Shown here piece by piece: positions 1-64,000 of a stretch of DNA of 64,000 bases. The stretch lies in contig JAHCKM010000004.1 of NCBI GenBank assembly GCA_026125795.1, forward strand, positions 372,001 to 436,000, written 5' to 3'. The stretch comes from Burkholderiaceae bacterium. GTDB lineage: Bacteria > Pseudomonadota > Gammaproteobacteria > Burkholderiales > Burkholderiaceae_C. The stretch's first letter is position 1. Each line of letters opens with the position of its first letter. The notes beneath the pieces are model-generated. The model saw nothing but the letters and a program-made list of their open reading frames with translations, did not search any database and was not told the origin of the DNA. The position numbers and the translations under genes were made by a program.

Positions 1-887
1 GCTACTGGCAGGTGCCGTTGCCGGTGCCCGAGACGATGGTCGCGCACCTGCTGCTTTCGCTGGCCGGCGTCGAAGCGCCCGCGGGCCCGATCGTGCTGAT
101 CGAACAGGGTTGCGGCAACACACTGCGCTTGATCGGCGGCGGGTCGGAGCCGCGCCTGGAGGGCACGGTGCCGCACGTGGCCTGGGCGCGCCATGCGCCG
201 ACCGCGCTCGTGTCGTCGAGCGAGCGCCAGCTGGCACTGGTGGATCTGCGCCAGGCTGCCGTGCGCTGCGAGCCGCATCTTGATCACGCACGCATGCCGT
301 CGGACACGCTGCGCTTCGATGGTGCGCGCTGCATCGCGCAAGCGGCCAGCCCGTTGGCGCTGGCCCAGCCGGTGTGGACGCTGGGTGCGCTGACGCGTGC
401 GCTGATGGTGGTCGGGGCGCTGGAATCCGCGCTCGAACAATCGGTGCGGTACGCCACCGAGCGCGTGCAGTTCGGCAAGCCGATCGGCAGGAACCAGGCG
501 ATCCAACAGCAGCTGGCGTTGATGGCCGGCGACACGGCTGCCGCGCGCATGGCGGCGCTCGCCGCGGCCGCCGATGCGCCGAGCGTGACCGCGCGCGATG
601 CGCCGGCGGCGCCGTTTTCCATCGCGGCGGCGAAGGTGCGCGCCGGCGAAGCCGCCACGCGCGCGGCCGGCATCGCGCACCAGGTGCACGGCGCGATCGG
701 CTTCACACGCGAGCACCCGCTGCACTTTGCGACACGGCGTCTGTGGGCGTGGCGCGGGCAGTTCGGCAGCGACGCCTGGTGGGCGCAGGCCTTGGGGCGC
801 GCAGCCATCGCTGGCGGTGCGGCCGCCTTCTGGCCGTCGCTGACGCGACGTCGTTTTGATCGCGCCTTCGACACACTGGGGCCGTGA
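1..887 (+). CDS. acyl-CoA dehydrogenase, C-terminal part (5' end outside window)
   Basis: Only the C-terminal part is present: the frame is already open at the left edge (codons before the first GTG read Tyr-Trp-Gln), so the true start lies upstream. The product is a flavin-dependent acyl-CoA dehydrogenase, which introduces the alpha-beta double bond into an acyl-CoA. The helical C-terminal domain shows the family signature RVQFGKPIGRNQAIQQQLA and the later HQVHGAIGFTREHPLH segment. The stop overlaps the next start (TGATG), so it is translationally coupled to the crotonase-family gene. The substrate (fatty, branched or aromatic acyl-CoA) cannot be told. Confidence 0.88.
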   Translation, partial: YWQVPLPVPETMVAHLLLSLAGVEAPAGPIVLIEQGCGNTLRLIGGGSEPRLEGTVPHVAWARHAPTALVSSSERQLALVDLRQAAVRCEPHLDHARMPSDTLRFDGARCIAQAASPLALAQPVWTLGALTRALMVVGALESALEQSVRYATERVQFGKPIGRNQAIQQQLALMAGDTAAARMAALAAAADAPSVTARDAPAAPFSIAAAKVRAGEAATRAAGIAHQVHGAIGFTREHPLHFATRRLWAWRGQFGSDAWWAQALGRAAIAGGAAAFWPSLTRRRFDRAFDTLGP

Positions 888-1675
888 TGACCGCCACTCC
901 TGCAGCCGATGACATCGGCGTTGAACTCGACGGCCACGTGGCCGTGGTCGAGCTCCGCCGGCCACCGCACAACTTCTTCGACGTGGCGCTGATCACTGCG
1001 CTGGCCGACGCATTCGAGGCGCTGGATGACGACGTGCATTGCCGCGCCATCGTGCTGGCCGCAAGCGGCAGCGCCTTCTGCGCGGGAGCCGACCTGAGCA
1101 CGCGCTCGGCCAACCCGCCGCAGCGCAGCGCCCACGCGGTCAATCCGCTGTACGGCGAGGCGATCCGCCTGTTCGCCTGCACCAAGCCGGTGGTCGCCGC
1201 CGTGCACGGCCCGGCGATCGGCGGCGGCCTTGGGCTTGCACTGGCGGCCGACTTTCGCGTCACTTGCGCGCAAGCGCGCTTCTCGGCCAACTTCAACCGG
1301 CTCGGCTTCCACCCCGGCTTCGGCCTCACCGTGACGCTGCCGCGGGTCGTCGGCGCGCAGCAGGCAGCGTTGCTGTTCTTCACCGGGCGGCGCATCGATG
1401 GCCACGAGGCGCTGCGCATCGGCCTGGCTGACGTGCTGGTCGCGCAAGACCAGGTCCGCCCGCGCGCGCTCGAGCTGGCCGCCGAGATCGCCTTGTCGGC
1501 GCCGATCGCCGTGCGGGCAACCCGCGCGACGCTGCGCCGCGGCCTGCTCGACCAGATCCGCATCGCTGTGGCGCACGAGAGCGCGCAGCAAACCGCGCAC
1601 TACGCGACCGACGACTTCCAAGAAGGCATTGCCGCGATGGCGGCGCGCCGGCCGCCGCAGTTCAAGGGGCGCTGA
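887..1675 (+). CDS. enoyl-CoA hydratase/isomerase (crotonase-fold) family protein
   Basis: 262-aa crotonase-fold protein. Visible are the oxyanion-hole segment SAFCAGADL and the second one VHGPAIGGGLGLALAADFRV. In the region where classical hydratases carry two catalytic glutamates (QPEILLG and AMEMVLTGDR in the mammalian enzyme), this protein has ANFNRLG and AALLFFTGRR, so neither appears conserved. By family knowledge it could be an isomerase, a lyase or an atypical hydratase rather than a normal beta-oxidation hydratase. ATG at 887 overlaps the upstream TGA; a GTG one codon earlier is the alternative. It probably works on the product of the preceding dehydrogenase. Confidence 0.88.
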   Translation: MTATPAADDIGVELDGHVAVVELRRPPHNFFDVALITALADAFEALDDDVHCRAIVLAASGSAFCAGADLSTRSANPPQRSAHAVNPLYGEAIRLFACTKPVVAAVHGPAIGGGLGLALAADFRVTCAQARFSANFNRLGFHPGFGLTVTLPRVVGAQQAALLFFTGRRIDGHEALRIGLADVLVAQDQVRPRALELAAEIALSAPIAVRATRATLRRGLLDQIRIAVAHESAQQTAHYATDDFQEGIAAMAARRPPQFKGR

Positions 1676-1706
1676 CGCCGACACCGAGCGGCTGCTTGCC
1701 GCGATT

Positions 1707-2603
1707 TCAAGCGCGCTCGTGCGGCGAGCGCTCGAGCTCGGCGTTCAGTTCGGCGCCCAGCAGCACCGAATAGGCCGAGACGAGGAACCACATCAGCAGC
1801 ACCACGATCGCGGCCACCGAGCCATAGGTGCGGTCAAGGTTGCCGAAGTTCGACACATAGAGGGAGAACAGTGCCGACCCGCCGAGCCACAAAACAGCCG
1901 CTGCAATCGCACCCCAGCGCACCGCAGACCAGTCCGGCCGCTGCCGGCTCGGTCCGTAGCGGTACATCACCGCCAGCCCACCGACGACCAGCACCGCCAT
2001 GACGGGCCAGCGCGCGTAGCGGATCACCCCCTCGAGCACGCCCGACAGGCCAAGAAAGCGCAGCACGGCGGGCAGTACGGCCACGGCGGCGATCGCCATC
2101 ACGACCGCGCACACGCCGGCCAGCGTCAGCAGCAACACCAGCAGCTGGCGGCGCAGGAAACCGCGCTCCTCGCGCTCGTCGTAGGCGATGTTCAGTGCCT
2201 CGATCAATATGCGCACGCCCTTGCTGGCGCTCCAAAGCGTCAGCAGCAGGCCCCCGGCCGCACCCCAACCGAGCGAGCGCCGGTCCGCCTGCACCAGTCC
2301 TTGCATCTGCACCAGCAGCACGTCGAGCGCCTGCTGCGGCAGCAGGCCGCTCAAGGCGGCCACTTGCTGACCGATGTGCGCCGGGTCGAGCAGCAGGCCG
2401 TACACCGCGACCACCGCAGCGATCGCAGGGAAGACCGCCAGCAACCCGTAGAACGCGACACCGGCGGCAACGATCGACAGCCGGTCGCGGCGCACCTGCC
2501 GAACGACACCCCGCACCAGCCGTGTCGCACGCACCGGCCGCGTCGCCATCTCGGCCCCACCCGCGGGTGGGGCCTGGTCGTCGCGCGCCAGCGTGGTGGC
2601 CAT
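1707..2603 (-). CDS. YihY/virulence factor BrkB family membrane protein
   Basis: 298-aa inner-membrane protein with about six hydrophobic segments and the family-typical N-terminal block DRLSIVAAGVAFYGLLAVFP and a later LWSASKGVRILIEALNIAYDE. The family was once called ribonuclease BN, but its role is unresolved; transport or envelope functions are proposed. The reading frame is open further upstream, but the extra residues are arginine-rich shadow sequence, so ATG at 2603 is chosen; a second ATG 18 codons on is possible. It is divergent from the small membrane-protein operon starting at 2690. Confidence 0.85.
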   Translation of the reverse strand: MATTLARDDQAPPAGGAEMATRPVRATRLVRGVVRQVRRDRLSIVAAGVAFYGLLAVFPAIAAVVAVYGLLLDPAHIGQQVAALSGLLPQQALDVLLVQMQGLVQADRRSLGWGAAGGLLLTLWSASKGVRILIEALNIAYDEREERGFLRRQLLVLLLTLAGVCAVVMAIAAVAVLPAVLRFLGLSGVLEGVIRYARWPVMAVLVVGGLAVMYRYGPSRQRPDWSAVRWGAIAAAVLWLGGSALFSLYVSNFGNLDRTYGSVAAIVVLLMWFLVSAYSVLLGAELNAELERSPHERA

Positions 2604-2689
2604 CGAGCATGGCCGGCAAGCCACATTCCGTGCCGAGGAACCACGGGAGCGGCAATTGCCGCGAAGACCTCGAACCGAAGGAGCACGAC

Positions 2690-3091
2690 ATGACCGACAC
2701 CACCGACCCGGGCCAACGCCCGCGCTTCGCCGACGAGGCCGCGCAGGCCGCCAAGAGCGCGGCCTCGGGCGCTTGGCGCGACGCCAAGCACGGCGTCCGA
2801 GAAGAGATCGAGCACAGCAAAGACGCTGCCGCCGATGGCATCGAGCGGGTGGCCGACGCGCTGCACGAGGGCGCACGCCGCAGCCAGTCCGACAGCGACG
2901 CGGTGGCGCGTCTGGCCGGCGTGACCGCCGACGGCCTCGAGCGCGTCTCGCAGGCACTGCGCGGCAATGACATCGGCGCGATGTTGCGCGGCGTCGAATC
3001 GTTCTCGCGCCGCCAGCCGATGGCGTTCTTCGGCATCGCGCTGGCCACCGGTTTCATCGCGGCACGCGCGATGAAGGCATCCAACGACTAG
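2690..3091 (+). CDS. small membrane-anchored protein of unknown function
   Basis: 133 aa. The first about 100 residues are charged and alanine-rich, predicted helical and amphipathic, followed by one C-terminal hydrophobic segment (MAFFGIALATGFIAARAM). The layout resembles ElaB/DUF883-like proteins anchored by a C-terminal helix, but no firm family is claimed. ATG at 2690 is set by a strong ribosome binding site AAGGAG at 2678-2683. It is first of three short genes encoding membrane-associated proteins often found together in proteobacteria, near the divergent YihY-like protein. Confidence 0.75.
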   Translation: MTDTTDPGQRPRFADEAAQAAKSAASGAWRDAKHGVREEIEHSKDAAADGIERVADALHEGARRSQSDSDAVARLAGVTADGLERVSQALRGNDIGAMLRGVESFSRRQPMAFFGIALATGFIAARAMKASND

Positions 3092-3100
3092 GAGACGAGC

Positions 3101-3541
3101 ATGGCCATGAACCCAAGCACGAGCGGCGATGGCGCCGGCCGCGCAGCAACCGGCAACCGCCCGATCGCCGGCTTGTTCTCAGACCTGTGGCGCGAGACGA
3201 CCACGCTGGTGCACGACGAAATGGAGCTGGCCAAGGTCGAGCTGACGCAGCGGGTCAGCGATGCCGGACGCGGCGCCGGCGCGGTCGCGATCGGCGGTGC
3301 GATCCTCTTTGCTGGCGTGCTGGTGCTGCTCGGCGCCGCCGTGGCGGCTCTCATGATGATGCTGCCGCCGCAGGTGGCACCGTGGTTGGCGCCGCTGATC
3401 GTCGGCGCCGTCGTCTGCATCGTCGGCGCCATCGCGCTGCGCAGCGGCCGGCAGAGGCTGAAGGCCCGCAACCTGGCGCCGCAACGCACCCTGGAGTCGC
3501 TGCGGCAGGACCGACAACTCGCGCGGGAGCACCTGCAATGA
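3101..3541 (+). CDS. phage holin family / DUF1469 (YqjE-like) membrane protein
   Basis: 146 aa. It has an N-terminal amphipathic part typical of the family (LFSDLWRETTTLVHDEMELA), two closely spaced transmembrane helices at about residues 63-85 and 93-115, and a charged C-terminal tail. This fits the DUF1469 / putative holin-superfamily-III group, which is chromosomal and has no shown lysis role. The start follows the previous gene by 9 bases. Its stop overlaps the start of the next gene (ATGA), indicating translational coupling. Confidence 0.8.
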   Translation: MAMNPSTSGDGAGRAATGNRPIAGLFSDLWRETTTLVHDEMELAKVELTQRVSDAGRGAGAVAIGGAILFAGVLVLLGAAVAALMMMLPPQVAPWLAPLIVGAVVCIVGAIALRSGRQRLKARNLAPQRTLESLRQDRQLAREHLQ

Positions 3542-4173
3542 CCACCCCTGCACGGACCAACGGGCAACGTCCCCCCGAAGAGATCCAGGCCGAGATCGAA
3601 CGCACCCGCGGCGAGCTCGACCGCACGCTGAGTGCGCTCGAGGAGCGCCTGACGCCGGGCCAGCTGGTTGATCAGGCGTACGGCTACCTCAGGCGCAGCG
3701 GCGCCCGCCAGTACTTCGAGCACCTCGGCGAGTCGGTGCGCCGCGACCCGATTCCGCTCGCACTCGTCGGCATCGGCCTGGCGTGGCTCATGGTGGCCGA
3801 TCGCCAACGTCCGCTGCAGCCCCGCGAGCCGTCCTCGGGCGGGATGCGGGAAACGATGTCGCACGGCGCGCGGCGGGCCGCGGAATCGGCGCATGCGGTG
3901 CGCGACGCCGCGTCGCAAGCGGCGCTGCGGGCGCGCCACCAGGCCGAGCGCGCGCGCAGCGGCTACCACCGCCTTGTGGAGGAGCAGCCGTTGGCACTTG
4001 GCGCCGTGGGGCTGGCGATCGGCGCGCTGCTAGGCGGCATCGCCCCCGGATCGATGCCCGACGACGCTCCGAATGCCGCGGACGACGCTTCGAGCGACGA
4101 CCGTGCTGCACGCGCAGGGGCGGCCGGGGCAGGGCCGCTGGACTCCTCGGGCGCGGACGATCCCGTCGTGTGA
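3538..4173 (+). CDS. DUF3618 domain-containing membrane protein
   Basis: 211 aa. The N-terminal motif RPPEEIQAEIERTRGELDRT with a predicted helix is the DUF3618 hallmark. Two short hydrophobic stretches follow (IPLALVGIGLAWLMV about residue 72, LALGAVGLAIGALLGGIAPG about residue 152), separated by an alanine/arginine-rich helical linker. The C-terminal 35 residues are acidic and low complexity. It is coupled by ATGA overlap to the holin-like gene, forming a three-gene unit. Function is unknown; envelope stress or surface roles are only guesses from family context. Confidence 0.8.
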   Translation: MTTPARTNGQRPPEEIQAEIERTRGELDRTLSALEERLTPGQLVDQAYGYLRRSGARQYFEHLGESVRRDPIPLALVGIGLAWLMVADRQRPLQPREPSSGGMRETMSHGARRAAESAHAVRDAASQAALRARHQAERARSGYHRLVEEQPLALGAVGLAIGALLGGIAPGSMPDDAPNAADDASSDDRAARAGAAGAGPLDSSGADDPVV

Positions 4174-4247
4174 CGGGCTGCAGCTGGCGGCTCGCCTGCC
4201 GCTGGAGCCTGTGCATGCGGCCGGATCCATTGGATGCATCCGATGCA

Positions 4248-5660
4248 CTAGCGATCGACGCGGAAGTTGACGAACTGCCACGGGTCGGAGCGATCGAGCT
4301 CCTCGTCGAACAGCGTCGCGCGATGCTGCAGCGGCGTCCAATCGCTGTGCACGCCGGCCAGCTCGCCGAGGTAAGGCCCGATCACCCGCAGCATCTCGTC
4401 ATGCGGCAGGTCGTCGGGCTCGAGCACGCCGCGCTCGGGATGACGGATGGCCCACTCGACGCCGGCCATCACCGGCGCCGCCACCTGCAGCGTGGTCGCG
4501 CTGTTGTGCGGCGCGAGCCGGCGCGCCGCTTCGGTGGTCAGGCGCGAGCCGTACCAGAACGCGCCGTGGCGCGGGCCCATCAGCAGCACGCCGAGTTCGT
4601 CGCGACCCGAGACGATGTCGTCGCGCATCAGCCGCGTCTTGTCCTGCGGGCGCCACTGGCGACCCGCCAGTTCGTGCAGCGACAGCACCGCGTCGTCGCA
4701 CGGATGGTACGCATAGTGCACGGTCGGCCGGTACGCGGGCCGAGCCGGATCACCGACCGTCAGATGGTCGGCGATCGAGATCGACTCGGCATGCGTGATC
4801 AGGTAGCCCAGAAACGGTCCCGCCAGCGGCGTCCAGGTGCGCACGCGCGTGCCGGCCCCGGGCCGCTTCAGGTAGATCGCGGCCCGGCAACCCGACTCGT
4901 GCCGTGCCCCGTCGTCCGGCAGTTGGCGCTCGTGCGAACCCCAACCGAGCTCGGCCGGCTGCAGGCCTTCTGAAATCAGGCCGTCGCTCGACCACGTGTT
5001 GACGAACTCGTTGCGCTGCTTGCGCCGTTGGCTGATCTGGTCGTCTCGTTCGGCGACGTGGATCACACGCACATCCAGCCGCTGCGCGAGATGCGCCCAC
5101 CCTTCGCGCGTGTGCGGCGCCGGCGTACCGGGGCCGGCGAGCTCCAGCAGCGCGCGCTTCACCAGGAACGACACCAGGCCCGGGTTCGCACCCAGCGTGA
5201 TGATCGCCGTGTTGCAGTTCTGCGCGTTGTGGCGCAGCGCCAGCACGTCCTCTCGCAACGCGTAGTTGGTGCGCAGCGCGGGCGGTAAAGATCGGTTGGC
5301 GTAGCCGCCCGGCCAGGGTTCGGTGCTGGCGTCCACGTACAGCGCGCCTCGCCGCTGGCACAGCTCCATCAGGGCCTTGCTGCTGACCTCGAGCGACAGG
5401 TTGAGCAGCAGGTCGCCGGCTCCGAGGCGGGCTTGCAGCTCACGCCGGTAGTTGTTGCGATCGATGCGCAACGGCGAGCGCCGAATGCCGTATTCCTGCG
5501 CGATGTCGGCGCCCCGTTCTGACGGTGACACGATCTCGATCTGACCGGGCGTGATCTCGATGTGGCGCAGCAACAGCGGCAGCACACCCTGCCCGATGCC
5601 ACCAAAGCCGAGCATCACGAGGCGGCCGCCAAAGCGGGTTCTCCCGGAGTAGAGCGTCAC
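4248..5660 (-). CDS. homospermidine synthase
   Basis: 470 aa from GTG at 5660. Homospermidine synthase makes sym-homospermidine from putrescine using NAD+ as a hydride shuttle. Visible are a Rossmann dinucleotide-binding start (LVMLGFGGIGQGVLPLLLRH), VDASTEPWPGG, ANPGLVSFLVKRAL and the conserved C-terminal region around VEWAIRHPERGVLEPDDLPH. The frame extends to an ATG at 5696, but the added residues are basic and unlike family N-termini, so GTG is preferred. It lies in the same direction as gyrB about 160 bases away and could be read from it or from its own promoter. Confidence 0.85.
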   Translation of the reverse strand: MTLYSGRTRFGGRLVMLGFGGIGQGVLPLLLRHIEITPGQIEIVSPSERGADIAQEYGIRRSPLRIDRNNYRRELQARLGAGDLLLNLSLEVSSKALMELCQRRGALYVDASTEPWPGGYANRSLPPALRTNYALREDVLALRHNAQNCNTAIITLGANPGLVSFLVKRALLELAGPGTPAPHTREGWAHLAQRLDVRVIHVAERDDQISQRRKQRNEFVNTWSSDGLISEGLQPAELGWGSHERQLPDDGARHESGCRAAIYLKRPGAGTRVRTWTPLAGPFLGYLITHAESISIADHLTVGDPARPAYRPTVHYAYHPCDDAVLSLHELAGRQWRPQDKTRLMRDDIVSGRDELGVLLMGPRHGAFWYGSRLTTEAARRLAPHNSATTLQVAAPVMAGVEWAIRHPERGVLEPDDLPHDEMLRVIGPYLGELAGVHSDWTPLQHRATLFDEELDRSDPWQFVNFRVDR

Positions 5661-5819
5661 GCGGCAGCGGAGCAAACGAAGTTCCCGGCGCCCCATTCGT
5701 CGGCGCGCAAACGCGGGATACGGTGCTGCTGGCGCGCAGGCCGACGTTGAACCGGCAGCGCCGACGGACTCAGGCGCGGACCGGCGCCCGAGCCTATAGC
5801 CACTTGTGCGCCGGCGCCG

Positions 5820-8318
<2,499 letters not shown>

Positions 8319-8358
8319 CTAGAGGGCCCGAAGGGCCCGGGCAATGAACTGACTGGAA

Positions 8359-8375
8359 CCCCCGCCTGGCGGGGG
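8359..8375. repeat. GC-rich inverted repeat between dnaN and gyrB
   Basis: CCCCCGCC and GGCGGGGG are almost adjacent (one T between), and a second small hairpin GGGCCC-GAA-GGGCCC lies at about 8325-8340. Both sit in the 115-base gap between the dnaN stop and the gyrB start. They have no T-run on either strand, so they are more likely an RNA-processing or attenuation structure than an intrinsic terminator. Confidence 0.45.
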
Positions 8376-8402
8376 CAGGGGGTGCACAACGGACCGGCAA
8401 CG

Positions 8403-8442
8403 CCGATGCGGTCTGAAGCCAATGGCTTCAGATCCGCATCGG
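8403..8442. repeat. 18-bp inverted repeat covering the dnaN stop codon
   Basis: Left arm 8403-8420 (CCGATGCGG then TCTGAAGCC), loop AAT 8421-8423, right arm 8424-8442 (GGCTTCAGA, one unpaired T, CCGCATCGG). The right arm contains the last codons and the stop of dnaN, so the mRNA 3' end can fold on itself. No T-tract follows on the minus strand. It may protect the dnaN end or reduce read-through to gyrB. Confidence 0.6.
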
Positions 8443-9534
8443 CATCACCACGTACTTGAAGCCCGCCTGCTCGGGCACCGTGATCAGCGCGCTGGAGTTG
8501 CCGTCCTGCAACTCGACCTTGACCATCTCCTGGTTCAGGTTGGCCAGCGCATCGATCAGGTAGGTGACGTTGAAGCCAATCTCGATCGCATCGCCGTTGT
8601 AGTCGATCTCGAGCTCTTCCTTGGCTTCTTCCTGCTCGGCGTTGCTGGCCGCGATGCGCAAGGTGCCGGGCTCCACGTTGACGCGCACGCCCTTGAACTT
8701 CTCGCTCGTCATGATCGCGGCGCGTTGCAGGCTGGCCAGCAGCGGCGCGCGTCCGAGCACCACGGCGTTCTTGTGGTTCTTGGGAATGACGCGGTTGTAG
8801 TCGGGGAACTTGCCTTCGACCAGCTTGGTCACGAACTCCATGCCGCTGAACGCGAACTTGGCCTGGTTGCCGGCGAAACGCAACTCGATGGGTGTGTCTT
8901 CGTCGCGCAGCAGGCGTTGCAGTTCGAGCACGGTCTTGCGTGGCAGGATCACCTCCTGCTTCGGGATGTCGGATTCGAGCTGCGCCTGCGCCAGTCCGAG
9001 GCGGTGGCCATCGGTGGCCACCAAGGTCAAGGTCTTGCCTTCGGCGACGAACAGGATGCCGTTGAGGTAGTAGCGGATGTCGTGCACCGCCATCGCGAAG
9101 TGCACCTGGTTGATCAGGTGCTTCAGCGTCTTCTGCGGCACCGCGAACGACGGGCCGTAGTCCGCCGCTTCGTTGACGAGCGGAAAGTCCTCGGCCGGCA
9201 GCGTCTGCAGCGTGAAGCGGCTCTTGCCCGCCTGCAAAGTGAGCTTGTTCTGCGCCGACGACAGCGTGATGAGCTGGTCGTCGGGCAGGCTGCGCAGAAT
9301 GTCGATCAGCTTGCGCGCGCCCACCGTGGTGCCGTAAGTGCCGCCGTCTCCGCCCAGCTCGGCCTTGGTGCGCACCTGGATCTCCAGGTCGCTGGTGGTC
9401 AACTCGATCGTCGGGCCGTTCTTGCGCAGCAGCACGTTGGCAAGAATCGGCAACGTGTGCCGGCGCTCGACGATGCCCGCCACCGCCTGCAATGCGCCAA
9501 GCAGGGCCTGCTGCGGAGCTTTCAAAACGATCAT
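8428..9534 (-). CDS. dnaN: DNA polymerase III beta subunit (sliding clamp)
   Basis: 368 aa, normal clamp length. The ring-shaped dimer tethers DNA polymerase III to DNA. The sequence starts with the typical alternate of the bacterial N-terminus (MIVLKAPQQALLGALQAVAGIVERRHTLPIL) read in short form, contains LATDGHRL-type segments (LVATDGHRLGLAQ), and ends in the clamp hallmark VVMPMRI. Second gene of the leftward replication cluster; 221 bases separate it from dnaA, room for an own promoter and with DnaA-box-like sites. Confidence 0.98.
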   Translation of the reverse strand: MIVLKAPQQALLGALQAVAGIVERRHTLPILANVLLRKNGPTIELTTSDLEIQVRTKAELGGDGGTYGTTVGARKLIDILRSLPDDQLITLSSAQNKLTLQAGKSRFTLQTLPAEDFPLVNEAADYGPSFAVPQKTLKHLINQVHFAMAVHDIRYYLNGILFVAEGKTLTLVATDGHRLGLAQAQLESDIPKQEVILPRKTVLELQRLLRDEDTPIELRFAGNQAKFAFSGMEFVTKLVEGKFPDYNRVIPKNHKNAVVLGRAPLLASLQRAAIMTSEKFKGVRVNVEPGTLRIAASNAEQEEAKEELEIDYNGDAIEIGFNVTYLIDALANLNQEMVKVELQDGNSSALITVPEQAGFKYVVMPMRI

Positions 9535-9755
9535 GTCTTCCTCTTCAACTTGGTCGTTGTAGTAGGCACACGGGCCAACTGTGGAGAATGCTATTTTCGC
9601 CTGTCTTTGCGCGGGTTTAGAGCGCCACCAACCCTGTGGGCGGCAATGGGGTCAGCGGGCTCGCAAAGTTGAACAACCGGCGCGACGGCGAGCGAGCTGT
9701 GGATGACGGTGCAGTTGTTCGGCTGTTGTGCACAGACTTGCCCGTTGCCGCGGCA
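9535..9755. promoter_or_regulatory. dnaA-dnaN intergenic region with DnaA-box-like sites
   Basis: Two 9-mers one mismatch from the consensus TTATCCACA lie on the minus strand: TTCTCCACA at 9580-9588 and TCATCCACA at 9698-9706. A weaker TTGTGCACA (two mismatches) is at 9726-9734. The spacing suggests DnaA-dependent control of dnaN or a second part of a split origin. No unwinding element could be assigned by eye. Confidence 0.5.
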
Positions 9756-11213
9756 TCAGCCCTTGAGGGTCTGTTCGAGCACGTGCAGTTGCTGGTTGAG
9801 TTCGGTGCTCTTGCCGCGCTCGCCGCCGATCTTGCGCACCGCGTGCAGCACGGTGGTGTGGTCGCGCCCGCCGAACAGCTCGCCGATCTCGGGCAAGCTC
9901 TTTTGGGTCAGCTCCTTGGCCAGGTACATCGCGATCTGGCGCGGGCGCGCAATCGACGCCGGACGCTTCTTGCTGTACATGTCGGCCACCTTGATCTTGT
10001 AGAAATCGGCGACCATCTTCTGGATGTTCTCCACCGAGATCTGCCGGTTCTGGATCGACAGCAGATCCTTCAGCGCTTCGCGCGCCAGGTTGATGTTGAT
10101 TTCCTTCTGACTGAAGCGGCTGTAGGCCAGCACCTTGCGCAGCGCGCCCTCGAGTTCACGCACGTTGGCGCGCACGTTTTTGGCGATGAAGAACGCCACG
10201 TCCTCCGGCATCTCGGTGCCTTCGGCCACCGCCTTCTTGATCAGGATCGCGACTCGCATCTCGAGTTCGGGCGGCTCGATCGCGACCGTGAGCCCGGCGT
10301 CGAAGCGGCTGGTCAGCCGTTCGTCGATGTCGACCAGACCCTTGGGATAGGTGTCGCTGGTCATGATGATGTGGGCGCGCTTGGCCAGCAGCGCCTCGAA
10401 CGCGTTGAAGAACTCCTCCTGCGAACGCTCCTTGCCGGCGAAGAACTGGACGTCGTCGATCAGCAGCAGGTCCAGCGAGTGGTACTTGGCCTTGAGTTCG
10501 TCGAAGGTCTTGCGCTGATAGTTCTTGACGACGTCGCTGATGAACTGCTCGGCATGCAGATACAGCACGCGCGCATCGGGTCGGTCCTTCAGCAAAGCGT
10601 TGCCCACCGCGTGCACGAGGTGGGTCTTGCCCAGGCCGACGCCGCCGTAGACAAACAAGGGGTTGTACATGACGCCGGGGGCGCCGGCCACGTGCAGCGC
10701 GGCCGTGCGTGCCATCTGGTTGGCGCGTCCCGCGACCAAGGTGTCGAAGGTCAGCGCCGGGTTCAGCTTCTGGCGCGTCGCAGCCGCCGCGGCGAGCGCC
10801 GGCACGGATCGGGCCGCGCCGTTGAGCGGCGGGCGTCCTGCTTGAGGGTCGGGCGCGGCGGCCGGCAGCACCTGATGCAGCCACGCGCCGGCCGCTGCGG
10901 CGCCCACGGCGGGGCGTTGCCCTGCGGCGGCCAACGCACGCGGAGGCAGGGTCTCGCGCGGCGCCAGGCTCAACTCGAGCCGGATGGGCTTGCCCGCCAA
11001 CTCGCTCAGCACGTCCTCGATGCGGCCGGCGTACTGCGAGCGGATCCAGTCCAGCTTGAAGCGATTGGGGACGCGCAGCGACACCACGGCGCCGCCCGCA
11101 TCGCCATCGCTGACATCGGCAGCGGGCAAGGGGCGGATCCAGGTGTTGAACTGCTGTTCGGGGAGTTCGGCAGCAAGCCGTTCGCAACCACGTTGCCAGA
11201 GGTCGACGCTCAT
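9756..11213 (-). CDS. dnaA: chromosomal replication initiator protein DnaA
   Basis: 485 aa. AAA+ initiator that binds 9-bp boxes at oriC, melts DNA and loads helicase. N-terminal helicase-interaction domain ([20 protein letters not shown]), a proline/alanine-rich linker of about 90 residues, Walker [17 protein letters not shown], Walker [10 protein letters not shown], and the DNA-binding domain with [14 protein letters not shown] and the signature [17 protein letters not shown] at 11213 is supported by the conserved N-terminus. A DnaA-box-like site lies directly against the start codon (11215-11223), suggesting autoregulation. Confidence 0.98.
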
Positions 11214-11275
11214 TTGTGGACAAGTTCTTTTCAGAGCGGCGCGATTCTAGGCCAGGCCGACGCGCCAGGACGCGG

Positions 11276-11284
11276 TTATCCACA
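11276..11284 (+). promoter_or_regulatory. consensus DnaA box
   Basis: Exact match to TTATCCACA, 63 bases upstream of the dnaA start codon and 55 bases before the -35 element of the rpmH promoter. Confidence 0.8.
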
Positions 11285-11338
11285 GTTCGTGGGCGGCGGT
11301 CAATGCCCCTGCGCAGGCGCAAGTTGCCGTGCAAGTGT

Positions 11339-11367
11339 TTGACCCGAAAAGAGGTTTTTGCTTTAAT
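11339..11367 (+). promoter_or_regulatory. sigma70-type promoter for rpmH-rnpA
   Basis: TTGACC at 11339-11344 and TTTAAT at 11362-11367 are separated by exactly 17 bases, each one mismatch from the TTGACA/TATAAT consensus. The local sequence is strikingly AT-rich compared with its surroundings. It predicts a 5' leader of about 230 bases before rpmH. Confidence 0.75.
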
Positions 11368-11607
11368 TCGCGGTTTCCCGAACGGCAAGGACCGTTGCGC
11401 GAGAGCGCGGCTTTTTGATGCAACGGCACCGGAGCGGGCCGTCGGGCTGCCCGGCCTGATCGCGACGCGGCCTTCAGGTGGCACGGCGGTGACAGGGGCG
11501 CAGCCGGCTGCGCCCGACCCAGTCACTTCCGCACCATCGCCGTTCACTTGTTCTTGCCGAATCGCCCACTGCGACTGTCGTTGCGCCACTGAAGATCTGC
11601 TCAAACC

Positions 11608-11745
11608 ATGAAACGCACCTATCAGCCTTCGAAAGTCCGCCGCGCTCGCACGCATGGTTTTCTCACGCGCATGAAGACGCGCGGCGGTCGTGCGGTGATC
11701 AACGCCCGGCGCGCCAAGGGCCGCAAGCGGCTGTCGTCGGTCTGA
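11608..11745 (+). CDS. rpmH: 50S ribosomal protein L34
   Basis: 45 aa, the usual length for L34. The protein begins [18 protein letters not shown] and has the conserved [18 protein letters not shown] core, rich in arginine and lysine for 23S rRNA binding. It is the first gene of the rightward rpmH-rnpA-yidD-yidC-mnmE cluster and directly precedes rnpA. The promoter at 11339-11367 reads into it. Confidence 0.97.
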
Positions 11746-11789
11746 CCGGCGCGCTTCTCGGCTTGCGAACAGCGCCCGTCGTCGCCGCG

Positions 11790-12245
11790 ATGCTGGGCCG
11801 CATGCAACGCTCGGCCGACTTTGAACGTGTGCTGGCCACTCCCGCCCGCGCGAGGAGTGCTCACTTCGCCGCGCACCACGTCGCGCAGGCGCCGGGCCGT
11901 GCCAAGCAGGCGGTCGTGGGAGCCCAGAGCGGCAAGTTGTCCACAGGCGATCCAGAAGCTTGCTCACAGCCTGTGGATGAGTCGGGCGCACCGGCGCCTG
12001 ATCGTTGTTGGTTTGGTGCGGTTGTTCCCAAGCGGCACGCGCGGAAAGCGGCCACTCGCAACCTGTTGCGGCGCCAGATCCGTGCCGCGATGGACCGCCA
12101 CCATGCCGGCCTGCCGCACGGATTGTGGCTGGTGCGCCTGCGGGCACCTTTCGATTGCCGCCGGTACCGTTCGGCCGCTTCGGACGCGCTGCGTGGCGCG
12201 GCTCGAGTGGAACTCGATGCCTTGCTGAAACGGGCTGCCGAATGA
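11790..12245 (+). CDS. rnpA: ribonuclease P protein component
   Basis: About 151 aa from ATG at 11790 (alternatives: TTG 11763, ATG 11802). Protein cofactor of RNase P, which removes tRNA 5' leaders. It has the N-terminal [20 protein letters not shown] and the RNA-binding signature [24 protein letters not shown]. Between these lies a hydrophilic insertion of about 35 residues with LST and PVD motifs that are encoded by DnaA-box-like 9-mers (11937-11945 TTGTCCACA, 11972-11980 on the other strand). The stop overlaps the yidD start (ATGA). Confidence 0.93.
11937..11980. promoter_or_regulatory. pair of DnaA-box-like sites inside rnpA
   Basis: TTGTCCACA at 11937-11945 (plus strand) and TCATCCACA at 11972-11980 (minus strand), each one mismatch from TTATCCACA, face each other 26 bases apart. 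They encode Leu-Ser-Thr and Pro-Val-Asp of the RnpA insertion. Confidence 0.5.
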
Positions 12246-12532
12246 GCGCGCCGTTCACATGGGCGACTGTGCCGCGCCGCGCGCTGATGGCGTTGGTGCG
12301 GGCGTACCGCTTCGCGCTCAAACCATGGCTGGGCAGCGCTTGTCGCTTCGAGCCCACTTGCTCGGCCTATGCGTTGCAGGCCCTGGAGCGGCACGGCGCG
12401 ATGGCGGGCAGCGCGCTCAGCGCAGCCCGACTGTTGCGTTGCCACCCCTGGTGTCATGGAGGCATCGACCCGGTGCCCGAGCACACCCCCCGATGGTTCA
12501 CCGGACTTCTCTCGTCGAAGACACGCCCATGA
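12242..12532 (+). CDS. yidD: membrane protein insertion efficiency factor YidD
   Basis: 96 aa. Small protein helping YidC/Sec-dependent insertion of inner-membrane proteins. Conserved cysteine-containing family motif [18 protein letters not shown] and [14 protein letters not shown] are clear. The N-terminal amphipathic helix ([19 protein letters not shown]) probably associates with the membrane. ATG overlaps the rnpA stop, and its stop overlaps the yidC start (ATGATGG), so the whole block is translationally coupled. Confidence 0.95.
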
Positions 12533-14227
12533 TGGATATGCGCCGCACGATGTTGTGGCTGGTGTTCGTGATGTCCCTCGTCATGCTGTGGGACGGCTGG
12601 AACCGATATACCGGCGCGCCGCCGCTGTTCGGTGCGGCGCCGCCGCGGCCGGCGGCCAGCGCGCCGGCGCTGCCGCAGCCCGGTACCGCCCCGGGCACGG
12701 CAGCCCGTGCCGCAGGCCACCAGCACGGCCGCGACGCCCACGGCCCCGTCCAGCAGCGTGCCCGGCACGGCACCGGCGCCGGGTGGCGAGGCGATCACGC
12801 TGACAACCGACCGGGTGAAGGCCACCATCGACACCCGCGGTGGCGAGTTGGTGCGCTTGGAACTGCTGCACTACGTGGACAACGTCGATCGCCAGCGCAA
12901 CGTCGTTCTGTTCGACCGCAGCCGTGAACGGCTGTACCTTGCGCGCAGCGGCTTGGCCACGGTCGATGGCGTGGCCTACCCGAATCATGAGACTGCGATG
13001 ACCGCGAGCGCCGGCCCGCGCGAGCTGGCGGCCGGCGCCGACACGCTCGAGTTGAAGCTGGAGTCACCGCCGGTCAACGGCGTGGTGCTGCGCAAGACGT
13101 ACACGTTGAAGCGCGGCGACTATCGCATCGGCGTCAAGCACGAAGTCGTCAACACCTCGGACAAAACGCTGCAACCGCAGCTTTACCTGCAACTCGTGCG
13201 TGATGGCAACGCGCCCGCGGGCGAGTCGAGCTTCTACTTCACCTTCACCGGCCCGGCGGTGTACACCGACGCCAAGAAGTTCGAGAAGATCGACTTCAGC
13301 GACATCGAGAAGAAGAAGGCCGGCCAACTGGGCAGCGCCAGCGACGGCTGGATTGCGATGGTGCAGCACTACTTCGCGTCGGCCTGGCTGATCGGCAATG
13401 GCCCGCGCGAATACGTGACCAGCAAGCTGGGCGACAACCAGTATGCAGTGGCGATGATGGTCAAGCTCGGTGCTCTGGCGCCCAACGCAACGCTGGTCCA
13501 CGAGGCCACGTTGTTCGCCGGCCCGCAAGAAGAGAAGAAGCTCGAAGCGATGGCTCCCGGGCTCGAACTGGTCAAGGACTACGGCTACTTCACGATCCTC
13601 GCCAAGCCGTTGTTCTGGCTGTTGGACAAGCTGCACGGCGTGCTCGGCAACTGGGGCTGGGCGATCGTCGCACTGGTGGTGCTGCTGAAGATCGCGTTCT
13701 ACTGGCTGAATGCGGCTGCCTACCGCTCGATGGCCAAGATGAAGGCTATCAACCCGAAGGTGATGGAGATGCGCGAGCGGCTGAAGGACAAGCCGCAGCA
13801 GATGCAGCAGGAGATGATGCGCATCTACCGCGAAGAAAAGGTCAATCCGCTCGGCGGCTGCCTGCCGATCCTGGTGCAGATCCCGTTCTTCATCGCGCTG
13901 TACTGGGTGCTGCTGTCGTCGGTCGAGATGCGCAACGCGCCGTGGATCGGATGGATCGCCGACCTCTCGGCGAAAGACCCGTACTACATCCTGCCGCTGC
14001 TGATGACCGGCTCGACGCTGTTCCAGACCTGGCTCAACCCGACGCCGCCCGATCCCGTGCAGGCCAAGATGATGTGGATCATGCCGCTGGTGTTCAGCGT
14101 TATGTTCTTCGTCTTCCCCGCCGGCCTGGTGCTCTACTGGTTGACGAACAACATCCTGTCGATCGCGCAGCAGTGGTTCATCAACCGGCAACTTGGCGTG
14201 GCCCCGAAGCTGGGCGCGGCCAAGTAG
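12529..14227 (+). CDS. yidC: membrane protein insertase YidC (frameshifted in this sequence)
   Basis: Essential insertase for inner-membrane proteins. The N-terminal anchor ([20 protein letters not shown]) is read from 12529 in one frame, but from about 12690-12710 on the protein continues in the next frame: periplasmic domain ([19 protein letters not shown] onward), then the 60KD_IMP core with transmembrane segments [39 protein letters not shown] and [20 protein letters not shown]. As written, the first frame ends at 12927. One surplus base near the CCCCGGG run at 12689-12695 or slightly later would explain it. A sequencing error is the simplest reading because the rest is intact. Neighbours yidD and mnmE are as expected. 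Confidence 0.93.
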
Positions 14228-14570
14228 CAGCGCAACGCGTGTGCAATCACCGTGACGCTTGCACGCGTCGCGATTCATGCCCCATTCGGGGGGTTGGAAC
14301 GTGCATGCGTGAGGTTCATCATTGATTCAACCCATCGGCATCGATGCCGATAAGCGAAAGAGAAACTCGGTGGCCCGCTCAAGCGGGCCACATTGGTCCT
14401 AAGCGGGGCCGACCCGGGGAATCCGGCTCTGGAGCGCGAAAAAGAACGGTTCAAGCGAGCCGCTCAACGCTCCCCCCCGCGCCAATCCGCAACCCGCCCG
14501 ACTTACGTCGGGCGGGTTGTTCTTTTGGTGGCCGCCGTGGCGGCCCATGCCCGTCGGCCACAATTTGCCG
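14228..14570 (+). other. yidC-mnmE intergenic region with several hairpins
   Basis: 343 bases without a credible gene. It holds an 18-bp perfect palindrome at 14334-14351 (ATCGGCATCGATGCCGAT), a GC-rich hairpin TGGCCCGC-TCAA-GCGGGCCA at 14371-14390, and a strong intrinsic terminator at 14491-14525. The accumulation of structures before a terminator leaves room for a small RNA, but no promoter could be assigned. Confidence 0.5.
14491..14525 (+). terminator. intrinsic terminator upstream of mnmE
   Basis: Perfect 12-bp stem AACCCGCCCGAC (14491-14502) and GTCGGGCGGGTT (14507-14518) around loop TTAC, followed by GTTCTTTT. It would end transcription from the rpmH-yidC operon, or from a small RNA, 46 bases before mnmE. 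Confidence 0.85.
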
Positions 14571-15983
14571 ATGCTGTCGCGCCTGGCCGACCCCATCGTC
14601 GCGATCGCCACCGCTCCCGGGCGTGGCGCGGTGGGCATCGTGCGCGTGTCGGGTCGTGCGTTGCCGCCGCTGATCCAGGCGGTGTGCGGGCGCGCGCTCG
14701 AGCCGCGCCATGCGACGCACGTGGCGTTCCGGGCCGCCGACGGTCAACCGGTCGATGACGGCCTTGCGCTGTACTTTCCGGCACCCGCTTCATACACGGG
14801 TGAGGATGTGCTCGAGCTGCATGCGCATGGCGGCACCGTGGTGCTGCAGCTGCTGCTTGCGCGCTGCCTCGAGGCCGCCGCCGAGCCGATGGATCGTGGT
14901 GGCGAGCCGCGCCTGAAAGGCCTGCGGCTGGCCGAACCGGGTGAGTTCACCACGCGCGCATTTCTCAATGGCAAGCTCGACCTCGCGCAGGCCGAGGCCG
15001 TGGCCGACCTGATCGACGCCGGCACCGAAGCCGCGGCGCGCTCGGCGGCGCGCTCGCTGCAAGGTGAGTTCTCACGCCAGATCGATGCGTTGGCGAGCGA
15101 GATCATCGAACTGCGCACGTTGGTCGAAGCGACTCTCGACTTTCCGGACGAAGAGATCGACTTCCTTGAGCGTGCCGACGCGCTTGGCCGGCTCGGGCGC
15201 ATCGCCGAGCGTCTTCAATCGGTGCTGGCCGGCGCGCGCCGCGGCGCGTTGCTGAGTGAAGGTATTCACGTGGTGCTGGCTGGTCAGCCCAACGTCGGCA
15301 AGAGTTCGCTGTTGAACGCCCTGGCGGGAGCCGAGCTGGCCATCGTGACGCCGATCGCCGGCACCACTCGCGACAAGATCAGCCAGACGATGCAGATCGA
15401 GGGCGTGCCGATTCACGTGGTCGATACCGCGGGCTTGCGATCACCGCAGGACGTGCGAGACGAGGTCGAGCGCATCGGCATCCGGCGCAGCTGGGACGAG
15501 ATTGCACGCGCCGACGTCGTGCTGGTGCTGCACGACCTGACACGCTGGCACGAGGCCGCGACGCGTGCCGCGCAGGCGGCGATCGAAGCGCAACTGCAGC
15601 AGGTCACGCAGGCGCCGCGCCTGCACGTGCTAAACAAGTGCGATGCGGCTGCGGCGCCAAACGATGCCGGAGGGGCGATCGTCATGTCGGCGCTCACCGG
15701 CGCGGGGCTCGAAGACCTGCGGAAAGCGCTGCTGCATCAAGCCGGCTGGCACGGTGGCACCGAAGGCGGTTTCATCGCGCGCACGCGCCATGTCGACGCG
15801 CTGCGCCGTGCCGGCACACACCTGGCGGCCGCGGCCGATCATGCCCGTCGCGGCGACGCGGCGCTTGAACTGCTGGCCGAGGAGCTCCGTCTGGCGCACG
15901 AGGCGCTCGCTGCGATCACCGGCGCGTTCACCAGTGACGATTTGCTGGGCGAGATCTTCGGGCGCTTCTGCATCGGCAAGTGA
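14571..15983 (+). CDS. mnmE: tRNA-5-carboxymethylaminomethyl-2-thiouridine GTPase MnmE
   Basis: 470 aa. GTPase that, with MnmG, modifies the wobble uridine of certain tRNAs. N-terminal formyl-THF-binding domain ([22 protein letters not shown]), GTPase domain with P-loop [14 protein letters not shown], switch II DTAGLR and NKCD, and the family-specific C-terminal FCIGK with the redox-active cysteine. ATG at 14571 matches family N-termini; the frame is open 54 bases further but without homology. It is the last gene of the rightward origin-proximal block. Confidence 0.97.
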
Positions 15984-16008
15984 GCCGCCTGCGCTTGATC
16001 GCGCCGCG

Positions 16009-18006
16009 TCACACGCGCAGCAACTTCTCCTCGGCCAGTGCCAGGGCCTCGGGAAGGCCAGACAGCACCAGGGTGTCGCCGGGGGCCAGCACGTGTGCAT
16101 CCTCGGGCACCAGCACGCGGCCCGATGCCAGGCGCATCGACACCACCTGCACGCCGGTGGCGTGCAAGGCCTGGTCCTGCAGCGCGCGCCCGACGCATGA
16201 TGCCGCGGCCGGCAACGTCACGCTGGCCAGGCGTGCCTGCTGCAACTCGTTGACCGTGTCGTCGTCGGCGCCGTGGAAGTGGCCCTGCAGCAGGCGGTAG
16301 CGTGCATCACGCGCATCGCGCGTGATGCGGATGACGCGCTGCATCGGGACACCGACCAGCGCCAGTGCCTGGGCGGCCAACATCAGCGAGCCTTCCAGCG
16401 TCTCGGGCACCACCTCGGCAGCGCCGGCCTCGCGCAGCTTCTCGAGATCGCTGTCGTCGATGGTGCGCACGATCACCGGCACGCGGGGCGCGTGTTCGTG
16501 CACCAGTTGCAGGATCTTGAGCGCCGACGCGGTGTCGGGGTAGCTCACCACCACCGCGCTGGCGCGCACCAGGCCGGCAGCCATCAGGCTGCGCAGGCGC
16601 GCCGCATCGCCGAACACGACGCTTTGGCCCGCGGCCGCGGCCTGGCGCACGCGGTCGGGGTCCAGATCGAGCGCCATGTAGGCGATGCCCTCGCGCTCGA
16701 GCAGGCGCGCCAGGTTCTGGCCGCTGCGGCCGTAGCCGCAGATGATCACGTGCTGCTCGGTGCGCATCGCTTTTTTGGCAATGGCGGTCAGCTGCACGGA
16801 TTGCAGCATCCAGTCGCTCGCCGACAGCCGCATCACGATGCGTCCGCTCCACATCACGATCAGCGGCGTCAGCAGCATCGACAGCACCATCGCTGCCAGC
16901 ACCGGGCTCATCCAGTTGCCCACCAGCAACTGGTTCTCGACGCCGAGACTCAACAACACGAAGCCGAACTCGCCGGCCTGCGCGAGGTACAGACCGGTGC
17001 GGATCGCCACGCCGGGCGAAGCACCGAAGGCGCGCGCCAGCAGCGCCACCAGCACCGCCTTGGCCAGCACGGGCAACAACGTCAGCAGTAGCACCAGCAG
17101 CCACTGGTCGATCACCGGCCGCCAGTCCAGGCGCATGCCGATGGTGATGAAGAACAGGCCCAGCAGCACGTCGTGAAACGGGCGGATGTCGGTCTCGACC
17201 TGGTGCTTGTATTCGGTCTCGGCCACCAGCATGCCGGCCACGAAGGCGCCGAGCGCCAGCGACAGACCGGCCATCTCGGTGAGCCATGCCAGGCCCAGCG
17301 TGACGAGCAACAGGTTGAGAACGAACAGCTCTTCGCTCTTGCGCCGCGCCACCAGCGTGAGCCACCAGCGCATGACGCGCTGGCCGCCCAGCAGCAGCAG
17401 CGCCAGCAGCGCGGCGGCCTTGGCCAGCGCGACCGCCAGCGTGACGCCGAGTTGCTGGTCGCCGGCGCCCAGTGCGGGAATCAGTACCAGCAGCGGCACG
17501 ACCGCAAGGTCTTGGAACAGCAGAACGCCCATGACACGGCGGCCGTGCTCGCTGTCGAGCTCGAGCCGTTCGGCCATCAGCTTGACCAGGATGGCGGTCG
17601 ACGACATCGCCATCGCGGCGCCGAGCGCGATGGCGCCCTGCCACGTCAGGTCCCACGCGCGGCCAAGCGCGGTGAAGCCCCAGACCAGCAACGCATTGCC
17701 GATCACCGCGCCGATGATGGTCAGGCCGACTTGGGACAACCCCAGGCCGAATACCAGCGCGCGCATGCTGCGCAGCTTGGGCAGGTTGAACTCCAGCCCG
17801 ATCACGAACATCAGGAACACCACGCCGAATTCGGCCAGCGAGCGCGCGCCCGCGGCGTCTCCGGCCAGCGACAGCGCGTTGGGTCCGATCAGCACGCCCA
17901 CCGCGAGATAGCCGAGCATCGGCGGCAGCTTGAGCGAGCGGCACGCCACCACGCCGAGCACGGCGGCAACAAGGTACAGCAGAACGACTTCCAGCGTCGT
18001 GGCCAC
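16009..18006 (-). CDS. CPA2-family monovalent cation:proton antiporter with RCK domain
   Basis: 665 aa. About 12-13 transmembrane helices of the Na+/H+ exchanger fold (first LPPMLGYLAVGVLIGPNAL; MFVIGLEFNLPKLRSM), then a cytoplasmic Rossmann RCK/TrkA-N domain (HVIICGYGRSGQNLARLLER, about residues 415-535) and a C-terminal TrkA-C-like domain (VLVPEDAHVLAPGDTLVLSG). This arrangement is that of KefB/KefC/YbaL potassium efflux systems. No glutathione-specific ancillary gene (kefG/kefF) is next to it. It converges on mnmE with 25 bases between stops and is divergent from kdsD. Confidence 0.9.
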   Translation of the reverse strand: MATTLEVVLLYLVAAVLGVVACRSLKLPPMLGYLAVGVLIGPNALSLAGDAAGARSLAEFGVVFLMFVIGLEFNLPKLRSMRALVFGLGLSQVGLTIIGAVIGNALLVWGFTALGRAWDLTWQGAIALGAAMAMSSTAILVKLMAERLELDSEHGRRVMGVLLFQDLAVVPLLVLIPALGAGDQQLGVTLAVALAKAAALLALLLLGGQRVMRWWLTLVARRKSEELFVLNLLLVTLGLAWLTEMAGLSLALGAFVAGMLVAETEYKHQVETDIRPFHDVLLGLFFITIGMRLDWRPVIDQWLLVLLLTLLPVLAKAVLVALLARAFGASPGVAIRTGLYLAQAGEFGFVLLSLGVENQLLVGNWMSPVLAAMVLSMLLTPLIVMWSGRIVMRLSASDWMLQSVQLTAIAKKAMRTEQHVIICGYGRSGQNLARLLEREGIAYMALDLDPDRVRQAAAAGQSVVFGDAARLRSLMAAGLVRASAVVVSYPDTASALKILQLVHEHAPRVPVIVRTIDDSDLEKLREAGAAEVVPETLEGSLMLAAQALALVGVPMQRVIRITRDARDARYRLLQGHFHGADDDTVNELQQARLASVTLPAAASCVGRALQDQALHATGVQVVSMRLASGRVLVPEDAHVLAPGDTLVLSGLPEALALAEEKLLRV

Positions 18007-18086
18007 CCGGATCCCTCGAGACCGGCCGCTTCAGGCACGCGGCCTAGAATGTCCGCATCCTAAGCGAGCCTCGAGCGTTCCCCGAC

Positions 18087-19076
18087 GTGGCTGTCACCCA
18101 CCAGTTCGATGCGCAGCGCGCGCTTGCGCTCGCTGCAAAGACCTTCGATATCGAGGCGCGAGCGCTGCTCGGGCTGACGGCGCGCCAGGGCGACGCGTTC
18201 GCCAACGCGGTGCGCACGATGCTCGAGTGCACAGGACGCGTGATCGTGATGGGCATGGGCAAGAGCGGCCACGTCGGCCGCAAGATCGCCGCCACGCTGG
18301 CCTCGACCGGCACGCCGGCGTTCTTCGTGCATCCCGCCGAGGCCAGCCATGGCGATCTCGGCATGGTCCAGCCCGCCGACGTGTTGCTGGCGATCTCCAA
18401 CAGCGGTGAGAGCGAGGAGCTGGCGGTGCTGCTGCCCGCGCTCAAGCGCCTGACACTCACCTTCATCGCGATGACGGGCAACCCGGACTCCACGTTGGCC
18501 AAGCACGCCGACATCGTGCTGTCGTCGCAGGTGGATCAGGAGGCTTGCCCGCTCAACCTGGCGCCCACTGCCAGCACCACGGCGCAGATGGCGCTCGGCG
18601 ACGCGCTGGCGGTGGCCTTGCTCGACGCGCGCGGCTTTCGTGAAGAGGACTTCGCGCGTTCGCACCCGGGGGGCTCGCTGGGCCGCAAGCTGCTGATGCA
18701 CGTGAGCGACCTGATGCGCAGCGGCACGGCCGTGCCGCGTGTGGGCCCGCGCACGCCGTTCACCGAGATGCTGCGCGAGATGACCGGCAAGGGTCTGGGC
18801 TTCACCGCGGTGGTCGACGAGCAGGAACAGATCCTCGGCATCTTCACCGACGGCGATCTGCGCCGTCTGATCGAACGGGGCGCAGACTTGCGCGGGCTGA
18901 TCGCGCAGCAGGTGATGCACCCGTCACCGCGCCGTGTGCGCACCGACGCGCTTGCGGTGGATGCGGCCGACTTGATGGAGCAGCACAAGATCACGAGCGT
19001 GCTGGTGGTCGATGAGCAATCGCGGTTGGTCGGGGCGTTGAACTCCAACGACCTGATGCGCGCCAAGGTGATCTGA
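18087..19076 (+). CDS. kdsD: D-arabinose 5-phosphate isomerase (KpsF/GutQ/KdsD family)
   Basis: 329 aa from GTG 18087. Converts ribulose 5-phosphate to arabinose 5-phosphate, the first step toward Kdo for lipopolysaccharide. SIS domain at about residues 35-170 (VMGMGKSGHVGRKIAATLAS, TPAFFVHPAEASHGDLGM, SNSGESEEL) followed by two CBS domains (DLMRSGTAVPRVG and VMHPSPRRVRTDALAV). Two bases separate it from kdsC, and the lptC gene follows, which is the usual Kdo/LPS context. Confidence 0.95.
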   Translation: MAVTHQFDAQRALALAAKTFDIEARALLGLTARQGDAFANAVRTMLECTGRVIVMGMGKSGHVGRKIAATLASTGTPAFFVHPAEASHGDLGMVQPADVLLAISNSGESEELAVLLPALKRLTLTFIAMTGNPDSTLAKHADIVLSSQVDQEACPLNLAPTASTTAQMALGDALAVALLDARGFREEDFARSHPGGSLGRKLLMHVSDLMRSGTAVPRVGPRTPFTEMLREMTGKGLGFTAVVDEQEQILGIFTDGDLRRLIERGADLRGLIAQQVMHPSPRRVRTDALAVDAADLMEQHKITSVLVVDEQSRLVGALNSNDLMRAKVI

Positions 19077-19078
19077 AC

Positions 19079-19642
19079 ATGACGCCACCGGCGGTGCACT
19101 TCGCGCCGGAGCTCTTGCTGCAGGCACAGGGCGTGCGCGCGGCGATCTTCGACGTCGACGGCGTGCTGACCGACGGTCGCCTGTACATCGGCGAGCACGG
19201 CGAGACGATCAAGACCTTTCACACGCTCGACGGGCACGGCATCAAGCTGCTGGCCGCCGGCGGCATCGAACCGCTGGTGGTGAGCGGGCGCGATTCGCCC
19301 GCGCTGCGACGGCGCTTGGGCGACCTCGGGGTCACGCGCATCGCGCTCGGGGCGGGCCACAAGCTGCTCGCGGCCGAGCCGCTGATGCAGGCGCTGCAAG
19401 TCGGTTGGCCGCAGGTCGCGGTGATCGGCGACGATTGGCCCGACTTGCCGCTGATGGAGCGCGCGCGCTTCGCCTGTGCGGTGCCCGATGCGCACATCGA
19501 GGTGCGCGCGATCGCGCACCACGTGACCCGCGCGCGCGGCGGCCGCGGAGCTGCGCGCGAGTTCTGCGACCTGCTGCTGTGTGCCGCCGGCCGTTATGCC
19601 GATCTGTTGCAGGCGCAGCGCGGCAGCCTTGACGTTCGATGA
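19079..19642 (+). CDS. kdsC: 3-deoxy-D-manno-octulosonate 8-phosphate phosphatase
   Basis: 187 aa HAD-family phosphatase releasing Kdo from Kdo-8-phosphate. The catalytic motif FDVDGVLTDGRLY supplies the nucleophile and acid/base aspartates, motif II is VVSGRDSPALRRR, and motif III is VIGDDWPDLPLME. Length and lack of a large cap match the tetrameric C0-type KdsC family. The stop overlaps the lptC start, so the two are coupled. Confidence 0.95.
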   Translation: MTPPAVHFAPELLLQAQGVRAAIFDVDGVLTDGRLYIGEHGETIKTFHTLDGHGIKLLAAGGIEPLVVSGRDSPALRRRLGDLGVTRIALGAGHKLLAAEPLMQALQVGWPQVAVIGDDWPDLPLMERARFACAVPDAHIEVRAIAHHVTRARGGRGAAREFCDLLLCAAGRYADLLQAQRGSLDVR

Positions 19643-20361
19643 GCACCCTCGCGCCTCCGGAACTGCATCTGCCCGACCTGCCTGAGGTCGAGGTCTCGCT
19701 CGGCGCGCCCGCTGCAGCGCCGCGGCAGCCTCGCCGCCCCGTCAGGCTGCGGTTGCGCGAAGGGCTCGGGGCCTATCTGCCGCTGCTGTTGATGGCAGTG
19801 CTGGCGTTGGGCACCTGGTGGCTGGTCAAGAACACGCCGCGCCCGGCCACCGGAGAAGAAACCTCCGAGATGCGCAGCGATCCCGACTACGAAATGCGCG
19901 ACTTCGCGATCACCCGTTTCGGGTCCGACGGACGCGCCACGGCGCGCATCGAAGGCGACTGGTTGCGCCACTTTCCGGATACCGATCGCCTCGAGATCGA
20001 GCGTGCCCGCGTGCGCGCCTACACGCCCGATGGACGCGTGACGCAGGCGCAGGCGGCGCGAGCGCTGGCCAACGGCGATGCAAGCGAGTGGCAGTTGAGC
20101 GGAGGCGCGAAGGTGGTGACGCAGATGCGATCCGGGCCGCCGCTGGAGATCGACGGCGAGTTCCTGCACGTGTTCGTGCGCACCGAGCGCGTGCGTTCGC
20201 ACCTGCCGGTGCGGTTGCGCCAGGGCGACGACGAGATCCATGCCGGCGGCATCGAGGTCGACAACCTGGCGCAGCGCGTGCAGCTCAGTCCACCGGTGCG
20301 CGGTAGCTTCTCGCCGCGTGTCGCATCGCGCATGCACCCCGCGCGCCCGCTCCCCCAATGA
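19639..20361 (+). CDS. lptC: LPS export ABC transporter periplasmic protein LptC
   Basis: 240 aa. Bitopic protein passing lipopolysaccharide from LptB2FG to LptA. One N-terminal transmembrane helix (AYLPLLLMAVLALGTWWLV about residues 50-68), then a periplasmic beta-jellyroll domain beginning with DPDYEMRDFAITRFGSDGRA, typical for LptC of betaproteobacteria. Coupled to kdsC by overlap. Unusually, the next gene is an SDR and not lptA-lptB. The stop overlaps the SDR start (ATGA). Confidence 0.92.
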   Translation: MSTLAPPELHLPDLPEVEVSLGAPAAAPRQPRRPVRLRLREGLGAYLPLLLMAVLALGTWWLVKNTPRPATGEETSEMRSDPDYEMRDFAITRFGSDGRATARIEGDWLRHFPDTDRLEIERARVRAYTPDGRVTQAQAARALANGDASEWQLSGGAKVVTQMRSGPPLEIDGEFLHVFVRTERVRSHLPVRLRQGDDEIHAGGIEVDNLAQRVQLSPPVRGSFSPRVASRMHPARPLPQ

Positions 20362-21176
20362 CGGCAACGCCTGCGCCGCTGGCCTTCATCACCGGCGCTT
20401 CCAGCGGCATCGGCCAGGCCGTGGCGGCGCGTTTCCATGCCCAGGGCTGGCGGCTCGCGCTGGTGGCGCGTCGCGATGCCGAGCTGCGCGACTGGGCTCG
20501 CGCGTCCGGTTTCGACGAGTCCGCGGTTCAGGTCTATGCGGCAGACGTGCGCGACATCGGGGCAATCACCGCAGCCGGCCGAGCCTGCATCGAGCGTCAG
20601 GGGCTGCCCCAGGTGGTGATCGCCAACGCCGGGATCAGCAGCGGAATCGACAGCGCGGTACTCGAAGACCTCGAGGTGATGCGCGCGACGCTCGATACCA
20701 ACAACCTGGGGATGGCCGCGACGTTCCAGCCTTTCATCGAGCCGATGCGCCAGCGCCGTGCCGGCACGTTGGTGGGCATTGCCAGCGTGGCCGGCATCCG
20801 CGGGCTGCCCGGGCATGCCGCCTACTGCGCCAGCAAGGCCGCGGTGATCGCCTATTGCGAGAGCCTGCGCGGCGAGTGCCGGCCGTACGGCCTGCGCGTG
20901 GTGACCATCGTGCCGGGTTACATCGACACGCCGCTGACGCGCGGCAATCCGTACCCGATGCCGTTCCTGATGCCGGCCGAGCGGTTTGCCGCGGCTGCGA
21001 TGGACGCCATCGTGGCAGGCCGCAGCTACCGGGTGATCCCGTGGCAGATGGGCGTCGTGGCCAAGTTGCTGAGGTTGCTGCCCAACGCCGTCTTCGATCG
21101 GCTGCTCGCGGGCCGTCCGCGCAAGCCGCGCAGCGCCGCGCAGCGTGCTGAACGCCGCGGCGGCCAGCCTCCATGA
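20358..21176 (+). CDS. short-chain dehydrogenase/reductase
   Basis: 272 aa classical SDR with the cofactor motif TGASSGIGQA at residues 12-21, the structural NAG motif (IANAGISSG), a catalytic serine in GIASVAGIRG and the catalytic pair YCASK. The C-terminal tail of about 25 residues is arginine-rich. Substrate unknown. Overlapping ATGA with lptC implies coexpression with the Kdo/LPS genes, yet no link to LPS is known from sequence alone. Confidence 0.9.
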   Translation: MTATPAPLAFITGASSGIGQAVAARFHAQGWRLALVARRDAELRDWARASGFDESAVQVYAADVRDIGAITAAGRACIERQGLPQVVIANAGISSGIDSAVLEDLEVMRATLDTNNLGMAATFQPFIEPMRQRRAGTLVGIASVAGIRGLPGHAAYCASKAAVIAYCESLRGECRPYGLRVVTIVPGYIDTPLTRGNPYPMPFLMPAERFAAAAMDAIVAGRSYRVIPWQMGVVAKLLRLLPNAVFDRLLAGRPRKPRSAAQRAERRGGQPP

Positions 21177-21178
21177 CA

Positions 21179-21200
21179 AAGGGCGCCCGCAGGCGCCCTT
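21179..21200. terminator. bidirectional stem-loop between SDR and RRM genes
   Basis: AAGGGCGCC (21179-21187), loop CGCA, GGCGCCCTT (21192-21200). On the minus strand it is followed by TTTGTC, giving a modest intrinsic terminator for the RRM-protein gene. On the plus strand it lies just after the SDR stop. Confidence 0.65.
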
Positions 21201-21222
21201 GTTCACGATGCAGCGAGTGCGA

Positions 21223-21666
21223 TCAATAGCCTTGGCCGCCGCCGCCGCGCGGGCCACGGCCGGTGCCGTACGGGCTGCGGCCACCACCGCCGCCGCCGTA
21301 CCCGCCACCACCGCCGCCGCCACCGCCACCGCCGTACGAACCGCGACCACCACCGCCGCCACCACCGCCACCGTACGGCCCCCGGCCACCACCGCCGCCA
21401 AAGCCGCCCGGGCGCTCCTCGCGCGGGCGTGCCTCATTGACGACCACCGCGCGGCCTTCCAGCGGCTGGCCGTTCATCGCGTGGATCGCGGCTTGCGCCT
21501 CGGCGGCGCTGGACATCTCGACGAACCCGAAGCCCTTGGAACGGCCGGTCTCGCGGTCCATCATGACCTTGGCCGATGTGACGGTGCCGAATTGTGCGAA
21601 CGCAGCCTGCAACGATTCGTCGCGCACCGAATACGCGAGGTTGCCGACATACAGCTTGTTTCCCAT
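21223..21666 (-). CDS. RNA-binding protein, RRM domain with glycine-rich tail
   Basis: 147 aa. RRM at about residues 3-80 with RNP2 LYVGNLAY and RNP1 SKGFGFVEM. The C-terminal 60 residues are Gly/Arg/Tyr-rich, as in cyanobacterial and proteobacterial Rbp proteins that are often cold-induced. The start has a strong site AAGGAG about 9 bases upstream. The long gap on its 5' side is typical of genes with a regulated leader. It probably acts on mRNA stability or translation. Confidence 0.9.
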   Translation of the reverse strand: MGNKLYVGNLAYSVRDESLQAAFAQFGTVTSAKVMMDRETGRSKGFGFVEMSSAAEAQAAIHAMNGQPLEGRAVVVNEARPREERPGGFGGGGGRGPYGGGGGGGGGRGSYGGGGGGGGGGGYGGGGGGRSPYGTGRGPRGGGGQGY

Positions 21667-22376
21667 CGGGGGAAGCTCCTTCTCAATACCTAAAATCCAA
21701 GTGGAGCTTCAACCCAGCGTGAACCGATCAAGCAAAGGCGCCGCCTCCAAACAAGGGCCGTGGGCAAACAACACCCCGGCACGATTATCAGCATAAGTCC
21801 CAGTTGCCGCCATCGCAGCGGCCTCGGGCAAACCCGCAACGTGTGCGCAGGGGCTTTTTGACCTGCATTTGCGGTCGTTGGTGTGGCGCCGTTGCCGCAA
21901 GCGCCGGAACGTTTGGATGCCCAACACACGAGCCGATGCGCCGCGTTGCGACCGCTCCATGTGAAACACATGCATGGCTGGAGCCACATTGCGACGGCGC
22001 CGCAGCTGCGCTCGGCAACCGCGCCTGCGCGCCGGCCGAGAATCTCTCCGATACCGAGTGCACACCAGACTGGTGCTGCTGCGACGGGGTTATTCCCGAT
22101 GTTGGCGCCTGGGTGCCCTTCTACAGTTCGGCCACCGCGAATGCCTGCGGGCGGTTCTATCCGGGGGCATGAGCCGGGTTGGGGTTGAGGAGACAAACGT
22201 CGAGGCGCCAGACCAAAAGTCTGGCGCCTTGTCTTTTCCGGGAACGGGCTTGTGCAGTCAGACGAATTGCACCGCCGCGGCGCCCTGAATCATTCGATGG
22301 TGGCGCGCCCACCGCATTACGCTGGGTTCCACTTCCCGCTGTACCCGCGCCACGACAAGTTGCGCGCGCCGCCCCC
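21667..22376. other. 710-base gap: RRM leader and possible small-RNA locus
   Basis: No reading frame in this gap has convincing codon use, although several short open frames exist on both strands. The left part must contain the leftward RRM-gene promoter and 5' leader. The right part ends in a strong plus-strand terminator (22203-22236) with no evident gene feeding it, so a small RNA could be encoded between about 21950 and 22230. Confidence 0.45.
22203..22236 (+). terminator. intrinsic terminator of an unassigned plus-strand transcript
   Basis: Perfect 11-bp stem AGGCGCCAGAC (22203-22213), loop CAAAA, GTCTGGCGCCT (22219-22229), followed by TGTCTTTT. No T-run on the other strand, so it acts rightward. 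Confidence 0.85.
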
Positions 22377-23228
22377 ATGCCCGTTGAAGCGAAACTCCGC
22401 ACGCTCGAGATCGACATCCCGAGCCAACCGCAATCGCTGGTGCGATTGAGCTTGCTGATGGCTGAGGAACAGCCCAACCTGTCGGCGCTGTCGGCGCTGA
22501 TCGAGACCGACATGGGGCTCGCGGCGGCCGTTCTGAAGGCGGTCAATTCGTCGCTCTACGGCTTGTCGGGTCGTGTCCAGACGGTGCAACAGGCCATCAC
22601 CTTTCTCGGCATGCGCGAGGTGGCGGCCATCGTGCTCGAGATCGGACTGCGCTCGGTGTTCCCGCCGACGCCGGAACTGCAGGCGATCTGGCAGCGCGCC
22701 GGGCAACGCGGTCTCATCATGGGCCGCCTGGCGGCTTTGCTGCAGATGGATGCGTGGGCCGCGCACTCGGCCGGCCTGTTCGAGGAGTGCGGCAAGGCGG
22801 TGCTTTTCCGCCATGCGCCCGACCACTACCGCTCGGTGTTGCGGGCGGCCACCAATGACGTCGAGCTGGTCGAGCTGGAAGCGGCGGCCTTCGGTGTCAG
22901 CCACGATGCGTTGGGCGCGGCCCTGTGCGACTCGTGGGGCCTGAGCCCGGCGGCCATCGCATCGGTGCGCCACCACGTGAGCGCTCAGGCCGACCTGCAG
23001 CTGCCCGACACGATGAAACGCCGCTCGATCGTGGCGCTGTCTGTGGTTGCGGCCACGATGCTGCGCGACGCCGATGAGGAGCTGCTCGATGAGCGTGTCG
23101 GGCAGATCGCCCCGCACTGCGACATCGACACGCAGGGCCTGCTGCGCGCCGCACGCCGTGTGCAGGAGCAGTGGGCCCAGGCGGTGGCACGCGGTCGCCA
23201 GGCGCAGCCGTCGGCACCGCCCAGCTAG
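22377..23228 (+). CDS. HDOD domain-containing protein
   Basis: 283 aa. The HDOD domain (about residues 10-210) resembles an HD phosphohydrolase fold without enzymatic residues; such proteins act in signalling, often with GGDEF or histidine kinase partners. Motifs: IPSQPQSLVRLSLLMA, LIETDMGLAAAVLKAVNSSLYG, VQTVQQAITFLGMREV. No additional output domain is present. ATG at 22377 gives the expected N-terminus; the frame is open upstream across a terminator. Stand-alone gene, upstream of an acyl-CoA ligase. Confidence 0.88.
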   Translation: MPVEAKLRTLEIDIPSQPQSLVRLSLLMAEEQPNLSALSALIETDMGLAAAVLKAVNSSLYGLSGRVQTVQQAITFLGMREVAAIVLEIGLRSVFPPTPELQAIWQRAGQRGLIMGRLAALLQMDAWAAHSAGLFEECGKAVLFRHAPDHYRSVLRAATNDVELVELEAAAFGVSHDALGAALCDSWGLSPAAIASVRHHVSAQADLQLPDTMKRRSIVALSVVAATMLRDADEELLDERVGQIAPHCDIDTQGLLRAARRVQEQWAQAVARGRQAQPSAPPS

Positions 23229-23352
23229 GGGGCTCGCTCCAGAGTCGGCTCAGGAAAGCCCCGACGCCCGGCCCGGGGCGACAGGCTACGCTCGCACGCG
23301 CCGCGTCGGCGACGACCGCGGCCCCGAGACTGCAGCCAACAAGAGGCCCACG

Positions 23353-25041
23353 ATGAGCGCCAATCTGGTTTCGCCCGACACGCTGGCGTTGCAACGCCTG
23401 TACCACTGGGAGCGCACCGCGCCTGACAAAGTGGTGCTGACCCAACCCACCGGTGGTGGGGCACTGCGCGAGTTCACCTGGCGGCAAACGCTCGACCACA
23501 CGCGGCGCATCGCCGCTTACCTCAAGAGCCAGGGCATCGCGCCGGGTGACCGGGTGGCGATCCTGTCGAAGAACACCGCGTGGTGGCTGATGTGTGACTG
23601 GGCGATCTGGATGGCCGGCGGGGTGTCGGTGCCGCTGTACCCCACGCTGGCGGCCGACACGATCCGGCAGATCCTGACGCACAGCGAATCCAAACTGCTG
23701 TTTGTCGGCAAGCTCGACGGCTGGGACGGCATGAAGGCGGGCGTGCCGGCCGGCCTGCCGTGCATCGGCATGCCGCTGGCGCCGACCAACAGCTATCCGC
23801 AGTGGGACGACATCGTCGCGCGCACCGGGCCGCTGCCTGGTGAGCCGGTGCGCGACGGCGACGAACTCTCGACCATCATGTACACCTCGGGCACGACCGG
23901 TGCGCCCAAGGGCGTGATGCACAGCTTTGCCACGTTCGCCTGGTCCGTGACCGCGGGACTCAAGCGCGTGCCGGCGATCAACGCCAACGCGCGCATGCTG
24001 AGTTATCTGCCGCTGTCGCACGTGGCCGAACGCACGCTGGTCGAGCACGGCATCCTGGCCACCGGCATGCATGTGTTCTTTGCCGAAAGCCTCGACACCT
24101 TCACCGCCGACCTGCAGCGCGCGCGCCCGACGGCGTTCTTCTCGGTGCCGCGGCTGTGGGTCAAGTTCCAGCAGGGCGTGCACGCCAAGATGCCGCCGGC
24201 CAAGCTGCAACGACTGCTCGGCATCCCGATCCTCGGACGCATCGTGCGCAAGAAGGTCCTGAGCGCGCTCGGGCTGGACCAGTGCGAGTTCGCCGCCGGC
24301 GGCGCGGCGCCGATGCCGCCGGAGCTGCTGCGCTGGTACAACCGCCTCGGCCTCGACCTGGTCGAGGTGTACGGCATGACTGAGAACTGCGGCGTGTCGC
24401 ACGCCACGCTGCCCGGCAAGAGTCGGCCCGGCACGGTCGGGCTGCCCTACGAAGGCGTGCAGTCGCGCATCGACCCGGCCAACGGAGAGATCCAGGTCAA
24501 GAGCCCGGGCCTGATGCTCGGCTACTACAAGGAGCCCGAGCTGACGCGCGAGGCTTTCACCGCCGATGGCTGGCTGCACACCGGCGACAAGGGCACGCTC
24601 GATGCCGAAGGCAACCTGCGCATCACCGGTCGCGTGAAAGACCTGTTCAAGACCAGCAAGGGCAAATACGTGGCACCGGCGCCGATCGAGGACAGGCTGG
24701 TCATGCACGAGGCCATCGAGGCGTGCTGCGTCACCGGCGCCAACCTGGGCCAGCCGCTCGGCGTGGTGATGCTCAATCCGCAGGCCGCGGTGCGCGCCGG
24801 CGACAACGGCGCGCGCGGGGCCCTCGAACAATCGTTGTCGGCCCACCTGACGCAGGTGAATGCGGCGCTCGACCCGCACGAGCAACTCGACTGCCTGGTG
24901 GTTGTGACCGAGGCGTGGACGGTCGACAACGGTTTCATCACGCCAACCTTCAAGGTCAAGCGCAACCGCATCGAAGAGGTGTATGCGCCGCGCTACGAGT
25001 CGTGGGTCGGGGCGCGCAAGCCGGTGATCTGGGTGAGCTGA
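23353..25041 (+). CDS. AMP-dependent long-chain acyl-CoA synthetase
   Basis: 562 aa ANL-superfamily ligase activating a carboxylate via acyl-AMP to an acyl-CoA. Signature A3 is TIMYTSGTTGAPKGVMHS, followed by YLPLSHVAERT, VYGMTENCGVSHA (A5), GWLHTGDKG (A7) and GRVKDLFKTSKGKYVAPAPIE with the C-terminal lysine region (TFKVKRNRIEE). The pattern with KTSKGKYVAPAPIE is characteristic of long-chain acyl-CoA synthetases. ATG at 23353; the open frame before it overlaps the HDOD gene and is shadow. Confidence 0.92.
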   Translation: MSANLVSPDTLALQRLYHWERTAPDKVVLTQPTGGGALREFTWRQTLDHTRRIAAYLKSQGIAPGDRVAILSKNTAWWLMCDWAIWMAGGVSVPLYPTLAADTIRQILTHSESKLLFVGKLDGWDGMKAGVPAGLPCIGMPLAPTNSYPQWDDIVARTGPLPGEPVRDGDELSTIMYTSGTTGAPKGVMHSFATFAWSVTAGLKRVPAINANARMLSYLPLSHVAERTLVEHGILATGMHVFFAESLDTFTADLQRARPTAFFSVPRLWVKFQQGVHAKMPPAKLQRLLGIPILGRIVRKKVLSALGLDQCEFAAGGAAPMPPELLRWYNRLGLDLVEVYGMTENCGVSHATLPGKSRPGTVGLPYEGVQSRIDPANGEIQVKSPGLMLGYYKEPELTREAFTADGWLHTGDKGTLDAEGNLRITGRVKDLFKTSKGKYVAPAPIEDRLVMHEAIEACCVTGANLGQPLGVVMLNPQAAVRAGDNGARGALEQSLSAHLTQVNAALDPHEQLDCLVVVTEAWTVDNGFITPTFKVKRNRIEEVYAPRYESWVGARKPVIWVS

Positions 25042-25054
25042 GGCTCCGGCGGGT

Positions 25055-26332
25055 TCAGGCGCCTCGGCGCAGCAGCGCGTGCAGCGCGATCGCGCCGAAC
25101 GTCGCGGTGCCGATGCCGCCGAGCGCGAAGGCGCCGAACTTCAGCGTGAAGTCGCCGGTGCCCAGCACCAGCGTCACCGCGGCCACGATCAGGTTGGTGT
25201 TGTCGGAAAAATCGACGCGGTTGTCGACCCAGATCTTGGCGCCGGCGATCGCGATCAGTCCGAACACCACGATCGACACGCCGCCCATCACCGCCAGCGG
25301 GATCGCCTGGATCAAAGCGCCGAACTTCGGGCTGAAACCGAGCAGCAGGGCGACCAGCGCGGCGACGATGAACATCGCCGTCGAGTAGATCTTGGTCGCC
25401 GCCATGACGCCGATGTTCTCGGCGTAGGTGGTGACGCCGGTGCCGCCGACGCCGCCTGACACGATGGTGGCCACGCCGTCGCCGAGGAATGCGCGTCCCA
25501 TGCTGGCATCGAGATTGCGCCCGGTCATCGCGCCGACGGCCTTGATGTGACCCAGGTTCTCGGCCACCAGGATGATCGCCACCGGCGCGATCAGCAGCAT
25601 GGCCGGGGCCGAGAAGACCGGGGTCGCGAACTTCGGCGCGCCCAACCAGGCCGCGTGGGCCACGCCCGACAGGTCGACCGGCTTGCCCAACCCCATGCCG
25701 TTGGTGAGCACCGCATAGATCACCGTGGCCACGATCAGGCCCACCAGAATCAGCAACCGCTGCGCCATGCCCCGCGTGTACACAGCAACCACGCCGACAC
25801 AGACGAAAGTCAGTGCCTGCATCCAGGCATCGAACGGCGTCGGCGCCATGTTCTTGATGGGGATGCCGGCGAGGTTCAGTCCGATCACCGCCACCACCGC
25901 ACCGGTGACCACCGGCGGCATCAGCCTCTCGATCCAGCCGGTGCCGACCGCCATCACGATCAGGCCGATCACCGCGTACAACACGCCGCAGGCGATGATG
26001 CCGCCCAGCGCGACGCCGATGTTGGCGTTGGGCCCGCTGCCTCCATAGGCCGACGCGGCGATCACCACACCGATGAAGGCAAAGCTCGAGCCGAGGTAGC
26101 TCGGCACCTTGCCGGCCGTCACGAAGAAGAAGATCAGCGTACCCACGCCGCTCATCAGGATCGCGACGTTGGGATCGAAGCCCATCAGGATCGGCGCCAG
26201 CACCGTGGCACCGAACATCGCGATCACGTGCTGCACGCCCAGTGCGGCGGTCTGCGGCCACGGCAGGCGTTCGTCGGGCGCGACCACGCCGCCCGGTTGC
26301 GCGATCACCTCGCGCCATTGGAACAGGCTCAT
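25055..26332 (-). CDS. uracil-xanthine (NCS2) family permease
   Basis: 425 aa, about 14 hydrophobic segments. Proton-coupled nucleobase uptake family. It shows the N-terminal GVQHVIAMFGATVLAPILMG and the conserved substrate-site block APVAIILVAENLGHIKAVG followed by GVGGTGVTTYAENIG. The H/E pattern matches uracil permease (UraA) and RutG more than xanthine permeases. No pyrimidine catabolism genes are adjacent. Converges on the acyl-CoA ligase with 13 bases between stops. Confidence 0.9.
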   Translation of the reverse strand: MSLFQWREVIAQPGGVVAPDERLPWPQTAALGVQHVIAMFGATVLAPILMGFDPNVAILMSGVGTLIFFFVTAGKVPSYLGSSFAFIGVVIAASAYGGSGPNANIGVALGGIIACGVLYAVIGLIVMAVGTGWIERLMPPVVTGAVVAVIGLNLAGIPIKNMAPTPFDAWMQALTFVCVGVVAVYTRGMAQRLLILVGLIVATVIYAVLTNGMGLGKPVDLSGVAHAAWLGAPKFATPVFSAPAMLLIAPVAIILVAENLGHIKAVGAMTGRNLDASMGRAFLGDGVATIVSGGVGGTGVTTYAENIGVMAATKIYSTAMFIVAALVALLLGFSPKFGALIQAIPLAVMGGVSIVVFGLIAIAGAKIWVDNRVDFSDNTNLIVAAVTLVLGTGDFTLKFGAFALGGIGTATFGAIALHALLRRGA

Positions 26333-26547
26333 CGAGTGCCTCCTCGTGGGGTTTCGTTCTTGTGCGCCGGCGCGGCGGCCGGCGGCGCGAGTCTATGACC
26401 CGCGACGCACCAACGTCACGAGGAAATGTGTGGGGGAAAAAGATGGGGAGCGGGACATTGGCACGAGGCTCGCTCTCAACCACCCGTGCCGGCCCGCTCC
26501 CCTTTGGACGTCAACCCTGTCCCAAACCTTGACGCGTCAGCCCGATA

Positions 26548-26694
26548 TCAGGGCTGGCGGTGAAACTGAAACGACAGCTGCGTGCTGGGCCGCGCGGCGC
26601 GCAGCACCTGGGCGTTGCCGGTCGGCCGCACCGGCTGGCGCGGCGGCGTGGCCTGCTTGGGCACGGGCTTCAGCACGGTCGGCGGGTGGCTCAC
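26548..26694 (-). CDS. hypothetical 48-aa protein
   Basis: GTG start at 26694, 15 bases after the stop of the 88-aa frame at 26710 and in the same frame. The codons are strongly GC-ended, as in real genes here, and the product is proline/glutamine-rich and basic (starts VSHPPTVLKPVPKQATP). It could be the second half of a longer gene interrupted by TGA at 26710-26712. No family recognised. Confidence 0.35.
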   Translation of the reverse strand: MSHPPTVLKPVPKQATPPRQPVRPTGNAQVLRAARPSTQLSFQFHRQP

Positions 26695-26709
26695 GGCGGC
26701 TCCCAACGA

Positions 26710-26976
26710 TCAACGGAAGGCCGAGGCCACGCGCAGCGACGCGCTCGGCTGCAATGGCGTCACGAAGGCTTCGCTGGCATCGTCGGCGACGCTCACCATC
26801 TCGGGCGCCAACGCCGCGGACGCGCGCTGCGCCCACTCGGCCAGCGCACTGCCGGACGGAAAGCGCAGCGCGGCCGGCTGCGCCAGGCGCAGCAGCGACG
26901 AGGCGCCGCCGTGCACGCGGTGCGCCGCCGCGCGCATGCGGCGCGGCCGGGCGAGAGGTGCAAATCCGCTGGGCAT
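26710..26976 (-). CDS. hypothetical 88-aa protein
   Basis: ATG at 26976 is preceded by AGGAGAA about 8 bases upstream, a good ribosome binding site, and third codon positions are GC-rich throughout. The product begins with an arginine-rich segment and continues with a PSGSALAEWAQRASAALAPE helix-like region. No signal peptide or membrane segment. Not recognised. It lies in a block between the NCS2 permease and a hydrolase. Confidence 0.55.
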   Translation of the reverse strand: MPSGFAPLARPRRMRAAAHRVHGGASSLLRLAQPAALRFPSGSALAEWAQRASAALAPEMVSVADDASEAFVTPLQPSASLRVASAFR

Positions 26977-27148
26977 CGTCGGGTTCTCCTATGGCATGTC
27001 GCGTGTGCTGTCGAGCGGTGCAAGCGCATCAAGCATGCCAAGGCCCGCACGGGTGCCGACGCGTGATGGCGGTCACGAACAGCCGTGTTGGTGCCGCCGT
27101 CGCGCGGCGCAGGTGACCAGACTTTTGTTACAGGTCTGACCGGCTTGG

Positions 27149-28024
27149 TCAATCGCGGCGCAGGTGCTGCATCGCCGATGCGATCACCGCAGGGTCCTCG
27201 AGGATGCGGCGGTGACCGAGGCCTTGTGTCACCTGCAGCCGAGCGCCGCGCAGGGCGCCGGCCAGCGCGCGGCCGGTGGCCAGGGGCGCGGTGCGGTCGT
27301 CGCTGTCGTGCAGCACCAGCGTCGGGCGCGTCACGCGCGCTCCGAGCCAATCCGGCCCGAACTGGTCGACGCCCACGCCCTCTCGGCGCAGGATGGCTTG
27401 CTCCATGCGCTCGGCCAGCGCCTCGGTCAGGCCGAGCCCGGCGGCAAACCAGCGCAGGAACAGCGCCGGTGGCGGCGACGGCGCGATCAGCACCAAGCGC
27501 TCCACGGTCAGGCCGCGCGCCACCGCATGAGCCGCGGCCAGCGCGCCCAGCGAATGCGCGACCACGCCATGCCACGGACCGAGGCCGGCCGAAGCGGAGA
27601 ACAAAGCGCGCACCCACTGCGGCAGCGTGGCCCGTTTGCCTTGACTGGCGCCGTGCGCCGGCAGGTCCAGCAGCACGGGATCGAAACCGGCGGCGGCAGC
27701 GGCTTCGCCGAGTGCGCGCATCTGTTGCGCATCGCCGGCCCAGCCGTGTGCCAGCAGGACCCGCGGACGGCCCGCAGTGTCCCGGCGTTGCCAGCTGACG
27801 ACGATGCCGCTCTCGAAGCGATGCCGATGCGGCCGCCAATGTGGCGGCACGTTCAACAGGCGCGCGCGGCGGCCGCGCGCCAACGGGGTGAGGAACAGGC
27901 GCATCGCGAGCGCCGTGCCGGCCTCGGTCGACAACGAATGCGTCGCTCGCACGGCCGCGGCGACGGCGCGTGCCGCGGGCGAGGCATAAAAGGCGGCGGC
28001 GGGGTTGGATGACATCGGGTTCAT
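27149..28024 (-). CDS. alpha/beta hydrolase
   Basis: 291 aa. Nucleophile elbow AHSLGA (serine), acid loop LVLHDSDDRT (aspartate) and a histidine in GLGHRRIL give a complete catalytic triad; the oxyanion region is LLAHGWAGDAQQM. Substrate unknown (esterase or lipase-like). Immediately upstream, at 28058-28072, lies a copy of the palindrome that also precedes the neighbouring TetR gene, so repression by that regulator is likely. Confidence 0.88.
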   Translation of the reverse strand: MNPMSSNPAAAFYASPAARAVAAAVRATHSLSTEAGTALAMRLFLTPLARGRRARLLNVPPHWRPHRHRFESGIVVSWQRRDTAGRPRVLLAHGWAGDAQQMRALGEAAAAAGFDPVLLDLPAHGASQGKRATLPQWVRALFSASAGLGPWHGVVAHSLGALAAAHAVARGLTVERLVLIAPSPPPALFLRWFAAGLGLTEALAERMEQAILRREGVGVDQFGPDWLGARVTRPTLVLHDSDDRTAPLATGRALAGALRGARLQVTQGLGHRRILEDPAVIASAMQHLRRD

Positions 28025-28057
28025 CGGGGCTCCTGGTCGAAGGCGGCCGTACGTTGC

Positions 28058-28072
28058 GCACGGTCGTGCGAA
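28058..28072. promoter_or_regulatory. predicted TetR operator before the hydrolase gene
   Basis: GCACGGTCGTGC plus GAA, a near-perfect dyad 33 bases upstream of the hydrolase start. It differs by a single base from the palindrome before the TetR gene. Confidence 0.7.
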
Positions 28073-28120
28073 TGCTCAGAACGTCAAAGTCGGCACGGTT
28101 CGGACATCTCCCGAGCCGGA

Positions 28121-28750
28121 TCAGGCGCGCCGGCCGCGGGCCGGCGAGGAAGACATGCGGTCGGCGATCAGGCGCTGCCAGGTGTGGGCCGCGCGCTGCA
28201 GCGCCCGTGCGTCGCCGAGGAAACGGGCGTCGCGCATCGCGCCGGTGAACAGCGCGTCCATCTCGAAGGCGAGCTGTTCGGCATCGGTGTCGGCGGCGAG
28301 ATGGCCCTCGTCGACCGCCTGCATCACCGTGCGCTTCAGTGCCGCGCGCCAGCGTCGCACGCCGTCGAGCAGCAGCTCACGCACCGGCCCGACGCGGTCG
28401 TCGTACTCGAAGGCGCCGGCGCAATAGATGCAGCCTTGCGGCACCTCGACGCGCCGCGCGCGCTCGAGCCAGCGATGCATCAACGCGTTCAGGCGCGGCA
28501 GGCCGCGCGGCTCGCGCAGCGCGGGCACCAGCACGTCCTGCACGAAGCGGCGGTCGTACTCTTCCAGCACCAGCGCCTGCAGCTGCTCACGCGAACCGAC
28601 ACGCGAAAACACGCCGCTCTTGGACAGCCCGAGCCGCTTGGCGACCTCGCCGATGGTCAGGCTCTCGAGCCCGTCCGACGCCGCCATCGACAGCGCTGTG
28701 TCGACGATGGCGGCCAGCGTGAGCTGGCTGCGGCTCTGGGTGGTGGACAT
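28121..28750 (-). CDS. TetR/AcrR family transcriptional regulator
   Basis: 209 aa from ATG at 28750. N-terminal helix-turn-helix (GLESLTIGEVAKRLGLSKSG about residues 27-46) and an all-helical ligand domain with the TetR_C-like region LERARRVEVPQGCIYCAGAF. The frame also has an ATG 14 codons earlier, but it would span the operator. Same direction as the hydrolase and 96 bases from it. A matched operator pair supports autoregulation and control of the hydrolase. Confidence 0.9.
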   Translation of the reverse strand: MSTTQSRSQLTLAAIVDTALSMAASDGLESLTIGEVAKRLGLSKSGVFSRVGSREQLQALVLEEYDRRFVQDVLVPALREPRGLPRLNALMHRWLERARRVEVPQGCIYCAGAFEYDDRVGPVRELLLDGVRRWRAALKRTVMQAVDEGHLAADTDAEQLAFEMDALFTGAMRDARFLGDARALQRAAHTWQRLIADRMSSSPARGRRA

Positions 28751-28763
28751 CGGGCCCAATTTA

Positions 28764-28778
28764 GCACGATCGTGCGAA
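28764..28778. promoter_or_regulatory. predicted TetR operator upstream of its own gene
   Basis: Perfect 12-bp palindrome GCACGATCGTGC followed by GAA, 13 bases before the TetR start codon; the half site TTCGTGCGA recurs at 28780-28788. Confidence 0.75.
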
Positions 28779-28825
28779 GTTCGTGCGAGCAACTGCGTTT
28801 CAACCGCAACGACCGCGCGTCCGAC

Positions 28826-30493
28826 TCAGGTGGCTTGGTAGCCGCGCGGGATCGCGCCCAGCAGCCGGCGCGTGTATTCCTGTACCGGTGCTGCCAGCAG
28901 AACGGGCGCCGGCGCCTGCTCGACCACCTCGCCGTCCTTCATCACGAGCACCTCGTCGCTGACGAAGCGCACCACGCCGAGGTCGTGGCTGATGAAGACG
29001 TAGGCCAGGCCGAGGTCGTCCTGCAGGTCCTTGAGCAGGTTGAGCACCTGCGCCTGCACTGACACGTCGAGCGCGCTCACCGCCTCGTCGAGCACCAGCA
29101 CCTCGGGCTCGAGCGTGAGGCAGCGCGCGATCGCGATGCGCTGGCGCTGGCCACCCGAGAACTCGTGCGGGTACTTGCCGAACGCGGAGTCGTCGAGGCC
29201 CACCTTGCCGAGCAGCGTGCGCGCGCGCTGCTCGCGCTCGCGCTGGTTGGCGCCGATGCCGTGGATCGCCATCGGTTCGGTCAGCGTCTGGCCGATCGTG
29301 AAGCGCGGATTCAACGACGCGTACGGGTTCTGGAACACGATCTGGATGCGCCGGCGCATCGCTTGGCGCTCGTGATCGCTCAAGGTCAGCAGATTGCGGC
29401 CATCGAACAGCACCTCGCCGGCGGTGGGCTCGTGCAGGCGCAGCAGCGTGAGGCCCATCGTGGTCTTGCCGGAGCCCGATTCGCCGACCACGCCCAGCGT
29501 GTGGCCGCGCCGCAGCTTGAAGTTGACGTCGCGCACCGCCTTGAACTCGCGCTTGCCGAACAGGCCCTCGCGCAGGAAGAAGCTCTTGGCCAGCGCGCGC
29601 ACCTCCAGCAACACCGGGGCGTTGGGATCCTTCGGCTTGGCGGGGCGCGCGGGCGTGATGCCTTCGATGTGCTCGTCGATCACCGGCAGGCGTGCGCTGG
29701 TGTTGGCCAGGCTCGGCCGGCAGGCGAGCAGCGCCTTGGTGTACAGATCGTGCGGCTGCTGGAAGATGCGCGCCACCGGGCCTTGCTCGCGCACCATGCC
29801 CTGGCGCATCACCACCACGTGATCGGCGATCTCACCCACCAGCGCGAGGTCGTGGCTGATGAACAGCACGCTCATGCGGTGGCGCTCCTGCAGCTTGGCG
29901 ATCAACTCGAGGATCTGGCGCTGGATCGTCACGTCGAGCGCGGTGGTGGGCTCGTCGGCGATCAGCAGCTTGGGTTCGCATGCCAGCGCCATCGCGATCA
30001 TCACGCGCTGCTGCTGGCCACCCGAGAGTTCATGCGGATGGCTGTCGAGGCGGCGTTTCGCCTCGGGGATGCCGACCTCGTTCATCAGCGCCTCGGCACG
30101 CTCCATCGCGGCGCGCCGCCCGAGCTTGAGATGGCGCTGCAGCGGCTCGGCGAGCTGCTGGCCCACCGTGAAGACCGGGTTCAGCGACGTCATCGGGTCC
30201 TGGAACACGCAGGCGATCTCTTTGCCGCGCAGCGCCTGTAGCTCGGGCAGCGACGCCTTCATCAGATCGCGCCCGTTGTACTCGATGACGCCGGAGCGCT
30301 GCGCGTTGTCGGGCAGCAGGTTGATGATCGACATCGCGGTGACGCTCTTGCCCGAGCCCGATTCGCCCACCAGCGCCACAGTGGTGTGCTCGGGGATGTC
30401 GAAGCTCACGCCGTCGACCGCCTTGGCCAGCGTGACCGAGCCCCGCTCGCCCAACCGGAATGCGACCTTGAGGTCGCGGATGCTCAGCAACAT
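28826..30493 (-). CDS. dipeptide/oligopeptide ABC transporter ATP-binding protein, two fused ATPase domains
   Basis: 555 aa. Two ABC ATPase halves: Walker A GESGSGKSVTAM and GESGSGKTTMGL, signature HELSGGQQQRVMIAMAL and HEFSGGQRQRIAIARCL, Walker B LLIADEPTTALD and VLVLDEAVSALD. This is the YejF layout, energising peptide or opine import. ATG at 30493; the long frame upstream is shadow of the permease gene. Stop to start distance to the permease is two bases, so it is the third gene of the leftward YejBEF-like operon. Confidence 0.93.
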   Translation of the reverse strand: MLLSIRDLKVAFRLGERGSVTLAKAVDGVSFDIPEHTTVALVGESGSGKSVTAMSIINLLPDNAQRSGVIEYNGRDLMKASLPELQALRGKEIACVFQDPMTSLNPVFTVGQQLAEPLQRHLKLGRRAAMERAEALMNEVGIPEAKRRLDSHPHELSGGQQQRVMIAMALACEPKLLIADEPTTALDVTIQRQILELIAKLQERHRMSVLFISHDLALVGEIADHVVVMRQGMVREQGPVARIFQQPHDLYTKALLACRPSLANTSARLPVIDEHIEGITPARPAKPKDPNAPVLLEVRALAKSFFLREGLFGKREFKAVRDVNFKLRRGHTLGVVGESGSGKTTMGLTLLRLHEPTAGEVLFDGRNLLTLSDHERQAMRRRIQIVFQNPYASLNPRFTIGQTLTEPMAIHGIGANQREREQRARTLLGKVGLDDSAFGKYPHEFSGGQRQRIAIARCLTLEPEVLVLDEAVSALDVSVQAQVLNLLKDLQDDLGLAYVFISHDLGVVRFVSDEVLVMKDGEVVEQAPAPVLLAAPVQEYTRRLLGAIPRGYQAT

Positions 30494-30495
30494 GT

Positions 30496-31542
30496 TTATT
30501 CGGCGCCGCGAAGTTTTGGATCGAGCGCGTCGCGCCAGGCGTCGGCCATCAGCGAGAACGCGGTGACGAACACCGCCATGAACAGCGTGGCCGCGGCAAG
30601 CTGCCACCAGTAGCCGAGGATCAGCTCGGCCTGTGCCTCGGACAGCATCGTGCCCCAGCTCACCTGATCCACCGGCACGCCGAGGCCCAGGTACGACAGG
30701 ATCACCTCGGCCTTGATGAAGCCCACCACCAGCAGCGACAGCCGCACCAGGATCACGTGGCTCACGTTTGGCAGGATGTGCCTGAACATGCGCGAGCCTG
30801 CGCTGGCGCCGATAGCCTCCGCAGCGCGCACGTATTCGCGGTTGCGGTGCTTGATGAACTCGGCACGCACCTGGCGGTAGACGCCGGCCCAGCCGGTGAG
30901 CCCGAGGATCAGCACCACGGTGCCGATGCCGCGGCCGAACACCGCGGCGAACGCGAAGATCAGCAGGATGTCGGGCACCGCGGTGAAGACGTTGTAGAGC
31001 CACTCGAGAAAGTCGTCGATGCGCTTGCCGATGAAGCCGGCAGCGGCGCCGAACAACGTGCCGATCAGCGTGGCCAGCACCGCCGCCAGCACGCCGACGA
31101 AAACCGAGATCTCGGTGCCCTTGATCGCCTTGGACAGCACGTCGCGCCCGAGGCGATCGCCGCCGAACGGCAGCGTGTCGACACGCGGCGTCTCCTGCGT
31201 CTTCATCTGCGCGGCGCGCTCGGCCCACTCCTTGTACTTGGGCGCCAAAGGATCGATGTCGCTGAGGTCGACGTTGGGGCCCTTCGGCACTTCGATCGTG
31301 CCGAGGTCCTCCGGCGGTCTAGGTCCGAGCACGGTGGGCGGCGCGTTGGGCACGCCGACCTCGCGTTGCCAGTTGCCGGCCACCACGCCGGTGGCCGACA
31401 GCGCGATCAGCACCAGGAAGCCCGTCACGATCAGCAGCGACACCATGCCGACGCGGTCGTTGCGGAAACGCCGCCATGCGGTGCGCCACACGCCTTCGGA
31501 ATGCGCCAGCGCGGCCGGCGCGATCGGCAGCACGGCGCTCAT
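30496..31542 (-). CDS. peptide ABC transporter permease (YejE-like)
   Basis: 348 aa. An N-terminal helix (MVSLLIVTGFLVLIALSATG) is followed by a periplasmic loop of about 100 residues and five further helices, with the EAA loop EYVRAAEAIGASAGSRMFRH. The large first loop including TLPFGGDRLGRDVLSKAIKG is typical for YejE/OppC. ATG at 31542 is preferred; an earlier start would translate the 74-bp repeats between the permease genes. Confidence 0.9.
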   Translation of the reverse strand: MSAVLPIAPAALAHSEGVWRTAWRRFRNDRVGMVSLLIVTGFLVLIALSATGVVAGNWQREVGVPNAPPTVLGPRPPEDLGTIEVPKGPNVDLSDIDPLAPKYKEWAERAAQMKTQETPRVDTLPFGGDRLGRDVLSKAIKGTEISVFVGVLAAVLATLIGTLFGAAAGFIGKRIDDFLEWLYNVFTAVPDILLIFAFAAVFGRGIGTVVLILGLTGWAGVYRQVRAEFIKHRNREYVRAAEAIGASAGSRMFRHILPNVSHVILVRLSLLVVGFIKAEVILSYLGLGVPVDQVSWGTMLSEAQAELILGYWWQLAAATLFMAVFVTAFSLMADAWRDALDPKLRGAE

Positions 31543-31681
31543 GTCGCCCCCTTGGGCCTGCGGCCCTTCCCCCCGAGGGGGAGCGAGCGCCTTCGGAGCG
31601 GCCGGGCGGCGCTCATGTCGCCCCCTTGAGCCTGCGGCCCTTCCCCCCGAGGGGGAGTGAGCGCCTTCGGAGTGTGCGGGG
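31535..31681. repeat. two tandem copies of a 74-bp GC-rich repeat
   Basis: Copies begin at 31535 and 31609, each with the palindromic core CCCCCCGAGGGGG preceded by CTGCGGCCCTT and followed by GAGCGCCTTCGGAG; the two differ at few positions (GGGCC/GAGCC, GAGCG/GAGTG). A third partial start (GCGCTC) is at 31682. The unit carries the start region of the YejE-like permease, so duplication occurred at the gene border. Confidence 0.8.
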
Positions 31682-31685
31682 GCGC

Positions 31686-32624
31686 TCATTTCAGCACCAC
31701 ACGCGGATCGACCAGCTTGTAGAGCAAGTCGGTCGCCAGGTTGATCAGCATCGTCAGCATCGCGAGGTAGACGGTGGCGGCCTGGATCACCGGATAGTCG
31801 CCGCGATTCACCGCCAGGTAGACCTCGCGCCCGAGCCCGGGGATCGAGAAGAAGATCTCGATCAGGAACGAGCCGACGAAGATGCCCGGCAACGAATAGC
31901 CGATGTTGGTCAGGATCGGGATCATCGCGTTGCGCAGCACATGCTTGAACAGCACCGTGTTCTCGGTCATGCCCTTGGCGCGTGCGGTGCGCACATAGTC
32001 GTGGCCAAGCTCATCGAGGAAGAAGCTGCGGTACAGGCGCGTCTGCGGTGACACGCCCACCAGCACCGCCAGCAGCGCCGGCAGCGGCACGTAGGTGAGC
32101 AGGTTGGTGAGCAGCGAGTCGCTCCAGCCCTGCACCGGGAACCAGCCGAGCTGGAACGCGAACACGTACTGACCGATGATGATGTAGACGAGGAACGAGA
32201 TCGACAGCGCGATGGTGGTGATCACCATGATCGAGCGGTCGCTCAACGAGCCGCGCCGGTAGGCCACCCACATCGCGATCGGCAGCGCCACCAGCGTGTC
32301 GAGGATCAGGATCGGGATCATCACCGTCAGCGTGGCCGGCAGCCGTGTCGCGAACAGGTTGGCCAGCGACTCGTTGGTGGCCCAGCTGCGGCCCCAGTCG
32401 AAGGTGACGATCTGCTTGAGGTAGATGCCCAGCTGCACGTACCACGGCTGGTCGAGCCCGAGCTGCTTGGTGATCGCCGCCACTTGTTCCTGCGTGGCGT
32501 TGAGCCCGCCGAGGATCACCGCCGGGTCGGCGCCGAAGTACTTGAACAAGAAGAACACCAGCATCACCACGCCGATCAGCGTGGGCACCATTTGCCACAG
32601 GCGCCTGATGAGATAGGCCCACAT
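31686..32624 (-). CDS. peptide ABC transporter permease (YejB-like)
   Basis: 312 aa, six transmembrane helices, first helix LWQMVPTLIGVVMLVFFLF, with the large periplasmic loop after it and the cytoplasmic EAA loop DYVRTARAKGMTENTVLFKH. This matches OppB/DppB/YejB permeases. ATG at 32624; the frame is open 13 codons further. First gene of the leftward transporter, divergent from four binding-protein genes. Confidence 0.92.
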   Translation of the reverse strand: MWAYLIRRLWQMVPTLIGVVMLVFFLFKYFGADPAVILGGLNATQEQVAAITKQLGLDQPWYVQLGIYLKQIVTFDWGRSWATNESLANLFATRLPATLTVMIPILILDTLVALPIAMWVAYRRGSLSDRSIMVITTIALSISFLVYIIIGQYVFAFQLGWFPVQGWSDSLLTNLLTYVPLPALLAVLVGVSPQTRLYRSFFLDELGHDYVRTARAKGMTENTVLFKHVLRNAMIPILTNIGYSLPGIFVGSFLIEIFFSIPGLGREVYLAVNRGDYPVIQAATVYLAMLTMLINLATDLLYKLVDPRVVLK

Positions 32625-32835
32625 CGTTGCTGCTCGCACTCCCGCGGCGCCCTTTTGAGGCACGCGCTGTCCGGATCAAGATGCGCGAGTGTAGGGGCGC
32701 GGCGTGCCGTGCCGACCCGCGTTTGCCCGGCAGTGCACCGCGGCGCAGACCCGGCTCACGTGCACCGCGCCGGCGCACTAGACTTTGGCTCTTTCATCCG
32801 GCGGCACGCCCGTGCGAGCGTGCGACTCGGCGTCG

Positions 32836-34659
32836 ATGGTTCGATCCCTGCTGTTCGCGCTGGCCCTGTGCGGGTGTCTCGCCGCGCCGGCGCATGCTGG
32901 AGGCCCGGTGGCCGCTACCTCTGCGGCGCCCAGAGTCCTGCGCTATGCGTTTCCCACCGCCGAGTCGGGGTTCGATCCGGCGCAAGTGACCGACCTGTAC
33001 TCCAACACGGTGCTGGCGCACATCTTCGAGGCGCCGCTGGAGTACGAGTACCTGGCGCAACCGGCGCGCATGCGCACCAACACCGCCGCGGCGCTGCCGG
33101 AGATCTCGGCCGACTTCCGCCGCTTCGTGTTCCGGATCCAGCCCGGCATCTACTTCGCCGACGACCCGGCATTCAAGGGCCAGCGTCGCGAGCTGACGGC
33201 GCAAGACTACGTGTACACCATCAAGCGCCACTACGACCCGCGCTGGAAGAGCGGCAAGCTCTACCAGTTCGAGGCGGAGCGCATCCTCGGCCTGAGCGAA
33301 CTGCGGCGCGAGTTGATGGCGCAGAACAAGCCGTTCGACTACGAGCGTGAAGTCGAGGGCCTGCGAGTGTTGGACCGCTACCGTTTCGAGGTGAAGCTGG
33401 CGCAGCCGTCGCCGCGTTTTCACCAGCTGTTCACCGATCCGGCAACCACCGGCGCGGTGGCGCGCGAGGTGGTGGAGTTTTACGGCGAGCGCATCGCCGA
33501 GCACCCGGTGGGAACGGGTCCATTCCGCCTCGTCGAGTGGCGGCGCAGCTCGCGCATGGTGCTGGAACGCAACCCGACCTACCGCGAGGTGTTGTACGAC
33601 GAGCATCCGCCCGCGGGCGACGCGCGTCGTCAGGCGATCGCGGCGGCACTCAAGGGCCGGCGCATGCCGTTGGTCGACCGCGTCGAGGTGGCCGTGATCG
33701 AGGAGCCGCAGCCGCGCTGGCTGTCGTTCCTGAGCGATGAGCAGGACATCGTCGAACGCATCCCCGACCAGTTCTGCGAGCAGGCGCTGCCCAACAACAA
33801 ACTCGCGCCGCACCTGGCCAAACGCGGCATCCAGATGGTGCGCTACCAGCGCAACGACGTGTCGGTGTCGTACTTCGCGATGGAGCACCCGGTAGTGGGC
33901 GGCTACACGCCCGAGAAGGTGGCGTTGCGGCGCGCCATCTCGCTGGCGGTGGACGTGCAGCGCGAGATCCGCCTGGCGCGCTACGGCCAGGCGATTCCCG
34001 CGCAGTCCATCGTGGCGCCGCAGGTGTGGGGCTACGACCCCGAGTTCAAAAGCGAGATGAGCGAGTTCGATCGCTCCAAGGCGCGCGCGCTGCTCGATCT
34101 GTACGGCTACGTCGATCGCAACGGCGACGGCTGGCGCGAGCAGCCCGACGGCACGCCGTTGACGATCGAGTACGCCACATCGCCGGACAAGGCGTTCCGC
34201 GACCTCTACGAGCACTGGACCATCAACATGAAGGCGATCGGCATCCGCATCGTGCCGCTGATCCGCCAGTGGCCTGAGCACCTGAAGGCGTCGCGTGCCG
34301 GCAAGCTGATGATGTGGGGCGTCGGCTGGTCGGGCGGACCGGACGCCGAGGCCTTCCTGGTGCTGGGCTACGGGCCGAACAAGGGCCAGGCCAACCATGC
34401 GCGCTTCGACCTGCCGGCGTACAACGCGGTGTTCGAGCGCCAGCGGGTGTTGCCCGACGGGCCGGAACGCGCCGCGCTGCTGGACGAAGCCAAGCGCCTG
34501 ATGGTGGCCTACATGCCGTACAAGGTGCATGTGCACCGCATCTGGACCGACCTGTCTCAGCCCTGGGTCACCGGCTACCACCGCAACGTGTTCGTGCGCG
34601 AGTTCTGGAAGTACGTCGACGTCGACATGGCCGAGCGCGCGAAAAGGAGCAGCGATTGA
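32836..34659 (+). CDS. SBP_bac_5 solute-binding protein 1 of 4
   Basis: 607 aa secreted protein with signal peptide MVRSLLFALALCGCLAAPAHA. It has the family-5 landmarks LRYAFPTAESGFDPAQVTDL, AEHPVGTGPFRLVEWRR and YGYVDRNGDGWREQPDG. Such proteins deliver peptides, opines or nickel-like ligands to Opp/Dpp/Yej transporters. It reads divergently from the YejBEF-like transporter at 28826-32624. Its stop overlaps the TTG start of the next paralogue, which has a strong AAGGAG site at 34644-34649. It is the most diverged of the four. Confidence 0.9.
   Translation: MVRSLLFALALCGCLAAPAHAGGPVAATSAAPRVLRYAFPTAESGFDPAQVTDLYSNTVLAHIFEAPLEYEYLAQPARMRTNTAAALPEISADFRRFVFRIQPGIYFADDPAFKGQRRELTAQDYVYTIKRHYDPRWKSGKLYQFEAERILGLSELRRELMAQNKPFDYEREVEGLRVLDRYRFEVKLAQPSPRFHQLFTDPATTGAVAREVVEFYGERIAEHPVGTGPFRLVEWRRSSRMVLERNPTYREVLYDEHPPAGDARRQAIAAALKGRRMPLVDRVEVAVIEEPQPRWLSFLSDEQDIVERIPDQFCEQALPNNKLAPHLAKRGIQMVRYQRNDVSVSYFAMEHPVVGGYTPEKVALRRAISLAVDVQREIRLARYGQAIPAQSIVAPQVWGYDPEFKSEMSEFDRSKARALLDLYGYVDRNGDGWREQPDGTPLTIEYATSPDKAFRDLYEHWTINMKAIGIRIVPLIRQWPEHLKASRAGKLMMWGVGWSGGPDAEAFLVLGYGPNKGQANHARFDLPAYNAVFERQRVLPDGPERAALLDEAKRLMVAYMPYKVHVHRIWTDLSQPWVTGYHRNVFVREFWKYVDVDMAERAKRSSD
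34644..34658 (+). promoter_or_regulatory. ribosome binding site deciding a TTG start
   Basis: AAGGAG at 34644-34649 lies 6 bases before TTG at 34656-34658. TTG overlaps the upstream TGA, and the encoded N-terminus starts with a Tat-like TRRHVLQ segment; no ATG fits. Confidence 0.65.
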
Positions 34660-36488
34660 GCGCGCCCACGCGCCGCCACGTGCTGCAGGCGGCGGCCGCC
34701 GCCGCACTGCCCGCAGCCGTGCATGCGCCGGCCGCCGCAACCGAAAGGAAGGTGCTGCGCCTGCTGTTCCAGGGCGCCGAGACCAGCCTGGACCCGGCAC
34801 GCATCTCCGACATCTACTCGCGCGCGTTCACGGCGCACATCTTCGATGCGCTGTACGGCTACGACCACCTTGCGCGGCCCGCCAAGGTGGTGCCGCTCAC
34901 CGCCGACGGCATGCCCGACGTGTCGGCCGATCACCGCGTCTGGACCATCCGGCTCAAGCGCGGCATCCGCTTTCCCGACGATCCGGCGTTCGTCGGACGG
35001 GTGCGCGAGCTGCAGGCGCGCGACTACGTCTATGCGATCCAGCGCGTGGCCGATCCGGCCAACATCAGTCCGATCGAGGCTGACGTGGCCGAGCTGCGCA
35101 TCGTCGGCCTGCGCGAGGCGCGCGAGGCGGCCCTGAAGGGCGGACAGCCGTTCGACTACGACCGCCCGATCGAAGGTCTGCGCGCGCTCGACAGCCACAC
35201 GCTGCGCATCGAGTTGCGCGAGCCGAGGCCGCGCTTGCTGTATCAGTTGGCGAAGTCCGATCTGCTCGGCGGCCAGGCACGCGAGGTGGTCGAGTTCTAC
35301 GGCAAGGACATCGCCGAGCATCCGGTGGGAACGGGTCCGTTCCGGCTCAAGAGCTGGCGCAGGCACTCGCGCATCGTGCTCGAGCGCAATCCCTTCTACC
35401 GCGATGTGCGCTACCACGCCCAGCCGGCGCCGGACGATGCCGAGGGCCAGGCCCTGCTCGGCCAGTTCAAGGGTCGGCGTCTGCCGATGGTCGACGAGGT
35501 CGACGTGGCGATCATCGAGGAGCTGCAGCCCCAGTGGCTGGCGTTCCTGCGCAACGAGGTCGATGCGCTGGCCGGCGACACCGGCTTCCTGCCGAGCCAG
35601 TTCACGCCGGTGGCCATGCCCGGCGGCAAGCTGGCGTCCGATCTCGCGCGCCGTGGCGTGCGAGCCTACCGCCAGCTCTCGCCGGACTGCACCTTCAGCT
35701 ACTTCAACATGGAAGATCCGCTGGTGGGCGGCATGGGTGCATCGCAGGTGGCGTTGCGGCGTGCGATCAGCCTGGCCTACGACACGCAGGAGGAGATCCG
35801 CGAGATCCGCAAGGGCCAGGCGATCGTCGCGCAGTCGCCGCTGCTGCCGCACACCACCGGCTACGAAGCCGGCTTCAAGAGCGAGATGAGCGACTACGAC
35901 CCGGCGCGTGCCAACGCGCTGCTCGACCTGTTCGGCTTCGTCGACCGCGACGGCGACGGCTGGCGTGAGCGGCCCGATGGCAAGCCGCTGGTGCTCGAGA
36001 TGGCCACCGAACCCGAGCAGATCTATCGCGCGTACGCCGAGCTGACGAAGAAGGGCCTCAAGAAGATCGGCATCCAAGTGAACTTCAAGATCCAGCAATG
36101 GAACGAAAACCTGAAGGCCGCCGAGGCCGGGAAGCTGATGATGTGGATGGTGGGCAACGCGTCCAGCACGCCGGACGGGCAGGGCATCCTGTCGTGGCTC
36201 TACGGCCCGCAAGCCGGCAACGGCAACCTGGCGCGCTTCTACATGCCCGAGTTCGACGCGCTCTATGAGCGCGCACTCGTGCTGCCCGACGGCCCCGAAC
36301 GCGCGGCGCTGTTCCGGCAGGCGCAGCGCATCGCGGTGGCCTATATGCCGTACAAGGTGCGCACGCACCGCATCTTCACGGATCTCGCGCACCCCTGGAT
36401 GTCGGGCTACCGTCGGCCGCTGTTCTGGCAGGACTGGTGGCACATGGTCGACGTCGATCCAGCGCTGCGCGCCAGGCAGGTGTCTTGA
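34656..36488 (+). CDS. SBP_bac_5 solute-binding protein 2 of 4
   Basis: 610 aa from TTG. The N-terminus has a twin-arginine-like signal (TRRHVLQAAAAAALPAAVHA). Core motifs VLRLLFQGAETSLDPARISD, EHPVGTGPFRLKSWRRHSR and FGFVDRDGDGWRERPDG parallel the other copies. The gene overlaps both neighbours by 1-4 bases. It shares long blocks with copies 3 and 4, which indicates duplication in place. The ligand is unknown; it presumably shares the divergent YejBEF-like permease. Confidence 0.9.
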   Translation: MSAPTRRHVLQAAAAAALPAAVHAPAAATERKVLRLLFQGAETSLDPARISDIYSRAFTAHIFDALYGYDHLARPAKVVPLTADGMPDVSADHRVWTIRLKRGIRFPDDPAFVGRVRELQARDYVYAIQRVADPANISPIEADVAELRIVGLREAREAALKGGQPFDYDRPIEGLRALDSHTLRIELREPRPRLLYQLAKSDLLGGQAREVVEFYGKDIAEHPVGTGPFRLKSWRRHSRIVLERNPFYRDVRYHAQPAPDDAEGQALLGQFKGRRLPMVDEVDVAIIEELQPQWLAFLRNEVDALAGDTGFLPSQFTPVAMPGGKLASDLARRGVRAYRQLSPDCTFSYFNMEDPLVGGMGASQVALRRAISLAYDTQEEIREIRKGQAIVAQSPLLPHTTGYEAGFKSEMSDYDPARANALLDLFGFVDRDGDGWRERPDGKPLVLEMATEPEQIYRAYAELTKKGLKKIGIQVNFKIQQWNENLKAAEAGKLMMWMVGNASSTPDGQGILSWLYGPQAGNGNLARFYMPEFDALYERALVLPDGPERAALFRQAQRIAVAYMPYKVRTHRIFTDLAHPWMSGYRRPLFWQDWWHMVDVDPALRARQVS

Positions 36489-38308
36489 TGGGCGGCGCGC
36501 TGAAGCGACTGCTGTTCGTGTTGCTTGCATTGGCGGTCTGCGCCCCGTTTGCGCAGGCCGACGAGCGCAAGGTGCTGCGACTGCTGTTCAGCTCCGGCGA
36601 GACCAGCTTCGACCCGGCGCGCATCTCGGATCTGTACTCGCGCGCCGTCACCACCCACATCTTCGAGGCGCCGTACGAGTACGACTACCTGGCGCGGCCG
36701 ACCCGCGTGCGACCGCTCACGGCCGCCGGCATGCCGGAGGTCTCCGACGACTTCCGCGTCTGGGTCGTGCGCATCCGGCCCGGTATCTATTTCGCCGATG
36801 ACCCGGTGTTCAAGGGCCAGCGGCGCGAGCTGGTGGCACAGGACTATGTCTACGCGTTCCAGCGCGTGATCGATCCCGCCAACATCAGCCCGATCCAGCC
36901 GTCGACGCTCGATCTGAAGATCAAAGGGCTCGCCGCGGCGCGCGACGCGGCCGTGAAGAACAACAAACCCTTCGACTACGGGGCGCCGATCGAAGGCTTG
37001 CGCGCGCTCGACCGCTACACGCTGCGCATCGAGCTCGAGCAGCCGCGCCCGCGTTTTATCGACACGTTGACGGCGTCCGACCTGCTCGGCGCGCAGGCCC
37101 GCGAGGTGGTGGAGCACTACAAGGAAGCGATCGGCGAGCACCCGGTGGGCACCGGCCCGTTCCGGCTCAAGAGTTGGCGCCGGCACTCACGCATCGTGCT
37201 GGAGCGCAACCCCGGCTACCGCGAGGTGCTGTACGACGCCTGGCCCGCCGCTGCCGATGCCGAAGGCCAGGCCATGCTGCAAAAGCTCAAGGGCCGCCGG
37301 CTTCCGCTGATCGACGAGGTCGACATTTCGGTGATCGAGGAGTTCCAGCCTCAATGGCTCAGCTTCCTGAACAAGGAGGTCGATGCGCTCGCCACGTCGA
37401 CCGGCCACGTGCCGAGCCAGTTTGCCAACCAAGCCGCGCCGGGCCGCAAGCTGGCGCCCAACCTGGCCAAACAGGGCGTGCGCATGCACGAGAACCTGGC
37501 GTCGGACAACGCCTTCACGTTCTTCAACATGCTCGATCCGATGATCGGCGGCAACGCGCCCGAGCAGGTGGCGTTGCGCCGGGCGATCAGCCTGGCCTAC
37601 GACGTGTACGAAGAGATCCGCATGATCCGCCGCAGCCGTGCCGTGCCGGGGCAGACGCCGATCACGCCGCATACGACCGGCTACGACCCGCAGCTCAAGA
37701 CGGAGATGAGCGATCACGACCCGGCACGCGCACAGGCCTTGCTCGACCTCTACGGATTCGTCGACCGCGACGGCGACGGATACCGCGAGCGGCCCGACGG
37801 CTCGCCGCTCGAGCTGGTGATGGCCACCGAGCCGGAGCAGATCTACCGCGACTACAACGAGCTTTGGCGCAAGTCGATGAAGGCGGTGGGGATCCGCATC
37901 CGCTTCGAGACCCGTCAATGGGCGGAGAACCTCAAGGCCGCCGACGCCGGCAAGCTGATGATGTGGATGCTCGGCGAGTCCTCCGCCGGCCCCGATGGCC
38001 AGGACGCGCTGGCGCGCATGTACGGGCCGCTGGCCGGCAACAACAACCTGGCGCGCTTTCAGCTCGAGGAGTTCGACCGCCTGTATGAGCGCGCCCAGGT
38101 GCTGCCCGATGGGCCGGAGCGCGCGGCGCTGTTCCGCCAGGCGCAGCGCATCGCGGTGGCCTACATGCCGTACAAGATCCATGCGCACCGCATCCACACC
38201 GATCTGACATACCCTTGGGTCTATGGTTTTCGGCGGCCGCTGTTCATGGGCCAGTGGTGGCACATGGTCGATGTCGATCCGGCGCTGCGCCGCGAGCGGC
38301 TCCATTGA
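36488..38308 (+). CDS. SBP_bac_5 solute-binding protein 3 of 4
   Basis: 606 aa. Sec signal peptide KRLLFVLLALAVCAPFAQA followed by DERKVLRLLFSSGETSFDPA. Landmarks EHPVGTGPFRLKSWRRHSR, TGYDPQLKTEMSDHDPARAQ and YGFVDRDGDGYRERPDG are near-identical to copy 2. ATG overlaps the preceding TGA (TGATG). This copy and copy 2 look the closest pair. The conserved C-terminal block QAQRIAVAYMPYK is shared by all members of the group. Confidence 0.9.
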   Translation: MGGALKRLLFVLLALAVCAPFAQADERKVLRLLFSSGETSFDPARISDLYSRAVTTHIFEAPYEYDYLARPTRVRPLTAAGMPEVSDDFRVWVVRIRPGIYFADDPVFKGQRRELVAQDYVYAFQRVIDPANISPIQPSTLDLKIKGLAAARDAAVKNNKPFDYGAPIEGLRALDRYTLRIELEQPRPRFIDTLTASDLLGAQAREVVEHYKEAIGEHPVGTGPFRLKSWRRHSRIVLERNPGYREVLYDAWPAAADAEGQAMLQKLKGRRLPLIDEVDISVIEEFQPQWLSFLNKEVDALATSTGHVPSQFANQAAPGRKLAPNLAKQGVRMHENLASDNAFTFFNMLDPMIGGNAPEQVALRRAISLAYDVYEEIRMIRRSRAVPGQTPITPHTTGYDPQLKTEMSDHDPARAQALLDLYGFVDRDGDGYRERPDGSPLELVMATEPEQIYRDYNELWRKSMKAVGIRIRFETRQWAENLKAADAGKLMMWMLGESSAGPDGQDALARMYGPLAGNNNLARFQLEEFDRLYERAQVLPDGPERAALFRQAQRIAVAYMPYKIHAHRIHTDLTYPWVYGFRRPLFMGQWWHMVDVDPALRRERLH

Positions 38309-38320
38309 CGGGGTTTGGCG

Positions 38321-40126
38321 ATGAAGAAATGGCTGTTCGTCTTGTTTGCGGCACTCGCCTGCGCCGGCTCAGCGCAGAGCGCCGAGCGCAAGGTGCTGCG
38401 TTTGGCCTTCACCAAGGCCGAAACCAGTTTCGACCCGGCGCGCATCGTCGACCTGTATTCGCGCACCGTCACGGCCCACATCTTCGAGGCGCCGCTCACC
38501 TACGACCACCTGGCGCGTCCATTCAAGCTCAAGCTGCTCACCGCCGAATCGATGCCGGAGCATTCGCCGGACTATCGGGTGTGGACGATCAAGATCCGGC
38601 CCGGCATCTACTTCGCCGACGATCCGGCCTTCAAGGGGCAAAGGCGCGAGCTGGTGGCGGCCGATTACGTCTACCAGATCAAGCGCATCGCCGATCCGAA
38701 GAACAAGAGTCCGGTGGTGGCGAGCGTGCTCGAGACCAAGTACATCGGCCTCAACGCACTGCGCGACGAGGCGGTGAAGAACAACAAGCCGTTCGACTAC
38801 GACAAGCCGATCGCAGGGTTGTCGGCGCCGGATCGCTACACGCTGCGCATCGAGTTGGAGGAGCCGCGGCCGGGTTACACCGAGTCGTTCGCCGGCTCCG
38901 ACCTGCTCGGAGCGGTGGCGCGCGAGGTTGTGGAGCACTACGGCGACCAGATCGACGCCCACCCCGTGGGCACCGGGCCGTTCAAGCTGAAGAGCTGGCG
39001 GCGCTCGTCGGAGATCGTGCTCGAGCGCAACCCGCAGTACCGCGAGCGGTACTACGACGCCGAACCGGCACCCGACGACAAGGCCGGCCAGGCCATCCTC
39101 GCCAAGCTCAAGGGCAAGCGCCTGCCGATGGTCGACGAGGTGCGCGTGGCGATCATCGAACAGAGCCAGCCAATGTGGCTGTCATTCCTCAATACCGAGG
39201 TCGATGGGCTGGTCACCAACGCCGGGCGCGTGCCCCCCGACTTTCTCGGCATCGCGATGCCGGGCGGCAAGCTGGCGCCGTTTCTCGCCAAGCGCGGCAT
39301 CCAGGGTTTGCGCAACGTCAACCCGGATTCCGGCCTCGCGTACTTCAACATGGAAGACTCAGTGGTAGGCGGCTACACGCCGGAGAAGATCGCGTTGCGG
39401 CGCGCGATCAGTCTGGCCTACGACGTCGACTTCGAGATCCGCAACATCCGGCGCGGCGGCATCCGCGCGCAATCTCCCGTGGTGCCGCACACCGTCGGCT
39501 ACGACCCGAAGTTCAAGAGCGAGATGGGCGACTACGACCCGGCGCGCGCCAAGGCGCTGCTCGACCTCTACGGCTATCTCGACCGCAACAACGACGGCTG
39601 GCGCGAGCTGCCTGACGGCAAGCCGCTGACCATCGAGATGGCGAGCCAACCCGACGACCTGTCGCGCAAGTTCGACGAGTTGTGGAAGAAGAACCTCAAC
39701 GCAGTCGGCATCCGCATCGTCTTCAGGCAGGCGCAGTGGCCGGAGAACCTGAAGGCCGCACGGGCAGGCAAGCTGCAGTTCTGGCAACTCGGCTCATCGG
39801 CCGCCTCCTCCGATGGCCAGGGTGCTCTGGGTCGTCTGTACGGTCCGCAGGCGGCCAGCCAGAACCTGGCGCGCTTCAAGCACGCTGAGTTCGACAAGAT
39901 CTACCAGCGCATGCGCGAGATCCCCGACGGACCCGAGCGCGAGGCCCTGTTCCTCAAGGCCAAGCAGATCGCGGTGGCCTACATGCCCTACAAGCACACC
40001 GCTCACCGCATGGAGGCCGACCTGCTGCACGGGTGGGTGGTCGGGTACCGCCGCCCGCTGTTCTGGCAGGAGTGGTGGCACATGGTCGACATCGACACCG
40101 ACCGGCAGGCCGAGCTGCTGCACTGA
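38321..40126 (+). CDS. SBP_bac_5 solute-binding protein 4 of 4
   Basis: 601 aa with signal peptide KKWLFVLFAALACAGSAQSA. Family motifs are KAETSFDPARIVDLYSRTVT, AHPVGTGPFKLKSWRRSSE and YGYLDRNNDGWRELPDG. A TTG two codons upstream is also possible. It is followed within 2 bases by acetoacetyl-CoA synthetase, so the cluster may link ligand uptake to use of a ketogenic compound, though that is inference only. Confidence 0.9.
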   Translation: MKKWLFVLFAALACAGSAQSAERKVLRLAFTKAETSFDPARIVDLYSRTVTAHIFEAPLTYDHLARPFKLKLLTAESMPEHSPDYRVWTIKIRPGIYFADDPAFKGQRRELVAADYVYQIKRIADPKNKSPVVASVLETKYIGLNALRDEAVKNNKPFDYDKPIAGLSAPDRYTLRIELEEPRPGYTESFAGSDLLGAVAREVVEHYGDQIDAHPVGTGPFKLKSWRRSSEIVLERNPQYRERYYDAEPAPDDKAGQAILAKLKGKRLPMVDEVRVAIIEQSQPMWLSFLNTEVDGLVTNAGRVPPDFLGIAMPGGKLAPFLAKRGIQGLRNVNPDSGLAYFNMEDSVVGGYTPEKIALRRAISLAYDVDFEIRNIRRGGIRAQSPVVPHTVGYDPKFKSEMGDYDPARAKALLDLYGYLDRNNDGWRELPDGKPLTIEMASQPDDLSRKFDELWKKNLNAVGIRIVFRQAQWPENLKAARAGKLQFWQLGSSAASSDGQGALGRLYGPQAASQNLARFKHAEFDKIYQRMREIPDGPEREALFLKAKQIAVAYMPYKHTAHRMEADLLHGWVVGYRRPLFWQEWWHMVDIDTDRQAELLH

Positions 40127-40127
40127 G

Positions 40128-42179
40128 ATGTCGCTGCCCGAAGCCCAGATCACCCGGTTCCGGCGCTTCCTGCGCGATACACAAGGCCTCGAGTTCGACA
40201 CCTACGACGCGCTGTGGCGCTGGTCGGTGACGGACCTGGAGGCGTTCTGGCGTTCGATCTGGGAGTTCTTCGACGTCCGCTCGCCGACGCGCTGGACGCG
40301 CGTGCTCTCGAGCCATCAAATGCCTGGCGCGCGCTGGTTCGAGGGCGCCCAGGTCAACTATGCGCAACAGGTGCTGCGCCACGTCGAAGAAGCCCATGCG
40401 GGCGGACACGCGGCGATCCTGTTCGCCGACGAGGCGCTGCTGGCGCAAGGGCGCATCGAGACGCTGTCGTGGCCCGACCTGCGGCGCCAGGTGGCTGCAT
40501 GCGCCGCCGCGCTGCGGCGCCAGGGCGTACGACGCGGCGACCGCGTCTGCGCCTACCTGCCGAACCGGCCCGAGACCGCTGCGGTGTTTCTCGCGTGCGC
40601 GAGCATCGGCGCGATCTGGTCGATCTGCTCGCCCGACATGGGCCCGGTGGCAGTGCTTGACCGCTTTCGCCAGATCGAGCCCAAGGTCTTGATCGCCTGC
40701 GACGGCTACCGCTACGGCGGTGCGGCGCACGACCGGCGCGGCGTGCTGCGCGAGCTGGTCGAGCAGTTGCCGAGCGTGCAGCACCTGGTGCTGCAGTCGT
40801 TGCTGGGCACCCCAGCCGATGTCGGCGGCGTGCTGCCGGCGCGCTGCGCGGTACACGCGCTGCCCGCCTGGCTGCAGGGCGATGTCGCGTTCGAGCCCGA
40901 ATGGCTGCCATTCGACCATCCGCTGTGGGTGGTGTATTCCAGCGGCACCACCGGCTTGCCCAAGCCGATCGTGCACAGCCACGGCGGCGTGATGCTCGAG
41001 GGCCTGAAGCTGATGACCCTGCACAACAACATCGCGCCGTCGGCCGTCAGCGGGGATCGCTTCCACTGGTACTCGAGCACCGGCTGGATCATGTGGAACT
41101 GCCAGATCGGCGCGCTGCTCGGCGGCACCACGATCTGCCTGTTCGACGGCAGCCCCGCGGGTCCGTCGAAGGCGCCCGACTGGACCACGCTGTGGCGCTT
41201 CGTGGCGCTCACGCGCACCAGCTTCTTCGGCGCCGGCGCCGCGTTCTACGCGTCGTGCCTCAAGGCCGGGGTGTCGCCGAAAGACGTGGCCGACCTGTCT
41301 GCGCTGCGTGGGATCGGCTCCACCGGGTCGCCGCTCGCCCACGAGTGCTACCGCTGGGTCTGGGATCACTGCCCCAAGGTCGACGGCCGCGACATCTGGC
41401 TCACGCCGATGAGCGGCGGCACCGACTTCGCCGGCGCCTTCATCGCCGGGCTGCCCACGCTGCCGATGGTCGAAGGCGAGATGCAATGCCGCTGCCTCGG
41501 CGCGGCCGTGGAGGCCTGGAGCGAGCCCGACGCAAACGGCCGCGGCCGCAGCCTGATCGACGAGGTCGGCGAGCTGGTCTGCACCCAGCCGATGCCGTCG
41601 ATGCCGCTGTACCTGTGGGGCGACCACGATGGCTCGCGCCTGAACGACAGCTATTTCGACATGTACCCCGGCGTCTGGCGCCACGGCGACTGGATCCGCA
41701 TCGTGCCGCACCCCGAGAGCGGCGCGGCCGGCGCGATCATCTACGGGCGCAGCGACGCCACCATCAACCGGCACGGCGTGCGCATGGGCACGTCGGAGCT
41801 GTACCGCGCCGTTGAAGCGCTGCCCGAGGTGCTCGACAGCCTGGTTGTCGACCTCGAATACCTCGGCCGCGAGAGCTGGATGCCGCTGTTCGTGGTGCTG
41901 CGCGAGGGCCACGCGCTCGACGACGCACTGACCCAGCGCATCAAGGCTGCGGTGCGTGCCGCGCTGTCGCCGCGCCACGTGCCGAACCACGTGTTCCAGG
42001 TCGCGGCGATCCCACGCACGCTGTCGGGCAAGAAGATGGAACTGCCGGTCAAGAAGCTGCTGATGGGCGCCGACCCGGCGAGTGTGCTCAAGCGCGACGC
42101 GATGGCCAACGCCGACAGCGTGGATTGGTTCATCGAACTGGCGCACCAACGGGGAATAAACCCTGCCGAGCCCGCGTAA
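40128..42179 (+). CDS. acetoacetate--CoA ligase
   Basis: 683 aa. Activates acetoacetate to acetoacetyl-CoA. ANL motifs WVVYSSGTTGLPKPIVHSHG, the acetoacetyl-CoA synthetase block FHWYSSTGWIMWNCQIGALL, GGTDFAGAFIAGLPTLPMVE, YGRSDATINRHGVRMGTSE and C-terminal lysine RTLSGKKMELPVKK. Length and N-terminal MPGARWFEGAQVNYAQQVLR region match the family. It lies directly behind the four binding-protein genes. It could serve ketone-body or hydroxybutyrate use. Confidence 0.93.
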   Translation: MSLPEAQITRFRRFLRDTQGLEFDTYDALWRWSVTDLEAFWRSIWEFFDVRSPTRWTRVLSSHQMPGARWFEGAQVNYAQQVLRHVEEAHAGGHAAILFADEALLAQGRIETLSWPDLRRQVAACAAALRRQGVRRGDRVCAYLPNRPETAAVFLACASIGAIWSICSPDMGPVAVLDRFRQIEPKVLIACDGYRYGGAAHDRRGVLRELVEQLPSVQHLVLQSLLGTPADVGGVLPARCAVHALPAWLQGDVAFEPEWLPFDHPLWVVYSSGTTGLPKPIVHSHGGVMLEGLKLMTLHNNIAPSAVSGDRFHWYSSTGWIMWNCQIGALLGGTTICLFDGSPAGPSKAPDWTTLWRFVALTRTSFFGAGAAFYASCLKAGVSPKDVADLSALRGIGSTGSPLAHECYRWVWDHCPKVDGRDIWLTPMSGGTDFAGAFIAGLPTLPMVEGEMQCRCLGAAVEAWSEPDANGRGRSLIDEVGELVCTQPMPSMPLYLWGDHDGSRLNDSYFDMYPGVWRHGDWIRIVPHPESGAAGAIIYGRSDATINRHGVRMGTSELYRAVEALPEVLDSLVVDLEYLGRESWMPLFVVLREGHALDDALTQRIKAAVRAALSPRHVPNHVFQVAAIPRTLSGKKMELPVKKLLMGADPASVLKRDAMANADSVDWFIELAHQRGINPAEPA

Positions 42180-42187
42180 GCCTGTGG

Positions 42188-42421
42188 TGTGGACCCCCAA
42201 GCTCACTCCGTTCGCTGCTCCTCGAGGGGGCGTTCAGTCGGCTCGGGAGCGGCCCTGCGCCGACTTGTGGACCCCCAAGCTCACTCCGTTCGCTGCCCCC
42301 CGAGGGGGCGCTCAGTCGGCTCGGGAGCGGCCCTGCGCCGACTTGTGGACCCCCGAGCTCACTCCGTTCGCTGCCCCCCGAGGGGGCGCTCAGTCGGCTC
42401 GGGAGCGGCCCAGCGCCGACT
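42188..42421. repeat. three tandem copies of a 78-bp repeat
   Basis: Copies start at 42188, 42266 and 42344 with exactly 78-base period, each with TGTGGACCCCC, AGCTCACTCCGTTCGCTG, palindromic core CCCCCCGAGGGGG (CTCCTCGAGGGGG in copy 1), and TCAGTCGGCTCGGGAGCGGC. The length is a multiple of three and one frame is open throughout into the sigma gene. The core resembles that of the repeats at 31535-31681. Confidence 0.9.
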
Positions 42422-42424
42422 GAT

Positions 42425-42958
42425 GTGCAAGCCGACGACGTGTTCCGCCAGCAGCTGCTCGGGGTGATCCCGCGCCTGCGGCGCTACGCGCGCTCGCTGG
42501 TGTTCGACGGGGCGGCGGCCGACGATCTGGTGCAAACGACCTTGGAACGTGCACTCGCCCATTGGCATCAGTTCGACCAGCGGCGTGACCTGCTGGTGTG
42601 GGTGCTGTCGATCGCGCACAACGCGCACCTCGACCAGCGCCGTCGCGACGCGCGGCTGCAGGTGGTGGACCCTGAGCGCGCCAGCGCCGACCAGGATGCG
42701 CTCGGCGGCGATCCCGGCGTGGACGTGGGTCTGCGCATCGACCTCGTGCATGCGCTGGCGCGCCTGTCGCCCGAGCAGCGCGAGCCGCTGCTGCTGGTCT
42801 CGGTGGAGCAGCTCACCTACGCCGAGTGCGCCGAGGTGCTGCGCATCCCGGTGGGCACGGTCATGTCGCGCGTGTCGCGCGCGCGCGCCACGCTGCGGCA
42901 GTTTCTCGATGGCAGTGCGCGCTCGCCGGCAGCAGGCCACTTGAGGCGGGTCATATGA
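42425..42958 (+). CDS. ECF-type RNA polymerase sigma factor
   Basis: 177 aa from GTG 42425. Sigma region 2 (RYARSLVFDGAAADDLVQTT, about residues 17-36) and region 4 helix-turn-helix (QLTYAECAEVLRIPVGTVMS, about residues 127-146) are clear. The open frame runs upstream through the 78-bp repeats, but a start inside them is not credible by family length. Its stop overlaps the anti-sigma start (ATGA), the usual sigma/anti-sigma coupling. Confidence 0.9.
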   Translation: MQADDVFRQQLLGVIPRLRRYARSLVFDGAAADDLVQTTLERALAHWHQFDQRRDLLVWVLSIAHNAHLDQRRRDARLQVVDPERASADQDALGGDPGVDVGLRIDLVHALARLSPEQREPLLLVSVEQLTYAECAEVLRIPVGTVMSRVSRARATLRQFLDGSARSPAAGHLRRVI

Positions 42959-43794
42959 ACGCCGCGGCCCAACGCCCGGACGACGCGCTGCTGTCCGCCT
43001 GGCTCGACGGCGAGGTGGAAGGCGCCGATTGCGCACGCGTGCAGGCGTGGTTGCAGGAGCACCCGGAGGACGCCGCCCTGGTGCGGCTGTGGGCCGCCGA
43101 CCGCGACGCCTTGCGCGCGCGTTTCTCGCCGACGCTCGACGAACCGATCCCGGAGCGCTTGACGCAAGCCGTGTGGCGCCGCGGCGGCGCGCGCCGCGGG
43201 CTCGCGTGGAGCGGCTGGGGGCAGGCAGTGGCGGCGGTGGCGCTGCTCGCGATCGGTGCGGTCATCGGTGCGCTGTGGCGCGGCGGCACGGCGCTCGAGC
43301 CGGTGGCCGGCAATGGCCAGAGCTGGACGCAGCGCGCTGCGGTGGCGCACGCCGTGTATGCGCCCGAGGTGCGCCATCCAGTGGAGGTCAACGTGCGCGA
43401 AGGCGACGCCGCGCAGCAGCGCGAGCAGGAAGCGCATCTGTCGCGCTGGCTGACGCGGCGGCTGTCGGTGCCGGTGAAATGCTTCGATCTGCGCGAGCAG
43501 GGCTTCGAGCTGGTGGGCGGCCGCCTGTTGCCCGATGCGGGCGGCCCGAGCGCGCAGCTGATGTACCAGGACGCGATGGGCATGCGTGTCACGGTGTACC
43601 TGCGCAAGGCCGCGGAGCAGGATGCCCCGGCCGCGTTCAGCTATGAACGCCGGGGCGACTTGGGCATGTTCTATTGGGTCGAGGGTCGCAGCGGTTTTGC
43701 GCTGGTGGGCCCCCTGTCGCGCGAACGACTGCTGGCCCTCGCGCAGGCGATCGCCCGGCAGGATCAGGCGCCGGCCGGCACACCGGCGCGCTGA
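42955..43794 (+). CDS. anti-sigma factor, transmembrane
   Basis: 279 aa. N-terminal cytosolic domain with WLDGEVEGADCARVQAWLQE resembling anti-sigma zinc-finger-like regions (the HxxxCxxC pattern is incomplete), one transmembrane helix at about residues 90-108 (AVAAVALLAIGAVIGALW), then a periplasmic domain. Translationally coupled to the sigma gene, so it likely holds it at the membrane until an envelope signal arrives. Confidence 0.85.
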   Translation: MNAAAQRPDDALLSAWLDGEVEGADCARVQAWLQEHPEDAALVRLWAADRDALRARFSPTLDEPIPERLTQAVWRRGGARRGLAWSGWGQAVAAVALLAIGAVIGALWRGGTALEPVAGNGQSWTQRAAVAHAVYAPEVRHPVEVNVREGDAAQQREQEAHLSRWLTRRLSVPVKCFDLREQGFELVGGRLLPDAGGPSAQLMYQDAMGMRVTVYLRKAAEQDAPAAFSYERRGDLGMFYWVEGRSGFALVGPLSRERLLALAQAIARQDQAPAGTPAR

Positions 43795-43837
43795 GCGGCC
43801 CGCGGGTGGGCGCGGGCCGGTTCCCTAGAATCGGCCG

Positions 43838-45433
43838 ATGCCGACGCTGCCTGTGGCCGCCGCACGTGCGCGTTCGCGCGTGGCCGCCGCACACCGATTG
43901 TTCGTCGTCATGGTGCTCGGCTTTGCGTCGGGCCTGCCGCTGGCGCTGACCGGCCAGGCGTTGCAGGCCTGGTTGAGCGTGGAGGGCATCGACATCGCGA
44001 CCATCGGCTTCCTGAGCCTGGTCGGCCTGCCGTACACGTTCAAGTTCCTGTGGGCGCCGTTGATGGACCGCTTCGAGCTGTTGCCGCAGCTCGGCCGCCG
44101 GCGCGGCTGGCTGGTGGTGACGCAGCTCGGGCTTGCGCTGACGTTGCTGCTGCTGGCCGCGACGCCGCCGAAGCAGTCGCTGCAGGCCTTTGCGCTGCTG
44201 GCGCTCGCGGTGGCTTTCGTGTCGGCGTCGCAGGACGTGGTGATCGATGCCTATCGAACCGATCTACTGCCCGCCAGCGAGCGCGGCCTCGGCTCGTCGC
44301 TGAACGTGCTGGGCTACCGGCTGGCCATGATCGTGTCGGGCGGCGTTGCGCTGATCTGGACCGATCCGACGCAAGGCGGCGGCTGGACCTGGAGCGAGGT
44401 CTACCGCACGATGGCCTGGCTGATGGTCGGCGGCGCGGGGTTCTCGCTGCTGGCGCTGCCGCGGCTGGCGCCGCTGCAAGGGCCGCGCCCGGTGGCGCGC
44501 AACGACGTGTTCGGCTTTCTTGCCGTGCTCGCCGCGGTGGCGCTGGGCTATGTGCTGACGCGCGAGTACGGCGCGGCCATCGCGCGCATCATGCTGTCGC
44601 CGTGGCTGGCGGGCAGCACGCTGAGCCCGGCGCTGCAGGCGCGCTGGATCGATCTGGCCACGCTGCTGCTCGGCATCGCGTTCACGCTGCCGCTGGCAGC
44701 CTTCGCGGCCCGCAAGGCGCGCTTTCAAACGCTGCTGTCGGGCTTGTCCAACTACTTCGCGCAGCCCGGCGCAGCGGGCTTCCTGGTGTTCATCGTGCTG
44801 TACAAGCTCGGCGACGCGTTTGCCGGCTCGCTGATGACGCCGTTTCTGCTGCAGGCCATGGCCTACAGCTCGGCCGAAGTCGGCGTGGTCAACAAGATCA
44901 TCGGGCTGTGGCTGACGATCGGCGGCGCGCTGCTCGGCGGCGCACTGATGCTCAAGCTCGGGCTTTGGCGCGCGCTGATGTTGTTCGGCGTGCTGCAGAT
45001 GGCCAGCAACGTCGGGTTCTGGTGGCTGGCCAGCGTCGGGAAGGGCCAACTGCCGGGTCTGACGATTCCCGCCTTCGACCTCGGCATCGTGGAGCTGGCG
45101 CAGGCCACGCCCGTCGACGGTGGCCTGCTGCTGGTGATCGCCGCCGAGAACATCTCCGGCGGCATGGGCACGGCGGCGTTCGTGGCGCTGCTGATGGCGC
45201 TGTGCAACCAGCGGTTCACCGCCACCCAGTTCGCGCTGCTGAGCGCATTTGCGTCGGTCGGCCGCGTGTGGGTGGGACCGCTGGCCGGTGTGCTGGCCGA
45301 GGCCATCGGCTGGCCGACCTTCTTCATCGTCTCCACCGTGCTGGCGGCGCCGGCGCTGCTGATGTTGTGGTGGATGCGCTCGCCGGTGCTCGCCCTGGAG
45401 CCGCCGCCGCGCACGGGCGCGGTCGACGACTGA
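43838..45433 (+). CDS. ampG: AmpG-like muropeptide MFS transporter
   Basis: 531 aa, about 12-14 transmembrane helices. MFS proteins of the AmpG type import anhydro-muropeptides for cell-wall recycling. Family motifs GFASGLPLALTGQALQAWLS, PYTFKFLWAPLMDRFELLP and the ASQDVVIDAYRTDLL segment. It is longer than E. coli AmpG (about 490 aa). Stand-alone promoter possible, 43 bases after the anti-sigma gene. Confidence 0.85.
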   Translation: MPTLPVAAARARSRVAAAHRLFVVMVLGFASGLPLALTGQALQAWLSVEGIDIATIGFLSLVGLPYTFKFLWAPLMDRFELLPQLGRRRGWLVVTQLGLALTLLLLAATPPKQSLQAFALLALAVAFVSASQDVVIDAYRTDLLPASERGLGSSLNVLGYRLAMIVSGGVALIWTDPTQGGGWTWSEVYRTMAWLMVGGAGFSLLALPRLAPLQGPRPVARNDVFGFLAVLAAVALGYVLTREYGAAIARIMLSPWLAGSTLSPALQARWIDLATLLLGIAFTLPLAAFAARKARFQTLLSGLSNYFAQPGAAGFLVFIVLYKLGDAFAGSLMTPFLLQAMAYSSAEVGVVNKIIGLWLTIGGALLGGALMLKLGLWRALMLFGVLQMASNVGFWWLASVGKGQLPGLTIPAFDLGIVELAQATPVDGGLLLVIAAENISGGMGTAAFVALLMALCNQRFTATQFALLSAFASVGRVWVGPLAGVLAEAIGWPTFFIVSTVLAAPALLMLWWMRSPVLALEPPPRTGAVDD

Positions 45434-45502
45434 CGGCGCCGCCTGTGCGGCCTGCCTAGAATTGCCGGAACCCGGCACGCCGTGTGCCCTCGAAAGACCG
45501 TG

Positions 45503-46417
45503 ATGAGCAGCGAACTGACGGTTCACGCCACGATCGACGCGCCCGCGTTGGCCCACGGCCGGCGTTGCCGCTGCGCGCTGCACGGCCGTCGGCTGTTCAC
45601 CGGCGGCTTGCTGGCGGCTGCCGCGCTGCCGGGCACGGCGCTGGCGCAGATCCCCGAGTGCAAGCGCTCGAGCTTCACCAAGGTGGTGTCGGCCGAGCAG
45701 CTCGAACAGGCGGCCAACCAGCAATACCGCCAGATGCTGCAGCAGGCGCAGAGCAAGAAGGCGCTCGGCCCGAAGGACCACCCGCAGGTGGTGCGGCTGC
45801 GCACCATCGCCGAGCGCATGGTCCCGTACACGGCCGACTGCAATGCCGACGCACGCAACTGGAAGTGGGAGGTCAACCTGCTCGGCTCGCAGGAGCTCAA
45901 CGCCTTCTGCATGCCGGGCGGCAAGATCGCCTTCTATTACGGCATCCTCAGCAAGCTGCAGCTCGACGACGACGAGGTGGCCGCTATCATGGGCCACGAG
46001 GTCTCGCATGCGCTGCTGGAGCACGCGCGCGAGCGCATGGGCAAGACCACCGCCACGCGCCTGGGCATCGAGCTCGGCGCCGCGCTGTTCGGGCTGGGCA
46101 ATGCCGGCCGCATGGCCGGGGATCTTGGCGGCCAGCTGCTGACGCTGAAGTTCAGCCGCGACGACGAGTCCGAAGCCGACGCGCTCGGGCTGATTCTCGC
46201 GGCCAAATCCGGCTACAACCCGCGTGCCGGCGTCACGCTGTGGCAGAAGATGCTGCAGGCCAGCAAGGGCGCGCCGCCGCAATGGCTCAGCACCCACCCG
46301 TCGGGCGAAGCCCGCATCCGCGAGATCGAGAACCGGCTGTCGGTGGTGGAGCCGATCTACGCGTCGGCGCAAAAGCCGCCGCAGCGGTTTGGGCCGCCAC
46401 CCAAATCGGCCAGCTGA
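45503..46417 (+). CDS. M48 family zinc metallopeptidase
   Basis: 304 aa. Zinc motif HEVSH at residues 165-169 within IMGHEVSHALLEH and a distal glutamate in DDESEADALGL. The N-terminus has GRRLFTGGLLAAAALPGTALA, a twin-arginine-like signal, so the enzyme is probably periplasmic. ATG at 45503 is chosen; GTG at 45482 would extend it. Loip/BepA-like quality control of outer-membrane proteins is a plausible role. Confidence 0.9.
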   Translation: MSSELTVHATIDAPALAHGRRCRCALHGRRLFTGGLLAAAALPGTALAQIPECKRSSFTKVVSAEQLEQAANQQYRQMLQQAQSKKALGPKDHPQVVRLRTIAERMVPYTADCNADARNWKWEVNLLGSQELNAFCMPGGKIAFYYGILSKLQLDDDEVAAIMGHEVSHALLEHARERMGKTTATRLGIELGAALFGLGNAGRMAGDLGGQLLTLKFSRDDESEADALGLILAAKSGYNPRAGVTLWQKMLQASKGAPPQWLSTHPSGEARIREIENRLSVVEPIYASAQKPPQRFGPPPKSAS

Positions 46418-46532
46418 AGCCCAGCCGAGCAGGCCCTGCACCAAAGTGGCCTCGGGGTTTCACCGAGGCTGGTGACCGGTCTTTGTCGCCGCGACGCCTT
46501 GCGGTTGCCGGCATGGCGCTGCATCCACCAGA

Positions 46533-48365
46533 ATGGGGATGAAAGAGACAAGCGTCGGCAGCAGCATGACGACCGATTCAAGGGAAGGGGAACCCGGTTG
46601 GCCGCAGCTGCACCGAGTGCGGCGCGCCATTGTGGTTGTCGACATGGTCGAGTCGGTGCGACTGATGCAGCAGCACGAGGACGACGTGATCGATCGCTGG
46701 CGCCGCTTCGTGCACGAGGTGCGCACCCAGGTGCTGCCGCAGCACGGCGGCCGCCTGGTGAAGAGCCTGGGCGACGGCATGCTGCTGGAGTTCCAGAACA
46801 TGCGCTCGGCGATGGCCGCCGGCTTTGAAGTCCAGTCGCGCGTCGGGCCCTATAACGAGCAGATCCCGGCCGATGCGCGGATCCTGCTGCGGCTGGGCGT
46901 GCACGCGGGTGACGTGGTCAGCGATTCGCTGGACATCTATGGCGCCGGCGTCAACCTCGCGGCGCGGCTGGCCGGTGCCGGGTCGGCGGGCGGCATCGTC
47001 GTCTCGGCCGAGGCGCGCGACGAGCTTGCCGATGGGCTCGATGCGCAGTTCGAGGACCTCGGCGACCTGTACCTGAAGCACGTGGCGCAACCGGTTCGGG
47101 CCTTCACGGCCCGCGCGGCGCGAGCGCCTTCGCGCGAGGACCCGCCCATGCCGCCGGCCGAGGACTTGCGGCCGGTGCTGGTGATCATCCCGTTTCAGTG
47201 CCGCCGGGGTGACGACGCGCAACACGTGCTCGGCGACCTGATCGTCGACGAGCTGACGGCGTTGTTGTCGCGCGTGTCGGAGTGGCGCGTGATTTCCAAG
47301 CTCTCGGCATCGGCGTTCGCCAGGCGTGAGTTCCGCATGCACGAGCTGCAGGCCACGCTGAAGGCCGACTACGTCGCCTACGGCGCGTACTCGCTGGACG
47401 GCGATCGCGTGCGCCTGCAGCCGCAGCTGGTCGACTGCCACAGCGGCGAGGTGCTTTGGGCCGACGCGCTGACCGAAGACCAGCGTGCCGTCCTGAACGG
47501 GTCTGCCGAGGTGTTCACGACGATCAGCCACGCGATCGCCTCGGCGTTGTTCGGGCACGGCATGCGCCGCGTCGCGGCCCTGCCGCTGCCGCGGTTGGAC
47601 AGCCATGCGCTGCTGCTGGCCAGCGTGGCGCTGATGCACCGCGCCCGACGCAGCGAGTTCGAGAGCGCGCGCGAGGTCATCGAGCACTTGCAGGAGCGCC
47701 ATCCGCGCGCGCCGCAGCCGCATGCGTGGCGCGCCAAGTGGCATGTGCTGCGCGTGGTGCAGGGTTGGTCCCAGGACACGGTGCGCGATGGCGACGAGGC
47801 CCTGACGGCCGGCAACCGGGCGGCGGATTCCGACTCGTCGTCCTCGCTGGCGCTGTCGATGCAGGGCTTGGTGCAGGCCTACCTCAAGCACGACTTCGAC
47901 GCCGCCGCCGACTGCTACGACGAGGCGCTGGCGCTGAACCCGAACGAGTCGCTGGCCTTGCTGCTCAAGGGCGTGCTGCACGCGTTTCTCGGCGAGGGCG
48001 GACAGGCCTATCCGTTGACGCAGCATTCGTTGACGCTGTCGCCGTTGGACCCGATGCGCTATTTCTACCTGTCGCTCAGCGCCGCGGCGGCCATCTCGGC
48101 GCGGCGCTACGACGAGGCCATCGACCTGGCCACGCGGTCGCTGATGGCCAACCGGACGCATTTGTCGACCTACCGGTCGCTGGCGATCGCGCAGTCCTTG
48201 AGCGGGCGCGTCGATGAGGCGCGCAGCACCGTGCAGGAGTTGCTGTGCTACGAGCCGGGGTTCACGGTGAGCCGGTTCCTGCAGCGTTATCCCGGGACCG
48301 CGCTGGCGCCGGCGTACGCGCACCAGCTCGCCGACGCCCTGGCGCAGGCGGGTTTGCCGCGATGA
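46533..48365 (+). CDS. class III adenylate/guanylate cyclase - TolB-like - TPR protein
   Basis: 610 aa, no signal or membrane segment. N-terminal cyclase domain (about residues 30-195) with the metal-binding aspartate D37 in VVVDMVESVRLMQQHE, second metal site SLGDGMLLEF, and the transition-state motif NLAARLAGAG. Middle TolB-like/FlgO-type domain (VLVIIPFQCRRGDDAQHVLG). C-terminal TPR-like helices (AADCYDEALALNPNESLALL). Such proteins are thought to be cytosolic sensors or regulators. It opens the unit leading to the GYA-repeat enzyme and protease; the gap to the next gene is 43 bases. Confidence 0.87.
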   Translation: MGMKETSVGSSMTTDSREGEPGWPQLHRVRRAIVVVDMVESVRLMQQHEDDVIDRWRRFVHEVRTQVLPQHGGRLVKSLGDGMLLEFQNMRSAMAAGFEVQSRVGPYNEQIPADARILLRLGVHAGDVVSDSLDIYGAGVNLAARLAGAGSAGGIVVSAEARDELADGLDAQFEDLGDLYLKHVAQPVRAFTARAARAPSREDPPMPPAEDLRPVLVIIPFQCRRGDDAQHVLGDLIVDELTALLSRVSEWRVISKLSASAFARREFRMHELQATLKADYVAYGAYSLDGDRVRLQPQLVDCHSGEVLWADALTEDQRAVLNGSAEVFTTISHAIASALFGHGMRRVAALPLPRLDSHALLLASVALMHRARRSEFESAREVIEHLQERHPRAPQPHAWRAKWHVLRVVQGWSQDTVRDGDEALTAGNRAADSDSSSSLALSMQGLVQAYLKHDFDAAADCYDEALALNPNESLALLLKGVLHAFLGEGGQAYPLTQHSLTLSPLDPMRYFYLSLSAAAAISARRYDEAIDLATRSLMANRTHLSTYRSLAIAQSLSGRVDEARSTVQELLCYEPGFTVSRFLQRYPGTALAPAYAHQLADALAQAGLPR

Positions 48366-48408
48366 CGCGCTCGCCGGGCTCCGGCACCGATCGTTGGGGA
48401 GAGATGCG

Positions 48409-49566
48409 ATGAGCTACTTTGCGGGGTACGCCGGCTACGCAGGTTACGCGGGTTATGCCGGCTACGCGGGATACGCGGGATACGCCGGCTACGCGGGTTA
48501 TGCCGGCTATTCCGGCATCGCGCCGCTGACCGACACCAGCGCCAGCCCGTTGGGCGCCGACGCATTGCTGCGCTCGCGCGAGGCGCTGTACGTGCCGCCG
48601 AGCGGGCCCGCAGCATGGCAGGGGCAGTGGAGCGCGCCCAAGCGCTGGGATACCGACGACGTGGCCAACCCGCCCGCAATGCTGCCGCCAACCGAGGATC
48701 ACGCCAACCTCATGCGCTGGGACATGCGCATTCGCGCCGCGCTGCTCGACGTGGAGCTGCTGGGCCAGCTCGAGTTCACGCAGCCGGACCCGGAGACGCT
48801 GCAGCTTTCCAGCCGTGCGGCCAGCGGTGCCCTGGTGAAGATCACGCGGCCGTCGCGCTCGGTTTTCGAGGCGCAGCTCGAGTGGGTCGAGAGCTGGTCC
48901 ACGCGGCGCGAGGAACGCCTGGGTGAGATCGTGTCGCAGCAGCTGCCGCAGGTGGCGCACTGGGCGTCGCTGCTGCAGCTGACGCCGCAGCGGCATCGAC
49001 ACACGCTGGAGCTGCTGGAGACGGCGCTGCGCTTCGCGATGCTGGTGGTCATGCGCTTCAAGCACGCGCTGTGCTGTCCACGGCCGAGCGAGTATTCGCC
49101 GAACGTGCAGCCGCTGATCCCGGTGCCCAACTACTCCGCGCTGCCCAGCGGGCATGCCACGGAATCGCACATGGCCACGCACCTGCTGCTGGCGCTGACC
49201 GCGCAGTCGCCGGGTTCGGCGCTGGCGCAGCAGTTGCGCCGCCTGGCGGCGCGCATCAGCGACAACCGCGTGGTCGCCGGCTTGCACTTTCCGGTCGACA
49301 GCGCGGCCGGGCAGGTGCTGGGCATCGCGTTGGCCACGTATTTCACGGCGCTGGCCACGCAACAAGCGGCCACCGAAGGCTGGACGTTCATCGGCACCGA
49401 GGCCAGCGCGACGCCCGACTGGAATCCCGAGGCGATCTATGGCGCCGCGCTGCCCGACCACCTGCAGCGAGATGCCCGTGTGCTGACCGATCCCGCTGCT
49501 GCGCCGATGCTGCGCCAGCTGTGGAAGCTGGCGCGTGCCGAGCAGATCGACATGGGATTTCGCTAG
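48409..49566 (+). CDS. PAP2/vanadium-haloperoxidase-fold protein with N-terminal GYA repeats
   Basis: 385 aa from ATG 48409 with GGGGAGA site. Residues 6-35 are nine Gly-Tyr-Ala triplets and one Gly-Tyr-Ser (48424-48513). The catalytic core carries K218 and RP at 225-226 (K-x6-RP), PSGH at 246-249, and R287-x5-H293-x3-D297, a complete PAP2 / vanadium-dependent haloperoxidase site; which activity (phosphatase or halide oxidation) cannot be told. No signal peptide or transmembrane segments, unlike lipid phosphatases, which favours the soluble haloperoxidase-like branch. Eleven bases from the next gene. Confidence 0.85.
   Translation: MSYFAGYAGYAGYAGYAGYAGYAGYAGYAGYAGYSGIAPLTDTSASPLGADALLRSREALYVPPSGPAAWQGQWSAPKRWDTDDVANPPAMLPPTEDHANLMRWDMRIRAALLDVELLGQLEFTQPDPETLQLSSRAASGALVKITRPSRSVFEAQLEWVESWSTRREERLGEIVSQQLPQVAHWASLLQLTPQRHRHTLELLETALRFAMLVVMRFKHALCCPRPSEYSPNVQPLIPVPNYSALPSGHATESHMATHLLLALTAQSPGSALAQQLRRLAARISDNRVVAGLHFPVDSAAGQVLGIALATYFTALATQQAATEGWTFIGTEASATPDWNPEAIYGAALPDHLQRDARVLTDPAAAPMLRQLWKLARAEQIDMGFR
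48424..48513 (+). repeat. ten-unit 9-bp coding repeat (Gly-Tyr-Ala/Ser)
   Basis: Ten units of GGN TAY GCN (last TCC). Synonymous changes occur between units (GGG/GGC/GGT/GGA; GCC/GCA/GCG; TAC/TAT), whereas the amino acids stay fixed, so the peptide has been kept after amplification. Confidence 0.9.
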
Positions 49567-49576
49567 CGAGGCGCCC

Positions 49577-49918
49577 ATGAGCTGGCGTCGACTCGATCTG
49601 AGCGATTGCGCATCGCTGGCCGGGGCCTTGCACGTCGATCGCCTCGACGTGCACGCTGTTTGGGCCTGCATCACCGGCTATCGAGGTTATCAGCGACCGC
49701 CGGGCAGGCGCCTTCCGATCGTTCTGGAGCTCGCGCAGGACGTCACTGCCGAGCAGCGCGTGCGCATCGCCCGGTGGGTCAACGTGCCGAACGTGTACGA
49801 CCCGGCCAGCGAACGGTTCTGGACCGGCTGGGTGGATGAAGCCCATCTGCCGCTGCTCAGCGCCGAGCCCGGCGTGGCCCGCTGGCGCTTCGGCATGCCG
49901 CAGAACCGCCAGGCATGA
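49577..49918 (+). CDS. 113-aa protein, possible detached S8 prodomain
   Basis: No family is recognised with certainty. The C-terminal two thirds (RLPIVLELAQDVTAEQRVRI ... FWTGWVDEAHLPLLSAEPGV ... WRFGM) read like the inhibitor-I9 or analogous prodomain of subtilases, with strand-helix-strand and a final strand ending before the mature protease. The stop overlaps the S8 gene start (ATGA), the distance 11 bases from the PAP2-like gene. A folding chaperone or inhibitor acting in trans is inference. Confidence 0.6.
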   Translation: MSWRRLDLSDCASLAGALHVDRLDVHAVWACITGYRGYQRPPGRRLPIVLELAQDVTAEQRVRIARWVNVPNVYDPASERFWTGWVDEAHLPLLSAEPGVARWRFGMPQNRQA

Positions 49919-51465
49919 AGGATTCGCTCGCCCCGGCTGCGCCGGTGCCCTGCGTGGGCATCATCGATCACGGCATCGCCTTCGCGCACGCCAAGTTCCG
50001 GTGGCTCGGCAGGCCGGCGCAGACGCGTGTGCTCGCGTTCTGGGATCAGGATCCCGGCGCGGCCGGGCGTGTTGCACCCTGGTCGGGTGTCCCGGAGTTC
50101 GGATACGGCGCGCAGCTGTCCGCGCTGGACATTGACGCGGCCATCGCGCGGCACCCGAACGACGAGGCGGCGCTGTATCGGGAGCTCCAGTACGAGCCGG
50201 CGCGCAAGCGCCATTCGCACGGCACGCATGTGCTCGATCTCGCCGCCGGTTGCCCCGATCCGCTCAAGCCGCCGCGCGAGGAGGCCGATCCATCGGACCG
50301 CGGTGCGTCGCAGGCGCCGATCGTCGTCGTGCAGATGCCGCACCAGCCGGTCAAGGACACCTCGGGCGCGTCGCACGGCGTGCACGTGCTCGACGCGCTG
50401 CACTACATCGCCGCGCGAGCACCGGCGGGCCGGCCGGTCGTGATCAACCTGAGCGACGGAGCCTACGGTGGTCCGCACGACGGTCAGTCGATGTTGGAAT
50501 GCGGCATCGACGACTTTTTGCGGCGCCATGCCCACGTTCATCTCGTGCTGGCGGCGGGCAACGCGCACGAGGCTCGCCTGCACGCCAGCTGCCCCGACGC
50601 GGGTCTGGCTGCGGGCGAGGCCTGTTCGTTCGACTGGCAGATCCTGCCGGAGGACGGTGCCGACAGCTTGTTGGAGGTCTGGCTGGACGACCGGTACGCC
50701 GCCGGCGAGGTGTCGCTGCAGTTGACCCCACCGGGCCGCGCTTCGGCCGTGCAGGTGGTCTTGGGCGACAGCTGGATGCTCGAGCCGGGCCCCGGCGCGG
50801 TGGCGGCGGCCGTGATCTCACGCATCGATGCGCCCAATCGCTGGCTGCGCAGCATGTTCCTGGTCGCGGTGGGCCCCACCGTGCGGTCGCTGCGCGAGCG
50901 TGCCGCCCCGCACGGGCTGTGGCGCGTGACGGTCACCAACGAGACCGTGGCTGCGCGGCCGGTGCGGGTGGATGCCTGGGTCGAGCGCGGCGACTCGGCC
51001 CTGGGCGATCGGCCGCTGAAGCGCCAGTCGATCCTGTGCGCCGATGCGCTCGTGCCCGGCGCGGTCCGTGGCGAGCGCACGCTGGGCAGCCTGTCCGGCA
51101 GCGCGGAGGCCATCGTCGCCGGGGCAAGGTACCGGCGCGGCGTGGCCTTCAGCGGGCCGCGTCCGGCGGCGATGACCGCCCAGGCGCGCTACTCCTCGCG
51201 CGGTCCCGGTCGCGCAGCGCCGGCGGCCTCCACCGGCCCCGACTTTCTGGCCCCCGGGGACGAGGCACCGAACGCACCCGGGCTGACGGCCGCCGGAAGC
51301 TTGTCGCACAGCGCATGCCGCCTGGGCGGGACCAGCATGGCGGCGCCGATCGTGACCCGACGCATCGTCAACCTGCTGTGCGGCGACGCGCCGCCGGCAG
51401 GTCGTGAGGCGTTGCGCCAGGCGTTGGCACGAGGACTCGACAGCGAGGTACCGCCCCGTTCCTAA
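49915..51465 (+). CDS. S8 (subtilisin-like) serine peptidase
   Basis: 516 aa, no signal peptide. Catalytic aspartate D18 in GIIDHGIAF, histidine H102 in HSHGTHV, oxyanion asparagine in LAAGNAHEAR and serine in GGTSMAAPI. About 250 residues with beta-rich character separate the Asn from the Ser region, an insertion also known from CspA-like clostridial and related cytosolic S8 proteins. The N-terminus lacks a prodomain, and the preceding gene may supply it. It overlaps the convergent PAS gene by 4 bases. Confidence 0.9.
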   Translation: MKDSLAPAAPVPCVGIIDHGIAFAHAKFRWLGRPAQTRVLAFWDQDPGAAGRVAPWSGVPEFGYGAQLSALDIDAAIARHPNDEAALYRELQYEPARKRHSHGTHVLDLAAGCPDPLKPPREEADPSDRGASQAPIVVVQMPHQPVKDTSGASHGVHVLDALHYIAARAPAGRPVVINLSDGAYGGPHDGQSMLECGIDDFLRRHAHVHLVLAAGNAHEARLHASCPDAGLAAGEACSFDWQILPEDGADSLLEVWLDDRYAAGEVSLQLTPPGRASAVQVVLGDSWMLEPGPGAVAAAVISRIDAPNRWLRSMFLVAVGPTVRSLRERAAPHGLWRVTVTNETVAARPVRVDAWVERGDSALGDRPLKRQSILCADALVPGAVRGERTLGSLSGSAEAIVAGARYRRGVAFSGPRPAAMTAQARYSSRGPGRAAPAASTGPDFLAPGDEAPNAPGLTAAGSLSHSACRLGGTSMAAPIVTRRIVNLLCGDAPPAGREALRQALARGLDSEVPPRS

Positions 51466-51920
51466 GGGCCGACCTTGCGTTTACCGAGCAGGACCAGCGC
51501 GCCGGCGCCGCCGGAATCGCAGGAGTCGGGCATCGGGACCACGGTCAGGCGCAGGCGCTGCTCCGCCTCGCCCAGCACGGCGCTACCGCGCCGGCGCCGC
51601 ACGCATGCATCGGCCAGCGCCTGGTGCAGCGGTACCACGTCGCGCGGGCTGCGACTGCGCAGTGTGCGGCCGAGCAACTGCAGCGGATGCTCCGCATCGA
51701 GTTCGGCGCGCGCCATCGGGTTGGCGTGCAGCACGTGCCCGTCGTCGGCGACGAGCAGCAGGCCATGGTCGAACTGGTCGAGCATTGAGGCGAGCGCGGC
51801 GGCGAGCGCAGGCGGTCGCGCGGGCCGCCCGGCGCCGTGTTGGAGACCCAGGCGCGGCGGCGCCGCGCTGCGTGTGAGGGCTGTTTCGTTGCCGTGCAGG
51901 CCGGCTGGCAAGTCGAGCAT
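51462..51920 (-). CDS. PAS-domain protein, possibly a truncated LuxR-type regulator
   Basis: 152 aa from ATG 51920 (open frame extends further). A PAS-like domain at about residues 45-150 (FDHGLLLVADDGHVLHANPM ... LRLTVVPMPDS ... GALVLLGKRKVGP). In betaproteobacterial PAS-LuxR proteins this block continues directly into a helix-turn-helix. Here the frame ends immediately after KRKVGP, so the DNA-binding domain is missing. It converges on the protease. Confidence 0.6.
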   Translation of the reverse strand: MLDLPAGLHGNETALTRSAAPPRLGLQHGAGRPARPPALAAALASMLDQFDHGLLLVADDGHVLHANPMARAELDAEHPLQLLGRTLRSRSPRDVVPLHQALADACVRRRRGSAVLGEAEQRLRLTVVPMPDSCDSGGAGALVLLGKRKVGP

Positions 51921-52205
51921 GGATCGTTCCGGGACCGCGGCCGACAGGCGCGACTGGGGCCAAGAGTAGACGTCGGCGCCCCGTCCGAGCCGGACCGATT
52001 GCCGCGCCGCCGTGTGACGCATTCACATCGCCTGGCCCCATGCCGCTTGCAGGCGGGCACGGGGCCACCCGCAGCCCCGGCATGACCCCCGATGGAGGGA
52101 CCCCGCCCGGTGGCCCTCGATGTTCCGCCAGCCGGGCGATGGTGCCGGCACGGCGTGGCGTCGACGATTCGCTGCACACGTCACCCACCCGCCGGAGCCG
52201 AAACG
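51921..52205. other. intergenic gap without recognised features
   Basis: 285 bases upstream of both the leftward PAS gene and the rightward 76-aa gene; no clear hairpin terminator or consensus promoter was found by eye. Confidence 0.4.
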
Positions 52206-52436
52206 ATGAAGTTCACCACCCGCGCCGCGCCGCCCGCCGCCACCGCCCCCTCGCTCGTGCTCACGCCGCTGCGCGAGTTGGCCTTGTTGCCGTTGCTCGA
52301 AGAGCCGGCGCTGGCGGCGGAGGCCGACTTCAGCCGCTGTGGCTGGTTCGACTCCAGTCTTGAACTGGCCGCCGGGCTTGAGGTGATCGAGTTCGTCGAC
52401 GCCCTGCCGGCCGGCCTGCCGTTCGAGACGCTTTGA
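52206..52436 (+). CDS. 76-aa protein of unknown function
   Basis: ATG 52206; codons GC-ended. The N-terminal half is proline/alanine-rich, the C-terminal half is acidic with a single cysteine (FSRCGWFDSSLELAAGLEVI). The WFDSS.EL..GLEV pattern recurs in short Burkholderiales proteins of unknown role (from memory, not checked). No signal peptide or TM segment. Confidence 0.55.
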   Translation: MKFTTRAAPPAATAPSLVLTPLRELALLPLLEEPALAAEADFSRCGWFDSSLELAAGLEVIEFVDALPAGLPFETL

Positions 52437-52590
52437 CGGTGGCGGCTCATCCGCTTCGTCCGCCGCCGATGCAGTCCGTCGGCGCCGGTGTGCGGCTGGT
52501 CGCAATCCGATCGCAGCGCAGCGAACCGCTGCCTACAGTGCACTCCATCGACGAGGCCGATCTCGCCATCGCAGCAACCAGGAGAGCACC

Positions 52591-52740
52591 ATGTTCCGCA
52601 CCTTCGCCGCCCAAGCCGTTTCGTTCAGCCTGGCCCTGGTGATCACGCTCGCGACGCTGATGGGGCTCAACAGCCTGGCCTCGACGGAGAGCGCGGCGCA
52701 TCCACAACAGATCGCCACGGCCAAGGCCCCGCAGGCCTGA
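52591..52740 (+). CDS. 49-aa single-span membrane peptide
   Basis: ATG 52591 preceded by AGGAGA. The product has one hydrophobic stretch (AVSFSLALVITLATLMGL, about residues 9-26) and a polar C-terminal tail ending APQA; it may be a membrane peptide or cleaved exported peptide. Not recognised as any family. Stand-alone between the 76-aa gene and the DUF427 gene. Confidence 0.6.
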   Translation: MFRTFAAQAVSFSLALVITLATLMGLNSLASTESAAHPQQIATAKAPQA

Positions 52741-52832
52741 GCGGCCGGATCGCCCCGGCATTCGCTGGCTCGTTGACGGCCGACTCCGGGCCTCTACGAT
52801 GTCGATTCCAGTCATGCATGCCGGAGCCCACG

Positions 52833-53114
52833 ATGAAGGCCGTCTGGAAGGACGTGGTGATCGCGCAAAGCGACGACACGGTGGTGGTCGAAGGCAACCA
52901 CTACTTCCCTGAGAGCTCGCTGAAGGCGGAGTACACCACCTTCAGCAACCACCGCACGAGCTGTCCATGGAAAGGGCAGGCGCACTACAAGAGCCTGCTC
53001 GTCAACGGCGAGATGAATCCCGACGCGGTGTGGTACTACCCCGAGCCGAGCGAGGCGGCCCAGGCGATCAAGGGTCGTGTGGCGTTCTGGAAGGGTGTGC
53101 AGGTGATCGAGTGA
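52833..53114 (+). CDS. DUF427 domain protein
   Basis: 93 aa. The complete DUF427 pattern is present: MKAVWKDVVIAQSDDTVVVE, GNHYFPESSLKAEY and a PWKGQAHYKSL block with WYYPEPSEAAQAIKGRVAFW. Small beta-rich proteins of unknown biochemical role. ATG at 52833 matches the family N-terminus. Confidence 0.9.
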   Translation: MKAVWKDVVIAQSDDTVVVEGNHYFPESSLKAEYTTFSNHRTSCPWKGQAHYKSLLVNGEMNPDAVWYYPEPSEAAQAIKGRVAFWKGVQVIE

Positions 53115-53139
53115 CGCACGAGCGCTGAGCGCGGCCATC

Positions 53140-54513
53140 GTGGCGGCCGAGCAGCTGCTGCCGTTCGTCGGCCTGCTGTCGCAAGCCGTGCTGGCGCTGC
53201 TGTTCGCGATCGTCTGGCGCACCTTGCGTCGTCGCTGGGCGCTGTGGCTCGCGCTCGGTTTCACGGCCAACGCCGCGATGTATGCCGCGATGCTCGCCGG
53301 CACCGTGCAGGTGGCGCTGGCCGGCCGGCCGTCGACGCTGATCGCGTTGCTGTCGGTGCTGGCAATCGTGCTGATCACCAACGCCGTGATCCACTACGTC
53401 AACATCGGCGCCGTTTGGTCGCGGCGCTTGAACGCCACCTCGGTCGCCGTTGCAGTGCTCGCGGTGGGCCTGGGCGTGGCGGGCTACCTGTCGCGCGCCG
53501 TCGGGCTCGGCGTGCTGGCGCTGTACGTGGTGTCGTGGGCGGCCCTGTTCGTGCGCGCGGCGCGGCTCGAGCCGCACAGCGGTCACGGGCTCGTGATCGT
53601 GGCGCTGCTGGCGTATCCGGCCACCTGGGCCGCTGCCGTGCTGGGCTGGGTGCGCCCCGAACTGCTGGCCGGCATCGGCGTGCTGCCGTTCTCGGTGCTC
53701 GGCGCGACGCTACTCACCACCGGGTTGCTGCGGGCCCAACGCCAGGCGGCGCTGGCGTTGGTTGAACGCGAACACGCGCAGGAGCAGCTGCGCATCGCGC
53801 ACGAGTCGCTCGAGCAGCGGGTGGCGCTGCGCACCGCCGAACTGCGCGAGGACATCGAAGGGCTGGAGAGTTTCAACCGCAGCGTGTCGCACGACCTGCG
53901 CGCGCCGCTCGGCGGCATCGTGGGTGTGGCGCGTCTGGGGCGCGAGGCGCTGACCGCGGGCGACACCGCGCAGGCGCGCCGCATGCTCGATCTGATCGAG
54001 AGCCAGGCGGTCAATTCGGTCCAGCTGGTCGAGGCGCTGCTGTCGCTGGCGCGTGCCAGCGATGCCCCGATGCAGGTGGCCGCAGTGGACACCGGCGCGC
54101 TGGCGCGGGGCGTGGTCGATGCGCTGGTGACGCCATCAAGGTCCGCGCAGGTCGCGGTGGCGCCAACCATGCCCACGGTGCAAGCCGACGCCGAGTTGCT
54201 GCGCCAGGTCTTTGCCAACCTGATCGGCAATGCGATCAAGTTTGCGATGCATGCGGGCCAGCCTCGGGTCGATGTGGGCACCGACCGCGTGCGTGGCGAG
54301 ACCGTGTTCTTCGTGCGCGACAACGGCGTCGGCTTCGAGCGCGGCGCGGGCGAGCGGCTGTTCAAGCCGTTCGTGCGCCTGCATGACCGCAGCTACGACG
54401 GATTCGGCGTCGGGCTGTCGATCGTCAAGCGCATCGTCGACCGCCATGGCGGCCGCGTCTGGGCAGAAAGCCGGCCCGGGCAAGGCGCGAGCTTCTATTT
54501 CACGCTGGGGTGA
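53140..54513 (+). CDS. membrane sensor histidine kinase
   Basis: 457 aa from GTG 53140. Six to seven hydrophobic N-terminal helices (to about residue 200) form a sensor or 7TM-like input, a coiled coil follows (REHAQEQLRIAHESLEQRVA), then HisKA with phospho-acceptor H251 in SVSHDLRAPLGGIVG and HATPase with NLIGNAIKFAM, DNGVGFERG and GFGVGLSIVKRIV. No response regulator lies next to it in the window. Confidence 0.88.
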   Translation: MAAEQLLPFVGLLSQAVLALLFAIVWRTLRRRWALWLALGFTANAAMYAAMLAGTVQVALAGRPSTLIALLSVLAIVLITNAVIHYVNIGAVWSRRLNATSVAVAVLAVGLGVAGYLSRAVGLGVLALYVVSWAALFVRAARLEPHSGHGLVIVALLAYPATWAAAVLGWVRPELLAGIGVLPFSVLGATLLTTGLLRAQRQAALALVEREHAQEQLRIAHESLEQRVALRTAELREDIEGLESFNRSVSHDLRAPLGGIVGVARLGREALTAGDTAQARRMLDLIESQAVNSVQLVEALLSLARASDAPMQVAAVDTGALARGVVDALVTPSRSAQVAVAPTMPTVQADAELLRQVFANLIGNAIKFAMHAGQPRVDVGTDRVRGETVFFVRDNGVGFERGAGERLFKPFVRLHDRSYDGFGVGLSIVKRIVDRHGGRVWAESRPGQGASFYFTLG

Positions 54514-54540
54514 GCCTGCAGGCCCCGCTCTGGGGCGCGC

Positions 54541-55398
54541 TCAGGCGGCGAGCTTGCCGCTCTGAAAGTCCTGCACCGCCTGCATCAGCTGCTCGCGCGT
54601 GTTCATCACGAACGGACCGTACTGCGCGATCGGTTCGCGCAGCGGGCGGCCCGCCACCAACAACGCGCGCGCCGGCGCCTCGCCCGCGCGCAACACGAGG
54701 CCATCGCTGCCCGGCGTGTTGGCGAGGATCGCCATGCGTTGCGAATCGATCTGGCGCCCGGCGATCGTGACCGAGCCGCGGTACACGTAGACAAAGGCGT
54801 TGTGCTCGGCCGGCAAGGGTTGATGGAAGCTGGCGCCCGCATCCAGATGGATGTCGAGCAGCAGCGGCTCGGTGCGCTCGCGGTGCATCGCCCCCGCCAG
54901 GCCCTGGCTGGTGCCGGCGATCACACGCACGGTCGCGTCCTTCAGCCGAAGCTCGGGGATCTCGGTGCTCGGGATGTCGCGGTAGCCGGCCGGCTGCATC
55001 TTGTCCTGCGCGGCCAGGTTGAGCCACAACTGAAAGCCTTCCATGCGGCCGTCTTCCTGCTCGGGCATCTCGCTGTGGATCACACCGCGGCCGGCGGTCA
55101 TCCACTGCACGCCGCCGTTGGTGAGCAGGCCTTCGTGGCCGGCCGAATCGCGATGCCGCATGCGGCCGGCGATCATGTAGGTGACGGTCTCGAAGCCGCG
55201 GTGCGGGTGGTCGGGAAAGCCGCCGATGTAGTCGCCCGGGTTGTCGGTGCCGAAGGCATCGAGCATCAGGAACGGGTCGAGCCGGTGCTGCAGGTCGCTG
55301 GTCAACACGCGCGTGAGCTTGACGCCGGCGCCGTCTTGCGTGGCCTGGCCGGCCACCACGCGTTCGACGCCGCGCTCGTTGGTGAGGATGGTGTTCAT
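54541..55398 (-). CDS. pirin family protein
   Basis: 285 aa. Bicupin; the metal-binding motif DPFLMLDAFGTDNPGDYIGG then FPDHPHRGFETVTYMIAG, GGVQWMTAGRGVIHSEMP is intact. Pirins have quercetinase activity in vitro and regulatory roles. ATG at 55398; the frame extends upstream without homology. Converges on the histidine kinase gene with 27 bases between stops. Confidence 0.93.
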   Translation of the reverse strand: MNTILTNERGVERVVAGQATQDGAGVKLTRVLTSDLQHRLDPFLMLDAFGTDNPGDYIGGFPDHPHRGFETVTYMIAGRMRHRDSAGHEGLLTNGGVQWMTAGRGVIHSEMPEQEDGRMEGFQLWLNLAAQDKMQPAGYRDIPSTEIPELRLKDATVRVIAGTSQGLAGAMHRERTEPLLLDIHLDAGASFHQPLPAEHNAFVYVYRGSVTIAGRQIDSQRMAILANTPGSDGLVLRAGEAPARALLVAGRPLREPIAQYGPFVMNTREQLMQAVQDFQSGKLAA

Positions 55399-55665
55399 GG
55401 CGGCGATCGTGGCACGAACGCCGCATCCCGTGGCCCCAAAGGGCTTGAATGCGGCATTCGATGCGCTTGCGCCGGCCGGCGCATTCGGGCACTGGCTCGA
55501 GGCGATCCTGCAGTTCGGGCACGGCCTGATCAGGGTCGGCGAGCCGACGGGTGCGCGCGGAGCGGCGCAGGGTTCAGCAGCGAACGCGCGGCCGTTCAAT
55601 AGTGAACCTGGGGCCTCTGGTCGGTGCGGCGGGCCGATGCTTCAATGCCTGCATCGGGAGGACCG

Positions 55666-55815
55666 ATGGACCGCTGGGCCTTGGTAATGGGATGCATGAC
55701 GTTGCTGACCACGCGCCGGGTCGCGTGGGGGCAGCTCGGACGCCCCGTGCACGCCGACGAAGCGGTGTCGCAGGGCATGGCATGGACCGCGGCGCGACCA
55801 GGAGGCCGGTCGTGA
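55666..55815 (+). pseudogene. 49-aa mini reading frame, possible relic of a PF04392 binding protein
   Basis: ATG 55666 follows GGGAGG at 55656-55661. The product begins with a signal-like MDRWALVMGCMTLLTTRRVA and contains VHADEAVSQ, similar to the RADEVIE tail of neighbouring genes, so it may be the joined ends of a deleted paralogue. The stop overlaps the next start (TGATG). The similarity is short and the reading is inference. Confidence 0.4.
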
Positions 55816-56801
55816 TGCGGCGCCGGCAAGTCACCGCATCGATCGCAGCGCTGCTGGTCACACGCGGGCACGCGGCGCATGCCCAGGCCGAGTCGCGATC
55901 GCTGCGCGTGGGTGTGCTGCGTCCCGGTGTGCCGCCGCTTCCGGGGGATGATCTGCAGTTGACGCTGCTGCCGCTGGCTCTGCGGGAGCTGGGCTACGCG
56001 GAGGGCCGCAATCTGCTGATCGATGCTCGGTGGGCCCACGGCGAGCTGCAGCAGATGCCGGCTCTGGCGCGCGAGCTGGTCATGTCGGCGTGCCATGTGG
56101 TGGTCGCCGTCGGCAGTGCGGCCGTGCAGGCCATGAAGCAGGCCAGTTCGACGCTGCCGGTTGTGATGTTCGGCAATTTCGACCCGGTGAGGCTCGGCCT
56201 TGTCAGCAGTCTCGCGCGGCCCGGCGGCAACGTGACCGGTGTGTTGATCGCGCCCGACGGCACGCTTGCGGGCAAGCGGCTCGAGTTGCTGAAACAGGTC
56301 GTGCCTCAAGCCACGCGAATCGGGCTGTTGATCCCCGACGAGGACTCGATCCACCAGCAAGTGCTGGAAACACGCGCGGCGGCGAAGGCGTTGGGTGTCG
56401 TGATGCCGGTCGTGACTGTCCGCCAGGGGGACTATGCCGGCGCCTTCGCGGCGTTGTCACGGGAGCGGGTGGCCGGTCTGATCGTGGCGTCGCACCAATA
56501 CTTCGTGCGCGATCGCGGGCGCATCGTCGAGCTCGCGGTGATGCACCGCCTGCCCGCAATGTACGAGTGGCGCGAGCAGGTCATCGCCGGCGGATTGATG
56601 ACCTACAGCACCAGCCTGCACGGTCTGTACCAGCGGGTGGCGTCCTACGTGGACCGGATCTACAAGGGAGCCAACCCGGGGGACCTGCCGGTCGAGCGGC
56701 CGACCAAGTTCGAGCTGGTGGTCAACCTCCGGGCGGCCCGGGCGATCGACCTCGTGGTTCCGCCTGCGCTCCTGATGCGTGCCGACGAGGTGATCGAGTG
56801 A
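55815..56801 (+). CDS. PF04392-type ABC substrate-binding protein 1
   Basis: 328 aa with N-terminal MRRRQVTASIAALLVTRGHA signal (Tat/Sec). Family landmarks are LRVGVLRPGVPPLPGDDLQL, AVQAMKQASSTLPVVMFGN, LVSSLARPGGNVTGVLI and the tail LLMRADEVIE. The family binds amino acids or other small ligands and normally has an XylH-like permease partner; none is visible here. Its stop overlaps the GTG of the next gene (GTGA). Confidence 0.88.
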   Translation: MRRRQVTASIAALLVTRGHAAHAQAESRSLRVGVLRPGVPPLPGDDLQLTLLPLALRELGYAEGRNLLIDARWAHGELQQMPALARELVMSACHVVVAVGSAAVQAMKQASSTLPVVMFGNFDPVRLGLVSSLARPGGNVTGVLIAPDGTLAGKRLELLKQVVPQATRIGLLIPDEDSIHQQVLETRAAAKALGVVMPVVTVRQGDYAGAFAALSRERVAGLIVASHQYFVRDRGRIVELAVMHRLPAMYEWREQVIAGGLMTYSTSLHGLYQRVASYVDRIYKGANPGDLPVERPTKFELVVNLRAARAIDLVVPPALLMRADEVIE

Positions 56802-57757
56802 GACGCAGGCTTGCGATGTGCGCCATGGCCTGCGCGGTTCCGGCTGCGTCGCATGCCGCGCCGGCGCGCGACGGCAAGGTCGCGCGTATCGCCATGCTGG
56901 TGCCTGCGCCACAACAGGCGCGCGCGGCGGGCATCGTCAAGGCGCTCGGGCCGCTGGGGTGGCAGGTGGGTCGCAACCTGCATGTCGAACTGCGCGTCAG
57001 CGACGCGCCGCCCCTGCTCGACGCGCACGCCGCCGAGGTCGTCGCGCTGGGCGTGGACCTCATCGTGGCGCTGCAGACGCCCGCGGTGCTGGCGGCCCAT
57101 CGCGCGACCCGCCGTGTGCCGATCGTGATGGCCGGCGCGGCGATCGATCCGGTGGCCGGCGGGCTGGCGCAGTCGTTGGCGGTTCCGGGCGGCAAGTTGA
57201 CGGGGATCACGGTGCAGGGCGCGCATCTGGCGGGCAAGTCGCTGGAGATCGTCAGCGAGCTGCGCACGCCGACGCGCAACGTCGGCCTGCTGGCCAACGG
57301 CACGGACCCCTTCACGCGCGACCTGCTGACCAATCTGCAGCAGGCCGCGGCGGCGTTGCGGGTCCGGCTGCACACGGCCGAGGTGGGCGCTCCGGCACAG
57401 TACGAAGCGGCGTTCGCGACTTGGGCAGCGGCGCGCACCGATGCGGTCTTCGTGCAGCCCAGCCTGGCCATCGAGCGAGCGGCCATGTTGGCGCTGGCGC
57501 ATCGGCTGCCGTCGTTCTCGTTCGTGCGTGGTTATGTTTCGGCGGGCGGGTTGCTCGCCTACGCCGCCAACCCCGACGAGTTGGCGCGCCAATCGGTGGA
57601 CTACATCGATCGCATCCTGCGCGGCGCCGATCCGGGCGTGCTGCCGATCGTGCAATCGAGCAGCTTCGACTTGTCGATCAACCTGCGTACGGCCAAGGCG
57701 CTGGGCCTGCAAGTGCCGCGCGCGCTGATGCTGCGGGCCAGCGAGGTGCTGGAGTGA
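56798..57757 (+). CDS. PF04392-type ABC substrate-binding protein 2
   Basis: 319 aa from GTG 56798 overlapping the previous stop. Signal segment RRRLAMCAMACAVPAASHA, ligand-domain motifs VPIVMAGAAIDPVAGGLAQS and GGKLTGITVQGAHLAGKSLE, and tail LMLRASEVLE. Sequence similarity with copy 1 is moderate, so duplication is old. Confidence 0.88.
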   Translation: MRRRLAMCAMACAVPAASHAAPARDGKVARIAMLVPAPQQARAAGIVKALGPLGWQVGRNLHVELRVSDAPPLLDAHAAEVVALGVDLIVALQTPAVLAAHRATRRVPIVMAGAAIDPVAGGLAQSLAVPGGKLTGITVQGAHLAGKSLEIVSELRTPTRNVGLLANGTDPFTRDLLTNLQQAAAALRVRLHTAEVGAPAQYEAAFATWAAARTDAVFVQPSLAIERAAMLALAHRLPSFSFVRGYVSAGGLLAYAANPDELARQSVDYIDRILRGADPGVLPIVQSSSFDLSINLRTAKALGLQVPRALMLRASEVLE

Positions 57758-58734
57758 GGCGGCGCTGTGCCATCCAAGTGGCGTCGCTGCTGGCGCTTGC
57801 GGGGCCGTACGGGGCGGCGTGGGGTCGGACATCCGCGCCGCGGCGCATCGGCGTGCTGGCGCCTAGCACCGCCGAGCGCGAGGCAACGACGCTGAAGCCG
57901 TTCTTCGACGAGATGGAGCGCCTTGGCTGGCACGAAGGCGAGCAGGTCCGGTACGACCGCACCTATGCCGGCAACCGGCATGAAGACCTGCCGCGCCTGG
58001 CCGCCGAGCTGGTGCGGCGGCGGCCCGAGCTGATCTACGCGCCGCCGTCGCCTGCAGCCGTGGCCGCCAAGGGCGCGACCGCGGTGATCCCGATCGTGTT
58101 CGCGACGGCCACCGACCCCGTCGGCACGGGGCTCGTGCAGAGCCTGGCGCGGCCGGGCGGCAATGTGACGGGCATCTGCAGCGTGATGGATTCGCTGGCG
58201 CCCAAGAGCCTGGAGCTGCTGCAGCAGCTGTTTCCCGCTTTGCAGCGGGTGGGCCTGCTCGGCGAGCGCCAGGATGCGCGACTGCGGCTGGATCGTGAGG
58301 CGCTGACGCCGTTGCTGGCGGCGCGTGGCATGCAGCTCGTGCTCGGCGAGGCGACGAACCCGCAAGGCGTCGACGCCGCGGTGGAGCGCCTGCTTCGCGC
58401 CCGGGCCGAGGTGGTCCTGACCAATTCGTCGCTCACCTTCAACCTGCGCGACCGGCTCGCCGAGCGGTTCCGTGCGCACCGGGTCGCGCTGGTCGGCCAC
58501 CGGGCCGAGATGGTGGAGGCGGGCGCGCTGTTCAGCTATGGCGCGTCGTTGCCCGATCAGCTGCGCGCCTCGGCCCTGGTGGTCGATCGCGTGCTCAAAG
58601 GCGCGCGGCCAGCCGACATCCCGGTCGAGCAGCCGACTCGCTTCGAGCTGGCGCTCAACATGGCCACGGCACGTGCATTGGGCGTCGAGGTTCCGCCGAC
58701 AGTGCGCCTGCGCGCCGAGAGGGTGGTCGAATGA
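57754..58734 (+). CDS. PF04392-type ABC substrate-binding protein 3
   Basis: 326 aa from GTG 57754 (GTGA overlap). Contains IPIVFATATDPVGTGLVQSL, RPGGNVTGICSVMDSLAPKS and tail VRLRAERVVE. Signal segment is RRRCAIQVASLLALAGPYGA. It is followed by a stop-free relic that continues in its reading frame. Confidence 0.88.
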   Translation: MRRRCAIQVASLLALAGPYGAAWGRTSAPRRIGVLAPSTAEREATTLKPFFDEMERLGWHEGEQVRYDRTYAGNRHEDLPRLAAELVRRRPELIYAPPSPAAVAAKGATAVIPIVFATATDPVGTGLVQSLARPGGNVTGICSVMDSLAPKSLELLQQLFPALQRVGLLGERQDARLRLDREALTPLLAARGMQLVLGEATNPQGVDAAVERLLRARAEVVLTNSSLTFNLRDRLAERFRAHRVALVGHRAEMVEAGALFSYGASLPDQLRASALVVDRVLKGARPADIPVEQPTRFELALNMATARALGVEVPPTVRLRAERVVE

Positions 58735-58842
58735 AACGGCGTGCGCCGCCTGAAGTTGGTGATCCACCGCAGGACAGCGAGAGCGCTCGGCGTCACACTG
58801 CCGCACGAGCTGCTCGTGCGTGCGGACGAGGTGATCGAATGA
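58735..58842 (+). pseudogene. relic of a further PF04392 gene (C-terminal tail only)
   Basis: Right after the TGA of binding protein 3, the same frame reads NGVRRLKLVIHRRTARALG then VTLPHELLVRADEVIE and stop at 58840-58842. This is the last about 28 residues of a PF04392 protein, including the conserved ARALG and RADEVIE. No start or remaining body is present, so most of one paralogue was deleted. Its stop still overlaps the next ATG, the same junction as in the intact genes. Confidence 0.75.
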
Positions 58843-59819
58843 TGGACCGTCGACATTTCGAAGTTGTGTTCTGCGGCGCGCTGTTCGCAATGGCCGTGCA
58901 CGGCCAGGAGCGTGTCTACCGCGTGGGCTACCTGAGCTGGCAGGACGAGGGCAGCTACCACGACGTGACCTTGCGCGGCTTTCTCGACGGGCTGCGCAGC
59001 GAAGGCTTCGTCGAGGGCAAGAACCTGCAGATCGTGTTTCGTTCGGCCTCGAACAACGCCGATCGCTTCAAGCCGCTGGCCAACGACCTGGCTCGCATTC
59101 CGGTGGATCTGTACTTCGCGCCGGCCACGCCGATGGCCACTGCCGCGTGGTATGCGGACAAGAAGACGCCGATCATCGTCGCGACGATCCTGGACCCTGT
59201 GGAGCTGAAGTTCGTCAAGACGCTCGCGCGTCCCGGCACGCGAGTGACCGGTGTCACCACGATGAGCGACGAGCTCACCATCAAGCGCATGCAGTTGCTG
59301 ATGGAAGTCGTGCCCGGGCTCAAGCGGGTGGGCGTGGTGATCGACGAGGCGATGCGCGATGCCTGCACGCAAGAGATGGACCATGCCATGAGAGCGGCGC
59401 GCCAACTCGGCCTGACGCTCGTGGCGGTGCACATCGATCGGCCCGAGTTGCTCGACGTCGGGTTCAAGAAGTTGCTCGATGCCAAGGTGCAGGCGGTGAC
59501 CAGCACACTGCTTTCGACCCGCAACAACCTGGAGAAGGAATACGCCGAGGCCGCGCTCAAGCACAAGCTGCCGTCGATGTTCGAGCAGGAGATCGGCGCA
59601 CGCCACGGCGGTCTGATGAGCTACGGCCCCGACTTCGAAGACGTGTTCCGCCGTGCCGGCCGCCATGCCGGCCGCGTGCTGAAGGGCGCCAACCCCGCCG
59701 AGCTCGCGATGGAGGAGCCGCGCCAGTTCCGCATGGTGCTCAACCTGAAGACCGCACGCGAGCTCGGCATCACGATCTCGCCCGCGGTCCGCTTGCGCGC
59801 CGACGAGGTGATCGAGTGA
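58839..59819 (+). CDS. PF04392-type ABC substrate-binding protein 4
   Basis: 326 aa from ATG 58839 (a second ATG follows directly). It contains TPIIVATILDPVELKFVKTL, RPGTRVTGVTTMSDELTIKR and tail VRLRADEVIE. The N-terminal signal is weak (RRHFEVVFCGALFAMAVHGQ). ATGA overlap with the relic upstream and GTGA with the next gene. A longer open frame upstream is a shadow. Confidence 0.88.
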   Translation: MMDRRHFEVVFCGALFAMAVHGQERVYRVGYLSWQDEGSYHDVTLRGFLDGLRSEGFVEGKNLQIVFRSASNNADRFKPLANDLARIPVDLYFAPATPMATAAWYADKKTPIIVATILDPVELKFVKTLARPGTRVTGVTTMSDELTIKRMQLLMEVVPGLKRVGVVIDEAMRDACTQEMDHAMRAARQLGLTLVAVHIDRPELLDVGFKKLLDAKVQAVTSTLLSTRNNLEKEYAEAALKHKLPSMFEQEIGARHGGLMSYGPDFEDVFRRAGRHAGRVLKGANPAELAMEEPRQFRMVLNLKTARELGITISPAVRLRADEVIE

Positions 59820-60813
59820 AGAACCGCAATCCCGCAGCGGGCGCCGGCGGTGCCGCGCGGCGCGCGGTACTGGGCGCGGTCGTGTCGCTGTCGATCGTCG
59901 GAGTGGGTGCCGCCGAGCCGATGCCGATGGCCCCGGGTGGCCGGCCGTGGCACCTGGGCTGGCTTGCTCCACCGGGGCCGGAGACGCTGGCCGCATTCGT
60001 CGCAGGCATGCACGACAAGGGGTGGGTGCGCGACGAGCACTACACGATCGACGTGCGCGCCTCCAACGATGCGCGGCAATTCGTGAAGCTGGCCGACGAG
60101 CTGGTGGCTCTTGAGCCCGATGTGCTGCTGGGCATCGAAACCACCTCGCGCGTGCTTCAGCAACGCACTTCGACGATTCCGATCGTGATGATCATATCGA
60201 TCGACCCGGTCGGCGCCGGCCTGATCCAGAGCTTGGCCCGACCCGGCACCAACGTGACCGGCATGTCGGGTCAGTACGAGGGGCTGGTGGCCAAGTGGAT
60301 CGAAGCGCTTGTCGAGATCGTGCCGAGCACCCAGCGGGTTGCGTTCCTGGGTGACCCGGGCTGGTCGGATTCGTTGCGCCGTCGAGAGGTCGTGCACCAA
60401 GCCGCTCAGGCAAAGGGCATTGCGCTGGAAATGGTCGAGATCGGTGCCGACGCCCACAGCTTGCGCTCGGCCTTCGATGCGCTCGATCGGCGCCGCCCTG
60501 ACGGCCTGGTGATCCCGATCCAGGGGGGAACGTTGGCCCATGCGCCCGCGATTCAGGAAGCGGTGCGCCGGTTGCGGCTGCCGGCCGTGGGTTTGTTGCG
60601 CGCCGGTGGCTTGGTACAGATCGGCCCGGACTTCCGGGCGACCGCGCGCGAGTGCGCCGACTTCGTCGACCGGATTCTGCGCGGCGCTCACCCGGCCGAC
60701 CTGCCTGTGCGACAGGCGACGTCGTACCGGGTGACCCTCAACGCACGCCTCGCGCGGGAGATTGGGGTTGTATTGCCGCTGTCGTTGCGAGTGCGCGCCG
60801 ACGAGGTGATCGA

Positions 60814-60817
<4 letters not shown>
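59816..60817 (+). CDS. PF04392-type ABC substrate-binding protein 5
   Basis: 333 aa from GTG 59816. It has a signal region (RRAVLGAVVSLSIVGVGAAE), the motifs IPIVMIISIDPVGAGLIQSL and RPGTNVTGMSGQYEGLVAKW, and tail LRVRADEVIE. Its stop overlaps the start of the histidine kinase (ATGA), giving a direct translational link between binding protein and sensor. Confidence 0.88.
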
Positions 60818-63704
<2,887 letters not shown>

Positions 63705-63708
<4 letters not shown>

Positions 63709-64000
63709 GCACTCGGCGTGCCACGCTGATCACCGGCGCCGGGGTGTGGGCCGGCGTGCCAATGGTCATGGCGCAGGCCGCGCGCCAGCGCCGCATCGCG
63801 ATCCTGTCGAACGCGTTGCCCCCAGCCGACATGGCCGGCGCCGACCCTCCCAACCCGACCGTGCGCGCGCTGGTCCACGGCCTGCGCGGGCTGGGCCATG
63901 TTGAGGGAAACAACCTCATGATCGACCGCCGCTCGGCCGAAGGTCGGCTCGAGCGCATCCCCGCGATGGTCGAAGACGTGATCGCTCAACGGCCCGACGT
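63705..64000 (+). CDS. PF04392-type ABC substrate-binding protein 6 (cut by window end)
   Basis: First 98 residues only. Signal MSTRRATLITGAGVWAGVPM, then RRIAILSNALPPADMAGADP and GLGHVEGNNLMIDRRSAEGR, the usual N-terminal pattern of the family (GYVEGRNLLIDARWA in copy 1). ATG overlaps the kinase stop. The gene continues beyond the window. Confidence 0.85.

Follow-up and report, generated by a model that had tools for sequence, protein, structure and literature searches.

The window, the whole stretch of 64,000 nucleotides that was analysed, carries a bacterial gene cluster that is widespread and apparently undescribed. A class III nucleotide cyclase with TolB-like and TPR domains, a PAP2-superfamily enzyme and an S8 protease are encoded side by side, and the N-terminus of the PAP2 enzyme usually bears a tandem array of short units that are normally identical within a protein and differ between lineages. 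In one genus, which is not the window's own, the unit co-varies with the C-terminal TPR segment of the cyclase. We consider it probable that the cluster is a receptor-ligand specificity cassette with an associated protease, pherotype-like in its logic, in which the array is bound by the TPR C-terminus of the cyclase. The features are listed in Table 1, where the coordinates of the TPR segment are approximate because they were placed by alignment to homologues.

Table 1. Features of the cassette and of its flank in the window
Feature	Coordinates	Strand	Remark
Class III nucleotide cyclase domain, TolB-like region and TPR domain, 610 aa	46533..48365	+	proposed receptor/output protein
C-terminal TPR segment, approximately residues 507–608 (HMM match positions 481–end)	48051..48356	+	in homologues, varies together with the unit of the array
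PAP2-superfamily enzyme, 385 aa, bearing the N-terminal array	48409..49566	+	
Array, 10 exact copies of Ala-Gly-Tyr	48421..48510	+	multi-copy ligand proposed for the TPR domain
S8 propeptide (I9-like) domain, separate ORF	49577..49918	+	most homologues have it inside a single long S8 ORF
S8 subtilase, Csp-like, Asp/His/Ser complete	49915..51465	+	
PAS-domain regulator remnant, convergent	51462..52022	-	LuxR/GerE-like HTH of homologues missing

Organization and distribution of the cassette

The cyclase/TolB/TPR, PAP2 and S8 protease genes are adjacent, in this order and on one strand, in 73 of 89 non-redundant loci, a set reached after removal of the duplicate loci L118, L121 and L125; the window, L003, L006, L124 and L133 were added to the adjacency count by reading, having been missed by the script through its start-codon rule or a split S8 gene. 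The gap between cyclase and PAP2 genes has a median of 33 nucleotides among the homologous loci. The earlier note had proposed a system of four genes; the cyclase-PAP2-S8 cassette is indeed real and conserved, but the supposed gene for a 113-aa protein encodes the propeptide domain of the S8 protease, split off in the window by gene fission or by an assembly error at 49900–49930; the term "prodomain-like" was well chosen. That note had named, as evidence against such a system, neighbourhoods from which two of the genes are missing; these are mostly not encountered, although one locus (L105) has only PAP2. At another locus (L160) the S8 gene lies upstream of the cyclase. In alphaproteobacterial forms such as L026, L027, L031, L155 and L157 the TPR gene stands apart from the array, on the opposite strand.

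The hosts are soil and water bacteria including Hydrogenophaga, Bradyrhizobium and Phaeobacter, and tractable laboratory strains are among them. Thirty-six plasmid records match PAP2, and 21 Phaeobacter plasmid records represent a form with a winged helix. A phage origin of the cassette was considered and rejected, one scan of viral contigs having returned no relative. PADLOC gave weak single-gene matches only (PycC, 4.2e-4; subtilase, 3.2e-7; IetS, 2e-4), nothing in the operon was recognisable as an exporter, an importer or a signal peptide, and searches of open-access papers returned no description of the combination of genes.

Component proteins

In Pfam, the cyclase of the window hits Guanylate_cyc (1.6e-7) as well as several TPR models. 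The catalytic residues of class III cyclases are present: D37 and D81 correspond to the metal-binding Asp pair, N141 and R145 to the catalytic Asn and Arg. Among 78 aligned sequences these are kept in 71, 70, 71 and 74 sequences, and D37 or R145 is missing in 9.

The PAP2/vanadium haloperoxidase superfamily is characterised by the signature K-x6-RP, PSGH and R-x5-H-x3-D. The Lys is found in 88 of the 89 PAP2 sequences and R225, H249, R287, H293 and D297 in every one of them, S247 being kept in 70 only. The enzyme shares fold and catalytic signature with class A acid phosphatases and vanadium haloperoxidases, from which it differs by the array, an additional N-terminal region and the lack of a visible signal peptide. 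Its model structure is nearer to the acid phosphatases than to the vanadium haloperoxidases, a resemblance that does not decide the activity. Predicted models of both PAP2 and the S8 protease resemble soluble enzymes.

Homologous S8 ORFs reach at least 550 aa in 72 of the 77 called. The Asp, His and Ser of the triad are kept in 74, 76 and 76 of 76 sequences, and the proteins belong to the class of S8 proteases with an N-terminal propeptide domain of I9 type; one S8 alignment was limited to proteins of 560–800 aa. The model of the L017 protease aligns from residue 47–48 with unautoprocessed pro-Tk-subtilisin and with CspC/CspA in Foldseek, as given by the first and last aligned residues only.

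The N-terminal array

The array is a family trait: of 123 non-redundant PAP2 loci, 106 possess one. L162 and L163, array-less according to the script, are counted as array-bearing after reading (a period-2 NK repeat). We distinguish 67 different units (66 if AGGAGG is counted with AGG), such as GYA, GGA, SGGF, ENA, NSF and ASLWPR; one of them, DF, is an unread script call. All whole units are identical in 67 of the 74 arrays of the first 89 loci. Between units, the median synonymous p-distance is 0.73, i.e. near saturation, and the median nonsynonymous distance is 0, which rules out recent duplication as the cause of homogeneity for most arrays; seven of the 74 are young, with pS of 0.16–0.38 (L111, L088, L134, L108, L109, L016 and L010). 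Such a constraint, under which a repeat has to match itself while its sequence is nearly free, is very unusual. The array was also considered as a halogenation substrate in cis, a role rejected on the ground that many units contain no Tyr, Trp or His.

Co-variation of the unit with the TPR C-terminus

Co-variation was analysed in 49 loci of the one genus, after exclusion of L019 and L259 and of any locus without a hit for the cyclase or S8, by a column scan of full-length alignments with tree-restricted permutations. In this set the variable unit residue, X, has undergone at least 28 changes (shuffled mean 33.9). The TPR region from position 481 to the end has 23 of 86 variable columns with z>3 (null 95% value 2, P 0.002), and mild enrichment is seen in PAP2 1–100 (5/72, P 0.010), TPR 321–480 (5/96, P 0.022) and the cyclase domain (4/125, P 0.035). 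When each locus is paired with its closest relative according to the TPR C-terminus, X agrees in 38 of the 49 cases, compared with 8–16 of 47–49 when the pairing follows the other blocks. In 24 disjoint pairs, the ratio of TPR C-terminal to remaining divergence is 1.46 for the same X (n=6) and 3.56 for a different X (n=18; p 0.011), and no other block falls below p 0.17. The 15 pairs with a median rest divergence of at most 0.121 have TPR C-terminal differences of 0.03–0.17 for the same X and of 0.31–0.53 for a different X. Sliding identity along hand-picked pairs reveals a trough over the TPR C-terminus in six different-unit pairs (of 19), five of which have one over the array too, and no trough in two same-unit pairs (of 5). 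L215 and L258 (units SAGV and SGGY) are an example of relatives whose flanks are almost identical. Thus, in this genus, which is not the window's, hypervariable segments for the candidate ligand and the candidate receptor lie between more conserved flanks, as in pherotype loci.

A separate, broad set of 59 loci gives a partial r of 0.17 between unit and TPR C-terminus (4 of 500 permutations as high) and no correlation for the N-terminal TPR part, the cyclase or TolB; PAP2 residues 151–260 correlate more strongly than the TPR C-terminus (partial r 0.36, 0/500). In 26 broad disjoint pairs the contrast between same and different units is not significant (p 0.23), though the graded contrast is (Spearman coefficient 0.48, p 0.013). 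Helical periodicity of the co-varying columns is not significant (P 0.24 at 100 degrees, P 0.12 at 110 degrees).

Proposed role and alternative explanations

In the proposed cassette, the PAP2 array would be a tag made of many identical short units, each a ligand for the groove of the C-terminal TPR segment in the cyclase, whose gene lies immediately upstream. Units would be identical within a protein because each has to fit the same groove, and would differ between lineages because groove and unit change together, so that two adjacent DNA segments would form the hypervariable, specificity-determining part of an operon that is conserved elsewhere. The co-encoded protease, a companion of every array-bearing locus surveyed (see below), may cut the array, either releasing units or severing a tether, and cutting could couple proteolysis to cyclic-nucleotide output or, where a winged helix is the output domain, to transcription. 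Physical binding, cleavage of the array, the way in which the signal runs, the formation of cAMP and the substrate of PAP2 are inferred, and peptides may either stay in the cell or leave it; likewise, the system would be nucleotide-regulated and located in the cytosol, as the earlier note supposed. If the array is the TPR ligand, the loci offer dozens of natural matched ligand-receptor pairs one or two residues apart, a resource for decoding TPR-peptide specificity, and represent a type of recognition locus that is new in bacteria. A more specific version, in which the protease cuts the array into numerous copies of one short lineage-specific peptide, read by the TPR-cyclase of same-cassette relatives only, as a kin-recognition or pherotype system of Proteobacteria, seems to us doubtful.

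The same receptor-ligand core is contained in a possible alternative, to which we give somewhat less than an even chance: an intracellular tether or latch, by which the array holds PAP2 on its own cyclase until the protease frees it, nothing leaving the cell. The repeats would provide many sites for a dimeric cyclase, and diversity would arise because cross-talk is avoided or because a parasite factor that mimics the unit drives an arms race. This agrees with the absence of secretion signals by eye, with the soluble character of the PAP2 and S8 models and with five genomes that bear two differing arrays each: G309 (L078, L080), G109 (L084, L131), G503 (L148, L149), G735 (L155, L156) and G950 (L228, L235). 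However, many divergent alleles within one genus are unexpected for purely internal pairs, and as to parasites, the viral-contig scan returned no phage relative and the PADLOC matches are weak.

The main caveat for the receptor-ligand cassette is the physical linkage of the two segments: since TPR C-terminus and array adjoin on the DNA, recombination that passes them on together would by itself produce much of the co-variation. Also counting against the cassette reading are the mild enrichments outside the TPR C-terminus, the stronger correlation of PAP2 residues 151–260 in the broad set, the non-significant helical periodicity and same/different-unit contrast, the nine cyclases without D37 or R145, and the operon's having no recognisable exporter, importer or signal peptide. 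A recombination or hypermutation hotspot of about 450 nucleotides, in which both travel together without any binding, would account for the short gap between the genes, for the mild enrichment in PAP2 1–100 and for a shift of the synonymous sites of the TPR C-terminus (n=19, mean z 0.77, P 0.002). We nevertheless judge linkage alone to be unlikely. None of these synonymous sites exceeds z=3, so the amino-acid signal is far the stronger; in nine different-unit pairs nucleotide identity is 56–67% in the TPR C-terminus compared with 75–91% in PAP2 1–100, directly 3' of the array (the eight blocks other than the TPR C-terminus are mostly at 75–96%, the lowest at 65%); and the arrays are exact despite saturated synonymous sites.

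Still less probable, in our opinion, is that the array is mainly a recognition or processing site of the protease, its units fitting the S8 pockets and their identity reflecting protease specificity. In a survey of 156 loci, a few of which are one locus entered again (e.g. L019 and L234) and in which an S8 gene anywhere in the fetched stretch was counted, a protease is found at 140 of 140 array-bearing loci (133 S8 by HMM, 3 S8 by Pfam, 3 Peptidase_A4 and one judged S8-like from its motif alone); the five loci without any protease are all array-less. The HEFGH protein of L106 and the S8-like protein of L158 are by-eye calls, neither being supported by Pfam. Similar arrays also occur beside the unrelated Peptidase_A4, and S8 columns with z>3 are at chance (4/539, null mean 2.6), neither the S8 protease nor its propeptide co-varying with the unit beyond chance. 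The association of protease and repeat put forward in the earlier note gains support from gene neighbourhood, but the co-varying partner of the unit is the TPR C-terminus of the cyclase, which that note did not foresee. A structural low-complexity linker or condensate-forming tail without specificity would suit the mostly Gly-rich units and the lack of a confident fold (pLDDT <50 for residues 1–42 of the window PAP2), but is very improbable, as 12 of the 67 units contain no Gly, compositions range from GRN to DQG and exact repeats are unexpected for a linker.

Comparison with known systems

The passages of PMC4008528 on ComQXPA of Bacillus describe adjacent genes that define communication groups, variability being greatest at the end of ComX that encodes the signal and in the N-terminal domain of ComP that faces ComX. 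The cassette likewise has variable candidate ligand and receptor segments in adjacent genes; it differs in that the candidate receptor is a TPR-cyclase and the candidate ligand a tandem array fused to an enzyme. The Pfam and NCBIfam hits obtained with the window genes belong to families other than those of ComQXPA or agr. In RRNPP receptors (Rap/PlcR), TPR domains bind short peptides and switch an output, and subtilases mature some Phr peptides. Unlike these, the cassette has a cyclase or winged helix as output. Among the ORFs surveyed (at least 90–100 aa) no separate small pro-peptide gene is seen, and at the loci that were read the candidate ligand shares its reading frame with PAP2. The Csp germination subtilases (CspA/B/C) are unrelated in partner genes, host and target, and the S8 protease of the window differs from them also in having its propeptide as a separate ORF. 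Diversifying NTP-dependent conflict systems resemble the cassette, in the portions of PMC7159879 concerned, in being operons with proteases and hypervariable parts; a word search of that text gave no haloperoxidase and no tandem repeat, and its sole mention of S8 is with NucA and trypsin domains.

Flanking regulator gene

A PAS-LuxR regulator is encoded near 38 of the 89 loci. The copy in the window has lost the HTH; the GerE match of the homologue at L002 lies below Pfam's cut-off (E 0.006).

Operon organization in the window

Four tightly spaced co-directional reading frames had been described in the earlier note, and they are indeed found at the positions listed in the table, with a first gap of 43 nt and a terminal ATGA overlap; the second gap has to be corrected from 11 to 10 nt. 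Pfam agrees with the families proposed for the first, second and fourth frames (Guanylate_cyc plus TPR, PAP2, and Peptidase_S8, respectively) and gives no match for the third. The scan revealed no promoter-like sites inside the operon and terminator-like sites not above chance, weak evidence that it may form one transcript. Residues 5–34 of the PAP2 protein are ten exact copies of GYA, encoded by six versions of the 9-nt unit, and this locus is the sole occurrence of the repeat pattern in a search of the whole genome.

The PAS regulator stops right at the 3′ end of the S8 gene, whereas its homologues run on into a LuxR-like HTH; this stop, together with the split propeptide, hints that the window copy may be locally rearranged. 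The S8 gene of locus L133 (genome G340) is likewise split, into two overlapping ORFs in the assembly.

Features of the window and of two related loci
Feature	Location	Strand
Cyclase/TolB/TPR protein	46533–48365	+
PAP2 enzyme	48409–49566	+
Propeptide ORF	49577–49918	+
S8 protease	49915–51465	+
PAS regulator	51462–52022	-
Upstream genes (MFS transporter, M48 peptidase)	43838–46417	
Three near-identical copies of a ~78-nt unit opening an ORF, sigma-70-type-factor-like by eye	~42150–42400	
Crp-family cNMP-binding regulator	L099:4341–5027	
Crp-family cNMP-binding regulator	L104:3338–3970	

Distribution and variants of the cassette

Used as query in one scan of a collection of 84,980 species' genomes, the PAP2 protein recovered 31 loci. 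Within the family to which the window belongs, 83 of 399 genomes had matches (E<=1e-10), many of the weaker of which are probably ordinary PAP2 proteins; the corresponding figures were 22 of 398 phylum-wide (E<=1e-18) and 52 of 67 in the genus of genome G126 (E<=1e-50). The neighbourhood is conserved: cyclase, PAP2 and S8 genes are adjacent, ordered and on the same strand in 73 of 89 non-redundant loci (68 by script, five by inspection), the remainder being three truncated by contig ends, six alphaproteobacterial ones with another arrangement and seven without S8. Searches of an open-access library turned up no account of the combination.

A PAS-LuxR-like regulator lies nearby in 38 of the 89 loci, often convergent. 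The upstream MFS transporter (14/89) and M48 peptidase (17/89) recur and mark a fixed chromosomal site; they also flank the cyclase-PAP2 pairs L099 and L104, which lack array and protease and adjoin Crp-family regulators. In alphaproteobacterial TPR proteins a SARP/winged-helix-like N-terminal region, read by eye, often replaces the cyclase; Pfam finds only TPR in L162 and nothing in L026. Phaeobacter plasmids carry a form with an NSF array. D37 or R145 is missing from 9 of 78 cyclase domains (L029, L090–L093, L098 and three others), most of which retain TPR and array, so that the putative receptor portion can persist after loss of the enzyme.

N-terminal arrays and neighbouring proteases

The real finding is the array itself. 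It was present in 74 of the first 89 loci, with 52 different units, each 1–8 residues long, and a median copy number of 8.25; all whole units are identical in 67 of the 74, and the between-unit p-distance has a median of 0.73 at synonymous and 0 at nonsynonymous sites. Further genomes brought the total to 106 array-bearing loci of 123, with 67 units, 12 of which lack glycine. At 60–70% core identity, 57% of locus pairs share their unit, compared with 2% at 30–40%. Near relatives often differ by a single residue swapped in every copy simultaneously; SGGA and SGGI, for example, occur at 83% core identity.

Of 156 loci, 140 bear arrays, and in every one of these the stretch that was fetched also encodes a protease. 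It was assigned to S8 by HMM in 133 and by Pfam in three, is S8-like by motifs only in one, and belongs to the unrelated family Peptidase_A4 in three (two assigned by Pfam, L159 by likeness to those two). The 16 array-less loci comprise ten with S8, one with a HEFGH-motif protein (L106, degenerate array) and five without protease; the chance of all five falling among these 16 is 6e-6 if loci are independent, a figure that is only indicative because they are related.

Co-variation of the repeat unit with the TPR C-terminus

The array is probably a ligand whose putative receptor is the C-terminal TPR segment (TPR-C, position 481 to the end of the HMM match), the protease acting on the array. That the signal stays inside the cell is a tentative reading; that it acts between cells appears somewhat less likely still. 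Once the other blocks are allowed for, unit distance across 53 broad loci is related to TPR distance (partial r 0.23, 0/300 permutations) and to the PAP2 core (0.31, 0/300), and is unrelated to the cyclase, TolB or S8 parts. In 59 broad loci excluding the genus of G126, the blocks that stand out are TPR-C (partial r 0.17, 4/500) and PAP2 residues 151–260 (0.36, 0/500).

The sharpest test of which partner tracks the unit is the genus of G126, where most units have the form (S)GGX, X being F, Y, V, A, T, M, I, L or S; the 49 loci require no fewer than 28 changes of X (shuffled mean 33.9). Against permutations preserving this change count, 23 of 86 variable TPR-C columns exceed z=3 (null 95%, 2), compared with 5/96, 2/108 and 4/125 in three blocks of the remaining cyclase protein, 5/72, 1/65 and 2/82 along PAP2, and 4/539 in S8. 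When nearest neighbours are chosen by TPR-C, 38 of 49 loci have the X of their neighbour; when they are chosen by other blocks, 8–16 do. Since the TPR-C and array segments are neighbours on the DNA, the chief rival explanation is their co-transfer without binding each other. Arguing against this rival are the amino-acid signal in TPR-C, which exceeds the synonymous one, the better conservation of the PAP2 start and the exactness of the arrays; the shift at 19 synonymous TPR-C sites (mean z 0.77, P 0.002; none above z=3) and the correlation of PAP2 151–260 with the unit are grounds for caution in dismissing it.

Among 24 disjoint pairs, the 15 least divergent overall separate cleanly: TPR-C divergence is 3–17% in the six with the same X and 31–53% in the nine with different X (nucleotide identity 77–95% versus 56–67%). 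L221 (GGF) and L224 (GGI) are 77–99% identical over 4.9 kb, dropping to 43–61% at about nt 1,500–1,960 of the operon alignment, a stretch that opens near codon 500 of the cyclase match and closes with the array. Similar troughs occur in L215/L258 (broader), L235/L257, L219/L220 and L238/L115 (PAP2 start at 71–80%), and that of L236/L246 stops short of the array. The same-unit pairs L214/L255 and L243/L251 have no trough, L214/L255 dipping at the PAP2-S8 junction. The pattern resembles signal/receptor loci such as comQXPA (PMC4008528). In the S8 region of L236, ~800 nt (about nt 3240–4050 of the aligned operon) have no counterpart in L246.
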